Positions 1 to 64,000 of a DNA stretch of 64,000 bases are shown piece by piece. Numbering within the stretch: position 1 is the stretch's first letter; every line of letters begins with the position of its first letter. A program made the translations under genes and the position numbers. The notes beneath the pieces were generated by a model. It was not told where the DNA came from and did not search any database. It saw only the letters and a program-made list of their open reading frames with translations. Where the stretch lies: the NCBI GenBank assembly GCA_030386875.1, contig CM059567.1:59132020-59196019 (forward strand). The letters run 5' to 3'. This DNA is from Morinoia aosen. Taxonomy: Eukaryota; Arthropoda; Malacostraca; Amphipoda; Talitridae.

Positions 1-262
1 TTTAAAACAGAAGAAAACGTAGGTAAGTGGCTAAAAAAACACCATCTGCAACCAACCAAGTTTAACGGCGGGTAAAGACAGCGTATCGGCAGGGTGGAAT
101 TCCCTGAGCAGAAAATACCATATCGACAGTAAATAGAGCAGAAATACCGTGAACAGTAATAGAACTGCCGCATGTGTTAGAAATAAAGAACTTACGCATT
201 TTTCAAATCTTTACGCAAAACTTTACGACAAAATGTGAAATCTAAAGTTGGGAAAGCACTCA

Positions 263-613
263 GATTAGATTAGATTAGATTAGATTATTAGTTAGTTTAA
301 GCCTCCCTATCCTCAACAAATGTTATCCAAAGGAAGAAGACACCATTTAGTATGGTGTTAAGGGAACGTGGAATCTATGCAGAAAGGGCATAGAAACAGT
401 AAGATGAGAAAGAAGATCATGAAACAAGATCAAAGTTGAAGAAGAAAGTAGTAGGTACTGAAAAACAGGACAGCAGTGAACCGAAAAAAGTTAGTCCGTA
501 ACAAAACAAAAACCTATGTTATTTTAACAAATAGAAAGCCTACCTAACCTTTAGCTCGGGCCCCCACATAGTCCCCGTGGGAGCGCTAATTCCCATAGAT
601 ACAATAGTTGTAT
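263..613 (-). mobile_element. retroposon copy 1 (TAATC-tailed family), with TSD
   Basis: Read on the minus strand the family starts CCCTCAGGGGGATACAAC and ends with (TAATC)n. This copy lacks the first bases and has five tail units. It is flanked by a 13-bp duplication, gggaaagcactca (250-262) and gggaaaacactca (614-626), one mismatch. The target-site duplication, tail microsatellite and 5' truncation all indicate target-primed reverse transcription. No ORF. Confidence 0.75.
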
Positions 614-785
614 GGGAAAACACTCATATACTACGGGATATTCCATGGAACATAAAAAATTTCCTTTGGAGCACTTCATATAAAAGAAACCTATTCGTAC
701 CCTAACAACCACACGCCTTCCTCTGCGTTAATCGCCAGGAGTGTGACCTGGGAAGAGGGTGCTCTAGAAACGAAACGATAATTTA

Positions 786-1150
786 TATTAGATTAGATGA
801 GTTAATTTAAACCTCTGTAACCCTAACAAAAGGGTTCTAAAGAGTGGAAGGCTCCATTTAGAAGCGAGTTAACGGAACGTGGAATCTATGCACTATACGT
901 GTGATCTCACACAAGATACCGTACGAAAGAAACAGCTAATTAAGAAGGAAATTTGTGAAACGAGATAACAGCTGGAGGAAACAATAGCAAAACAAATAGG
1001 ACAACAATGAAATGAAACACGATGGTCCGTAGCATAACAAAAATCCTATTGCACTTCAAGGAAAGGAAGGCCTACCAAATCTTTAGCTTCAGATCTCACA
1101 TCTTCCTTTCGCCAATTCTCATAGATACAATAACCGTATCCCCCCTGAGG
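786..1150 (-). mobile_element. retroposon copy 2
   Basis: Same 350-bp family and orientation; more diverged. It contains the shared ggaacgtggaatctatgca core and ends ccccctgagg. Flanks of copies 1 and 2 resemble each other (…gctctagaaacgaaacg against …gctctctaaaatagaaacg), so a local duplication is possible. Confidence 0.6.
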
Positions 1151-1317
1151 AGAAAGGTAGAAAGTGTTCTTTTCTAGAATCCTCACCACACATTCTCTAG
1201 AAGCGTGAAGGCAATGCTCTCTAAAATAGAAACGTTTAGATACAGATACTCGAGATGCCTCATCTATAGCGCGCTAAACTGCAAAAATACAATGCTAGAG
1301 ATAATTTTAACGCCTGA

Positions 1318-1770
1318 ACAGGTGCGCAGTCCACCAAATAACAGAAGAGGCAGGTCAACAAACAACTAAGGCAGGTGCGCAGTCCACCAAATAACAGAAG
1401 AGGCAGGTCACCAAACAACTAAGGCATGTGCGCAGTCCACCAAACAACAGCAGAGGCAGTTCACGAAACAACTAAGGCAGGTGCGCAGTTCACCAAATAA
1501 CAGCAGAGGCAGTTCACCAAACAACTAAGGCAGGTGCGCAGTTCACCAAATAACAGCAGAGGCAGTTCACCAAACAACTAAGGCAGGTGCGCAGTTCACC
1601 AAATAACAGAAGAGGCAGTTCACCAAACAACTAAGGCAGGTGCGCAGTTCACCAAATAACAGCAGAGGCAGTTCACCAAACAACTAAGGCAGGTGCGCAG
1701 TTCACCAAATAACAGCAGAGGCAGTTCACCAAACAACTAAGGCAGGTGCGCAGTTCACCAAATGACAGCA
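1318..1770. repeat. 53-bp tandem array (about 8.5 copies)
   Basis: Units begin aggcaggtgcgcagttcacc and differ at few positions; the last unit runs into a GC-rich stretch (1770-1860). Internally each unit is two related halves (gcagttcaccaaataaca / gcagttcaccaaacaact). Confidence 0.9.
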
Positions 1771-1894
1771 CGAGTTGCGGGCGCACGGTAAGCGGACACC
1801 AGAACACCGCAGCCACCGCGCGACACACCACACCCGCACCCAAGTCTGGCACAAGCTCCCTGGCCTGGATGTCTTGAGTTTATTACCATGCTTA

Positions 1895-2296
1895 TAGATT
1901 AGATTATATGTTAGTTCAAACCTGCCTAACCACTACAATAAAAAAAACGTATCAAAAAGAGGAAGGAGAAAGGCACCATTTAGAATAGAGATAGAGGAAT
2001 GCGGAATCTATGCAGAAGGGGCATAGAAACAGTAAGTTGAGAAGGAAGTTCATGAAACGAGATAAACGCTTAAGAAGAAAGTAATGGGTGCTGAAAAACC
2101 AGACAGCAGTGAACAGATAAAAAGATGGTTCGTAACAAAACAAAAATCTATTCTTTTTCAACATTTAAGAAAATGCGTGTTTAAATTGTTTAATTCTATT
2201 TAAGAAAATGCATGTTTAAAGATCTGCACGAGACCTCGCATTTAACCCATGGGAGCGTTCCTACTCACCAGTAGAAAAGTTGTATCCCTTGAGGGA
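1895..2296 (-). mobile_element. retroposon copy 3
   Basis: Family core at 1950-2160 with an agattagatta tail. The head (catgggagcg…gttgtatcccttgaggga) is separated by a short AT-rich duplication (ttaagaaaatgc twice, 2165-2215). Confidence 0.6.
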
Positions 2297-2413
2297 GGAC
2301 ATAACTATATCAAACAAGAAAATTCACCAGCAAATATAATAGCAAAAATGACGTTTCTGGTACAACCAGGACAAGACGTTGAGGACGTATACATACAGCA
2401 GGTTTTCACTGAC

Positions 2414-2641
2414 TTAAACACATATCCTGCGAAGTGACCCACCGGTGGTCACTTTAAGTGATTTTCATAGTGCTTCCGACCCACCTGCAGTCACTTACTC
2501 ATATTTTATTAATACTTAATGAAAGCTAAGTGAAGGCCCGATCAAGTAAACGTTTGCTATTTTCAAAGTGGATTACCATTGACTTTAAATTTGAATTGAA
2601 TATTGAGCTTCAGTTTAACCCATCGCAGTTAACGCGTTAGG
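2414..2641. mobile_element. piggyBac-like MITE (copy 1)
   Basis: Starts at TTAA (2414) and contains cccaccggtggtcac. It ends near gcagttaacgcgttag. Shares the whole layout with the copies at 29671 and 40046. No transposase. Confidence 0.45.
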
Positions 2642-3662
2642 TCACTGAGCAGATCACGACAAACACGCCAAGATAAACTTGTCACGCGTCAGCTTCGAAT
2701 TTCATTCCAGCGGCAAGCCTCAATTGGATCAGAGAAAATTCGTGATATGATAAACAGGGTTTGGATCGAGCAGACTAGAGCGCTGAAATAGCTGGTTAAG
2801 AAGCTCTTGTTAATGATGAGTAGTAACTACTTAGTGAATACAACCCAATCGTGATATTTGTAATGTAACAGTGGATTACGCACGTGAATTCAGTAAGCAA
2901 AGGTAATAACTAACGCGTCCGAAAGCCAATGAAGTTCTACCCCGTCAATTAAACCAGGCTCGAGTGTATTCAGCTCACATTCACGTATTCAATTGCAAAA
3001 TTGTTACATTCTAGCGCCCTGGGGAAAATTTCTCTCAAAGCCTAAGAAAAACACGATAAGTAATGTTTGTATCTTGCCCTCACAAGTTGTTTAAGGAAAT
3101 ACGGGATCAGTGAGATTCGTTGCCTACTTCACTCAGTTGCTGCAACTTGACTTCTACTTAGCCGCGTTGCACACAACCATGCTGAGCTTCTACGAGGCTG
3201 CCCTGACTTGAGAGCATACATGCGCACACTGACTTAAATGCATACATGTGTATCCTGACTGAAATGCGTACATTGACATGTGCGTACAAGAAGCTCCAAG
3301 CATGAGATAAGTCCTAGCAGTTTGCTTTATGACAGAGTTACTTTTCGTAAATCTGACGCGTATAGAGCGGCTTGGCATTGGTCGAGAAATAATCAGACAC
3401 AACTAATAAATCTCATAAGAAATCAAACATCTCAGTAATATCATAAGCCATCTGAAATCTCAGAAATCTCATTCGAAAAAATCAGACCTACGTTTAATGA
3501 CATCATTTGTGACTTGTAATTAAAAGGCCGCTTACATGAAGAACATGTAAGCAACAGACATCAGATCACGTCCTGAAGCAACGTAGAAACCCGCCGTAAA
3601 GGTGAACAAAAACCGACTACTCATCGTTACTAAAAAAGCTAAGTGGAACATGAATTTTTGTT

Positions 3663-4010
3663 AAGATTAAACTAGATTAAATGTTAGTTTAAAGCCTACT
3701 TAACTGCAACATATTGATTCCAAAGAGAGGAAGAGGAAGGCACCCTTCAGTATGGGGATACGAGAAGGCGGAATCTATGCTCAAGGTGCATAAAAATTAT
3801 AAGTAGAGAAAAAAGTTCATGAAACAAGATTAAAATTGAAGAAAAAAGTAGTAGATGCTGTAAAACAACACACCAGCGACCCGAAAAAACAAACGTCATT
3901 AAAAAACGAAAAAACACTTTTCAATTTCAACAAAAGGATCTCACACCCGTAAGCTTAGGACCTCGCATATTCTCTTGGAAGTGTTAATCAAATCTTTATC
4001 AAACGAGGGA
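3663..4010 (-). mobile_element. retroposon copy 4
   Basis: Diverged copy with the gttagtttaaagcc tail junction, the gcggaatctatgc core and a degraded head. Same orientation as the others. Confidence 0.55.
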
Positions 4011-4239
4011 ACAGACCTCGAGCTGAAGAACCCTATAGCAGCGACGGATGTTGAGTTCACCACAATACGAGCGTGACAACATCCTTTAGCGTCCGCATTT
4101 GATGCTCGTATTGTAACCCCCGTCACTCGACTGGCTCCGGCATCAGGTTGTCACCGACATCATACTGAGGAGTAACTGCCACTCGGCAGAGAATTTCGAA
4201 GAAATTTTGGGGGAAGGTATCAAGAAATACGATATGTTT

Positions 4240-4520
4240 ACACATTGACTACGTTTGTACGGTCGCTTCGATTGGTTCGGTTGGGTTGTGAGTAGCAGAA
4301 TTGAAAAATGTACTGTACAACACCTAAAATCGATTTTGAAAAAGGCAGTAAAGTAATTGAAATGCAATACATTTATGCCGGTGTGCAAATGAGCAATATA
4401 CCTCGTGGTACGCAAATGTCCCAAAACGTGGTCAACGTGTTAAGGCAATTTCCGAAAGAGGATCGTCCTGGCATTGAAGGGTTGAAGCGACTGCTGCACA
4501 CGATGCCTATGTTAATTTGA
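4240..4520. repeat. dispersed repeat, copy 1 (partner at 58905)
   Basis: Shares ggtt(c)ggttgggttgtgagtagcag and atttatgccggtg-gcaaatgagcaatata with 58905-59205 in the same order and spacing type. Family unknown. The 70-residue open frame over it is not conserved in the partner, so I do not call a gene. Confidence 0.5.
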
Positions 4521-4571
4521 GCGACGACCTGGACGTTTGCGTCGAGGGAATTTTATCGAACTCTGTTCTCT

Positions 4572-4690
4572 GATCGTAGGAACGATCATGTCTATGTTCA
4601 CTTGCGCTTGGCACTCATAGGAATGATCATGTCTATGTCCACTTGCGCATGCCACTCATAGGAATGATCATATCCATGTTTACTTTAGTT
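4572..4690. repeat. 48-bp repeat, 2.5 copies
   Basis: Three blocks of gatcatgtctatgttcactt separated by actcataggaatgatca. Confidence 0.75.
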
Positions 4691-4871
4691 TGGGTGCATT
4701 TCGTGATTTCTTACCCCTAAGATGAGGCTCCGAGACATCAGCGGGCCGGAGGTTTCATTATGTTTCTTTTTCGTTACCTGAATTATAAAGATGAAAAAAT
4801 GAACTAAGCTTGATTATGTAATGATAAAACATAAGGTTCCCTGTCCACCTTACGCATCGTTAACGCCATTA

Positions 4872-5216
4872 GTCATTAGTTTTAGCCACCCTACCCAGCA
4901 ACAAATGCGATCCAAAGAGAGGAAGGAGGAAGGCACCATTTAGTATAGAGTTAAGGGAACGCGGAATCTATGCAGAAAGGCATAGAAACAGTGAGTTGTG
5001 AAAGAAGATCATGAAACAAGACCAAAGTTGAAGAGGAAAGTACTAGGTGATGAAGAACAGGACAGCAGTGAACCGAAAAAAACTGGTCCGAAAACATAAC
5101 AAAAACATTTTATTTCAACAAAAAGAAGGCCTACCTAACTCTCAGCTCGGGCCCTCACATTGTCCCCCTGGGAGCGCCAATTCCTATAGATACAATAATT
5201 GTATCCCCCTGAGGGG
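4872..5216 (-). mobile_element. retroposon copy 5, with TSD
   Basis: Nearly full-length copy ending ccccctgagggg on the plus strand. Flanked by cgttaacgccatta (4858-4871) and cgtttatgccatta (5217-5230), a 14-bp duplication with two mismatches. No ORF of interest; the small open frames are accidental. Confidence 0.72.
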
Positions 5217-5295
5217 CGTTTATGCCATTAAGAAAGAAAAATAAATAGAAATAAAATACAATTATGCTTTTTCTTTCATTCACTGTGCGTAGATT

Positions 5296-5636
5296 AAATA
5301 AGCTTGTTTTGACCTCATATCCACAATGAAAGTGTTCCGACGAGAAAAAAGAGGAAGGCACCGTTTAGTTTGTCTTTAAGGAAACGGAAAATCAATGTAA
5401 AAGTTGTGTCCCCACACCTTGCGTAAAAAACAGCAAGCTTGGAAGAAGTTTATGAAACGAGGTAAGAGTTAAAGGCGAAAACAAGACGCACTGAAAAAAG
5501 GATAGTGCTGATTGAAAAAAAATCTGTCATGAAACAAAAACCTGTTCTATTTCAATAAAATTAAAGTATGCCAACTTAATCTTCAGCTCGGGACCTCACA
5601 TGTTCCCACTGAGAGCGCTAGCTCCTATGAATGAAA
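5296..5636 (-). mobile_element. retroposon copy 6 (old)
   Basis: Diverged copy directly following copy 5, with the longer cagaag/ttgtgtccccacacc variant of the core. Its head end runs straight into the 26-bp array starting at 5637. Confidence 0.45.
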
Positions 5637-6010
5637 TATTGGAATCAGCGTGAGGGTTTAATATTGGAATCAGCTTGAGGGGTTTATTATTGGAATCAGT
5701 GTGAGGGGTTTTATATTGGAATCAGCGTAAGGGGTTTTATATTGGAATCAGCGTAAGGGGTTTTATATTGGAATCAGCGTAAGGGGTTTTATATTGGAAT
5801 CAGCGTAAGGGGTTTTATATTGGAATCAACGTAAGGGGTTTTATATTGGAATCAGCGTTAGGGGTTTAATATTGGAACCAGCGTGAGGGGTTTAATATTG
5901 GAATCAGCGTGAGGGGTTGAATATTGGAATCAGCCTGAGGGGTTTAATATTGGAATCAGCGTGAGGGGTTTAACATTGGAATCAGCGTGAGGGGTTTAAT
6001 ATTGGAATCA
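5637..6010. repeat. 26-bp tandem array (about 14 copies)
   Basis: Unit ggggtttaatattggaatca followed by gcgtga. The central copies share gtaagggg, the outer copies gtgagggg, showing local spread of a variant. Confidence 0.92.
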
Positions 6011-6034
6011 TAATTTTTACAGTCATATTTAGGT

Positions 6035-6300
6035 AACTTGAGACTCCTTACTCACTACACAAAACAATCTCACGTAAGTGAAGAGAAGAGACTATCTGGT
6101 TTGGTGAGAAGAAAACGAGGAATTTATGTACAAACTGTGTTCCCATAAAGGATATCCCACGCACAGAAGTTAGGAATGAAGAGGATAAAAAGAAAAAAAA
6201 AATAACACAGAACATAAAAAAATTGAAAGAAGTAGAGTAGCCGAGAAAGATTCATGTCCCGCAGGCCTATCTGTAGCTGAGGTAGCCCTAAAAGTATTTT
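6035..6300 (-). mobile_element. retroposon copy 7 (very old fragment)
   Basis: Shares ggaatttatgtacaaactgtgttcccataaagg-type sequence with the variant core seen in copies 12 and 13; heavily diverged, boundaries uncertain. Confidence 0.35.
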
Positions 6301-6465
6301 TAACAAAAACACAATGGTAAAAACTTGCTGGTATGAAGTAACAATCTTCTTGAAAAAAGAGTTCAATATAATAAAATTTTCTACGCATCATTGCTGCTGC
6401 TTTCAAACAAGAGTCGTGAATCACCAGAAGCTCAACGGTTGACTGCAATGTAATTAAAAATTTAT

Positions 6466-6825
6466 CCATAATGAAAGTTTCAATTAATAATTATAATAAT
6501 TGTAGCGTAATTACTGCTGACATTCAATACGTTTTCTAATATTACAAATTTATCTATAATAATAGTTTCAATTAATAATTGTATCGTAATTGCAGCTGAT
6601 ATTCAATAAGTTTTCTACAATTACAAATTTATTTATAATAATAGTTTCAATTAATAATTGTATCGTAATTACGGTTGATATTCAATAAGTTTTCTACAAT
6701 TAAAATTTTATCCAAAATAATAATAAAAATAATAATAATTTGAATTAATAATTGTACCGAAATCACTGCTGTTATTCAATGAGTTTCCTACAATTAAAAA
6801 TTTACCAATAATAATAGTTTCAATA
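6466..6825. repeat. about 90-bp AT-rich array, four degenerate copies
   Basis: Repeated aatagtttcaattaataatt, tgtatcgtaatt, attcaataagttttctacaa in the same order. Confidence 0.75.
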
Positions 6826-7054
6826 GGACTACTTTAACTAGGACCATATTATACGCTAGGTGATTTAGTTCGAACTACAATAAAAAAATCTCCAAAGACC
6901 ATCACGAAACTTGGCACACAACACGAACAAGCAAATTCTAATGATGTTTTAAATCGCTCAATAAAGCACCGCTTCATAAAGCACAAGACGCACCAAAAAT
7001 GTACTAAACCACATCACAGTCCGTGGATTATGGCCATGACGTAGAATTTCCCGA

Positions 7055-7470
7055 GGCTCCCTCACAAATCCTGCCTCACAGAGCGCCGCCTCACACACTG
7101 CCTCACAGGAATGCCGCCTCACACCGACTGCCTTACAATCCTGCCTCACAGGAGCGCTGCCTCACAAGAACACCGCCTCACACACTACCTGCCTCACAGA
7201 GCACTGCCTCAAACGGCTGGCCTCACGAGCGTACTTCACATTCCGCCTCACAGAGAGCCGCCTCACACTGACTACCTCACGAGGCCTGAATCACGATCCA
7301 GCTTCATACACCTCCTCACGAGTTTTCCTCACACAGCGCCACCTCACAAGGCCCGCCTCACGAGCCTGCTTCACACAGTCCGCCTCACGAGCTTGCCTCA
7401 CACAGCGCCACCTCACAAGGCCCGCCTCACGAGCCTGCCTCACACAGTACGCCTCACCGCCTCCCGCCAC
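7055..7470. repeat. GC-rich gcctcaca minisatellite
   Basis: Variable-length units built on gcctcaca/gcctcacgag. Open frames on both strands are a result of the repeat. Followed after a short unique stretch by the 16-bp array. Confidence 0.85.
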
Positions 7471-7543
7471 AAGGAGCCGCGCAAGACTGCCTGCCTCGCA
7501 GCAGCGGCCGCGTCTTGAGCCTCGCTGGCGCTGCCCCAGTCCT

Positions 7544-8360
7544 GTTTGGCAGGTCATCTCTTGACGGGTCAATCTCTTGACAGGTTAGTCTTTTGACAGG
7601 TCAATCTCTTGGCAGGTCAGCTCTTTGGCAGGTCAGCTCTTTGGCAGGTCAATCTCTTGACAGGTTAGTCTTTTGACAGGTTACCTGCTTGACAGGTTAG
7701 TCTTTTGACAGGTTACCTGCTTGACAGGTCAATCTCTTGGCAGGTCAGCTCTTTGGCAGGTCAGCTCTTTGGCAGGTCAATCTCTTGACAGGTTAGTCTT
7801 TTGACAGGTCAATCTCTTGGCAGGTCAGCTCTTTGGCAGGTCAGCTCTTTGGCAGGTCAATCTCTTGGCAGGTCAATCTTATGACAGGTCAATCTTTCGA
7901 CAGGTCAATCTCTTGACAGGTCAATCTCATGACAGGTCAATCTTTCGACAGGTCAATCTTTCGACAGGTCAATCTTTCGACAGGTCAATCTTTCGACAGG
8001 TCAATCTTTCGACAGGTCAATCTTTTGACAGGTAAATCTCTTGGCAGGTCAATCTCTTGGCAGGTCAATCTCTTGACAGGTCAATATCTTGACAGGTCAA
8101 TCTCTTGGCAGGTCAATCTCTTGACAGGCCAATCTCTTGGCAGGTCAGCTGTTTGGCAGATCAATCTCTTGACAGGTCAATTTCTTGACAGGTAAATCTC
8201 TTGGCAGGTCAATCTCTTGGCAGGTCAATCTCTTGACAGGTCAATATCTTGACAGGTCAATCTCTTGACAGGTCAATCTCTTGACAGGTCAATCTCTTGG
8301 CAGGTCAGCTGTTTGGTAGATCAATCTCTTGACAGGTCAATATCTTGACAGTTCAGTCAC
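7544..8360. repeat. 16-bp tandem array (about 50 copies)
   Basis: Unit TTGACAGGTCAATCTC with variants (tttggcaggtcagctc, ttcgacaggtcaatct). Each common unit holds the palindrome TTGAC-AG-GTCAA and an AGGTCA half-site. The open frames of 70-90 residues here are repeat translation. Confidence 0.95.
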
Positions 8361-8847
8361 GTGACAAACGATAGAAATAAAATCATCTACTGAACACACC
8401 TATTCTTTCCAAGCTCGGTGCGCGTAAAATGAAAAAAACGTGAGAAGTAAGACATTCCAGTGACATCCCGTTGGAGACGCTGTAATTAGCGCTCCTGTCA
8501 TTAGCTCACGTTGGGTGGAATGAAAATGGAGGTTACAAGTTTCACTCGATCGAATTCATTTAGGCAAAGAAAAAGGCCTTTCATTGATTCTGATTAAGTT
8601 ATGCGAATATTTTACAAAAGCCTTTAAAATTGAGTTTCAGTCAGTGAAAGAACTGCTCAGGAAAAAAGAAAGTCTCATGCTATGTATAGAAGATGACATC
8701 CTATGAATCCGAATGCAACGCCAGAGGCAAAAAAATATATTAATGCAGTCTATCTGATGCACGAGTATGATCATTTTCAGCCCGTAAACTTGTGAAGCGA
8801 GATTACGGGATTTATACAGTCAGTCGGTCGTACGATGCCAGCCATCG

Positions 8848-10459
8848 GGATTTGTAGTCAATGTGTAGTCTGACGGGAGAGACTGGTATTTATGTCATCA
8901 GAAGGTCGTCTGACTGGAGAGCCTGGTATTTATGTCATCAGAAGGTCGTCTGACGGGAGAGCCTGGTATTTATGTCATCAGAAGGTCGTCTGACGGGAGA
9001 GACTGGGATTTATGTAATCAGAAGGTCGTCTGGCGGAAGAGACTGGGATTTATGTCATCAGAAGGTCGTCTGACGGTAGACTGGTATTTATATAATCAGA
9101 AGGTCGTCTGACGGTAAACTGGTATTTACATAATCAGAAGGTCGTCTGACGGTAAACTGGTATTTATATAATCAGAAGGTCGTCTGACGGGAGAGCCTGG
9201 TATTGATGTAATCAGAAGGCCGTCTGACGGTAGAGACTGGGATTTATGTAATCGGAAGGTCGTCTGACGGGAGAGCCTGGTATTTATGTAATCAGAAGGT
9301 CGTCTGACGGTAGAGACTGGTATTTATGTAATCAGAAGGCCGTCTGACGGTAGAGACTGGTATTTATGTAATCAGAAGGCCGTCTGACGGTAGAGACTGG
9401 TATTTATGTAATCAGAAGGTCGTCTGACGGTAGAGACTGGTATTTATGTAATCGGAAGGTCGTCTGACGGGAGAGACTGGGATTTATGTCATCAGAAAGT
9501 TGTCTGACGGTAGAGACTAGGATTTATATAATCAGAAGGTCGTCTGACGGGAGAGCCTGGTATTTATGTTATCAGAAGGTCGTCTGACGGTAGAGACTGG
9601 TATTTATGTAATCAGAAGGCCGTCTGACGGTAGAGACTGGTATTTATGTAATCAGAAGGCCGTCTGACGGTAGAGACTGGTATTTATGTAATCAGAAGGT
9701 CGTCTGACGGTAGAGACTGGTATTTATGTAATCGGAAGGTCGTCTGACGGGAGAGACTGGGATTTATGTCATCAGAAAGTCGTCTGACGGTAGAGACTAG
9801 GATTTATATAATCAGAAGGTCGTCTGACGGGAGAGCCTGGTATTTATGTTATCAGAAGGTCGTCTGACGGTAGAGACTGGTATTTATGTAATCAGAAAGT
9901 CGCCTGACTGTAGAGACTGGTATTTATGTAATCAGAAGGCCGTCTGACGGTAGAGACTGGGATTTATGTCATCAGAAGGTCGTCTGACGGGAGAGCCTGG
10001 TATTTATGTAATCAGAAGGTCGTCTGACGGTAGAGACTGGTATTTATGTAATCAGAAGGCCGTCTGACGGTAGAGACTGGTATTTATGTAATCAGAAGGC
10101 CGTCTGACGGTAGAGACTGGTATTTATGTAATCAGAAGGTCGTCTGACGGTAGAGACTGGTATTTATGTAATCGGAAGGTCGTCTGACGGGAGAGACTGG
10201 GATTTATGTCATCAGAAAGTCGTCTGACGGTAGAGACTAGGATTTATATAATCAGAAGGTCGTCTGACGGGAGAGCCTGGTATTTATGTAATCAGAAGGT
10301 CGTCTGACGGTAGAGACTGGTATTTATGTAATCAGAAGGCCGTCTGACGGTAGAGACTGGTATTTATGTAATCAGAAAGTCGTCTGACGGTAGAGGCTAG
10401 GATTTATATAATCAGCAGGTCGTCTGACGGGAGAGACTGGAATTTATAATCAGAAGTCG
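8848..10459. repeat. 40-bp tandem array (about 40 copies) with higher-order repeats
   Basis: Unit gtcgtctgacggtagagact then ggtatttatgtaatcagaag. Blocks of seven units repeat at 280 bp (for example 9421 and 9701). The longest tandem array in the window. Confidence 0.95.
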
Positions 10460-10620
10460 ACTAGAACGAAATAGCGGAATTCACCCATCGACTTTCCAAC
10501 GTAAATAAAGAAAAAAAATTGACAAAAAATACTGAATTTCCAATGAGGACGACGCGTTTCATGAGGCGTAGATGCCGTTAATTAATTAAAAGAAAGCGTT
10601 GGGGCGAAATTATTTTAGAC

Positions 10621-10696
10621 CTAGGCAATCGCGGCGGGATGAGGCCAGTCAATTCGGCCTGGGCTATAAATGGACCCGGCAAAGTCAAGGTCAAGG
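10621..10696 (-). CDS. possible further CAP exon or alternative 3' end (weak)
   Basis: A GC-rich island of about 120 bp in AT-rich intron. On the minus strand an acceptor ttcctggcag at 10697 would continue exon 9 in phase (CG plus C), reading RLDLDFAGSIYSPGRIDWPH, then PAAIA and a stop. It has no recognised domain and no polyadenylation signal that I can point to. The same block on the plus strand has a TATA-like ctataaatgg and a TCAAGGTCA nuclear-receptor site, so it may be regulatory instead. Confidence 0.2.
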
Positions 10697-10737
10697 CTGC
10701 CAGGAAGCAGCGCAGGTACCTCACGACACTAAATCTA

Positions 10738-11310
10738 AACAAAACGGCACGAGGAAGCGCTTTTATTAGGACACATTGCGTGAAGCTTTCTTACGCAACC
10801 GGCTCGTGCGAATTCAGAATTCTCAAGTAAATAAGAAAGGAAAGTGTGCGTAAATCGACCAGTAACAATGCTAAACAATACGGCACGGGAAAACGTTTTT
10901 TTTTTAGGACACATTTTGTGAAGCTTTCTAGCGCGACCAGATTGTACGAATTTAGAATTCTAAAGCAAGTGAACAAGGAAAGTGTCTATAAATCGACGAG
11001 TATCAATAGCTTCAAAACAGAACGTCATGAGATTGCGCTTTTAGTGTAACAATGTGTTAAGCTTCTGTTACGCTACCTTCCACGTACGAATTCATAGCCC
11101 TTAAATGAATGAATAAATGGGAAAGTGTGTCTGTATACTGAAAGGTATCAATATTGTATGTTCCTAACAAAAGGCCTTGAAATTTCGTTTCTATTATTGC
11201 TGAATTTGTGATGCTCTTTTTCGCAACCGGGCACGTAAGAATAGGTGATCTTTAAGCAATAAAAAAGAGAAACTAGGCATAAATAATAAAAGGCTTCAAT
11301 ATTTACTCCC
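10738..11310. repeat. about 135-145 bp array, four copies, decaying left to right
   Basis: Each copy has acattgtgaagctttct-like, cgaatt(c/t)agaattct and gaaagtgt-taaatcga blocks. Copies 1 and 2 are close, 3 and 4 progressively worse. Confidence 0.6.
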
Positions 11311-11400
11311 TATTAAAAATTAAATCTTCCTTAATTTATTAATAGTATGACAAAATTAAACACGTAATGACCCCGAAACTGCAAAATGCGCGTGCGGTAA

Positions 11401-11635
11401 AAAACGTCGAGCAAAACGGACGAGAAATCTACGGGAACGGCGGGTACGTCGAGAAATCTGCGGGAGTTAGAAAACGTCGAGCAAAACGGACGAGAAATCT
11501 ACGGGAACGGCGGGAACGTCGAGAAATCTGCTGGAGTTAGAAAACGTCGAGCAAAACGGACGAGAAATCTACGGGAACGGCGGGAACGTCGAGAAATCTG
11601 CGGGAGTTAGAACAACGTTGAGCAAAACGGACGAG
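11401..11635. repeat. 70-bp tandem array (3.3 copies)
   Basis: Unit aacgtcgagcaaaacggacg ... cgggagttag; contains an internal half repeat (gtcgagaaatct / gacgagaaatct). Confidence 0.88.
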
Positions 11636-11639
11636 CTGC

Positions 11640-13898
11640 GTACATTTAGTTCGAAATCCACGAGCAAAATACACATTGGCCTCATAACAACGAAGCTATC
11701 AGCAGAAATCCAAACTGCTTCGAAAAAAGCAAATGAAATCCACAATAACGGGACTTGAAATAGTGTGATTCAAATCAGAGTCCGGCTAGAGCCTAAACAA
11801 AGCCCACCTGATACAATTAAGGTTATTTAACTCAAAACAACAGTTTGACACACAGCGTTGGAAGTAAAACTCACCTTGATACTCGAAAACAAAATGACGT
11901 TTCATAATGTACAAGAATACAAACTTCTGAAACACGACAGGCGTTCTTGATCGCAATGAAACACGAAAATGAAACGATATTCAACAAATATCATATTAAT
12001 AATGTTCAATAATTCACCAACGCAAATGATCACCAGTTTTTGAAAAACGACCGGCTGTCTCAACTACCTTGAAACACACAAATTAACCCATGTTCAAAAA
12101 TGCACAGGAACAATAGCCAGAGCCGGTAATCTCATATCAGGACATCATTACTTACCGTTATAGAAGCGGTACAACGGCAGCCTCTCGTGTATACGGGACG
12201 ATATTTATTGAGGTATGTAATAATCCTTATAAGTGAAATTTCGCCCATTATTCATTAATAAAGTTTTGTTTCAGATAAGCTGAGATCCTATTGAAAGCTC
12301 GAAATAAAGGCCTTCATTTTGAGCGATGTGTTTTCAGTTAATTGGCACGGATGATTTATGGAAAAAAATTCTAGCAATCACAAGGCTTTGAAAAAACAGT
12401 ACAATCCTACAATGTGCGTCCAAATAATCCATCATATGATTTGGTCAATTCCAATGGAATGGAGAATAGTGCAGCATTTTAAATATGTTCAATACGTTTA
12501 TACATGCAAAATAACATAAAAATGGCCATGCTTGAATTCGAGAGCGGCTGAACACACATGTTTACATTTACATCAAAAACTGTGAATAGAAAAGATTTAG
12601 GTACGAGAACCGAAATACAGAACAGAAGCGCCTGAGAAAACAGTCAACAACGTTTTCTTAGTGTAAATTCTGCAAAGGTAATTATCCGCGCTAGGGAAAA
12701 AATATCGAAACGCATTTTGGGTTTTAAAGTAGAATTTCAATGAAAATGAAGAGAAAATGAATGAAAATGATAAAACCAACAGGAGCAAACTGCTCTGTGG
12801 AGTGAAATGCAGCAAATTAAATTCATCATTATCAACAACCAGCAGCAATAGCGTTACGACAAATAATTTCATGAAAAATAGACTATTCATTACAAGATCG
12901 TCCTGTAGACAAGATAATGAAGAATTTAACCAAAATACCAGCACCAAGCGAACAGAAGGAAAATTTTGAAACATATGTGAAAGATCCAAAGTTTGCTTTT
13001 GCGAAAATAGAAAGCCAAATTTTATTATAGAATAGATATACATTTGAACAATTTCACGAGCGTCTACCGATTTGTTGTTAATCGGCAAGAAAATTAATTG
13101 CTGATTTGTTGTTTATTGCTCAGAAATTATTCCTTGACATGATAGGTTTTGGTACGTGTTGATTGGACGAAAATAACTGTTTATATAGTGTTGATTGAAA
13201 AGGAATTCGTTTCTGACATGTAGTTAAATGTTTTTGATATATTGCAGATTGGATGAAAGAGAACGATACAAGTTACTTTCAATTTTTGTTGATATTTCCT
13301 TTACTATTTACTTCATGTGTTGCTTTCTCACCCATTTTTGTAAAAAATTCATTTAAATAGTTAGTTTAATCGATCAATCGATAAACTTAAATCGATTAAA
13401 ATTTTAACCGATTCCAAAATTTCCAAAAGTAAGACAATAGTAGACAAATATCAACTGCCGCTACATAACTCCCCTTGAAACCAATTGAAGTCGCATTCGC
13501 TCTAGAGAAGAATTGTAACAAGCGGAGTAGCAATAGTATAAATAACGGAATAATAATCATAGTTATATGACACAAAAGACACCACAAAAACATGCACGAA
13601 ATGGCGATCTCACCGTTCAACACCGCCAAATGGAGCGCCATCTCTGCAGATGATAAAATGCAAAACATGACAAGGGTGACACAGTGCTACTATTATCATA
13701 ATTATTGCTGTTATTATTGTTGTAGCTATTATCGTTGTAGTAGTTGCTATTATTACTGTTGTTATCGCTATTATTATTTTAGTTGTTTAACCCCCGTAAC
13801 CACTATCAAGCGATCGTGATCGTGACCAATGTTTAATGCTCAATCACTGAGACACAGCATTAAATTACTTTTCCAAGACAATTTCAAGTGTATTTAAA
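11640..13898. other. intron sequence without recognisable genes
   Basis: AT-rich. A 163-codon open frame on the minus strand (12597-13088) is rich in Phe/Leu because the plus strand is A-rich; it has no family resemblance I recognise and no splice partner in CAP. A GTT/TAT-type simple repeat (tattattgctgtt...) lies at 13683-13785. Confidence 0.5.
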
Positions 13899-14072
13899 TC
13901 TGTACTATAATAAGAACCGCGTCCGTCTGCCCGAAGCCAGCTGAAAGTGTGTGACGAGCGTATCTGATACAAGCGCGGCCTCATCAACTCTCGAAAGATT
14001 GAATTATTTCATTTCTTACGGCCTTTCTTTCATTTCGCCTTCTTTCTAATTTGTAATAAAGGGGGGTGGACT
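13899..14072 (+). mobile_element. Helitron-like non-autonomous element (copy 1)
   Basis: Matches 42449-42635 over its length: starts tctgtactataataagaacc, ends ggggtggactat. See the second copy for better ends. Confidence 0.4.
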
Positions 14073-14255
14073 ATATAGTATAAATAGTATTATCTGTTGA
14101 TGCATTACGGCCTACAAAACTTTCACTCAATACATAAATGCGTGTCATACCACAGTTTGTCATGACATGAAAAAATGGAATTTTATCCCCACAAATTTCA
14201 ACATTACCTAAAGTAAGGTGAAAAGCCCACATTATCAATATCATTATATAAGAAA

Positions 14256-14560
14256 GTTTTAGCCTCCCTTTACCACGACAAAGATGTTCGAAGAGAGGAA
14301 GGATGAAGGCACCATTTAGTATGGAGTTGAGGGAACGTGGAATCTATGCACAAGGTGCACAGAAACAGTAAGCTAAGAAAGAAGTTCATGAAACAAGAAA
14401 AAGTTGAAGAAGAAAGTGGTAGGTGCTGAAAAACAGGACAGCAGTGAACCGAAAAAAGATGGTCCGTAACAAAACAAAAACCTATTCAATTTTGACACAA
14501 AGAAAAACTACTTAACCTTTAGCTCGGTTGGGCCCTCACAGGGCAGGTCGCGCTAATGAA
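14256..14560 (-). mobile_element. retroposon copy 8
   Basis: Good match through tail junction, core and the tagctcggttgggccctcaca head; truncated after about gggcaggtcgcgctaat. Confidence 0.6.
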
Positions 14561-14692
14561 AAGCACATAATAAAGTTTAATGCGATGAAATGCATTGCAA
14601 TCGCATGGAAGGCTGATCAGAGGCGTCAAGTTACAATTTGTTTCTCGCGATGGCTCACTTCAGCAGCGAGGAGCCTGTGTTCTGTCTGATAC

Positions 14693-14745
14693 GTCAGATT
14701 AGATTAGATTATAGGTTAGTTTAAGCCTCCCTAACCGCTATAATT
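14693..14745 (-). mobile_element. retroposon tail fragment (copy 9)
   Basis: Only the tail: three agatt units, then gttagtttaagcctccctaa. Extreme 5' truncation, as expected for a retroposon. Confidence 0.5.
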
Positions 14746-14809
14746 CTGACACGTCAATATGGGCAGAGAAATGGCCATTGGGTGCCTTTGGAACTATCCG
14801 GGAACCCCC

Positions 14810-15115
14810 CATGAAAATGACGCTACTAAAAATTATCAGGATTATGTAATGAAAATGATGCTACTAAAAATTATCAGGATTATGTGATGAAAATGACTCA
14901 ACCAAGAATTTCTAAGAGTGTGTAACGACAATGACGATTGCAAATCTTAAGGAGAATGTAATGAAGATGGATTGCTTGAAAATTGTAATGGGTGCGTGTA
15001 ATGACAGTGAGTGAATAATAATTGTAACGGGCATGTTCTGAAGATGGTTGAATTGGAAATTGTGAGGACTGTAATGAGAATGAATACACTAAAAATTGAA
15101 TATGGGCGCATAAGT
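14810..15115. repeat. about 52-bp degenerate array (six copies)
   Basis: Units of gtaatgaaaatgatgctact + aaaaattatcaggatt, decaying toward higher coordinates. Confidence 0.75.
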
Positions 15116-15119
15116 GTTT

Positions 15120-16729
15120 CTATGAATGGAAGTGTAAAAGAGCAAGTGTAAACAAGTATAATTTTATTAATTCACTTGTGATCTAGTCCGAGGACAATTT
15201 TCAATTACAACTCTAAAATTTCTTTAGAAAGTTCTTGTGAATAGTCAAACATTCACTTCAAAATAGGTGCACGAGGGTGCTTCAAAGGTGCACGAGGTGA
15301 AAGGCATAAAAACACCAAATCATCTACACAAAATGAACTACACAATCTCAACTTTATCCCATAACGCTGCACTCAAAGGTACTTGGTGTGAACAAAAACA
15401 GTTTTACAGATTTTAAGTTAATCTGATACATCGGGTCAGAGTAACACAATGAAGAAGAAACTGAACAAGTATCAAAGCACGAGACCGCTCACTTGTGCAG
15501 CTCAATAAGAATGTAAATGACATTTAAATTCTCGAATTTAGTCCTAAATGAGAAAAATGAGATGAAATGAATGGTAAAAATGAAAATAAATAACTTACAG
15601 GGGGCCTTCAACGCCGCAATAGCCTCACACCGCATCACCACAGCGTCTAAAAACAACCGCTTGAACTAAGTTTCATCAGTCTGTTCGACGTTATGTTGAT
15701 ACGCCCAGGTAAGTTTCTTCAGTCTACTTTAAAGTATGTCACCATCACAAGCCCGCCGGTAAGCCACCAAGTTACATTCTTCCGCCAAAGAAGCATTAGT
15801 TGGTGCACTTCACATCGACCCCAAGGTTAAGTATATTAGGTTAAACATAACTGTACGCTTTAAAAATAGCTGGATGATAGGATGTCATAGAAGTCGCTGA
15901 ACTTATTCGGGCCCACAAGTAGCTATACTTAAATGTGTCCATTGTACTTGACTTAAGATACAATCTATTGCTGTATCCCTTGTGGTAAATAAATTGTTTA
16001 AATTGTTTGATTTCGTCGATAGGCAGCAGGTATGTGTTTTCTTTATAGTTGTGTCTTTAGAGGGCGATAATCAACAAATACGTCGCACCCTCACGCAAAT
16101 AGATATTGAAATGCCAACTATAACGAAGAAAATTCTCATGAAAAAAAATGAGACTTAATTTTTCTCGACAAATCGTATTTTTGACCTTCTTGCACAGCTC
16201 AATAAATCGTTGAGCTAATGAAAATATCCTTAACGTAGACGTGATTTGAAAAGATGACGTGCGCCACAAAGAAACGTAAGCTATTAAAATTGTTGATAGT
16301 GTTTAGTCATTTAAATTAGTAAATTTGAGTACTAAAATCACACCGATCAATAATTCAGTAAAAGATTCATAGATCCACTCCCATCCAACAAATAAAAAAG
16401 ATTACTAAGATGAGGTTTTAATTTCGTGACCAACCCACTTTGAGTAGGTTGAGGCCAAACAAATATTGCTCGAATGAGATCCGCCAAGCGTTCACATAAA
16501 TTTCAAGAGAAAAAAAATTCTGTGATAAAACCAAACAAACCTCTGAAGTAATAAAAAGGGTAAAACAAAAGCATTTCCAGGTAGATCCCATGTCCAACTT
16601 CTTCACTTGGGCATTTACGATTTTAGCCGTTGGTTCTGTATAGGGCGGCGAAAATTGAACATGCAAGGCGAAAAAATCAAACTGGGACCTCAAACATTCA
16701 GAGAGAAAGAGAAAGTGAGCAAGACTCAC
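15120..16729. other. intron downstream of CAP exon 9
   Basis: No gene recognised. A short open block with splice-like edges (15600-15650, minus) has a phase that does not fit exon 9 and was not accepted. The remainder is AT-rich single-copy sequence. Confidence 0.5.
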
Positions 16730-16865
16730 CGAGACAGTGTGTCGTTGGGGTCCCACTCGAAGCCAGAGCGTCCTCTTCTGTCGAGGGTGGAGTAGCGCGA
16801 GGAGAGACCGAAGTCTGAGTCGTACCCTTCGGGTTCCGACATGTAGCCGCTGCTTCCGTAGCGGA
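16730..16865 (-). CDS. CAP: CAP exon 9: GYMSEPE / STLDRR segment
   Basis: A 136-nt exon after gcccactggtag and before gtgagt. It reads VRYGSSGYMSEPEGYDSDFG, then LSSRYSTLDRRGRSGFEWDP, then NDTLS plus two bases (CG). The Tyr-rich, acidic GYMSEPE...YDSD and RYSTLDRR motifs look like a conserved tail between SoHo and SH3 regions. This exon ends in phase 2, so the transcript continues to lower coordinates. The minisatellite 16871-17325 begins within a few bases of its acceptor. Confidence 0.82.
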
Positions 16866-19800
16866 CTACCAGTGGGCAACAATAAGATCAGTATTCACGA
16901 AGAACCAACCACAAGGCTCAATATTTATGAAGGGCCAATCACAGGGCTCAATAGTCATGAAGGGCCAATCACAGGGCTCAATGTTTGTGTAGAACCAATC
17001 AAAGAGCAACCACAGCCTCAATCTTTTTGAAGAATTTATCAGTGGGCTCAATATTTAGGAAGAACCAATCAATTGGCTGAATATTTAGGAAGAACCAATC
17101 AATTGGCTGAATATTTAGGAAGAACCAATCAGTGGGCTCAATATTTAGGAAGAACCAATCAATTGGCTGAATATTTAGGAAGAACCAATCAGTGGGCTCA
17201 ATATTTAGGAAGAACCAATCAATTGGCTGAATATTTAGGAAGAACCAATCAGTGGGCTCAATATTTTTGAAGAACCAATCAGTAGGCAACACGGAATCGG
17301 TATTTATGGGAAACCAATCACTAGATAACAACCTGGCATGCTGCATGAGGCCAACGAAGTGTATTCTAACTCACATTTCATGTTCTCAAATTTTGTTATA
17401 CCTAAAATATTTTTGGACATTTCATTTGTAAATGACATCAAAGAGCATGCCTAATTAATACAAAAAGTAACTTTGAAGAATAAGTTTTGCATTAGTGTGA
17501 TAAATAAACACCCGCAGTAGAGCAAGCACTAAATAACATTTATTTATGACTTATATTCTTTCTTGGAAATTTCAGGGGTACAATTACAAAATAAACTAGC
17601 GAAGAAAAATCAATTTAAATTCCCTTTATAACTATCAATAAAATAAAGAATTCCGTGTTTACAATTGGTATCATAAGAATGTAAAATTTTATGATGAATA
17701 ATAACGCTCTTGCGTTACACGCTTTTTAATACTCAAATTTTGTGTCAACTTCGAGCTAAATATCAACGATAATCAAATGCAGCCAATTAAAAGGAATATA
17801 AATGCCTTGTAGTAGTGTCAATGTTAACAATGTAATCCGACAAAAGCTGTTGTAAAAAATTTATTAGTTCTTAAATATCACGGCAAAAATTGACAAATGT
17901 TAGTTCCAGGAACGAATCAAGTTCTCGATAAAGTAAGAGTAAAATGTAAACCATTTGCCTGGACGAAAATAATAATCCACACTCACGGCATTTTTTATTT
18001 TTTTTATTCGATGCGACATTGGATTAACAAAAAACTGCATAAGTGTAAAAATAACTAAAGTTTAGTAGTCAAACCATCGATGCGTGCTTTTATACCTTAC
18101 TAGATAACCTAGAAAATGCACGCTACAGGCAGGCAGAAGTGAAGGGTTAATTATCTGACTACAGTAACGTGCAACTAAAATAAGTGACTAATTGCAGGCA
18201 ATTTATGTTAGTGCTGCTGAGCTCAGCGCGCTGAACTAAAGAAAATGAAGAAATTGAACGGAAAGCCAGAAGTTGGCAGAACATTGGAAGGCTGGCGAAA
18301 TCAATGGGACATGAGAAAAAATTAAAACCAGTGGTCGAGTCTTTTTTGTACCTGAAAAAATTAGCATTGGATATTAAAAAATTAGTAGCGTCTCTGCGTC
18401 GGTTGAAGAACTGATAAAAAAATATATATCCTCTACAGTTGCGTTTGAAATTAGCATCAATATTTCATCGCAGACAAAAATGCGAACAGGTTTTTGAAGT
18501 CGAAAATTAATTTTTTTCTATCCCTTCATCAACAGAGCAAGTCACTGGAGCTTCATAATGCAAGTATGTTGAGCTCGTGACTTCTGAAGCCAAATTTAAC
18601 TTGGGTGTACTTTGCACATTAACCTACAACTTTCATGCTTGCGACGTGATTATAGTCTAAACCATTCATGGAACAACACTGCGTTGAATATTGAGAGCGT
18701 CATCTAATTTAGTCCGTTGGATATATAATGCGTAATCTAATATAGTCCGTTGGATATATAGTGCGTAATCTAATATAGTCCGTTGGATATATAATGCGTA
18801 ATCTAATATAGTCCGTTGGATATATAATGCGTAATCTAATATAGTCCGTTGGATATATAATGCGTAATCTAATATAGTCCGTTGGATATATAGTGCGTAA
18901 TCTAATATAGTCCTTTGGATATATAATGCGTAATCTAATATAGTCCGTTGGATATATAGTGCGTAATCTAATATAGTCCGTTGGATATATAATGCGTAAT
19001 CTAATATAGTCCTTTGGATATATAATGCGTAATCTAATATAGTCCGTTGGATATATAGTGCGTAATCTAATATAGTCCGTTGGATATATAGTGCGTAATC
19101 TAATATAGTCCTTTGGATATATAATGCGTAATCTAATATAGTCCGTTGGATATATAGTGCGTAATCTAATATAGTCCGTTGGATATATAATGCGTAATCT
19201 AATATAGTCCTTTGGATATATAATGCGTAATCTAATATAGTCCGTTGGATATATAGTGCGTAATCTAATATAGTCCGTAGAATATATAGTGCGTAATCTA
19301 ATATAGGCCGTAGAATATATAGTGCGTAATCTAATATAGTCCGTAGAATATATAGTGCGTAATCTAATATAGTCCGTAGAATATATAGTGCGTAATCTAA
19401 TATAGGCCGTAGAATATATAGTGCGTAATCTAATATAGGCCGTAGAATATATAGTGCGTAATCTAATATAGTCCGTAGAATATATAGTGCGTAATCTAAT
19501 GTAGTCCGTAGAATATTTAGTGCGTAAACTAATCTAAAGAAAACACAATCGCCAGTTCAATCCACTAAGATTGCGTATAACTCGACATTAAGTATTAAGC
19601 ATCCAGTGTGATGAGTTACCTCGACTGCGCGGCCGACGAAGCGGGTCTGAGTCAAAAGCAAGAAATCAATTGCAAGTCCAGTCACATCAACGAACCAAAT
19701 TACAAGAAAAGCCAGCACCTCACAGAAATCAATGGGGGGCGTTTAGCCTGGAACGCCATAAACCTGGTCGTAATGCAGTGAAAATTTAAATAGATCTTTC

Positions 19801-22800
19801 TCATCAATATGAGATGTACTGGCGTACAAATTGCAGATATACAGTGTATTCATACTATTATCAAATAGTAGAAGAAAATACAATGGGAACATAATTGGGA
19901 AAATTTATTATGTTTCAGTTGATTCAACGACAATTCAGGAAAAAGCATAAGAATTTTTTTCAGAGGAAAGTCTCATTTGTGAATGTCTCGAGGTATTGAG
20001 AAAAGGTTTTACGGAGGTGAGAACCGAAAGGTTTTGCTTGACAGTTCGGACCAATTTTTCGCTGAGAGTCAGTGGAGGTAAGAAGTACTGAAGAGTGAGG
20101 GCAGTCGTCACAGCGCTGAGAAGCGAAACGTATAATTTATAACTTTGTGCATGTTCAGAAATAAGAATAACTTAAAATAAGATAAAATCACAGGCAACGT
20201 CAACTCCAAGCTGTGATTGTCGAAATTTCATAAATTTTCACTTGGGAGTATATAGACGTGAATAATTTAGCACTTTTGAATGGTAGAACTAAAATGACCT
20301 AAAGACCGTTATTGAAGCTAAGAAATTCATCTTAATTTATTGGTTATTCACCAGCTGTTAATATGCGATGAGTATCGTTCAGGATCGTAAAATATATCAA
20401 AGAATATTTTTAAAATTCACGTGAATAATTCTCAGAAAAAAATCAAATTAGCAGGGTCCACATAATCAGGTAACAGCAAATTTCAATTCAAAATAAAACT
20501 TGTATAAGCCAGATCGTTAAATTTACATCGACCAGTCATCAATATTTACACGAGAATGTGGTCAGAGTCGAATCTCAAGAAGCGTCGCGGTAATCATTTG
20601 CAGTACAAAACAACGAGCAGCTTGGAGAACACGTCTTTCGCAAGCAAATAATCTTCCATACGAATGCAGGCACAGACATGAGCAAATAGAAGAACTGAAA
20701 TCAATACCAGAGTTAGCTTGCTAAATAAATCAGCTAAGATCTAACAACAAGTAGGAGTGCGTCTGTACCTCTGGGAACTTTATATTTCACCGTCACGAAA
20801 TCGTCTGCAAGAAAATATAGGCAAAGAACGTTAATATGCGGCCTGCATTATAGTTCTGTAGAACATGAGGACTGTTCAATGCAAGGTGACTTGGTGTAGG
20901 AAGGAGAAAAGCAACAGCCACTCATCACAGCTGAGTGCTAAATTAGTAAAGGAATTACATCTCAGGCGCAAATGGTGAAATGTTTAAAGTGATTTATATA
21001 AAGCCTGATAAGTAGAGCCGAGTGTTTTACACTGGAGAAGTAGGGATAAAGACATAGAAACATTTTATTCGAAAGAATGGCAGTAGGTTCTGAACGGAGG
21101 AGATTGAGATGTATGATAGAGAAATGAATAAGGTGTAGATCGCACGTTACAGTCTTAACAGCGGGTAGATCGTAGAATGTACAGTAACGTGTACATTGCA
21201 GAGCACTTAGCAGAGTGTATTTGTAATGCACACCACATACCGTTGTGTAAATAAACGTCAGGTATTGAGATCTATACACAAACAAATGAAGTTCAGTATC
21301 ACGTTCTGAGAGATGAGCTGACATTTCAGAACGTTAAAAATTCAGACAAAGCTGTAGAATCAATCATATATAATTTACAGGAATAAATTGAGCAGCAACA
21401 TATAAAAGAAAGTAGTGAAATGTTTCAGAAATACGGAGATAGGAAATTAGCTTCCGTGTCCTACAAAATATTAATGAAGCAAATGAACGAACACTAATAT
21501 ACGACACTTTCCTTACATCAAATGTACTTTCATTGTCATACGTTTAATTTTTATACACCAAAAATAGGAATGTTAGCACGCCACCTTTTTGCATCAAGAT
21601 TACGCATATTAATTCATCACTACATTCAATTAATTAATTTTATTTTTTTCAATTAAATTTTTAATCGTTTCTCAAATGAAAGGTAATTTTAAACCTGAGC
21701 ATCTATAAGTTCATATCATCAGTTACTTACATACACTTTATAAAAATTTATCGACCACCGTCATGCGACATGCTTCGCTGAAGTTTTAGAGAGCGAACAC
21801 CATTTCAGTAATTAAATGCTCTTATTTGTGAAAGTAAAATGTTCTTAATAGAAAAAAATATCAACAAGAACTAAATACGAGTCACTCGTACCTGACATTG
21901 AACCACATAACTAAACTACACGACAGAGTTCGCCACTGCGTAAAAATCTCTTAAAAGCTAATTGTAAATTACAGTACTAAACAAAATGAGGTCTTGAACT
22001 CAAAGAAAAAAAATAAAACAGAAATTATTAAAATTTAGTCTCTGGCTCGCAGAATATTAGTCTTCTGCCTCGATAAAATTACTTGGAGTTTTATTAATCT
22101 GCTTTCATCAAAAAGTCAAGCTTTCAATACAGTGGAGAATTCATCAGAAATTGAAGAAGTGCACTGCAATATTATTTTCAAGCTGTCATAATCAAAGCTC
22201 GTTATCCCAGACACGGACCCAAATGAGAAGCTTGATGTACTCGTCTCTTAAACTCTCAAGCAATCAGAAATTGTGGGATATGTATTTTTGCTTTTAAAAA
22301 TACTTTTTGATGGAACAGTTTTGGCAAAAATGAGGGAGACAACGAAAGGGTATTCGATTGCACAGCAACGAGAAGTTGTGGGGGTATGTATTTTTGCTCT
22401 TAGAAATGCCTTTTGATGAAGCTGTTTGGCAAAAATGAGGGAAAAATGAAAGGGTATTTAATTCCACCAAACAATGACTTGACACTCACCGTCTTTCACT
22501 TTGTGCAGTGAGTCGAACATCTTCCTGTACCAGTCGCCCTGGTATTCTGACTTGACTCCCTGGAGAAAAGCACGATATCAAGCTCTTAATTTGATGGAAA
22601 CTTTTCATGCAAACACAGAAGTTAAATTCACGAAATGCTTGGCAAGCGCAACGCAAGAAAAACTCCCTATGTCAAGAAGTAGGTAGCGCTTCATCAGAAG
22701 CTTAGGCGATTAACTTCTCTGCAACAACTCAAAATTAAAAAACATCGCTAATTCAATAGAAGAAGATGAGCTATTTCCTTCCGCTGTATAATGTAAGACG

Positions 22801-25800
22801 ACACTTGGAATAAAAAATACATATAACATAAGAACACCACATGAACAAGACACAAGGAACAGTCAACAAATTTACGTACACAATACAAAACCATTTTCTA
22901 ACACGACAGTTCACAAATGAACAAGCAGAATATACAAAAAAAAACATTTTCCAAACACGAGTACAGTTCTGAAGAAAGAAAAATGTTCTTGCGCTAGCAA
23001 AGTGAAATTCTTCCCTCATTCTTCGGGCACAAATTACATTAGACAACGCATGCACAAAACAAGTACCAAACCTACTGGCACAAGTCGCTTCGCGTACCAC
23101 TTTGACTCTGAAGCTGTACATAGGCTACCACTCGGTAAATTGTTCATTTACGGATCGGAATATAAAAATAACTATTTTGCTACCTTTTCCAAAAAAAATT
23201 AGAGTAAAAGGTAACATATTATGGTTCAACTGTATTCTTTATACTTTTTAAAAAGTTTGAAACTGTACTAGAGCAGAAAAGCAAGTTTTTCAAAACGACT
23301 TCTTCTAGCCTAACAACGTGTGACTAAGCGTTCGTGTTCTGAGGAAATCAATGGTGAGGAAGCCAAAATTTTTTGCTGCGTTGAATGAAAGTTCCAAATA
23401 GCTTCTGCTTCTCTCATCACAAAATGAAAACTGAGGAAGGATAGAAGCCAATAAGCTCCTTAATAAAGATACCGATAACTAACCTTCTCGTTGAGTGTTG
23501 ATTTTTAGATAACAACTCAAAACATTTAGTGCATGGCGTTGTTCAAAATCATCATACTTCTAAAATATAAATATTGAAATATAATTATGAATCAAAATAT
23601 AACTAGTATTAATAAATCTAAAATATAATTATTTCAAATGCAAAAGTAAATACGCATACTACGTATGCAATGTAGGGAAGGACCAACTTTCGAAGCAAGG
23701 TAGTTCAACACTAAGTCCTTGTAGTATCTCAATATAGGCCTTTCAGGCATGATGTCCTTATCACACTTGGTTTGGGATATCGCGGCACCGGCGGAAGCGT
23801 CTTAACCGCAAGACGGAGCCGACGGAAACGCTTGTTGCGGATTGCCCTATGTCTATATCGTACTTGGGTTCAAATGGGTCGGAAGCGCCCTGACCGCACG
23901 CGCCGGAAACCGTGCCTTGGGAGCTCATCGCATTGGTATGCACCGGAAGAGCATTGTTTAACTTCCGAGCGCTATAGCTTATAAGCAGTGTCGGTGTTTG
24001 GATGATTCAGTACAAGAATAGGAACCTAGCTAAGAGTTTCCTTTTCATACTCCTGAAGTTAACGCTTCAGTTACGGTAGTTACAGCTACCGATACTGTAG
24101 TTTGCAGCTACAATTACTTATCCTCATACCGTGATGAAAAACCAAGATACTACAGTCCTACTTCACACCCAAGGGAAAAGACACTCAGAGAAATTTGGGA
24201 TACGAAGCAAAAAACAATTACAATTCATACGGCCCATGCACATATCAACATGAATACAAAATTTTTCGTAATTTCAAACTCAAATAACAATGAGTAAATA
24301 CGTTGGACAAACAGAGAACTAAATAACTAGAATTCATGATTCACTTTCAATGAAAGATCAACAGGCAAGGTTTTTTTACTTTTTAGATCAGCAGCGCATC
24401 CTATGTGTAGTCCAAAACAGGCGCAATACGAAAAAATTCGTATTTTTTACAAACTCGTTTTCAACATCACATCTGCTTTCGTCTCGTCTTTCATCACATC
24501 TTTCATTAAATTTTATTAATTCAATTTATGTCACTAATTCAATTAATTTCACCAATTCAATTAATTTCACCAATTCAATTGATTTCACCTATTCGATTAA
24601 TTTCACCAATTCGATTAATTTCACCAATTCAATTAATTTCACCAATTCAATTAATTTCACCAATTCAATTAATTTCACAAATTCAATCAACTTCACTAAT
24701 TCAATTTATATCACTAAATCAATTAATATCACCAATTCAATTAATTTCACCAATTCAATTAACTTCACTAATTCAATTTATTTCACTAGTTCAATTAATT
24801 TCACCAATTCAATCATTTTCACTAATTCAATTGATTTCACTAATTTTATAATTTCAATTTTACTATTTTTTTTAATTCAAAGGGTAAAACACCGTAGATT
24901 AAAATTGAAAATTCCAATTTATAAAAATTTTATACTAAAAAACATGCATTTTAAACGAGTAGGGATTTGAAAAAAACATGTACTCAGTACATACTCATGA
25001 ACTCGGGTGCTTTCAATGCCCCCTATACATGAAAAGCAGTAGTGCTTTCCGACAAATGTTTCCAGTTCCATGATCACGAAGACTAATATTCTGGTTATCT
25101 CACGAGATCGAATTGAATGAAGCTGCTTCGGGAAAATTAAAATCAGACCTCTAATATCTCCATCAAGCTAAAATAGTTATGTGACCAAAACAACTAAGGC
25201 ATGAACACGTGGTAAGTAATCAATGACTCGAGAACATTTCAAAGAATTAATTGTAGTTAAACAGCAGCTACGAACGACAGCTGTACTCGGGATGCGGGCT
25301 AAAAAGAGGATCATGGCAGCAAAATGAGATCAAATAGTTTCGAAAAGATCATGCTACGACGAGGAAGTTCAAGCCATACAGACCTTTTCGTGTTTGTGGC
25401 TCCTAGAACGTAGCCTGAGTAACCTAAAAAGTCTTAATCTATCCTGCAGCAGCGGGGAAAATCAGAAATGTAAGAACTCATTCTCGAAAAGAAACGCGTA
25501 AACTAGTAAGAATTCTGCTAAAAAATAGTTCATAAGTTATGTACACGAATACCTTTTACCGGAGTAATTTAAATAGGGTTTGAAAGTGGACAACGCTCAC
25601 TTTCTGCTCCATTATTTTGACTCTGAAATCATATATTTCGAAATGGAAAACCCTTAAAAAAATCTTAGGCTGCTGTAGTCGTAGTCAAGGTTATCCTAAG
25701 AAGAATTTAACCGAACCAACAGAATTTGAAGATCTAAAACATTCCAGAGCTGAAAGTAGAATCAATAATCTCGTAAATGTTCCTTACACCAATTTCAGCC

Positions 25801-28800
25801 TAAATATATACTTGAAAATCATTGAAAAAATAGCTAGTGTAGGTGAGGTAGCTCAGCAACCCAGTTACAAGCCAAGATCATCCACGATTCTCAAATTTCC
25901 GATTTTGTGCCAATACCCAACGAGTGTATTTATACATAAAGTTTACCCATAAAAAATTCTGCATCTTACAACACTGCAGAGTTACTAGATGATAAATGGT
26001 ATTTACACTCAAATTTCATTCGAAATTACACAAATTAGCACATTTTCTAAAGGAAATTCTGTCACTGGTTACAGACGCGGGTTGTCTGGCCATGTAAGCC
26101 AGGGTCCCAACTTATTTTTCACCCCGCACTCCTGAAGAAATTTAATGCAAATCTAGCACCCCCTAAAATAAAGGTACCGACATATAGCCAATATCTTATT
26201 ATTTACCAGGACCTTTCTCGATTGCACCCCCAGGAAAATATTCTCATATCCCCTAGGAGTGCGAGCACCCTATGTTGGCAATCCCGTAATAAGCTATCGG
26301 TCCCCAATAGAACATTGCACTCACGGTCTTTAGAATGGAACACTGCACCATCACACTGTTGTAAGCTATCGGTATCCAATAGAACATTCACTCACTTCTT
26401 TTAGAATAAAACCTTACACTCGCGGCCCAGTCCCCAATAGAACATTACACTCACGGCCTCTAGAATAGAATATAGGACTCACGGTCTTCAGTGACACAGG
26501 CACCCCGTCGACGGTGGTGGGCCCCACGCCCTCGATCTTGCGTGGACCGAGCACAGCGAAGCGGCGGCTGCTGCCAGAGTCCTCGTCCTCGCTCTCATAT
26601 TCCCGCTTGATGGTGTACACTTGGTGGGTGAAGTTAAATTTGTTAACACCACAAGCCATCCATAGGAAATGAAGATGGAATCGAGTTTATAAATCACACT
26701 CCATCCAAAAGTAATGAGGATGGAGTCGAGTTTATAAAATCACAGGCCCTCTATAGGAAATGAGGATGGAGTCGAGTTTATAAAATCACACGCCATCCAT
26801 AGGAAATGATGATGGAGTCGAATCTATAAAATCACACTCCATTCAAAGGAAATGAGGATAGAGTCGAGTTCATAAAATCACACTTCATCCATAGGAAATG
26901 CGGCAAATATCCTGCTTGATGGTATACACACTTGATGGTACACATACTAACTCTATGGTGTATATAAATACTCCCGCTTGGCGGTGCACACTTGGTGGGG
27001 TGAAAACGAATGTTTTAACATCACACGCCACCCATAGGCTATGAGCTGAATTTCAAAAAAATTCTTGTGAAGTGTTGAATGAAAACACTCACAGTGCCCA
27101 AAACTTTGAGAATTATCAATTGACAGCATGAAATAAATTCCATGTCACTCATTTAACTCCATGGCAGTGGGTGTAGAATTATATACTAATGAGTAATTCC
27201 AAAATTATTACCTACAGTATTAACATTGAATACTGAGCGAGCAATCATTAACTGTATACCCAAAATCATTACCGTTTTTAAGTTAATGGGTCGCTTAAAG
27301 AAGGGAGAACAATTTCTAGTAGGGGTTTCAAGGCCTTGATATTCTAATCACTTGTTCCCTTGGTAGTTTAAGACACATGTATTTTTTCAGAGCACTATTG
27401 GCTGAAATAATTTAATAGAAAAACTTTCAACAACTGCTATGCGTTTACTCAAAAAACTGCGGGCAAGAATGTCCACTTTACGGGAGCCTAGTCAACTGCA
27501 CCATAAAAATACGAACGCTACACCATTCAATTGCTGTAAAAAATTTCTTGCGTATTCGATTCAATAGCTCTTTACTCCTGAAAATGGTGCGTCTTTACAG
27601 CTAGTAGGTTGAAAACTTCACGATGTAGTGCCTTTGAGACCCAGTCTAACTTTTTCGCCACCCAAGTAATTAAATCGCTTAGGCGGCGAAAAATATGCAT
27701 GCTCCGTCAAAAGAGTTCGACTGGGGATACCAGTTACGAATAAAAACAAAGCGACAAAAGAGGGTGCAGAATCTCGCCGTAGGAATAGCCTTACGTTTGT
27801 CAGAAGGTTTGTAGAAGGAAGAGTCATCCCCTTGCAGGTACTCGGGACGTTTGCTGGGGATGTGACCCTCTGTGTGGGACACACGCGGTCAGTCAAGCGA
27901 AGCAGGGACAACGTCATGCCATTTTAGGGTAAAAAATGTACAATAGAATACGGAAATGAGATTTCGGTTGGCGAAATCTCCAGTACAAGTGTTAAGTGAA
28001 TGGATGCAAACAGGTTGAGGCTGGAGAATATATGCACACCTGTTTATAAACACGAGCAACATGGAGTATTGAAGAAAATTTGCACCTGTTTGGATTCTAA
28101 GTTATTTGATATTTGTGCTAAAGAATATCGTTGCCTGAATAATATTATCAGAAAAGGGTGCTGATTGAAATGATCAAATGACCATTGTGATGCTTTAGAA
28201 CTATTAAGTACATCCTAACCTCGTAACCGAGAAGATAATTTGGTTGGAAATCATTCGATGAATAGAAAATTGGTCTACTTGAAAAAAATGCTTTAACCGC
28301 TGCAAATCACAAGTGGAGATTTGTTTATCCCAAATGTATTAGCGCATACACAGGTGAAAATATCGCAAAACCCGGACTTGTATCAAATCACGGTCTTCCC
28401 TGTCCAAAGTTTGATGATGAACTCCGGGTGGGCTCTCCAAATGAAAAATAAAGCATGCTAAGCTTCTGAAATACATCTTGAACAGGCTTTCTTGCGAAGT
28501 ATTTCCAATTTTACGACGGATAGCCAAGATATAAACTGATAAATTTGTGCCCCCAAATGTAATCTGGTGAGAACTAGACACTACCAGTACTTGCATGCCG
28601 GTAATATTTTCAACCCACGAGGAACAGCGATCTCCCCGAACAAAAATCATCACCGAAAAATATCATCGAGTCCACTAGTGGAGTGGGAGAAGTGCCAGTA
28701 CGAAATGATGTTAAAAATTATCAGTTGAAGCAGGTAACACTTCAAATTGTGTATGCTCAAAAATGAAGTGCGCCTCACATGCGGGAGGGAACGATCGCTT

Positions 28801-31800
28801 CGAGGTATAGTGAAGCATTGTAAAGAAATATTGTAATTGCCGTTATTTCCATCAGGTGACTATGATGTGGAGCTTGAGCAAGTATTAGTGCTGGGGCGTA
28901 ATCGGATGTATGAATCTACATGTTACTATGTATTAAATGCCATGTACAACTATTTTATCGCACACACCTGAAAATGTTGTGGTAACTAAAACCTAAATTT
29001 ATTAAACGTGAAGTCAGTGCCCACAAAGCCCTATCTCATGCATAATACTTTATACAACTTCCCTGGCCCCTTTTCTCTGAAGTTACTATAGCTGAAATTC
29101 AACATTACTCAACTAAATCATTAGTTACGATACATAGAACGGTTCAAATGAGGTTATTTTCAGAAATTTATTTTAAAAACATAGTTAATGTGTAGTATCA
29201 ATATGTAGTAACTGAACGATCGATGTTTTAATAAAATTCATAAAATTTAAATCGAATCTGAGGAACATCTGAACATCTTCGACGCTCAACATGTCAACAT
29301 TGGTGCTTTTTGTCAACATCTCTGAACAAGGTTTTCCAATAATTTGCTGATGATTATCAATTTCATGAACCAAATTGCCATCAGCATAGCTTGTGAGAAA
29401 ATAAATTTGTGTCACTTGCAATCTCAAAACTACAAAAAATTCATAACCCCCATGCAATCAGGAAGCTAATTCATGTAAATACAAGACTCCAATAGTTGAA
29501 TAAGTAAGATGAAATATGAATTATAGAGTCTACGTAAATATTGAAGTGGGAGTCGCACGACGCGTTGTACTCTCAACAGAAACAGAAAATATCAAATATT
29601 GGCTCAAATTTCGTTAACAAATAAACGATAAACATCTAACCATGACATCAAATTTCCTAGAAAATTTAATTTAACACTTTGCATGCGGTACGGCCCATCG
29701 GTGGGTCATTTGAAAATATTTAACAATTTTTAAATTAAACGACCAGTTAATGTTAGGTATTTATAAAATTCCTAGCAACTTTTGACTTTAAATATGAGTT
29801 TAATATTCATCTTTAGTTTAACCTATCGCAGTCAACGAGTAAAAGGAACCCATCTCTCCTGAATCAGTGACCGAAAGCGCGTGTTGTTTATAACAGCAAA
29901 TCTACATGAACTGAGTATCGCTACTGGATTTAAGAGCAGCAAAATGAGAGCCTCGAACAGGATTGCTAACTATTATAAATACAGTAATGGGTTCAAAAAC
30001 TACCCTTCAGAGATAACGCACATTCAAACCAATAATTAAAGCAACATAATAATTTTTAAAATCCCGATAAATTTGTTCAAAAAACAAAAAATGAAAAATC
30101 CCGTTAAATTTGTTTAAAAAACAAAAAATGAAAAATCTGAGAGGAGGAGAATACTGAAACGTTACACTCCGTTTATGGCGACCGGCCCAATTTTTACTCT
30201 TTTATAATGCTGTTCACTTAATTTGATCGTACTCTATAAAGTAAAACCCTGCTTAACCTTGCCCAAGCTAAAAGTACTCAAAAATAGCCACAATACAAAG
30301 CTAGACATTAATTTTAACTTTGAAGGAGAAATCTATTTCTACTTGAAACAACCCAAACTAACCTATCAAAACCAAACCTATCATTAATAACCTAACTCAT
30401 TCTCACCATATGCATTTTGTTATAATCATAAAATTCTACGAAAATAAGTCGAGAGGAAAGCCCGGATGACGGATGAAATACAAACTTTGATGTACATAGA
30501 ATTCCACTCAGCCTACCTAAACGCCAGGCGGTTATCTTAAACAGAAAAATTCGCGTAGGGGATATCCTGAATGAGCAAAGAAGGAATAGAGAAATAACAA
30601 TGAAACATACAATTCAGAGGAAAATTTTTGATGGACAGAAATACCATGCAACAATATGAAGTGAACATCGGGAGAACGTATCGTGCAGCAAAATACTGGT
30701 GAGGAAAATATTGATGAGTAAAATACTGATGATTAAAATACTGGTGAGCAAAATACTAGTAAAGACACTTCGAGCAGCGAACATAGCAACACACGACGAC
30801 TCCGGCAGGGCTGTCTTTCACATCAATGTACACTGCGTTGATCAGCTACAGTTTTGTATGCAATAATGCTCGTTGGATGTTGTGGGCTGTGAAAATACTA
30901 ATTTAGCCGTTCCACTCAATTTCTTAGCGAATTTTTACGGTTTTTCTATATAAATACTGGTTCGATCCTAAACGACATTTCCTCATTTATTCTAAATTAG
31001 CTGCCTTTAAAGGAAGGTTGTTAACTGGAGGTACATTAATCAAACAAGCTTACACTGCCGAGCCAAACAAATTAGAAAGCTGCAGTTAACACCTGATTGT
31101 TTTGATCTACGCCTAGGAGCACTGAGGAACAAAACCTTCATAAACTTTACTTCCAAATTTTTAAGAAAAAGAACCGTGAAATTACTGCTATACGTCAATT
31201 GGAATTTTAATGAAAGCCATTTGATTTTGAATCTATCAACGACAAGTGTAAGGAAGGAGCTGTGGGCAATGTATTTCTAATTTGTTGCATAATGCTATAG
31301 TAAAAAAAATCTAAAAGCATGAAATTAAAAAGCAATCAAAATGTAGGAAAGAGATAAAAAAACACATATTGTAGAGATCCCAATACATGGGTAATCATTT
31401 TTCTGGTCTTCCTTGTACGAATGAATGAGTGAGTGAAAAATAAGAAACTAATACCAAGATCTACACGAACAGCAAGTACGACGCACTCCAGTTAATTGTT
31501 TCAGTGAACCAATATACAGTCCCACAGCTCACGCATCCAACTACATAGAAGCAAGTGGATTTTTCGACCTTTTCGCATGCAAGAAAACGTCCATAGAGAG
31601 AAAAGGTAAAAGTAAACGCTGCTCATAGCAAGTTATCTACACAGACTGCGGCATGAGTGCGTAACGAACTCGGGACTCGGTAACACCATGCGGAGGAACC
31701 AAACCAATTCAGCCAAAGAAAATAGTGAAATTTTTACCTCCGTTGCGAAGGGAGTCGCCTGCCCAAAGAATTTCAGCCATGAAAAATGAGCTCAAAAATT

Positions 31801-34800
31801 AAATTGGTCGAGTTTTATCATGCACTGCTTCTCAAGGTAATACAAATGTCCCAAGTTGATGGTTATTTGAAGAAAGAAGATCCTTGCGTTCAAAGCTCCT
31901 CCAAAATTTCGAAGCCAAAATATTGCACTCAAATGGACTTGAATCTTTATTGTGAATTTATGCAGTTGTCGAGTAAATTGTACTTGCAATTAAATGAGAT
32001 GGGAAATTTTTTATTGCTACTGTAGTCAAACCCTCTCATGGAAAATGAATTTATTGATGTATTTAAGTACACAAATTAGTATTGGTTGCAAATAAAATCA
32101 TGAAGAATAAATTCATACTATTAATCGCTGACACTTCCGAATAATTTTGACGAGAAAATTTTGCTAAAACTTGAAAGAAAACAAAAAATAATTTAAATAC
32201 TAAATAATACATTGATAATTAAATCATTAACGTTTTAAATAAGATGTAAGCAACAGGGATTTTACCATTAAATGAACAGCACGAACCCTAGAGCAATCCA
32301 GTGTGCAAAGTAGAGGAAAGTTCGTAATTATCCACACGGGAAAGCTTTATTTTTTAAATGTGGTTACCCCTGCAATGCGAGTATGAACTAAAAAACGTTT
32401 CTACATAGTTGCCAGCAAAGCAACATTCAAATCTATGCCCTCTAGTCTGCGCGTTTTTTTTTTCCTAATAGCGATCAGTACGGAAAAGTGGTTGAGATGC
32501 AAGCCTGATTTCAAACAAATTAAACCTTCGTTAGGTTATGACCGAAATGGGGCGATCGATTTACGTTTATTTACAATGTTCTTGTCTAACGGGTGATCGT
32601 ACCGAGAGTTATATGATGGTCGCATATGCGGTAAAAAAAACGTTTACACTGAAAATTGGGAATAAACTATTGTGGGTCACGTAAAAAGCCCTTTTAGTCA
32701 CAAATGATTACTTTCTGCTTGCCCTAGCTCTGAAAAAATCTCTTACCTCTGATAAACTCTTGAGAAACCATCGATAAACACAAGCCTTTACTCGAAATAA
32801 ATTACGAAACCAATCCCTTTACTAGAAGGGGACGATACTTCTAGTAATTGAACAGAAAAAATGAAGTCCATGAAGTCCAGTGAAGTCCATTCAAAATACC
32901 CTCAAACACATTAATTGATTCTCAAAGTCGACTACAGTGAACACTACGTACCGCGCTTCTTCTGCAGGAGTGTGACGGTCGGGTTCTGGGAGCGTGGCAG
33001 CGAGGACTTGAACTGCTCCGCCTCGCGGTCCTTCCAGGCGAAGCTCTCCTCCGGCCGCGGGGCCGCCACATGCTCCTGTGTGGTGCGATATTGCACTGAA
33101 AAACTCTTACAAACGTCAAATTTCATGTGAGGTTGCTTAAAACCTTTGATGACCATTTCATACTATATGTTAGTTGTTTGGCAGGGAAGCCACATGCTAC
33201 GGCGTGGTGCGACACGGCACTCAACCGTTCTTACAGATGTCAACTATCGGGATACATCCAAAAATGAAATTGGAAATATAATATCAAATATGTAAGGTTG
33301 CTTGAATGGACATTTCATACATTTCCCTCGACAGTTCTTCTAAACATCAATTGTCCTGTGCGGTTGCTTAAAACCTTATATGACCGTATCCTACTATAGG
33401 TTAGTTTTTTGGCAGGGAAGCCACATGCTCCCGCGTGGTGTGGCACTGCACTCAACAGTTCTTACAGACGCCAAATATCATGTGAAGTTGCTTAAATTAC
33501 CATTTCATGAAACATTTCACTGAAAAATTCTACCCAAAGTCAACTATCGGGATATATCCAAACATTCCAACTAATCAATTGGAAATATCATATCAAATAT
33601 CATGTAAGGTTGCTTGAATAACTATGGCAAACTAAGTTGTTTGGCTGTGAAGCCAGATTCTTTTATGTGATGCAACATTACACTGACAAATTCTTCAAAA
33701 TAGCACGGAAAAAACACTTTTAGTGACACAGCAACCACTGAAATTCCATCAAAATTCATTGCTTCCGAACCATCAACGCAGCTCGAGGCAAAAACCGTGA
33801 TTGTCACCCTTCTAATACAAAGTAATCGTTACGGTCATCACAGGCACTGCAAAAATGCGCTTACGCTGAAGAAGTGGCCATTTATTGTGCTGATCAACAG
33901 GAATGCCGTCTATTATCCTGTCACCAAAGCAATTTGAAGTCGTTATCGGAATTGCAAAAATGCAGCTTTTGTACGCCATGATTAGCATCACCACAGCAGC
34001 TCGCGGGACACAAAGTGTGCAAATGAAGCTCAACAAACGAATTTTTTCGTTGACAAAAGTGCCGAGCTTTACAGAATACGCAAGTCAAACGAGAACGTCG
34101 TTCATTTTACCTAACATGATCCCTAATCAGGCAGGAATGTGACAGTTCAAAGGCTTCCAGAATCGCAGATCCATCCGCCGTAAAACGGCGACCACAAAGT
34201 TGCCGAAACACGTCATGTAGCTTCTAATTTTCATGACAATTTTGTCTGGTTACAATAAAAGCAATATGATACACCAGTAAATTTTTAAATAAATTACATT
34301 ATTGCGTAGATTTTCATATAAATTTTGAACTGAAGTACACCAAATGACTTATGTTCTCTTTGCCCTTTGATATTTGCTGAAAGTCCTCACTCGAAAAAAT
34401 CATTTTTACATTAATTCAATACGATGCCTCTCTCTGTATCTAATACGTGCACGTGGATGAACATATTGAGCGTTCAAGAATGAACTCAGGATCTTTTAAC
34501 CAATTCAAGAACATAAACTGAGATTTAAATAGAAAAGGAACATTTTGTGGCGTTCCTGAGTTCTTAGGATATCGAAAAAAGTGTATTTTGAATGGAGCAT
34601 CAGGTTATTTTACATTTTCCCCTTTGACAGTCGAGGTACGGTTACGACAAAAGAAGTTTCCACAAGAATTTAATAACCTTGGATTTGAGAGCAATGCATG
34701 AATTTACCTTAATCTGTCTTGGGTTCATTTCTTCTTCATCGCTGGATAATTTAAAAAAATATCTTTTACAGGATTGAAAAGTTAACTGACTTCAAACGCA

Positions 34801-37800
34801 GTTTTGCCTCACAAGAAATGCTCGCTGAAAATAACATTACAAGCTTGTTCACATTGTTACGCTGCCTGCACTTCGCATAAATTCAAATTTTCAACATTCA
34901 GCAATGCGCACTAATAAATTGTCCACTCTGTTAACTGCATAAAAATGAATTGTCTACACTCTACACCGCGTATAAATAAACTGTCTACGCTCTACACCGC
35001 GTATAAATTCAAATAGTGAACACTACACTGCGTATAAATTCAAATAGTGAACACTAAACTGCGTATAAATTCAAATAGTGAACACTAAACTGCGTATAAA
35101 TAAAGTGTCTCCACTCTACAGTGCGCGTAAATAAACGGACTACATTCTATGTACACTGCGTATAAATAAAGAGTCTACACTATACTGTGCGTGTAAGCAC
35201 TGTCTACACTCTACACAGCACACGTTCAACACTCAATGCAAACTCCACCTCAGTCGATGAACGTCTTATCAGCTCATGAGCGTGCTTTTACAATGTTATC
35301 TGAGCTGCAGGAACATCACTGCAGTTATCTGAGCTGCAGGAACATCAGTGCAGTTATCTGTGCTGCAGGAACATCACTGCAGTTATCTGAGCTGCAGGAA
35401 CATCACTGCAGTTATCTGAGCTGCAGGAACATCACTGCAGTTATCTGAGCTGCAGGAACATCACTGCAGTTATCTGAGCTGCAGGAACATCACTGCAGTT
35501 ATCTGAGCTGCAGGAACATCACTGCAGTTATCTGAGCTGCAGGAACATCCCTGCAGTTATCTGAGCTGCAGGAACATCACTGTAGTTATCTGAGCTGCAG
35601 GAACATCACTGTAGTAATATGAGCTGCAGGAACATCACTGCAGTTATCTGAGCTGCAGGAACATCACTGTAGTTATCTGAGCTGCAGGAACATCACTGCA
35701 GTTATCTGAGCTGCAGGAACATCACTGCAGTTATCTGAGCTGCAGGAACATCACTGCAGTTATCTGAGCTGCAGGAACATCACTGCAGTTATCTGAGCTG
35801 CAGGAACATCACTGCAGTTATCTGAGCTGCAGGAACATCACTGCAGTTATCTGAGCTGCAGGAACATCACTGCAGTTATCTGAGCTGCAGGAACATCACT
35901 GTAGTTATCTGAGCTGCAGGAACATCACTGCAGTTATCTGAGCTGCAGGAACATCACTGCATTTATCTGAGCTGCAGGAACATCACTGCAGTTATCTGAG
36001 CTGCAGGAACATCAGTGCAGTTATCTGATCTGCAGGAACATCACTGTAGTTATCTGAGCTGCAGGAACATCACTGTAGTTATCTGAGCTGCAGGAACATC
36101 ACTGCAGTTATCTGAGCTGCAGGAACATCACTGCAGTTATCTGAGCTGCAGGAACATCACTGCAGTTATCTGAGCTGCAGGAACATCACTGCAGTTATCT
36201 GAGCTGCAGGAACAACACTGCAGTTATCTGAGCTGCAGGAACATCACTGCAGTTATCTGAGCTGAAGGAACATCACTGCAGTTATCTGAGCTGCAGAAAT
36301 ATCACTGCAGTTATCTGAGCTGCAGGAACATCACTGCAGTTATCTGAGCTGCAGGAACATCACTGCAGTTATCTGAGCTGCAGGAACATCACTGCAGTTA
36401 TCTGAGCTGCAGGAACATCACTGCAGTTATCTGAGCTGCAGGAACATCACTGCAGTTATCTGAGCTGCAGGAACATCACTGCAGTTATCTGAGCTGCAGG
36501 AACATCACTGCAGTTATCTGAGCTGCAGGAACATCACTGCAGTTATCTGAGCTGCAGGAACATCACTGCAGTTATCTGAGCTGCAGGAACATCAGTGCAG
36601 TTATCTGAGCTGCAGGAACATTATGCAGTTATCTGAGCTGCAGGAACATCACTGCTAGATTAAAATAGACAGCAATTACCATCAATCTACCTGTGAAAAA
36701 TGAACATAATAAAAACATTCAAGCGTGGTCCTCATTTCATGCTTCCGAAAACGCGTTTTGAAAAATTATGCAAGGAACTTTTGAAGTACAGTAGTGTTTC
36801 GACACCGTTTTTCCATGTTCCCGTCAACGTGTTTTGAAAAATTATGCAATAGAACATTTGAAGTACAGTAGTGTTCCGACATCCTTTTTCCATTTTCCTG
36901 TCAAGGTGTTTTGTAAAATTATGCAAGGAAAAATATCAATAGAGTGAAGTTGGGACATTTTCCTTTTCCATGCTACCGTCAACGTGTTTTAAAAATTACA
37001 CGAGGAACCTCACAAGAACAGTAAAGTTCGGACACATTCCTTTAACATGCTACCGTCAACGGGTTTTCCAACATAGAACAAAAACCTCACAGTAATTATT
37101 GACAAAGAAGTTAACAATTGTAGTAGACAGGGTACCTGATCCATGCTACCCTCTAAGACGTTTTGAAAAATTGAACAAAAACCTTAGTAATTATTGAGAG
37201 AGAAGTTCACACTGCAGGTAGCCAAGATACCTGAGAAGGCCTGCGCCGCAGCGTGGAGCCGTCGTATGCCACCTTCCTGTACTCCTTCCTGCCCAGCGAC
37301 GGGCTCGCCGACCCAGCTGTAAGGGGACCACACTTCTTTAATATCATCAGCAATTGAAATAAAATGTGTCAGCACCCTAATTTCATCAGTGATTAGAATA
37401 TAGCGGTATCCTAATTTTAACATTAATTAACATAGAATACGAAACAAAACATTTCCATTAGGATAGAATATATATAATGCGGCCGCCCCCTAATTTCAAC
37501 AGTAATTATTAAAGAATGTGGCGGCACCCTACCTCTAACACCAATAACATTTTTCCATTTTTTTCAAAATTTTTGGGATCAACAAAGACAAATTCAATTT
37601 TTTTGACCCAAGCTTTCGGCTAGATTAGCTCTAGCCGTCATCAGGGGAACGATGTATTTTTAAACAAAACCTCTTATGGTATCCGCGTGTATCTAGTATA
37701 CAAAACAATTTTTTAAATTTTTACATGCAAGCCGAAAATCATTGATCAAGGGCGACTGATGAGCAAAGGAAGAAACTGCGGGGGGACATCAAGGTGACGA

Positions 37801-40800
37801 TTAATTTTGTTTGGTTCCTAAACACTGTACATTGCTTCGACAATTTTTCGGGCGTATTAATTTTTAACATTTTATAAGATAGATACATTTTCAAAATCAA
37901 AAGAATTGTTGTCTTCTTCGGAATGCTAATAGACAAGGGATAACCTATTCTTCCTCTGCACATTCTTAGCATGCTCATCAATTCGTTGTTTAAGATTTCT
38001 ACCCGTTTCCCCAAAGTAACATGCTTAACAATCTTTGCATTATAATGTAAATATAAGATTACTTTTTTCACAATTCTATCGTTTATCTTTAAGTCTGATT
38101 AGGCTGTTTTTTAGTGTATTCGAAGATTTGAAAGCCAATTTAACATTGAATGGTTTTAAGTTTCGCTGGACTCATTCAGAACAACCTTTAATATACGGGA
38201 CGCTAACATATTCCATGCATCCCGTACTTAGATATATTAATTAATCGATTAACTTATAATAGATTGTAATTCCGGGTCTACCGGAAACCAACAAACAAAG
38301 GCAGGTACTTAGACTATTTCAGAGCTATCATCCTTTATCACAGAGGAGGAGTGTAGCGAAATCCCTTTATCAGAGAGCAGTTAATATTTGTAGTGAGCAA
38401 AATTTGAATTAAGAACTTTCAACAGTGGATTAATTATTGAAATAGAATAATTTTTCTCCTTAACTGCGCAATAACAACCGACTAATGATTGGTGGAAATA
38501 ATCAAAACCTCCCCACACTTCGATAAAGCAACGAAAATTCCTAACGCCCCCTGAAATATGTTAGCGTCCCGTATATTAAAGGTTGTTCTGAATGAGTCCA
38601 GCGAAACTTAAAACCATTCAATGTTAAATTGGCTTTCAAATCTTCGAATACACTAAAAAACAGCCTAATCAGACTTAAAGATAAACGATAGAATTGTGAA
38701 AAAAGTAATCTTATATATACATTATAATGCAAAGATTGTTAAGCATGTTACATTGGGGAAACGGGTAGAAATCTTAAACAACGAATTGATGAGCATGCTA
38801 AGAATGTGCAGAGGAAGAATAGGTTATCCCTTGTCTATTAGCATTCCGAAGAAGATAACCATTCTTTTGATTTTGAAAATGTATCTATCATATAAAATGT
38901 TAAAAATTAATACGCCCGAAAAATTGCCGAAGCAATGTACAGTGTTTAGGAACCAAACAAAATTAATCGTCACCTTGATGTCCCCCCGCCCCCCCCGTAG
39001 TTTCTTCCTTTGCTCATCAGTCGCCCTTGATCAATGATTTTCGGCTTGCATCTAAAAATTTAATAAAATGTTTTGTATACTAGATACACGCGGATACCAT
39101 AAGAGGTTTTGTTTAAAAATACGACGTTCCCCTGATGACGGCTAGAGATAATCTAGCCGAAAGCTTGGGTCAAAAAATTTGAATTTTGTCTTTGTTGATC
39201 CCAAAATTTTTGAAAAAATGGAAACTTCACTACCAAGACGTCCTGTATTTTAACAATTGAGACTAATTAGCATAGAATACAGAAAAAGAACCTTTCAAGT
39301 AGGATAGAATAGAATATGGCGGTACCTTACCTCCAACACTAATTAGCATAGAATACAAAAAAAGAACCTTTCAAGTAGGATAGAATAGAATATGGCGGTA
39401 TCTTATCTCCAACACTAATTAGCATAGAATACAAAAAAGAACCTTTCAAGTAGGATAGAATAGAATATGGCGGTACCTTATCTCCAACACTTATTAGCAT
39501 AGAATACAAAAAAAGAACCTTTCAAGTAGGATAGGATAGAATATGGCGGTACCTTATCTCCAACACTAATTAGCATAGAATACAAAAAAAGGACCTTTCA
39601 AGTAGGATAGAATAGAATATGGCGGTACCTTATCTCCAACACTAATTAGCATAGAATACAAAAAAAGAACCTTTCAAGTAGGATAGAATAGAATATGGCG
39701 GTATCTTATCTCCAACACTAATTAGCATAGAATACAAAAAAGAACCTTTCAAGTAGGATAGAATAGAATATGGCGGTACCTTATCTCCAACACTAATTAG
39801 CATAGAATACAAAAAAAGAACCTTTCAAGTAGGATAGAATATAATATGGCGGTACCTTATCTCCAACACTAATTAGAATAGAATACGAAAAAATATCTCC
39901 AGTAGGATAGAATAGAACATGGCGGTAACCTAATTTCAACGGTAATTAGCATAGAATACAAAAGACCACGTTTCCACGTTATAGAATACAAAGAAGCAAT
40001 GGATTTAAATGAAAGAGAATCGGCAAAGCACCGCTAACGGGCGGATTAATACTTTCACTGAGAAGGGATCCACCGGTGGTCACCGAGGGAATTTTCATAA
40101 TGCTGCTGACCGACCAGCAGTCACAAACTCAATTTTCATGGATACTCAATGAAAACTAAATGAAGGCAACATCTATTTTATGTGTTCCTTAATTTCAAAA
40201 AGTGATGTCTTAAATTAGCTTCAATTTGACTTGAATGTTGAACTTTATTTTAACCCGCCGCCAGAAACGTGTTTAACTACAATCAAATTTCGAACCCTGC
40301 TTCCCAACTCTAAGAGGTAAAAAAGAAAGTCTCCAGTTACATAAAATCTATAGAACCCTACTTCCCAACTCTAAGCGGTATCAAAGAAAGTTGCCAGTTA
40401 CATAAGCTCTTAGGAACCCTACTTCCCAACTCTAAGCGGTAACAAAGAAAGTTGCCAGTTCCACAAACTCTACGGGACGAAAAAGCCTCATTTCAGTTCG
40501 CATGCTCCAAGGACGTAGCAGCCCAAGGCACGGAGGCAGGAAACAGGAGGTTGGTTAAAGCCCGGATGCTCAGGGTGGAGTACCCGCTCCCTCTTATGGC
40601 AAAAACAACCCGAATAATGCTTGTTATTAAGGGGCCTAGAGACTGCCTGCCTCCTCGTTATCGAACTTCATTATGCGACAGAGCCGTGGTAACATCACAA
40701 GAATTAGTTTGGGGAATTAGTTATATCAGGTACTACCGAATAATGTTTGTTATTAAGGTGCCTAGAGACTATATGGCCCCTCGTTATACTTCATTATGTG

Positions 40801-43800
40801 ACTGAGCCGTGGTAGGTTCGATTGGATAAAAATTAGATGAATTATCCATAACAGGTACTGTATAGCACTTTAAGAATTAGTTTGGGGAATTAGATATACC
40901 AGGTACTACCAAATAATGTTTGTTATTAAGGGGCCTGGAGATTGCCTGCCACCTCTTTATGCAACTTCATTATATTTCAAAGTACCGTGGTAGTTTTAAT
41001 TCGAAATAAATTAGATGAATTATCTAAAGCAGGTACTCTATAACATCACATGAATTAGTTCAAGGAATTTGCTATGGCAGGCAATACCTAATGTCACACA
41101 GGCTTCCTCTGCTTACTTCAATTACTATGTCAGGTCATTAAGGCCGACTATGTATATATAGTGGAATACATATATAATACAATTTCTCATAAACAGGGGA
41201 AATGGCTATTAAAATACACATTGAGCTACACATGCTGATCTCTTCCGGACTCTAACTTTACGTGTAACGAGCAAGCAGCCTGGTAGCGCCTTCTTCTTAT
41301 TAACAAGCAGACAGGTTGATGCTGACAGCCAGTATAACTACTTGTAGCAGGCAAAGTGACTGTAGTATCAAAACTAACTCAACACGAATTCAAGTTCACG
41401 AAGACGTCATAAGGCACTGCCGCAGTGATGGTCAGCCTATAATTCAAACTGAAATTGAACTTTTACGTCCATTTCTGAACTGAGCAGTAAACGACTACTA
41501 AGTTGTGAACAAATAGTTGTCGAACAAATTTGTCATCGAAACAAAGTCACCAGTCATCGAAACGAAGTTGGAAACAAACAGTCATCGAACAAATTTGTCA
41601 TGGAAACAAAGTCATCAGTCATCGAAGCAAAATTGCGAACAAATAGTCCCTCACAGAAATAGTAACGTGCGGCAAACGCGCGCTGCAACAGAGCGCCGCG
41701 ACTGAGGCGTGTTCGTACGGGCACACGGCAGGAGATTGGATGGCACTACTGCAGTGGTGTTTAACCTGGGTTCGATCGAACCAAAGGGGTTAATGAGACC
41801 ATTTCAAAGGTTCGGCTTGGGACAGTTTGCGCACTAAAACAGTATATAATTACATACACGTATTTTGAATTTGAAGGAGCAAAAGCACATTTTATTCCTC
41901 CAACTACGATGGGTTCGATGAATGCATGTATGGAAGTTATAGGGTTCAGCACCTCCAACAAGGTTAAGAACCACTGCTCTATTGATTGGTGCGCAGCTTA
42001 CCTCGGCTGGGGGTCCACACCTGCGGAACGTCCCCAAAGGACGGGGGTTCTTTCAACTCTAACCTTGTGGGACCATCGTCCCTACTAGACCTATCGCTTC
42101 GGCTACCCGGACTCCACACACCTGCAAAGTAAAAATAGAACACAGTGAAATCTTGCGAAATATTTATTAAGTGGCTGCGCAAACTGCTGAAGTGAGTTCC
42201 GGCTGAATCGGAAATATCTTCTTGTGAGGAGCGGCGTAGGCAAGGGTATTACATGCAGAAATGAAATATATTACAAAATTTAAATAATTCATACATTCCA
42301 ATGAGTTCACGCCAAAAAACGTTCCAGATCATAAATGCGAAAACGTTTTGTTACGAACGTGAATTTCAGTTCAAACGTCGGTTGAAGACCCTCTCTATTT
42401 GGATTACTCATTGTCATCATCTAAATGCCTGATTTAAAATCTATATATCTATACTATAATAAGAGCCGCGTCTGTCTGTCTGTCCGAAGCCAGCCGAAAG
42501 TGTGTGATGAGCGTATCTGTGATACGGGCCGTGTGCACTCGGTCTCATCAACTCCCGAGAAATTGAATTTTTCTATTTTATGGCCTTTCGTTCATTTCGC
42601 CTTCTTTCTTATTTCAAATAAAAAGGGGTGGACTAGTGGTTTATAAAATGAAGACTGGCATGACTGCTAGGTGAGACTTTATTTGAAGTGCTGGGATAGA
42701 TGCAACCAGAAACGCATGTTTCTTAGAAGTACTTTATAAATTATTGATAAAATAATACAAATGTGAGCACTAAAAATATCATGAAAAACTCATTTGGTGA
42801 AAATACTTTGATTTCAAAAGGTCTCTCAAAGTTGTGAAAGGCTTGAAACTGCTACTGAAAATAAGTTGAGCATTTCTTACTCAAGCATTGTTAAATGTAT
42901 AAACACCTAATAAATCTATAAATGCTTTCACACAATGCCTAATCCAAAATAACATGTACCATTTTTTAGCCAAGTACCTTCGAATCTATTTTTCTTGAGA
43001 ATTTAAGCTTTGATGAGCGTATCGAGTTTCACCTCCACACAGGTACGAAAAAAATATCGAAATCACGACTAATATAAGGGTGGATATATAAAAAAATACA
43101 TACACATATATACAAAACATTTGGGATCTAAATCTGGAGGATAAACGCCAGCAAAATTCGGACGATCGTGAAGCCTGTATCATGGATACACTGCCTGCTG
43201 TACAAGAAGAAAGAGAGTAATGCAATCTTGTACCACCGATTAATTTAATGACTAACGTTGTTGGTCGGATGCAAATATTTTGAACGGGTAGCGCACACTA
43301 TTTTAATTGAAAAATAAAACTATGAAACGGACCGATAAAACACTATTTGAAGAAAGCGGTAAAAATTTATGTAATTTTCGAAACAGAGAACGCAATTGTG
43401 CCATATTTTAATCGAGACGATCATACAAACTTTCTGTCACAACAAAACAAAGACATAGTATTAGTATGTCGTTTATTTTGGTGTGAAGTACTTTCCAATG
43501 TCAAATCACGTTAAAATTTACACATATTTCACGTTCAAAGCTGTTAAAACCCAAACATGATGTATACAACACATGCATGACACATACATGGTTTTGTAAC
43601 ACTTTTCTGAAAAATCTACGTAACTATTCCTCTACCCCTGCTTCTTAATCAAACGATACAAATTTTAAAATAATGAGGAGGAACCTCTTGCAATTGGGCG
43701 AGAGAACTTCGTCATTTCCAATGCATACTTCCCAAACACTCCCCACAGAAATCTTTCAACAGTGCGGCTCGTCAAAATATCATTTGGAGAAAATACTTTG

Positions 43801-46800
43801 TAATCTCAAAACGTAAGTCACAAAAACCGCATACCAAAACCACCACCTATATACGATGTAATCGTTAGTTGAAGGATAATCTTAGAAAAAAGTTCAAATG
43901 TGATCACAGCCACGCTCTAAAACAAGCAAGCGCGAGCGTCTCCGACCCGTTAAAACTGCGCGAACTCATTGAAAAAAATTGCGGACACGAGCGTATCCTG
44001 TTTACGTGCGAGGCTTCGCAAACAAATAAGGCGAGTTTCCGTCTTAAAAATACCGACGTCAACGAGTCTCAGAAGAGGAATTTCAAAACACAGCAGGGGT
44101 GACTCATAAAAAAGGCGTTGGTAAAAATGAGAAATACTTTCGAAGTGATTAACTGGGAAAACCATTAAGCAAGACAGATATAAAAGGGTCATGGATAGAT
44201 AAGAATCTTGCAAGGAGTAAATTATTTGTTAATGCAATGATTAAGAAAACATAGCAAGCTAAGTCCGCAGCTCAGATACGAAATTCAGCTACGTTGTACC
44301 CTTACACGAGTTCGCTCAGGTAAAAGATAAGGACTGCTTCCTGCGCTAGTGTGTAAACGTATCGTAGCTTATAAAAAATAACGCCGTGATTTGAAATGAT
44401 GCATCAACATTGGTAAATGATAAACTACTCGGAACTTAATTTAGTATCTACAGTATTTTAGCCGTATTTGCTCTGGATATGTTTGCAAACTTTTAACCCA
44501 ACACATTTTCCAACTATACTGACTTCATCTTTATTAGTATTTTTTGGTTTCAGGAAAAGTTTGCATGATATTTATTTATCTCTTGTATGCATCTTAAGAA
44601 CATCGCAAAGTCAAAGAAAACAAAATAAGCAGACACAATAACACTTTGATTGAGGCCATCAAAAAACACAAGAAAAAGGCATAAAGGCAATGATGTTGGA
44701 AAGATTAGATGAAATTTTTAGTTAGTTTAAGCCTCCATATCCTCAACAAATGAGATGTAAAGAGAGGAAGGAAGAAGGCACCATTTAGTATGGAGCTAAG
44801 GGAACGTGGAATCTATGCAGATAGGGCACAGAAACAGAAAGCTAAGAAAGAAGTTCATGAAACAAGAAAAAGTTGAAGAAGAAAGTAGTAGGCGGTGAAA
44901 AACAGGACAGCAGTGAACCGAAAAAAGATTGTCCGTAACACAACAAAAACCTATTCTATTTTAACAAAAAGAAAGCCTACCTAACCTTTAGCTCGGGCCC
45001 TCACATTGTCCCCCTGGGAGCGCTAATTCCCATAGATACAATAGTTGTATCCCCCTGAGGGTAGTAGAAGTGCAGCTTTGGCGTACATTGACGGTAGTGT
45101 GGTAAGTCATACTTTACTTTAAACCAAAAATGTTAAAATTAGACGCCAGGAAAATTCGGGCGGTTGTGAAGCCGGTATCATAGATACACTGTCTGCTATA
45201 CAAGTAGAATTCAAGTTTAAAGTTCATTTTAGTCAAATTTGTTAATTTATAGAAAGTCACGTGGATAATTGGTGTTATTTTGAATAGGGGATCTTAATAA
45301 AACTACTTTTCTAATACAATGTAATCTGATTCACTTTGATATCGCACGTCTGCGACAAATCAAACACAAAAATTCAGAAGGAATTAATGAGAGAATGACA
45401 GCCACAACCTGAAAATTATCTCTGAAATCAAAAACACCTACCGCAAAAGTACTGATTTCATTGTTTGGATTTTGAACGTATGAAAGTATTCCAAAGTTTG
45501 TAAAACTGAGCTAACTCAATTTCGCTTGTAAATGAAAAAGGAATACCAAATAAGTTTAAAAAAATACATAACCAAACCTGAATTCATGGGAGTGTTGCCA
45601 TCACCTTGAAGAGGCTAACTTAAGAAGCGTGATGAGTCACAAACAATATTCTGAAGCCGGGTGCCTTTTACTGAAGAAGCCTCAACACACAGTGAAGGCC
45701 CATGTAAACTTACAAGCCTAAACTTTGTTCCGAGATCATAAAATCACTCGCGATTGCCTTGCTTACATGCTAAGCTCAAGTAGTTTACGCCTCGCTCTCC
45801 TCAACCTCTTCCAATGAAGTACTCCTAAACAGCTCACGCACAAACAACTTACAAGCCTCCATGGCCCGATGTATCAGTTTAAATTCCTTTGTCCGACAGA
45901 ATATAATTACTTAAAGATTAGATTAGATTATAAGTTAGTTTGAACCTCCCTAACCGCTACAAAAATAAAGCGTATCGAAGAGAGGAAGGAAGAAGGCACC
46001 ATTTAGTATGGAGTTAAGGGAACGCGGAATCCATGCAGAAAGGGGCATAGAAACAGTAAGATGGGAAAGAAGTTCATGAAACAAGATCAAAATTGAAGAA
46101 GAAAGTGGGAGGCGCTGAAAAAACAGGACAGCAGTGAACCGAAAAAGATGGTTCTTAACATAACAAAAACATTTCATTTCAACAAAAAGAAGGCCTACGT
46201 AACTCTCAACTTGGGTCCTCACATTTTTCCCCTGGGAGCGCTAATTCCCATAGATACAATAGTTATATCCCCCTGAGGGGATACAATTACTTAAACAACA
46301 CAAAATAAATTGAATTATTACTTCTGCTGTAGAAATAGTTGCATAATTTATCGATTTCCGTGAACCAATATGTTTTTGGAGTATCATTCACATGCTATTC
46401 CACTCTTGTTGTCGAGCGAATTTTTTCCATTCTTCTTTCGTCTCCTTCAGAAACGAGGAGACCTCAGTTTGCAAAGAGACGCTTAAATATACCGGCAAAA
46501 CCGAAAAATACGTAAAATAAACGTAATCTAACATGATGAATTATTACATAACAGTATACTAATTTGACTGATCTAAGAAACTCGCCCTTTAAAATAAAGG
46601 TACACGAGTGCTGTAAAGAAGGTACAAAAACCGAGTTATCCAAAATGATACACAAGCAACTTCATTGCATTTCGCGATGCAAAAGTGTAAAAATGTCGCC
46701 GTAACTTCAAAATGAAGTGTATCTTTTTCGCTTGTCTTGATGACGCTCCCTTGATTGAAAGACAACATTTTACCAGGGCGAGAAGGACAGCAAATCTCCG

Positions 46801-49800
46801 AGACGCGTAGAGAGATAATCGTTTTTGGCATACCTCTCTGACGTTATGTCTTGCATGCCTTTAATTGTCAGTGTAAAACATCTTGAAAGGAATGAGAATA
46901 CGGGTTCAAATTTTCAATTTGGGACCCGAGATCAAGAAGAGCTGAAAAGTGGATTTATTTCCTCTGTAATGAGCTCAGTGAACGCGCGATATTTTGAGAA
47001 ACGTGGCAGGTAAGTCACCTTGGAATAGATGACTTTTCAATAACTTAAACAACAAGGCGGAATTCATTTCGAAAAGCGAAATTTATTTCCTCCATCGCTC
47101 TTGCGCAATAACTAGCAACTAAACCTCATTTAATTTTCATATGAAATTAACTTTGTGATATTATGCATCGATGACATTGTGAAATTAAGGATGGCGAATT
47201 ATACCACATGAATTGTGACCATCATAAATTACAGCAACAAAAATTACGCCAAGGACCTACATAGGAGAAATAAGGCAGCCCCTAGAACCTGTGTATGACG
47301 TTGTGATATTATGTTGGCAAATTATTCCACATGAATTGTGACCATCATAAATTACAGCAGCAAAAAGTATGTCAATGACCTACATGGGAGAAATAAAGCA
47401 GCCCATAGAACCCATGGAGTTCAGCGACAAGCAGGGACCATTCCACGCTACTAGAATATGAACACAAAAAGAAGAAGCGACGGCATAAAGCGCGTCTGCT
47501 AGCACCTGCCCGTAAACTCAAAGGGAATTAATGTGAACTTTATCTGCCGAGAAAAACAAATTATCTCGTAAACGTCGGTGATGAGCGTCGTTGGAGACGG
47601 CGTCACGGTGGTTTCCCCGTCGCGTTCGCCAAACCGACGAGCTTTACGATCGGACGGTGCGAAAAAATCGCTCTTTGATTGGGCAAATTTTTGGACCGAG
47701 GTGCTGATGTAGATTGAAACTTTAGTCAACTTTTGTGGAGACAAATCGATTATATTTAAAGTCATTGTTGTTTAATGATTGATTTACTGATTACAAGTTA
47801 GTTTCAACCTTCCTCAAAACACTAAAAATGTTTAAAGAGAGGAAAAATGTAAACAGCATTTAGTATGTTGTTAAGGGAACGCAAAATCTATGCGCAAGAC
47901 TTGTTCCCGAACAGGATCCTCTGCGCATAGAAACAGTAAGTTGAGAAGGAAGGTTAAAAAACAAAGATAAAAGTTGAAGAAGAAAGTCAGAGAAGCTGAA
48001 AAACAGGACAGCAGTGAAACGAAAATGAAGATCCTTATTAAAACAAAACAAAATTTCAACAAAAACAAAGGCCTACTTAACTCTCAGCTCAGGACTTTCC
48101 ATTTTCTTACTGTGAATGCTAATTCCCATGTCATGTAATAGTTATATCCTCCTGAGGGAATTAATAATAAATTATTTCGTTTGAAAAAGAAATTATGAAT
48201 GGCCGCTACAGCTACAGTCATACGCAGCTGATTCGAGTTCAAAACAACGTGAAGCGCTTGTGATATTGCACGCGAGACGGCAGTAAAACTCGAATGTTCA
48301 AAAGAGATAGAAGTGGGTAACACACATGAAGTTTGGAAATTAGGTTTGAAGCAGAGAAAAACACAAAGCAAGAAGAAAATTTCCATTCGTTTGACGAGTA
48401 ACCATAAAAAGATCAAATTGTTATAAATGTACGAGGAGTTCGTGAGACTCGAACTCAGGACTAGAGATCACCGCGCAACCACGCTATCGACTGCACGCTA
48501 TCCTTGTGGAAGCAGTGTCTTCCCGTACCAGATTCATTAACTGTTTCTGGGGGTGACTAGACTTTGAGCTCTAGATCAAATTGTGCTACGTTTTCTTATC
48601 AACCGCCGTCTTATTTCAACACCAGCAGCATCTGAACAAAGTAGATGTGATATGGAATCGGAACTGATTTATTATAAATTAGCTTTAGCCGCCCTTTACC
48701 ACAACAAAGATATTCAAAGAGAGGAAAAACGAAGGCACCATTTAGTGTGGATTTAAGGGAACGTAGAATCCATGCACAAAGGGTGTTCCCGCAAAGGATC
48801 CTGTGCGCATAAAAATAGTAAGATAAGAAGGAAAGTTATGAAACAAGATAAAAGTTGAAGAAGAAAGTCAGAGTAATAACAGACCTTGACTCGACTACCT
48901 TCTGAAAACTTGAGAACCTCGTTAGAAAATAACCATATTTTGACGCTTGTTAAATTAGAAGGCTGGCTCAACACATTGGACACCTAGTACTAATCACACC
49001 AAAAATGTTTAGCTTCGAAAAATAAAAGATTTTTTAAAAAATTACATTCATATTATTGACATTTTTAATCCCATCATCGCAGTATCATCACTTTCGAAAA
49101 AAAACACAACTTGTTGTAAAAAAATAAACGCTTCAAATTAGTAATTTGACATTCTAAGATTTAGGCGCCAAATTCAGCACAACACGACATACGAGTACAC
49201 TATAAATGATCGCACTAATACGAAAACAAAGATTCAATTTTTCCATAGGGGAATTAAACCCCATCTATACATCCACAAGCTTTACAACGCCAAAATAAAG
49301 TCATACTTCAGCACACTATTCCCCCAATTTAAACACGGTACAATTTACATTAAAAGAGTGCCGATAATTCAGGCAGCTCAGCGGGCAATAGGGGAGAGAA
49401 GCATGGGCTTGTGACACAGCCTGTCACCGCCATAAGCCAAGAAATGCCACACTGCGGGCAACTTATGGCCTCACTAATCAACGCATGTACCTGCACATCG
49501 AATAGAGACCTCTTTTAATTCATCCCTTGCCAAGAGGAGCTACACTTTTTAAGCAGAGAAAGTACGACTCGTTGAATGAATAAGCGAACCTCTATAAGTG
49601 AGATTAGAAGGTGCGTAACCATTATCCTATAGATAAGCGAGTTTATTAGGACCGATTTCATTATCCTCTATATAAGCGAGATCATTAAGTGTGTTTCCAG
49701 CTTTATTATCCTATAAATAAGCAAGATCATTTGGTGCCTTTCCTTAACCCTATAAAAAGAAAAATCATTCAGTGCGTTTCATTCTCCTATGAATGAGCGA

Positions 49801-52800
49801 GTTAATTAGGTGCATTTCCTTACCCCTATAAAAAGCGAGATCATTAAGTAAGTTTTCATTATATTACTCAGGTTTTGCACCCAATCGGACACCCTTCTGG
49901 TTTTTGGAATATATGATAATCAATATTCTCATGTACTTCAATAGCAAATTACGTAAGATTTTAAGGGAGAGATAAATAAAGCGGAACATTGACTCAAAAT
50001 CAAGAATAACTTTTATACTTCATTAAGAGCATTTGAACGACAACAACTGCATTAGAAATGGTAAAATTTTAACTAATCCCAGGCACTATAATTCTTACTA
50101 TTTCTGAAGCCATCGTGAGCCACAACAACAATGCAATGAATCTAGTTTTCTTTACTAATTGCAGTATTTTACTGCATTTACCACTATCTATCAACGCATA
50201 ACAATAACTGTACGATCATCATTATCATCGACATGTTTAGGTAACTCTCAGCCCAAAATGGGTGTCGTACATAACAATTGAGTGATTTCGTTTAGTACAA
50301 AAAATGGCTTTCCAACTCTGCTAATTTATTAATGTCAAGATACTCGAGTTGTACAGCAAACTATTTCACCTAAATGGTTAACCCAATTTTGAAAGTCCAT
50401 GAACGTTTCAGCTCTCAATTCGTAAAAAAAGCACATTGTATATAGTAAATCGATACATTGTAGTATCGATACATCACATTAAATCGATGCTATGCTGCAA
50501 ATCGATATATAAAGTAAATCGATACAGTGCAGTATCGATACGTTATATAAATTAAATCGATACATTGCAGTATCGATACGTTATATAAAGTAAATCGATA
50601 CATTATATTAAATCGATACAATACTTCAAATCGATATGTAAAGAAAATCGATACATTACATTATATCGATACAATACTTCAAATCGATATGTAAAGTAAA
50701 TCGATACATTACAGTGAAGACGCTAGCATATTTCACCGAAAATCTCCTCTTAATCGGGCATCTTCATCATCATTCATTGAAAATAAAAAAATCCGGCCGT
50801 CGGCGAGTCGCCCCAAAGAACAACTTGTCTAAATGAGCCTCTAATTAGACATCACCGCGGACGTCATCCCGGCTCTAGGGCAAGCTTTCTATGATGAAAA
50901 TAAGATGAGGTTGGTGATGAAAATAAGATGATGTTGGTGATGAAAATAAGATGATGTTGGTGATGAAAATAAGATGATGTTGGTGATGAAAATAAGATGA
51001 TGTTGGTGATGAAAATAAGATGATGTTGGTGATGAAAATAAGATGATGTTGGTGATGAAAATAAGATGATGTTGGTGATGAAAATAAGATGATGTTGGTG
51101 ATGAAAACAAGATGATGTTGGTGATGACAACTGTCCCTACATGCGAAGAGCAGGAGTGCACTTGAAGTTTTTCATACCAAAGAATGTCTGCGACCACAAC
51201 ATTGGTGGCGATGCGTCGTTACATCATCTCATGAAATGTTGCCTACTGTCATGTTTGTATGCATAATTTTATGTTGCCTACTTTTCGTGCATGGTTTATC
51301 TATAAATTTGGAATCTTTATGCCGAAAAATACTTAAAATCTAATTGCAAACATTGCATTTCAAGTCTTGGCAATTTAGGAACTATCCCGTTTATTTTTTT
51401 CTCATCCGAACTTTATTTCATAGAATTGAAAATTTATCCCAGATATTACCCGAATATTTACATTACTTTACACATGACATGAACTTATAGCATACTTTAC
51501 TGCATAGCAAGAAATTAAAGGGATTAATTTTTATCTGCATAGCATCGCAAAACTCGCTGATCGACAGCAAAAGTGTTGCCATGCCTGACTGTCAGTGGGG
51601 AGTCCCTCCGAAGTGATGGTAGAACGGTCGGTTGTGTGGGAGACACCGAGATGGAATAATAGAGGGGAAAGAAAAGATAAAGAATAAGAGATGTCATGGA
51701 GCACTTCTTCTAAAGGAAGAAATTGGAATTGCATAATATGAGGGTCACAGAGACGTGGTTCATAAAGGTGTGCCTCAGCTTTCGCGAATAAGAAGAGAAA
51801 ATTAATGTGTTAGAACATTCCTTGAATCTGAATAAAATATTAAAAATTCGAGGCTAAATGTCTTGATAGAACAAATGAAATGTAAATTGAGAAACTCATA
51901 AATGTGCATAAATTCCACTGTAATTCATCGTACCGTGCTCATTTAATTTCGTAAATATATATATATTACTTAGATTACATGGGGTGACAGGTTGGTTTAC
52001 ACCTCTTTAATCACAACATAAAAGTTCCAAGGAGAGGAAGAAGGAGACCACCATTTAGTGTGGAATTAAGGGAGCAGCGCAAAGCCAGTCCCCCACGATC
52101 AGCGAACGGAACAGCGATATTGGAAAAGTTTATGAATCAAGATAAAAATTGAAGGATAAAATAATTGATATACGTAGAAAAAGGACATCAATGAAGCGGA
52201 AAAACATGGCTCGTGGCAAGACCAGAACAATTATTCTATTTCAACCGATTGACGGCATACTTAAACTTCAGCTAGTGACTTCACATTTTCCTGAAAGCAC
52301 CAACTTCCAAAAATAATATAAAGATATATACCTCAGAGAATGATAGTTCCATGAAGCAAATTAAACGGCCAGTAATTAATGGCTACACTAAGAAAAATAC
52401 TTCGTCGAGTGATCCTTGGAAATTATTCCTCAAACTTCCAGTAGTTCATCAAGTCGATGTACACGCTTTTGTGTACCTAAATATTCCCTACCATCACCCA
52501 CAAAAAAATTCAGAAATTAATATAACTCAGTCTTAACGAAGCGTAGGAAACTATTTGTTTGGTCAGTTTATTATAGTGTGTGCACGACCACACGGTAGGA
52601 AGCACGACCGTTAAAAAAGACACCATCTTTGAAAAAATGCAGGATCGTTGAAAAAGACATCATCTTTGAAAAATTGTCGGATCGTTGAAAAATATAGGAT
52701 CTTTAAAAAAGATACCATCGCTGAGAAAAGCACGATCGAGGAAAAATTCACGATCGCTGAAAAATTCACGATCGTTGAAAAATTCACGATCGTTGAAAAA

Positions 52801-55800
52801 TTCACGATCGTTGAAAAATTCACGATCGTTGAACACGTTTAGTGTTTCGTAAACATTCCTGCATGCACCCAAAAACGCCAAACCAAACTAATTTGCCCCC
52901 CATAAAGCTGAGGTTCGAATTTGCACTCACATTAGGCCACATAAGGCACGCCTCAGCTAAGCCCAACACACTCGCAGGGTGCAGTCCCTCAGCCACGACA
53001 ATCGGGAGCTCCGCGTTCTTCAGGAACACGGAACCGGCATTTGTGTGACACGGAGAGGCCAATAAAGAGGCCTGCGCCCCACCGTCAGGCCTAGAAATTC
53101 TGGTCCCACGTTGGTGGCAAAGTCATCCTTTAGTGGACCAGAACGCGGCAATACAAAGTGCTCCTTTCAGTTTCCAATTTCCCACTTAATACAATGATTT
53201 TCCACTCAGTACAACACAGTGATTTCCCGTCAATACAATACAGTAAAATAATTTCTCACTCAATACGATAAATTTTTACTCAATACAATGCAATGATTTC
53301 CCACTCAATAGAAGCAAAATTTCTCGCTCAATACGATGCATTAATTCAACTTGACCGAAAACAGTTTGAGCATCTTGGAAATGAAAATATTAGAACGACC
53401 GACAATTTAACAAATATATTTATAACCTTATAGGGTGTTCTTATTTTGGCAGGCAGAAACACTTTAGATTTCTGAAGGCCTGCTTGACTCCAACTCCTTA
53501 AATATTTTCCATACCAAAAAATATTCTAAACTATTTTCTGAAATATTCTTCACGATTACAGAACGAAATCCATGGTTCTTAGACATATTTCTTGAAGTAC
53601 TTGCCACCCTCATAACCATTACTAGCAAATCATTTTCGAAATACTTTCCCCTCCTTATAACTAACTCCTCTCGGCAATACTATCCGAAGTAAGTACCACT
53701 TATGGATTACATTAGATCTTAGTTTAAGCCTCCCTAACCGCAACAATGGCGTTCTAAGGAGAAGAAGGAGTAAGGCACCATTTAGAATGCAGGTGAGGGA
53801 ACGCAGAATCTACGCAAAAGGTGTATGCAAACAGTAAGTTCAGAAGGAAGTTTACGAAACAAGAAAAAATTGAATAAGAAAGTAGTAGGTGCTGAAACAC
53901 AGGACAGCAATGAACCTAAAAAAGATGGTCAGAAACAAAACAAAAAAATATTCTATTCCATGAAAAAAGACCTACCTCACCTTTAGCTCAGGATCTCACA
54001 TATTCCCCTCGAGCACTCAAATCCCCTTAGATACAATAGTTGTTTCCCTCTGGGGGGGGCACCACACTTTTAACCATTGCTCGGCATTATTTCTTGACAT
54101 ACTTTCCTCGTCTATAAGAATTGACTAAAAATATATTTCTCATAGTACGTAGCAAAGACTTCACTAATTACCGAGGGCAGCGCTGGCGAAACGAGAGGAA
54201 TTTAGCAACCACGCAAACCTAGTCAACGGGTCAAAAAAAAGTTCCTTGTCGTAAGTATCTCATTATTAAAAAACATTTTTTGAAGTATGTACCCCCTCGA
54301 AGTATGTACCACACTACAAAAAAAGTTCATAAGTCACCGAAGGCTACGCTGGCGAAATGAGAGTACCGATGAGAGAGGGTGAGCTGTGAAGTGCAGCCCG
54401 CTGTGAGCGCGCGTGGGTGACGCTCAGCAGCGCTGTTTTGGCACGCGTCCGGCCCCAGTTTGTGGGCTGTGAACTTGCACTACGCGCACGCAATTCGCAC
54501 TCGTGACAAATTTTAAAAAATTACTCCTAATGAAGTACTTCACGACTTCACTCTTAAGACGTGGCTTACATAAGATGAAAAACTCCAACTCATCAGACAA
54601 CAACTTGACTCTTAGGGCATGGCTTACATGGGATGAAAAACCAAGTATTCAGAGAACTTGACTCTTCTGTATATTTTATCCGGTATGGAAAATTAAGACT
54701 GCCGAAACCTTGAAGGGGAGGTCGTGCTCAGCGCTTGAAAATTACTAACGATTCCTTACGATTTAGCTATGTCTTCGAGAGACGCACGTTATTGGTGGAG
54801 TCTAATTTATCGATACGGAAAATACATTCAAGTTTCAAGAAGGTAACGATCACGCGCATTACTCTTAGTGAAACACCAATCAAGTCTTCACTAATCTATC
54901 TTGAATAACAGAACCAACTCCCTTTGGAAAATTACAACAAGGTCATCATAACTGTTGCATCAACGAAAATCCACACCTCACTATCCACTTGCATTTCAGT
55001 TAAAGCATCATAAAATTGACGTCAGATGAACTAGAAGGCATAGCTGAAAACCATCGAAAACTCAACACCATTCGTAAATGAGCACCAGTGAATGGCGAAT
55101 TATTTAAGTCATCCTGTACTAAAAACGTTAATTAAACCTTCAATCGAATTGTCACACAAAAAGAGGAACGTAAACACCAGGTGAGTCATTGCACAGTCAG
55201 ACTGCACCGATCTTCATGAGGTAATTTACAGGAGTGTTGAACAAATGAACTTCAAGCAGGAGCGACTGAGGAACACGGCGAAATGGACTCGTGTGGCTTA
55301 CAAATATTCGGAAGCTTTGCCGCACGGGCCAAGTAAACAACGAGCCGGCTCGTACTGATGTGTCAGTGCAATCAGCGCTCAAAACTACTTCGGAATACTC
55401 AGAAACATGCCACTAAATTTCAATTACGTGAGCTGGTGTAACCTACTTCGAAGCGTATGGACGCAAAAAAAAATTAGAGATGGAAAGCTGGTGTAACGAA
55501 AATTTGAAATAACAAAATGCTCAACTTGAGACGAGCAAATATTGCCCAGGTACCCACCCGCAGAGACTCCGACCAAAAAAGAGCAGAGGTTCCGACGGCT
55601 ACTTCAAGAAATACTGGGTGAACACTTAGTACAAAGAAGCGGATATTAAAATAATCCAATCGTTGGTATTAAAATAACCCGGTAATTTTTATCCGGTTAT
55701 TGAAATAATCACGCCTCACAAACTTAATTCAGAAAATAGGGCGTTACGATACATCAATACTAACGACGGTTCGAGGCTGCTTTTCACAGCACAAATGAAA

Positions 55801-58800
55801 AATAAATGTTAGTGGCGAGGAGAGCGTTCAAGAAGACTCAAGTCGGAATGCAGGCGTATGCCTCACTCATACTCGTGCAAGTCTACAAAAGCCAAAAAAA
55901 ATTCCTTCACAATGCCCTTCTATCTTCAATCAAGAGCTAAATGGACAAATTTTGACTATCAAATTATACCAACAAGCGAAACTAAGATCCATAATGGGTG
56001 ATAGCGAAGGCAGGAAGGTTCATCTTACTTCAATCTAAGGTAAAATATAGCTTTATGGTTGCCCAAATTTAACGTGGATAAGAATGATTCCTATGCTCGA
56101 ATTAAACTGAGTTATAAATTAATTTAAGCTTCCCAAACCACAATATCGAATGGGTGAAAGCACCATAACGTCAGAAATAATGTTAAATGTGGCAAACATT
56201 AGAAGCAAATGCTCCTAATAAAAGCAATTTAACTAGGAAGAACAATAGGCCCGTTTCCTTTAGGTTTTCATCACCCAATTACGCCTAAAACTTAGTTTAT
56301 AAATAATATTATTTATATTAATTGACTAAAAATAAGGGGTTTCTCTCTCAAGATAGTCTGTAGTTTTATCATAACTATGAGGCGACAAAAAATGAGATAA
56401 ATTCGAAACTAAGAACATGCATTAGTCACCGAATGATGAGGGAAACTGTGCAACTTCCTCAAAGTATGATGAAAGGAACCACCGGCATTTAATCTCACGT
56501 CATCACAGACGCATAAATTTCCCCTAAAAAGGCATAAAGAAAGAACGACTCTCCGTCACCCAATCATGGGGCGCGGTAAGAAGCGCTCGTTAGGAAGCTT
56601 ATTGCCCCAAATCTCGGCCATATTTTTGGTGCTGTGCTGGAGATGTGAGTCAGCGGGAGACAGAGTGCAAGACTTGGCACCTACTGGGCAGAGGTAGTGG
56701 CGGCAAATAGGTAGAGCTCTCAACGAGGTGCTGATAAAAACAGAGGTAGATGTAAAAACAAGCGGGTTCCGTGAGTAGGCAGGCAGCGCTGCGTGAACTA
56801 CAGCTCGTCAACAACGCGTGTAAAACATACGGACACGAACGCTGTTGGCTCGCTAACTATTTTACTGATGCCAGGAAAAAATTGTCCTAGTGTTTTTTAT
56901 ATTTCCTGACGATGAACTCGCCAGCTGGTCAAGAACTCGTCGCTTTTTGTATCGATATGATGAAAAAGTACACAAAGAGTGAAATTTCTCAGAACACGAA
57001 GATGTGGTCGGATGAATAACCTCACTGCATTATATGAGCGTAACGCGTGCAACATGGCACCAAAAATAGAACCGTGGATTTGGATAATTTTAAAATATTG
57101 AACTATTTTGAATAACGCGATGAATTGGGCGAATCGGTTTATTTTCCTTGCTTTGTGTTCAAAAGCTTCAAGTTGCAGGTATGATATATCAGAATAACCG
57201 CAACAGCGCTGAACGCCTGGGGTAAATGAAACAACGAAAAATTGATACTTGGACAAAAATAAATACGCACGAGCAAACACTAACCAGAACAAGGTGGCAA
57301 CCACTTTAACATAAAAATGGCTAGTGAAAGGCTGAAAGTGAACTAAAATGGAAAATGCTTTGCCATATCTCAAGAAAATTCCAGGTGTTTTAACAAAAAC
57401 GTTGACCGCGGGGCAGAAGTCACTCCAACAAAGAGCCAAAACTGAAAATAAATCACCGACATCATACGAAAAGCTTTATCAAAACAATCAGAGAGCGAGT
57501 AAATATTTACCGGGATGATCAAGAACCCAATATTAAAATTAGATGCATAAAAATCTAAAGGCATCGCTGGTTTATGATAAGAGTTACAAAAATCACCAAT
57601 CACATCCCTTTAGAGCAGGGGTCTCCAAACTATGGCCCGCCTCACAAATCCCTGCGTGGTGGCCTTGAAAAAATAATTATCATACGACTGATTATCGTCG
57701 CCACTGATTTGTTTTTTCCATTTTCAATTCCTTCGGCCCTTGACTCATGAATGTGAGGAATATATAATGTGGCCCGTACATAGAAGAGTTAGGAGACCCC
57801 TGCTCTAGAGCCCACTCGCACGAACAGGCTCCTCCTGGTCACACACGACCAAATAAGCCGAGCCCGACGCCACAGCGACAGATGTTGCTGTTGAGGCGTG
57901 ACGACGTTCTCGCTCGGCAGAAAAACTGCAAAAAAATAAACTTTGTCCGACGTGTCAGAAGGAGTTGAAATAAATCAACATCAGAGCAGAAGCAACGTTT
58001 AGTCTAAACTTGACGCAGCGCTCGTTAGTTTTGTAGGCAATCTGTGCTTACGTTTTCCCCTAGATCGGAAAACCTCGCTTTTTGAAAGGACTTGCCGGTG
58101 AAGTGAAGTTTCTTTTGAGTCGCGCGCTTTTAAAAAACTACGGATGTTTCAAGATTGAAAGCACTAGGCCACCTTTAAATGCATCTTGACTCCGCGGTCA
58201 TGTAAAATTCAGTCTAGATACTTGGGAATCCTGAATCAACTTTCTCTATGGCAGTTTCATATCAGCTCTTACTTATGTATATCTTCGAGTATACAAAATT
58301 TTTGTCTTTCAATAAAAAGTGATACTTTATTCTTTGTAACAGGTTCAGACATCAATAGCAAGCAGTGGATATATTTTCCAATACAGACAGCAATTTTAAA
58401 GTAATTTGGAATCGACTGATACTTAACTTGGAAGTAATGCAATTAATACTTCTTGCTAAATATACGAGCCAAACATTGATGCAAGCGGGACTCTTAAATT
58501 ACTCAGCTGAGCTAAGCGAACTTAAAAATAATTGCACATACTTATGCCATTCATTCGCAATTGAATTCTTTCGTCAAAAAGTAATCATGCATGTCTGCCA
58601 CAATAAAAGCTCAATGGAATCATGAAATCGCAACAAAACAATGAGTTGGTTATATGAATTCAGCTATGGATTTGTTAAGCAATGCAATGTGGAAAGGGTT
58701 ATGAGAGTTACAAGTACAATATTTTTAAAAGGTTTGATTCAAACCATGAAATCTAGTAAAAAACCAACCGATTGGTGACAGTGATCGCACAAGCTATGGT

Positions 58801-61800
58801 AGGATAGTTACGACCATCGATGTTCTGTCGTAGAGCTTTAAGTAATTTTTTTCAGGGCTCAACTGAGGTTTCCACTCAATTAAAGTAGTCAAGTAGACTT
58901 GACTCGTTCCCGGCGTTTCCGCGATTGTTAACGGTTGGTTTGGTTAGGTTGTGAATAGCAGAAAGGGGAAATCGACTTTACTACTGAAATAAATTTTTAT
59001 TCTTCCTAAACAACGGGAAAAATAAAATTGCACAATATTTCACTTTGTATGATAGCAGTTTTTTTTAAAGGTTGCGAAACAGATGAAATTATCATTCATT
59101 TATACCGGTACGTGAATGAGCAATTTACCTATTGGTAAATATGTGGCCCAATACGCGGGGAACGTGTTAAAAGAACCCAAGCTGCCATCTGAACCGTTAA
59201 GACAAAGTGAATTGTCAGAAAATCCGACCCAATAGTAACAGAAATAATCTTCTACCAGAAGGAGTAAAAAAGAGGACGCGACCAGTAGCGCCAGGCAATG
59301 TTTCGACAATGCTTCGTAAAAATAACGAGTTAGACCTTTCTAACTCAGAAACCGCAAAAATGCGAGAAAACATAAAAAAATTACCTTGAACAACATACGG
59401 AGCAAATTTCCACAGGCTACACAATTACATCCTCCACACCGTCAGCTCAGAGCATCCCAATCGTTGTCTATAATTACATCGGCCTTAATGCGTCTGATTC
59501 TTAAAATAAAAAGCAAGGCGAAAATAGCTGTACTAATCGCTGTAATTTACTAGATATATTAATAAAATGAATGTAGCTACAGCGACTTTCGCCTTGCTTT
59601 TCATCTCTAAGGAGAGCCAAGTCCCCTAGAAACTCTCGCTAGAACAAAATTTGCGAGCGTCCCCAGGTTGAAAGCTGCGCAAAAATCCCGTACAAGTAGG
59701 CCCCTCGCTGATCACCAAGTCTCCAATGGCATGTACTGAAGAACTGTCCCTTACAGACAATACGTCCTGGGAGATTTAAAGATACAAAGGCCACCCTTTT
59801 CAGCCAGCGAATGTCTCTTGCATGTTGTGTACATCAGACAGGTAGGAGAGAAAGAACAGCAAAGATAAAAATTCAATAACCATAAATTAAGGTCATTTAA
59901 GAATTTACGCTAATAAATACGAGTCCATTTCAAGAATGTATATACGTACAATAACTAATTTCCACCCCAAAATGTGGGAGAAATGGCACAATTGCAATGG
60001 CGCAGAGCGTAAGCAGAAACATGTTTCAGGGTTTTTAAGTTGGCGGACCAGATGCCTTCCTCGACGCTTCAGGCAAGTGGCCAAGTTCTTACGCCGTGTT
60101 TTTTGACAGAAACAATTTTAAAAATATTAACGTAAGAATAGCTCAACCAACTGTTTTCTTTGAGCAGATGAGTAATAACATGAGACCACTCAAGTGTTTT
60201 TGACGTTTAATGGATCTGGACAATTCCTATACTCTGAATCACTGAAGACAGAAACAGAATGTTAAGAATTAAAAACCAAAATAAGTTTGAAACAACATTA
60301 ACACCCGAAGCAATCAGATAACCTCTGGACAGATGACCTTTCAAGGGCAAAATGACACCTAGATTCATAGAGAACTTACGGGGAGCCACAGGTTTGATTT
60401 TCTTGATATTGAACTTGGGTAAATCCTTTTCACTTCCAGTCCTGGTCATGATAGCGGATTCCCTCAAGTCGGATGCAACACTACCCGTGCTCGAGCTCCT
60501 AAGAAGACTGAGTTTGGTGGGCTCGTTCATCTCAGATTTGGGAGGCTTGCCAGTAAAGGCTGCAACAGATGACGGAGGGCTGGAGGTAGCAAAAGAAGGC
60601 TGGGAGGGCGTGAAGGTAGATACAGCCTGGGAAGAGGACGATTTTACGCCACCTACAGCATGGCTTTTTTGCTGGGCTGAGCTGCGGCTGCTGGTGTTAG
60701 ACGAGATAGAAGTAGTGGAGCCGGTAGTGGTAGACGTGCGTGTCTCGCATCGGCTGCGACGAGTGATTTTCGTCTCACTGACGCTCCTGTTGCTCTGCTG
60801 ATTACTGCTCACCACGAAAGGCGTCTGCTCGACCGTGTCCGGCGTGTTGACACGAGAGCGAACTTCGCACGTGACTTTAGCAGAGTACTGAAGGGGTTGC
60901 TGCACTACCGTCTCGGCCGAAGTAGACCTACTCCCTGTGGAATCCGTGGACAAACCTTCGGCTGACTTCGTTACATCAGTCAGAGCAGACTCGAAACTGT
61001 TGAGATCTTCGGCCAAAAACTGCTCTTGTTTCTTAGCAGATGCTGTGCTCTCCGCGGAAGACGACTGTGAAAATGCCGCAAAGGACGACTGAGAAGGAGC
61101 TGCAGGTCGCGGAGGTGGGCTTGACGGCGTTTTCCTCATGGTTGCAGGAGGGAGAACCGCAACAGGAGGCGCGACATCCTCTTCTTCCATTTCGTAGTCG
61201 GGTTTCAGGGGAGGAGGTGCTTTGACAGGAGGAGGAAGAACCTGAATTGGCTCTTGATACTTAGCTGCAGTTTCGCGCACACTTTTGAAATCCACTTCCA
61301 GTTTCTTGGAAACATCCTCCTGGGACGATGCTTCAGCTTTGTCGAAGACCGAGGCGATTTGCTTGACACCTCGAAATTCAGAATTGCTTATGAGCTCTAC
61401 GGAGTCTTTGGCTTGTCCAAAAGCCTGGGCGTTTACTGACGGAGCAGGAGCTTCCATTTGAGCGCTATTGAACTGCTCAGCCAAATTTTTAATGGAACCT
61501 GATTTGTAACGAGGGGACATGAGCGCTTCAGGAACTGGTGAGTTGGCGAGATCTTCCTGCGAAAGTTGCTTCTCCAACTTTTTGACGCGGTCTCTCACAC
61601 GCATAGATTTTTCGATGACCACCTCAGATTCTCCTCCTCCGCGTTCCGTGTAGTCGTGGGCCGGAACCACCCGAGCAGGAACGGCGGTGACTAGACCCGA
61701 GTCCAAACTGTTCGATGGTGAGATGGTCCTGTTACTTCCCACTCTCTGCGAACTTGAAGAAACCACCGACGAGGCCGTAGAACGCTTCACTGGAGCGGCC

Positions 61801-62045
61801 CCACTGCTCGATGAGTACTGAGAGGAGCTGGAAAACGATCGGTTTTCTTGCTGGACGATCCGTTTAGTCGGTCCTCCATCTCGAGCCATTTCATTCACGA
61901 GTGACTGAAAATCGGCCTCTACATCCTTCAAATCTCCGTCAGGAGTCTTAAGATGAAACGAATGTTGCACTGACTGCTGGGATTGATAGCTTTGCGTCAT
62001 CATCGAATGAGATGACTGCTGCTGACTTATTACTGAAGTAGCCAT
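16730..62045 (-). CDS. CAP: CAP (Cbl-associated protein / SORBS family adaptor), nine coding exons, 3' end outside window
   Basis: Spliced gene model read from the sequence: join of complement 60380-62045, 42002-42121, 37231-37316, 32952-33075, 27795-27869, 26483-26619, 22490-22559, 20769-20804 and 16730-16865. Every exon is bounded by AG and GT on the minus strand, and the junction phases (1,1,0,1,1,0,1,1,2) all agree, giving about 816 residues with no stop. The diagnostic part is the SoHo domain (about residues 715-760), with KIEGVGPTTVDGVPVSLKT in one exon and GDWYRKMFDSLHKVKD in the next. It matches the vertebrate SORBS pattern GPTDESGIP...WYKTMFKQIH. Family members are cytoskeletal adaptors at integrin/vinculin adhesions; in flies CAP acts at muscle attachments and chordotonal organs. 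The C-terminal SH3 domains are not encoded here, so the model is partial. The introns are large (the first is about 18 kb) and full of repeats. Confidence 0.85.
16871..17325. repeat. 30-bp tandem array abutting CAP exon 9 acceptor
   Basis: Core units agaaccaatcaattggctga + atatttagga, about 8 good and 6 diverged copies. The first unit overlaps the exon 9 splice acceptor region and the last unit (17280-17320, cagtaggcaacacgg) resembles that acceptor region (cagtgggcaacaata, 16870-16884). The reading frames of about 60-115 residues on both strands are repeat translation. Confidence 0.9.
17326..18699. other. intron, nothing recognised
   Basis: AT-rich single-copy sequence between the 30-bp and 33-bp arrays; no ORF, repeat or motif I can support. 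Confidence 0.5.
18700..19535. repeat. 33-bp tandem array (about 25 copies), two subfamilies
   Basis: Unit gtccgttggatatatagtgc + gtaatctaatata. The first about 17 units read gttggatatat (some ctttggatat), the last about 8 read gtagaatatat, a sharp switch near 19268. Each unit has a TAATCT homeodomain-type core. Confidence 0.95.
19536..22261. other. CAP introns around micro-exon 8
   Basis: Apart from exon 8 (20769-20804) I see only AT-rich intron sequence. A 120-codon minus frame at 20962-21324 has no recognisable family. Confidence 0.5.
20769..20804 (-). CDS. CAP: CAP exon 8: micro-exon
   Basis: A 36-nt micro-exon after tattttcttgcag and before gtacag. Joined to exon 7 it gives DDFVTVKYKVPR plus one base. 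Support comes from the exact phase on both sides and good splice sites; the exon is too short to be recognised by coding statistics. Its length is a multiple of three, so it could be skipped without a frame change. Confidence 0.72.
22262..22470. repeat. two-copy repeat (about 105 bp) next to CAP exon 7 donor
   Basis: gtgggatatgtatttttgct... and gtgggggtatgtatttttgct..., both continuing to ggcaaaaatgaggga and gaaagggtatt. It stops about 20 bp from the exon 7 donor. Confidence 0.85.
22490..22559 (-). CDS. CAP: CAP exon 7: second half of SoHo domain
   Basis: A 70-nt exon after gcttttctccag and before gtgagt. It reads GVKSEYQGDWYRKMFDSLHK, then VKD plus one base. The W-Y-x-x-M-F-x-x-x-H core equals the WYKTMFKQIH core of vertebrate SORBS1/2/3, which makes this the strongest single identity signal in the window. 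The phase fits exon 6 exactly. Just past the donor is a two-copy repeat of about 105 bp (22262-22470). Confidence 0.88.
22560..24512. other. CAP intron 6 (3' part), with GC-rich block
   Basis: Mostly AT-rich. A GC-rich block at 23760-23985 is open on both strands (for example DPFEPKYDIDIGQSATSVSV on minus, with a basic tail) but matches no family I know and has no fitting splice phase. At 24050-24115 gctaccg/gcagctac repeats form short hairpins. Confidence 0.4.
24513..24856. repeat. 18-bp tandem array (about 19 copies)
   Basis: Unit tcaccaattcaattaatt. The 206-codon plus frame across it (NSINFT repeats) is repeat translation because 18 is a multiple of three. Confidence 0.93.
24860..26284. 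other. CAP intron 6 (5' part)
   Basis: Single-copy AT-rich sequence; the 111-codon plus frame at 25617-25952 has no recognised family and no supporting splice context. Confidence 0.45.
26285..26482. repeat. array containing copies of CAP exon 6 donor site
   Basis: About three units of roughly 60-70 bp: aagctatcggtccccaatag, aacattgcactcacggtctt, tagaatggaa. The actcacggtctt part is the reverse of AAGACC|gtgagt, the true donor at 26482. Copies lie at 26319-26330 and, with one change, 26449-26460. Confidence 0.8.
26483..26619 (-). CDS. CAP: CAP exon 6: first half of SoHo domain
   Basis: A 137-nt exon after cacccaccaag and before gtgagt. It reads LYTIKREYESEDEDSGSSRR, then FAVLGPRKIEG, then VGPTTVDGVPVSLKT, ending in phase 0. 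The G-V/I-GPT-x-x-x-G-V/I-P signature is the start of the sorbin homology domain, which in this family directs proteins to membrane rafts and adhesion partners. The exon is flanked on both sides by tandem arrays that contain copies of its own donor (26285-26482) and acceptor (26599-27045). Confidence 0.88.
26599..27045. repeat. array with duplicated CAP exon 6 acceptor
   Basis: The exon 6 start and acceptor (26599-26668) recur at 26969-27040 with about 80% identity (tcccgcttgatggtgtacac against tcccgcttggcggtgcacac, then ttggtggg and ccatccatagg). Between them lie about five 46-bp units (ggaaatgaggatggagtcga). A shorter copy lies at 26905-26945. Confidence 0.82.
27046..29670. other. CAP introns around exon 5
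   Basis: Apart from exon 5 (27795-27869) no gene or array was recognised. Open frames of 90-104 codons on the minus strand at 28339-28653 and 29185-29457 have no family match. Confidence 0.45.
27795..27869 (-). CDS. CAP: CAP exon 5
   Basis: A 75-nt exon after gtcccacacag and before gtaagg. Joined to exon 4 it reads KKREGHIPSKRPEYLQGDDS and continues SFYKPSDK. A second AG two bases further in would break the phase. Short, polar, with Tyr residues in potential motif context. It lies about 1.2 kb upstream of the SoHo exon. Two larger open frames overlap it; they are alternative reading frames. Confidence 0.78.
29671..29845. mobile_element. piggyBac-like MITE (copy 2)
   Basis: TTAA then cactttgcatgcggtacggc, a classical piggyBac-like start. 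The far end reads in reverse actcgttgactgcgatagg, an imperfect inverted repeat of it. Internal sequence matches copies at 2414 and 40046. Confidence 0.5.
29846..32951. other. CAP intron 4 (5' part)
   Basis: AT-rich. Small direct repeats at 30050-30135 (aaatttgtt-aaaaaacaaaaaatg) and 30680-30770 (gcaaaatactggtgaggaaaa). No gene recognised; the 79-codon plus frame at 31786-32025 is unsupported. Confidence 0.45.
32952..33075 (-). CDS. CAP: CAP exon 4
   Basis: A 124-nt GC-rich exon. Two acceptors are possible: cacacag at 33076, which gives phase 0 (EHVAAPRPEESFAWKDREAE) and agrees with exon 3, and a more pyrimidine-rich tttttcag further upstream (exon would start near 33092), which would need a different phase. 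I chose the first for phase. The exon ends LLQKKR plus one base before gtacgt at 32951. The sequence is a charged linker. The intron upstream is an array that contains copies of this exon start (33060-33700). Confidence 0.78.
33060..33705. repeat. array of about 229-bp units derived from CAP exon 4 boundary
   Basis: The exon 4 start plus upstream intron (gccacatgctcctgtgtggt, gcactgaaaaactcttacaa, aggttgcttaaaacct) recurs near 33188, 33418 and 33648. The segment ttggcagggaagccacatgct appears at 33178 and 33410. The copies keep the exon-like gagcatgtggc stretch, but the acceptor AG at that position is altered. Confidence 0.75.
33706..34904. other. CAP intron 3, unassigned
   Basis: No gene recognised. 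Two or three faint ggcactgcaaaaatgc / ggaattgcaaaaatgc repeats at 33840-33965 may extend the neighbouring array. Confidence 0.4.
34905..35225. repeat. about 32-bp degenerate array
   Basis: Units actgcgtataaattcaaata + gtgaacactaa, with a second type gcgtataaataaactgtcta; about nine copies. Confidence 0.8.
35295..36655. repeat. 29-bp tandem array (about 47 copies)
   Basis: Unit gttatctgagctgcaggaac + atcactgca, very uniform. Each unit has a GATA-factor core (ttatct = agataa) and CTGCAG palindromes. Open frames (SYLSCRNIT) are repeat translation. Confidence 0.96.
36730..37230. repeat. about 115-bp degenerate array reaching CAP exon 3 donor
   Basis: Units tcaacgtgttttgaaaaatt + atgcaaggaac... 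about five copies. The last two units align through tagtaattattga, gaagtt-aca, and tacctga, so the unit before the exon holds a copy of the donor (cag|gtaccc) near 37134. Confidence 0.7.
37231..37316 (-). CDS. CAP: CAP exon 3
   Basis: An 86-nt, GC-rich exon in AT-rich flanks, after ccccttacag and before gtatct. With the carried G it reads AGSASPSLGRKEYRKVAYDG followed by STLRRRPSQ, ending in phase 0. The basic KEYRKVAYDGSTLRRR stretch is the only frame that joins both neighbours. Both flanks are minisatellite-like. The donor side is copied in the array at about 36730-37230. Confidence 0.8.
37317..37551. repeat. left remnant of 76-bp array family
   Basis: Diverged units (cagcaccctaatttcatcag, taattaacatagaatacgaa, ggcggcaccctacctctaac) of the same family as 39240-39965, starting within about 10 bp of the exon 3 acceptor and interrupted by the Penelope-like pair. 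Confidence 0.65.
37605..37644 (-). ncRNA. hammerhead-like ribozyme core, left arm
   Basis: CTGATGA, then an 8-bp stem II (CGGCTAGA/TCTAGCCG), then GAAA, then gcttgggtc: the conserved hammerhead core as found at Penelope-like element ends. A pairing stem I is not obvious. Confidence 0.55.
39132..39171 (+). ncRNA. hammerhead-like ribozyme core, right arm
   Basis: Mirror of the left-arm motif with a changed stem II loop (gata in place of gcta) and an intact stem, so the paired part is retained in both arms. Confidence 0.55.
39240..39965. repeat. 76-bp tandem array (about 9 copies)
   Basis: Unit taattagcatagaatacaaa, aagaacctttcaagtaggat, agaatagaatatggcggtac, cttatctccaacac. Very uniform except the ends. 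Confidence 0.93.
40046..40276. mobile_element. piggyBac-like MITE (copy 3), TTAA on both sides
   Basis: TTAA (40046) then tactttcactgagaaggg; the other end reads in reverse acacgtttctggcggcggg before TTAA (40273-40276). Inverted-repeat similarity actttcactg/acgtttctgg. Contains ccaccggtggtcacc like copy 1. Confidence 0.55.
40287..40475. repeat. 60-bp repeat, three copies
   Basis: gaaccctacttcccaactct + aagcggtaacaaagaaagtt, then gccagttacata. Confidence 0.85.
40600..41100. repeat. about 170-200 bp repeat, three diverged copies
   Basis: cgaataatgtttgttattaa, gtgcctagaga, cctcgttatacttcattatg, gagccgtggtag, agaattagtttggggaatta recur in order. The 117-codon plus frame here is repeat translation. 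Confidence 0.75.
41510..41660. repeat. gtcatcgaaacaaag repeat
   Basis: Five or six variants of cagtcatcgaaacgaagttg / gaacaaatttgtcat. Confidence 0.7.
41752..41976. mobile_element. hAT MITE, 25 bp from CAP exon 2 donor
   Basis: Starts CAGTGGTGTTTAACCTGGG and ends GGTTAAGAACCACTG, the typical hAT terminal repeat. Flanked by cactactg (41744-41751) and ctctattg (41977-41984), an 8-bp target duplication with two mismatches. No transposase. Confidence 0.7.
42002..42121 (-). CDS. CAP: CAP exon 2
   Basis: A 120-nt exon after tttgcag at 42122 and before gtaagc at 42001. The single C left by exon 1 plus its first two bases gives Arg, and the frame reads RVWSPGSRSDRSSRDDG, then a segment ending in FGDVPQVWTPSR with one base over. 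It is polar linker sequence with a WSPGSR...WTPSR symmetry. The phase fits exon 1 and the next exon exactly, with no gap needed. An hAT MITE (41752-41976) lies only about 25 bp past the donor. Confidence 0.8.
42449..42635 (+). mobile_element. Helitron-like non-autonomous element (copy 2)
   Basis: Starts TCTATACTATAATAAGAGCC after an A, and ends ggggtggaCTAG before a T, matching the Helitron 5'-TC and CTRR-3' rule with insertion between A and T. A strong 3' hairpin is not obvious, so the class is tentative. Confidence 0.45.
42640..44705. other. CAP intron 1 (3' part)
   Basis: AT-rich, no gene recognised. An 80-bp dispersed repeat lies at 43130-43215 (aacgccagcaaaattcggac ... tgtatcatggatacactgcc). 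Its relative is at 45130-45215 in the same orientation. Confidence 0.45.
44706..45063 (-). mobile_element. retroposon copy 10
   Basis: Near full length, from agattagatg to ccccctgaggg. No clear target-site duplication was seen. Confidence 0.65.
45130..45215. repeat. dispersed 80-bp repeat, second copy (partner 43130-43215)
   Basis: agacgccaggaaaattcggg, ggttgtgaagccggtatcat, agatacactgtctgctatac; about 80% like the partner. Confidence 0.6.
45916..46280 (-). mobile_element. retroposon copy 11, full length with TSD
   Basis: Full-length copy with three tail units and a complete head (ccccctgagggg). Flanked by atataattacttaaa (45901-45915) and atacaattacttaaa (46281-46295), a 15-bp duplication with one mismatch. 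Best copy for defining family ends. Confidence 0.78.
46296..47780. other. CAP intron 1, unassigned
   Basis: Contains a two-copy repeat at 47160-47400 (gtgatattatg, ccacatgaattgtgaccatc, ataaattacagca, acctacat-ggagaaata). A GC-richer patch at 47580-47680 is open on minus (KARRFGERDGETTVTPSPTT) without a fitting exon phase. Confidence 0.45.
47781..48158 (-). mobile_element. retroposon copy 12
   Basis: Older copy of the variant with an extra segment (gttcccgaacaggatcctct) in the core; ends tcctcctgaggg. Confidence 0.55.
48432..48505 (-). other. tRNA-like sequence (SINE head or tRNA pseudogene)
   Basis: The minus strand has an A-box-like tagcgtgcagtcgatagcg. About 40 bp later comes a B-box-like agttcgagtctc within a T-arm that can pair tgag/ctca. 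No complete cloverleaf was built by eye. Confidence 0.35.
48666..48874 (-). mobile_element. retroposon copy 13, truncated
   Basis: Tail half only; carries the same gttcccgcaaaggatcctgt variant as copy 12, so the two belong to one subfamily. Confidence 0.5.
48880..49584. other. CAP intron 1, nothing recognised
   Basis: AT-rich single-copy sequence; no gene, repeat or motif I can support. Confidence 0.45.
49585..49865. repeat. about 46-bp degenerate array (six copies)
   Basis: attatcctatagataagcga + gatcattaagtgcgtttcc, recurring with small changes. Confidence 0.8.
50447..50714. repeat. tatcgata-rich array
   Basis: About a dozen atcgata(c/t) motifs in units like aaatcgatacattgcagtat + cgatacgttatataa. 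Several make the palindrome gtatcgatac, close to the DREF-site core TATCGATA. Confidence 0.88.
50884..51128. repeat. 23-bp tandem array (about 10.5 copies)
   Basis: Unit gatgaaaataagatgatgtt + ggt, nearly perfect, so young. Minus frames (SPTSSYFHHQHHLIFITN) are repeat translation. Confidence 0.95.
51130..51965. other. CAP intron 1, nothing recognised
   Basis: Single-copy AT-rich sequence between the 23-bp array and retroposon copy 14. Confidence 0.45.
51966..52337 (-). mobile_element. retroposon copy 14 (old)
   Basis: Diverged copy with recognisable aggagaccaccatttagtg core and a degraded head ending acctcagagaa. Confidence 0.45.
52606..52838. repeat. 18-bp tandem array (about 13 copies)
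   Basis: Unit gatcgttgaaaaattcac; right copies near-perfect, left copies diverged. The KFTIVE / FFNDRE frames on both strands are repeat translation. Confidence 0.92.
53168..53345. repeat. atttcccactcaatacaat degenerate array
   Basis: About seven units near 25-30 bp with cactcaatacaa and gatttccc blocks. Confidence 0.75.
53560..54350. repeat. degenerate array split by retroposon copy 15
   Basis: gaagtacttgccaccct, gaaatactttcccctcctta, gaagtatgtaccccctcgaa and two cg(a)ggc-gcgctggcgaaa-gagag blocks occur on both sides of the insertion. Confidence 0.55.
53705..54058 (-). mobile_element. retroposon copy 15, inserted in a degenerate array
   Basis: Family copy splitting a degenerate minisatellite (ccttataac/gtaccac units on both sides, 53560-54350). 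Flanks gtaccactta and gcaccacactt may be a partial target-site duplication. Confidence 0.6.
54360..57615. other. CAP intron 1 (5' part) with GC-richer islands
   Basis: Islands at 54360-54510 and 56560-56830 have CpG, a cccaatcatggggc CCAAT-type motif and no coding family match; they could be alternative promoters. The longest non-CAP frame in the window (180 codons, minus, 56897-57439) is Phe/Leu-rich, with no family that I recognise. I do not call it a gene. Confidence 0.4.
56108..56175 (-). mobile_element. retroposon tail fragment (copy 16)
   Basis: Short remnant: ttataaattaatttaagct followed by fragments of the aaagcacc core. Confidence 0.3.
57616..57802. mobile_element. hAT MITE with clear TIRs and 8-bp TSD
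   Basis: CAGGGGTCTCCAAACTATGG at one end and AGTTAGGAGACCCCTG at the other. Flanks ctttagag (57608-57615) and ctctagag (57803-57810) match 7 of 8 and fit the hAT target rule NTNNNNAN. No transposase. Confidence 0.85.
57805..58904. other. GC-rich island and AT-rich intron
   Basis: 57805-57935 is GC-rich. On minus it follows a good acceptor (ttttttgcag) and is open (SAERERRHASTATSVAVASG), but its phase does not join exons 1 and 2. The AT-rich remainder has no recognisable gene. Confidence 0.35.
58905..59205. repeat. dispersed repeat, copy 2 (partner at 4240)
   Basis: ggttggtttggttaggttgt, atttataccggtacgtgaat, gagcaatttacct correspond to the first copy with an extra AT-rich segment in between. 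Confidence 0.5.
59206..60379. other. CAP intron 1 start, nothing recognised
   Basis: Single-copy intron next to the exon 1 donor; no gene or array seen. Confidence 0.5.
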
Positions 62046-62066
62046 TCCTAATTTTACCTCGCAATC
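60380..62066 (-). CDS. CAP: CAP coding exon 1: Ser/Pro-rich N-terminal region with start codon
   Basis: The exon starts after a strong acceptor (cttgttgcttcttcag, ending at 62067). It holds 21 nt of 5' UTR and then ATG at 62045-62043 (MATSVISQQQSSHS). An upstream in-frame ATG at 62099 lies in the intron and was not used. The coding part is 1666 nt, 555 codons plus one base. It ends at GCTCCCC before a perfect gtaagt donor at 60379. The protein is low complexity: Gln/Ser near the start, then a basic and acidic segment with VKKLEKQLSQEDLANS, a proline stretch PPPVKAPPPLKP that could bind SH3 domains, then Ser/Thr-rich sequence ending in KDLPKFNIKKIKPVAP. No folded domain is visible. Such N-terminal regions vary in SORBS proteins. 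Open frames on the opposite strand here are shadows. Confidence 0.85.
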
Positions 62067-62485
62067 CTGAAGAAGCAACAAGAATTGAAAGTTATTCACT
62101 TAGGCCAGTGTTTTTCGCTACATAAGCCGCTGTCAATTTTCATGAACAGGCACGATGCCAGAGTACGTCGCTTAACACGAAGTTAACGTTTTTATCCTTG
62201 GGCTGAAGCACCTGTGCTTATCACAAACCACAAATATAAACAGCACGGGGCACGCAGGTCATCACTCAACCACCGCAGTTCACTGCACCTGAACAGCCAC
62301 TCGAACTTCAGACCTCGAGATACACCAAGAACATTCGATAAACTTCCCATCCACCGTTTATGAATGAGAACACAGTGAGTAAGTAATGGAAATAAGCCTC
62401 AAAGGGAAAAGAGCGCCGAGAAGAAGGAGAGCACGACACACCGTGTGAGTGAAGTGCCAAGGCAGCCTCCGACTAAAACGGTGGG
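62067..62485 (-). other. CAP 5' leader region / upstream intron
   Basis: Between the candidate promoter and coding exon 1. It probably holds a non-coding first exon, with candidate donors such as cacag|gtgctt and cgag|gtctga. I cannot choose without transcripts. Confidence 0.35.
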
Positions 62486-62540
62486 ATTCTGAGAGAACGA
62501 GAGAGAGCCTCGGCTGGCACTCGTGCCCGTTATATTTAGA
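62486..62540 (-). promoter_or_regulatory. candidate CAP promoter
   Basis: Upstream of the first coding exon, the minus strand has an AT-rich TATA-like box (taaatataa, about 62531-62539). It is followed about 45 bp later by a tctctcagaatc initiator-like sequence within a CT-rich, GC-richer leader. The spacing is longer than the usual 30 bp. The non-coding leader between here and the acceptor at 62067 has several possible donors; I could not choose one. Confidence 0.25.
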
Positions 62541-62717
62541 CGCGACTCAAGATAGCGTCTCAGCGATCGTCCGTCCACCTGAGCTCCTCTTCTTTACTCC
62601 AAACCTGTTGCGGTGACCATACGGGCATTCCTGAGCTCCCGTCGTGGTGGTTCCCTTCTCGTGACACATCTCAGCTTAACAAATCTACAGAAACCCGTGG
62701 ATCGCGTCGACTTTCGT

Positions 62718-62912
62718 AGACCCCACTATATTTGTGGACCCCTCTACATTCGTGGACCCCCTCTGCATTCATGGATCCCCGCCATATTTAAGGACCCCCT
62801 CTATATCCATGAACCCCCCTCTACATTCGTAGACTCCTTCCACATTCGTGGATCCCTTCCACATGCATGGACTCCCTCCACATGCGGGGACCTCCACTAC
62901 ATTCGTGTTTGC
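62718..62912. repeat. about 20-bp array upstream of CAP
   Basis: About ten variants of ccctctacattcgtggac, degenerate; the 118-codon plus frame is repeat translation. It lies about 200 bp upstream of the candidate promoter. Confidence 0.85.
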
Positions 62913-64000
62913 ACACGGAGCCAAAATGAGGGTCTCGTGTATCGCCAGTATCAGAAATATCTTCGATAACTAAACTAAATCTAAAGCTGTCGAATAGAAG
63001 GTTTTGTACTACATTTGAACTCTTCGAAATTCTGTTTAACAACTCTTGTTTTTTCAAATATTACTTTAGTTAAAAAAAATTAAGTTTAGTTAAGTTAGTT
63101 TAGGTTAGTCAAAAGTTGTATATCCCAATACACACTACCGAATGAAATAAATCTTGCTTAGAAATCTCCCGTTGCAGTTCCATTAAATGATGGCGTATAT
63201 GATATTAATGAACAGAAAAAACGATACTCAGAGAGAGAAAAACAAAAAACAACCTTCCATGACCAATTATTTATATATTAATACAAAATCTTCAATTAAA
63301 CAAAATCACCGGTGTAGGAAATTCCAGAAGTACGGAGAAGCGGATGAAAGAAAAGTTTCCATGACTAATTCACTCAGAAACAAGGAATTTCAAAAAACGA
63401 AAGGGGATATAAGTAGAGAAATGTCTACCTTGTTATGTTACAAATTACGAAACGTTACAAATTCGCACAACAATGGTACGCTTCAAACAAGCATAAATAC
63501 CATCGAAGTTACACACTTAATAATTTATGATTTCCAATACCTGTTACCGTTGCTCGTGAGAGGAATGACGCGATGTAAATTAAAAATGCACATTGACTAC
63601 AACGTCCAGGGCTGCGAAATTTACTCTTGACATAACACGTCACTTGGGTCACTTTATTGGGACCCAAGGTACAGGTGTATAAGGTCTCAGCAAACCTATG
63701 TTTCCAAATTAGAAATAACTGCGCTGCATGAAACTATTCATGATTTCGTTGTCTCGGTCTCGCGACACCGAAAACATTCAAATGATTTGCGCGACTATTT
63801 CTGTCATTCACAGATCGCTTGACAAACAATGTAAAGGACCTGATTTCACTGGGCAGTCACCACTATAAACGAAGGAATGAAGAAAATTTCACCTCGTCTT
63901 CACGCTAAAGTGGACGTCTACGTGACTCAGCAAGCACCTTGCGCTGCTTGAGTGTGCAGCAAGCAGCACGGACCTGACACAACAAACACAGGGCACTCAA
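62913..64000. other. CAP upstream flank
   Basis: AT-rich. A 147-codon plus frame at 63187-63630 is Lys/Asn-rich, matches no family I recognise, and contains a partial internal duplication (tccatgac-aatt-a). Not called as a gene. Confidence 0.4.

Follow-up and report, generated by a model that had tools for sequence, protein, structure and literature searches.

Both borders of a small exon are duplicated within a minisatellite-rich stretch of an arthropod genome

Both borders of one small internal exon in Morinoia aosen lie in local direct repeats: about 77 bp across its acceptor recur in the upstream intron, and its donor is one unit of a decayed 28-bp array that continues into the downstream intron. 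The structure is real; where local duplications are this dense it is to be expected, and its kind has already been described. We put at roughly 85% the probability that these repeats arose as by-products where local tandem duplication is very active, in a minisatellite-rich part of the genome; a process directed at exon borders is not needed. The window, here and below, is the whole stretch of DNA analysed (64,000 nt), and positions are those of the window unless a contig or locus is named.

Seven exons of the host gene were placed in the window, all on the minus strand, by combining open reading frames with splice signals and phase:

62066-60380, minus strand: exon 1
42121-42002, minus strand: exon 2
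37316-37231, minus strand: exon 3
33075-32952, minus strand: exon 4 (alternative start 33095)
26619-26483, minus strand: exon 5, small internal exon of 137 nt with both borders repeated; acceptor AG at 26620-26621, donor GTGAGT at 26477-26482
22559-22490, minus strand: exon 6
16865-16730, minus strand: exon 7

The frame of exon 5 is unbroken, and the exon starts in phase 1, matching the end of the preceding exon (CGC G followed by GTACGT, at 32952). Joined exons 5 and 6 matched the Sorb (SoHo) domain PF02208 at 17.2 bits (E 0.004); because this falls below the Pfam cut-off of 27, the gene can only provisionally be called CAP/SORBS-like. Exons taken singly gave no useful Pfam match, and a crude motif search found no SH3 motifs on the minus strand of the surrounding 264 kb, beyond which the gene may extend.

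Local alignment, a BLAST scan and shuffles were used to define the repeat at the acceptor border, around which the following features lie:

26597-26672, minus strand: original acceptor border, made up of 53 bp of intron, with the acceptor, and the first 23 bp of the exon
26968-27044, minus strand: acceptor-border copy in the upstream intron, AG intact
26907-26938, minus strand: partial copy of the exon start, overlapping a 16-bp tandem repeat (26915-26948)
26650-26900, unstranded: 46-bp minisatellite of 5.5 copies between both acceptor copies, its start overlapping the original border copy

An earlier, sequence-only reading had reported an acceptor-spanning repeat of about 70 bp at 26969-27040 with about 80% identity. 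Consistently with this report, 26597-26672 and 26968-27044 aligned with a score of 72, agreeing in 61 of 77 columns, the match between 26599-26668 and 26969-27040 on which the claim depended is present in that alignment, and the BLAST scan returned the pair with a score of 70 over 77 columns (79%). The repeat does contain coding sequence, as had been proposed, over 23 bp rather than about 20. Copied exon bases (19/23 identical) have changed about as much as copied intron bases (42/54), with 4/23 and 12/54 columns differing. The highest score reached in 2000 dinucleotide shuffles of 26906-27405 was 31, which rules out a chance match. In gene orientation, the upstream intron runs from the 26968-27044 copy through the partial copy at 26907-26938 and the 46-bp array to the original acceptor border; the array had been described as lying between the acceptor copies, and it is there, but it starts inside the first border copy and not after it.

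The donor side is a decayed 28-bp repeat of six units:

26464-26491, minus strand: original donor border, the last 9 bp of the exon, GTGAGT and 13 bp of intron
26436-26463, minus strand: 28-bp copy, GTGAGT
26405-26425, minus strand: decayed copy, GCGAGT
26378-26401, minus strand: decayed copy, GTGAGT intact
26334-26354, minus strand: weak donor-like copy, GTGATG, possibly due to chance
26306-26333, minus strand: 28-bp copy, GTGAGT

Thus GTGAGT stands in four of the six units (original counted), with one GCGAGT and one GTGATG; the units at 26464-26491 and 26436-26463 are head to tail and the others are spaced. The best donor-side match scored 36 against a maximum of 25 in 2000 shuffles, a control that applies to the best match only. 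Under another scoring, the two weakest units reached 30 (26405-26425) and 21 (26334-26354), and the latter may be a chance resemblance. With both repeats beating 2000 shuffles, the claim that the two borders of one small exon are duplicated stands. It had also been said that they were amplified separately: the units do differ between the sides, and, because they differ (28 bp at the donor; a block of ~77 bp and a 46-bp array at the acceptor) and belong to no common repeat family, the two sides probably arose as separate events.

Two other origins were considered and rejected. In a search of the 1.99-Gb genome (29 contigs) that skips common words and scores only the best candidates, neither the acceptor block nor the donor array matched anything but itself, which speaks against a dispersed repeat or transposon. 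An inverted-repeat origin was dismissed, local inverted repeats covering only 2-3% of the sequence and the border copies being direct.

Local direct repeats (matches within 1.5 kb scoring at least 36) cover 25.4% of the window and 21.3% of the 264 kb around it, the corresponding values for inverted repeats being 2.6% and 1.9%; a single dinucleotide shuffle of the full window had a direct-repeat share of 0.0000. When a junction was counted as covered if one match spanned at least 4 nt on both sides of it, 4 of the 14 junctions of the target gene were covered; the proportion of positions covered predicts 3.47 (P 0.48, circular shifts). An exon with both junctions covered was found in 73% of random shifts in the window, a figure that includes cases in which a single long array covers a whole small exon; the two junctions of exon 5 are not covered by one long array.

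The sample was enlarged with 12 myosin loci, in which local direct repeats span 0 to 45% of the sequence. The myosin search gave 79 matches, 51 of them in the regions used; two of the loci, ~1 kb apart on contig C1, probably belong to a single gene. The C1 muscle gene's alternative exons, which account for six of the 51 matches, were excluded because they are duplicated as whole exons, and five of the 90 ends of the remaining 45 were dropped (four at domain-model ends, one without a clear donor), leaving 85 junctions, of which 69 were placed by a simple splice-site score, three being corrected by eye, and 16 were read from sequence. No local direct repeat reaches the scan threshold in the loci on C14, C17 and C20, so that the exact place of poorly scored junctions on C14 and C17 is immaterial. 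Four of the 85 myosin junctions were covered, two on C11 (27529913 and 27527111) and two on C9 (53913657 and 53918740). Pooled over the 13 loci, one window and 12 myosin loci, 8 of 99 junctions were covered against ~12.3 expected (z -1.3, the sum being approximated as normal), and only three genes contain the covered junctions. There is no excess of repeats at exon borders, and if anything there are fewer; the earlier suggestion of a mechanism aimed at such borders thus finds no enrichment behind it.

The target gene itself has further covered borders, at donor 37231 and acceptor 33075:

33057-33160, minus strand: acceptor border of exon 33075-32952 (or start 33095), with a duplicate at 33412-33519 (79%)
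36735-37234, minus strand: array of ~77-bp units at exon 37316-37231, reaching 4 bp into the exon

The first 63 bp of the border at 33057-33160 recur once more at 33181-33243 (75%). Both acceptor candidates of this fourth exon, 33075 and 33095, lie inside the repeat; as judged by eye, its copies have lost the AG if the exon starts at 33075 and have kept it if the start is 33095. At the third exon, 36801-37139 and 36878-37234 are 69% identical, and TCAG followed by GTA at the border is repeated by eye in the next unit. Other arrays stop close to a border: 30-bp units at 16888-17287, upstream of exon 16865-16730, and ~105-bp units at 22259-22467, downstream of exon 22559-22490, each end ~22 bp short of the splice site. 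Large minisatellites in or beside the introns of the gene were also seen at 8868-10456 (40 bp x 40), 35295-36655 (29 bp x 47) and 18682-19533 (33 bp x 26).

Myosin genes provided additional examples, the most regular of which is an array on C11:

L030:7058-7532 (G000:C11): 42-bp array of 11.6 copies with 89% matches, each unit made of the last 18 bp of the exon, GTTAGT and 18 bp of intron

GTTAGT is present in 10 full units and in the last partial unit, and absent from two internal 15-bp fragments. The donor hexamer did not differ significantly from the rest of the unit in its changes (0/60 vs 14/360, P 0.24). One unit equals 14 codons, and on reading in frame the first stop comes in the sixth unit. 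On C9, where both covered junctions are donors, 31 bp of exon end together with the donor reappear 91 bp further downstream at 87%, and at 53918711-53918938 (locus L032) the intron carries a copy of an exon end from which the donor has been deleted. A different kind of duplication was observed at C1:35644596-35648320 (L022), where a muscle-type myosin heavy chain gene has one exon in six tandem versions (Pfam positions ~376-436), as in clusters of mutually exclusive exons. Joined muscle-myosin exons scored 386 to 359 bits against the five best chains, which from their entry codes we take to be insect and tarantula myosins, and 294 bits against the next. Elsewhere in the genome, a 35-base pattern of TTAGG, the telomere repeat of most arthropods, matched 6646 times in forward and 8599 times in reverse orientation, overlaps counted, and the reversed control had 0 matches; places among the matches listed are C1, inside the contig, and C2 from ~18 kb. 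The myosin scores and the TTAGG counts both point to an arthropod as the most likely host.

If local tandem duplication is the cause, one duplication, by slippage of the polymerase, unequal exchange or break repair, would have had an end point within the exon, 23 bp from its 5' end, and a separate 28-bp duplication one 9 bp from its 3' end, and the extra copies, because they are intronic and spliced out, would persist and decay neutrally, the original splice sites presumably being those in use. Were the upstream acceptor copy used, it would add 371 nt and meet a stop after 11 codons; the donor copies at +28, +59, +128 and +158 would shift the frame, and that at +87 lies after a stop. Productive use of the copied sites is unlikely from these predicted products and, since the copies checked shift the frame or meet a stop, the sites at this exon are probably bystanders. 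It is possible that they serve regulated dead-end splicing. Three of the five added donor units have a perfect GTGAGT and the acceptor copy has its AG, which is evidence against bystanders.

The same signals would be expected if copied donors and acceptors had been retained to tune the splicing of the exon, acting as decoy or poison sites, and for this one can cite GTGAGT in four of six donor units with the original counted, the AG of the acceptor copy, GTTAGT in all 10 full units and the last partial unit on C11 and, with a true start at 33095, the AG seen by eye in the copies at the fourth exon. We nevertheless give this little credence: the C11 donor hexamer is not significantly better conserved than the rest of its unit, one C9 donor copy has been lost, the sampled junctions are not enriched in repeats and, with a start at 33075, the fourth-exon copies are by eye without AG. 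Still less probable is that the whole exon was once duplicated in tandem, in the manner of mutually exclusive exons, and that the duplicate then lost its middle and left the copies as remnants. The six-version exon of the muscle myosin gene provides a precedent in this genome, but here the upstream copy is exon-like for 23 bp only and then gives way to other short repeats, while the copies downstream, which recur in a 28-bp unit, have no more than 9 exon bases each. Reliance on a single assembly leaves room for an artefact, which we consider very improbable, since the copies differ too much (~10-30%) for the false duplication of one stretch. Local tandem duplication, with the copies as by-products, is thus the reading we retain.

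The in-frame C11 myosin array is a more interesting object than the copies at the target exon. Each of its units adds 14 in-frame codons and a donor, so that alternative donor use could lengthen the protein stepwise, 14 codons per unit. A broader view, in which minisatellites at exon borders are common in this arthropod lineage and give rise to new splice variants, and in which the length of the C11 array becomes protein length and varies between alleles, is speculative and seems to us rather unlikely. Genes of this kind would be natural test cases for how the spliceosome chooses among identical donors.

Among known systems, the target exon recalls the 'mirages' of amphioxus, for which Canestro 2002 is reportedly the original paper. 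In PMC3087553 and PMC3902484, mirages are minisatellites spanning an exon-intron border on its 5' or 3' side, in Adh3 and the globin genes BflGb6 and BflGb9, with PGBD5 and troponin C also mentioned; the units cited are of 10-72 and 150-160 bp, many, not all, carry AG/GT signals, and RT-PCR suggested normal splicing. Length that is unstable between alleles or in somatic cells is a further mark of a mirage. The repeats at our exon are alike in spanning the exon-intron boundary, in having head-to-tail units on the donor side and in carrying splice signals in many, not all, units (GTGAGT in 4/6, AG in the copy at 26968); the acceptor side, with one copy 371 bp off and a partial copy, is less clearly tandem. 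They differ in their arthropod host, in affecting both borders of one exon with different units, and in the second array between the acceptor copies. The sequence-only reading knew of no common mechanism for such borders; border duplications had already been described (PMC3087553; see also PMC2812944).

PMC2812944 concerns human paralogs in segmental duplications, in which internal tandem repeats at exon-intron boundaries (mean unit 30 bp) vary between paralogs and are linked with possible new introns; minisatellites can sit at an exon-intron boundary there as here, with the difference that none forms a new intron in our gene. Likewise, in the Rogers model (PMC3443670), introns are gained by tandem genomic duplication when an exonic AGGT is copied and yields a new donor and acceptor. 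Local duplication copies splice signals in both cases, whereas our copies lie inside existing introns, the exon frame is unbroken, and no duplicated exonic AGGT serves as a new donor or acceptor. Relative to ordinary intronic minisatellites, the unit sizes resemble those of other arrays in the window, and what sets the border repeats apart is that they happen to take in a splice site and a small number of exon bases. A literature search of openly licensed papers recognised no arthropod exon-border minisatellite, the cases it showed being from lancelets and human paralogs. Our data thus extend exon-border minisatellites to an arthropod, and what is new beside those cases is this host, a small-sample rate (8/99 junctions inside a local direct repeat) and a myosin array that runs in frame.
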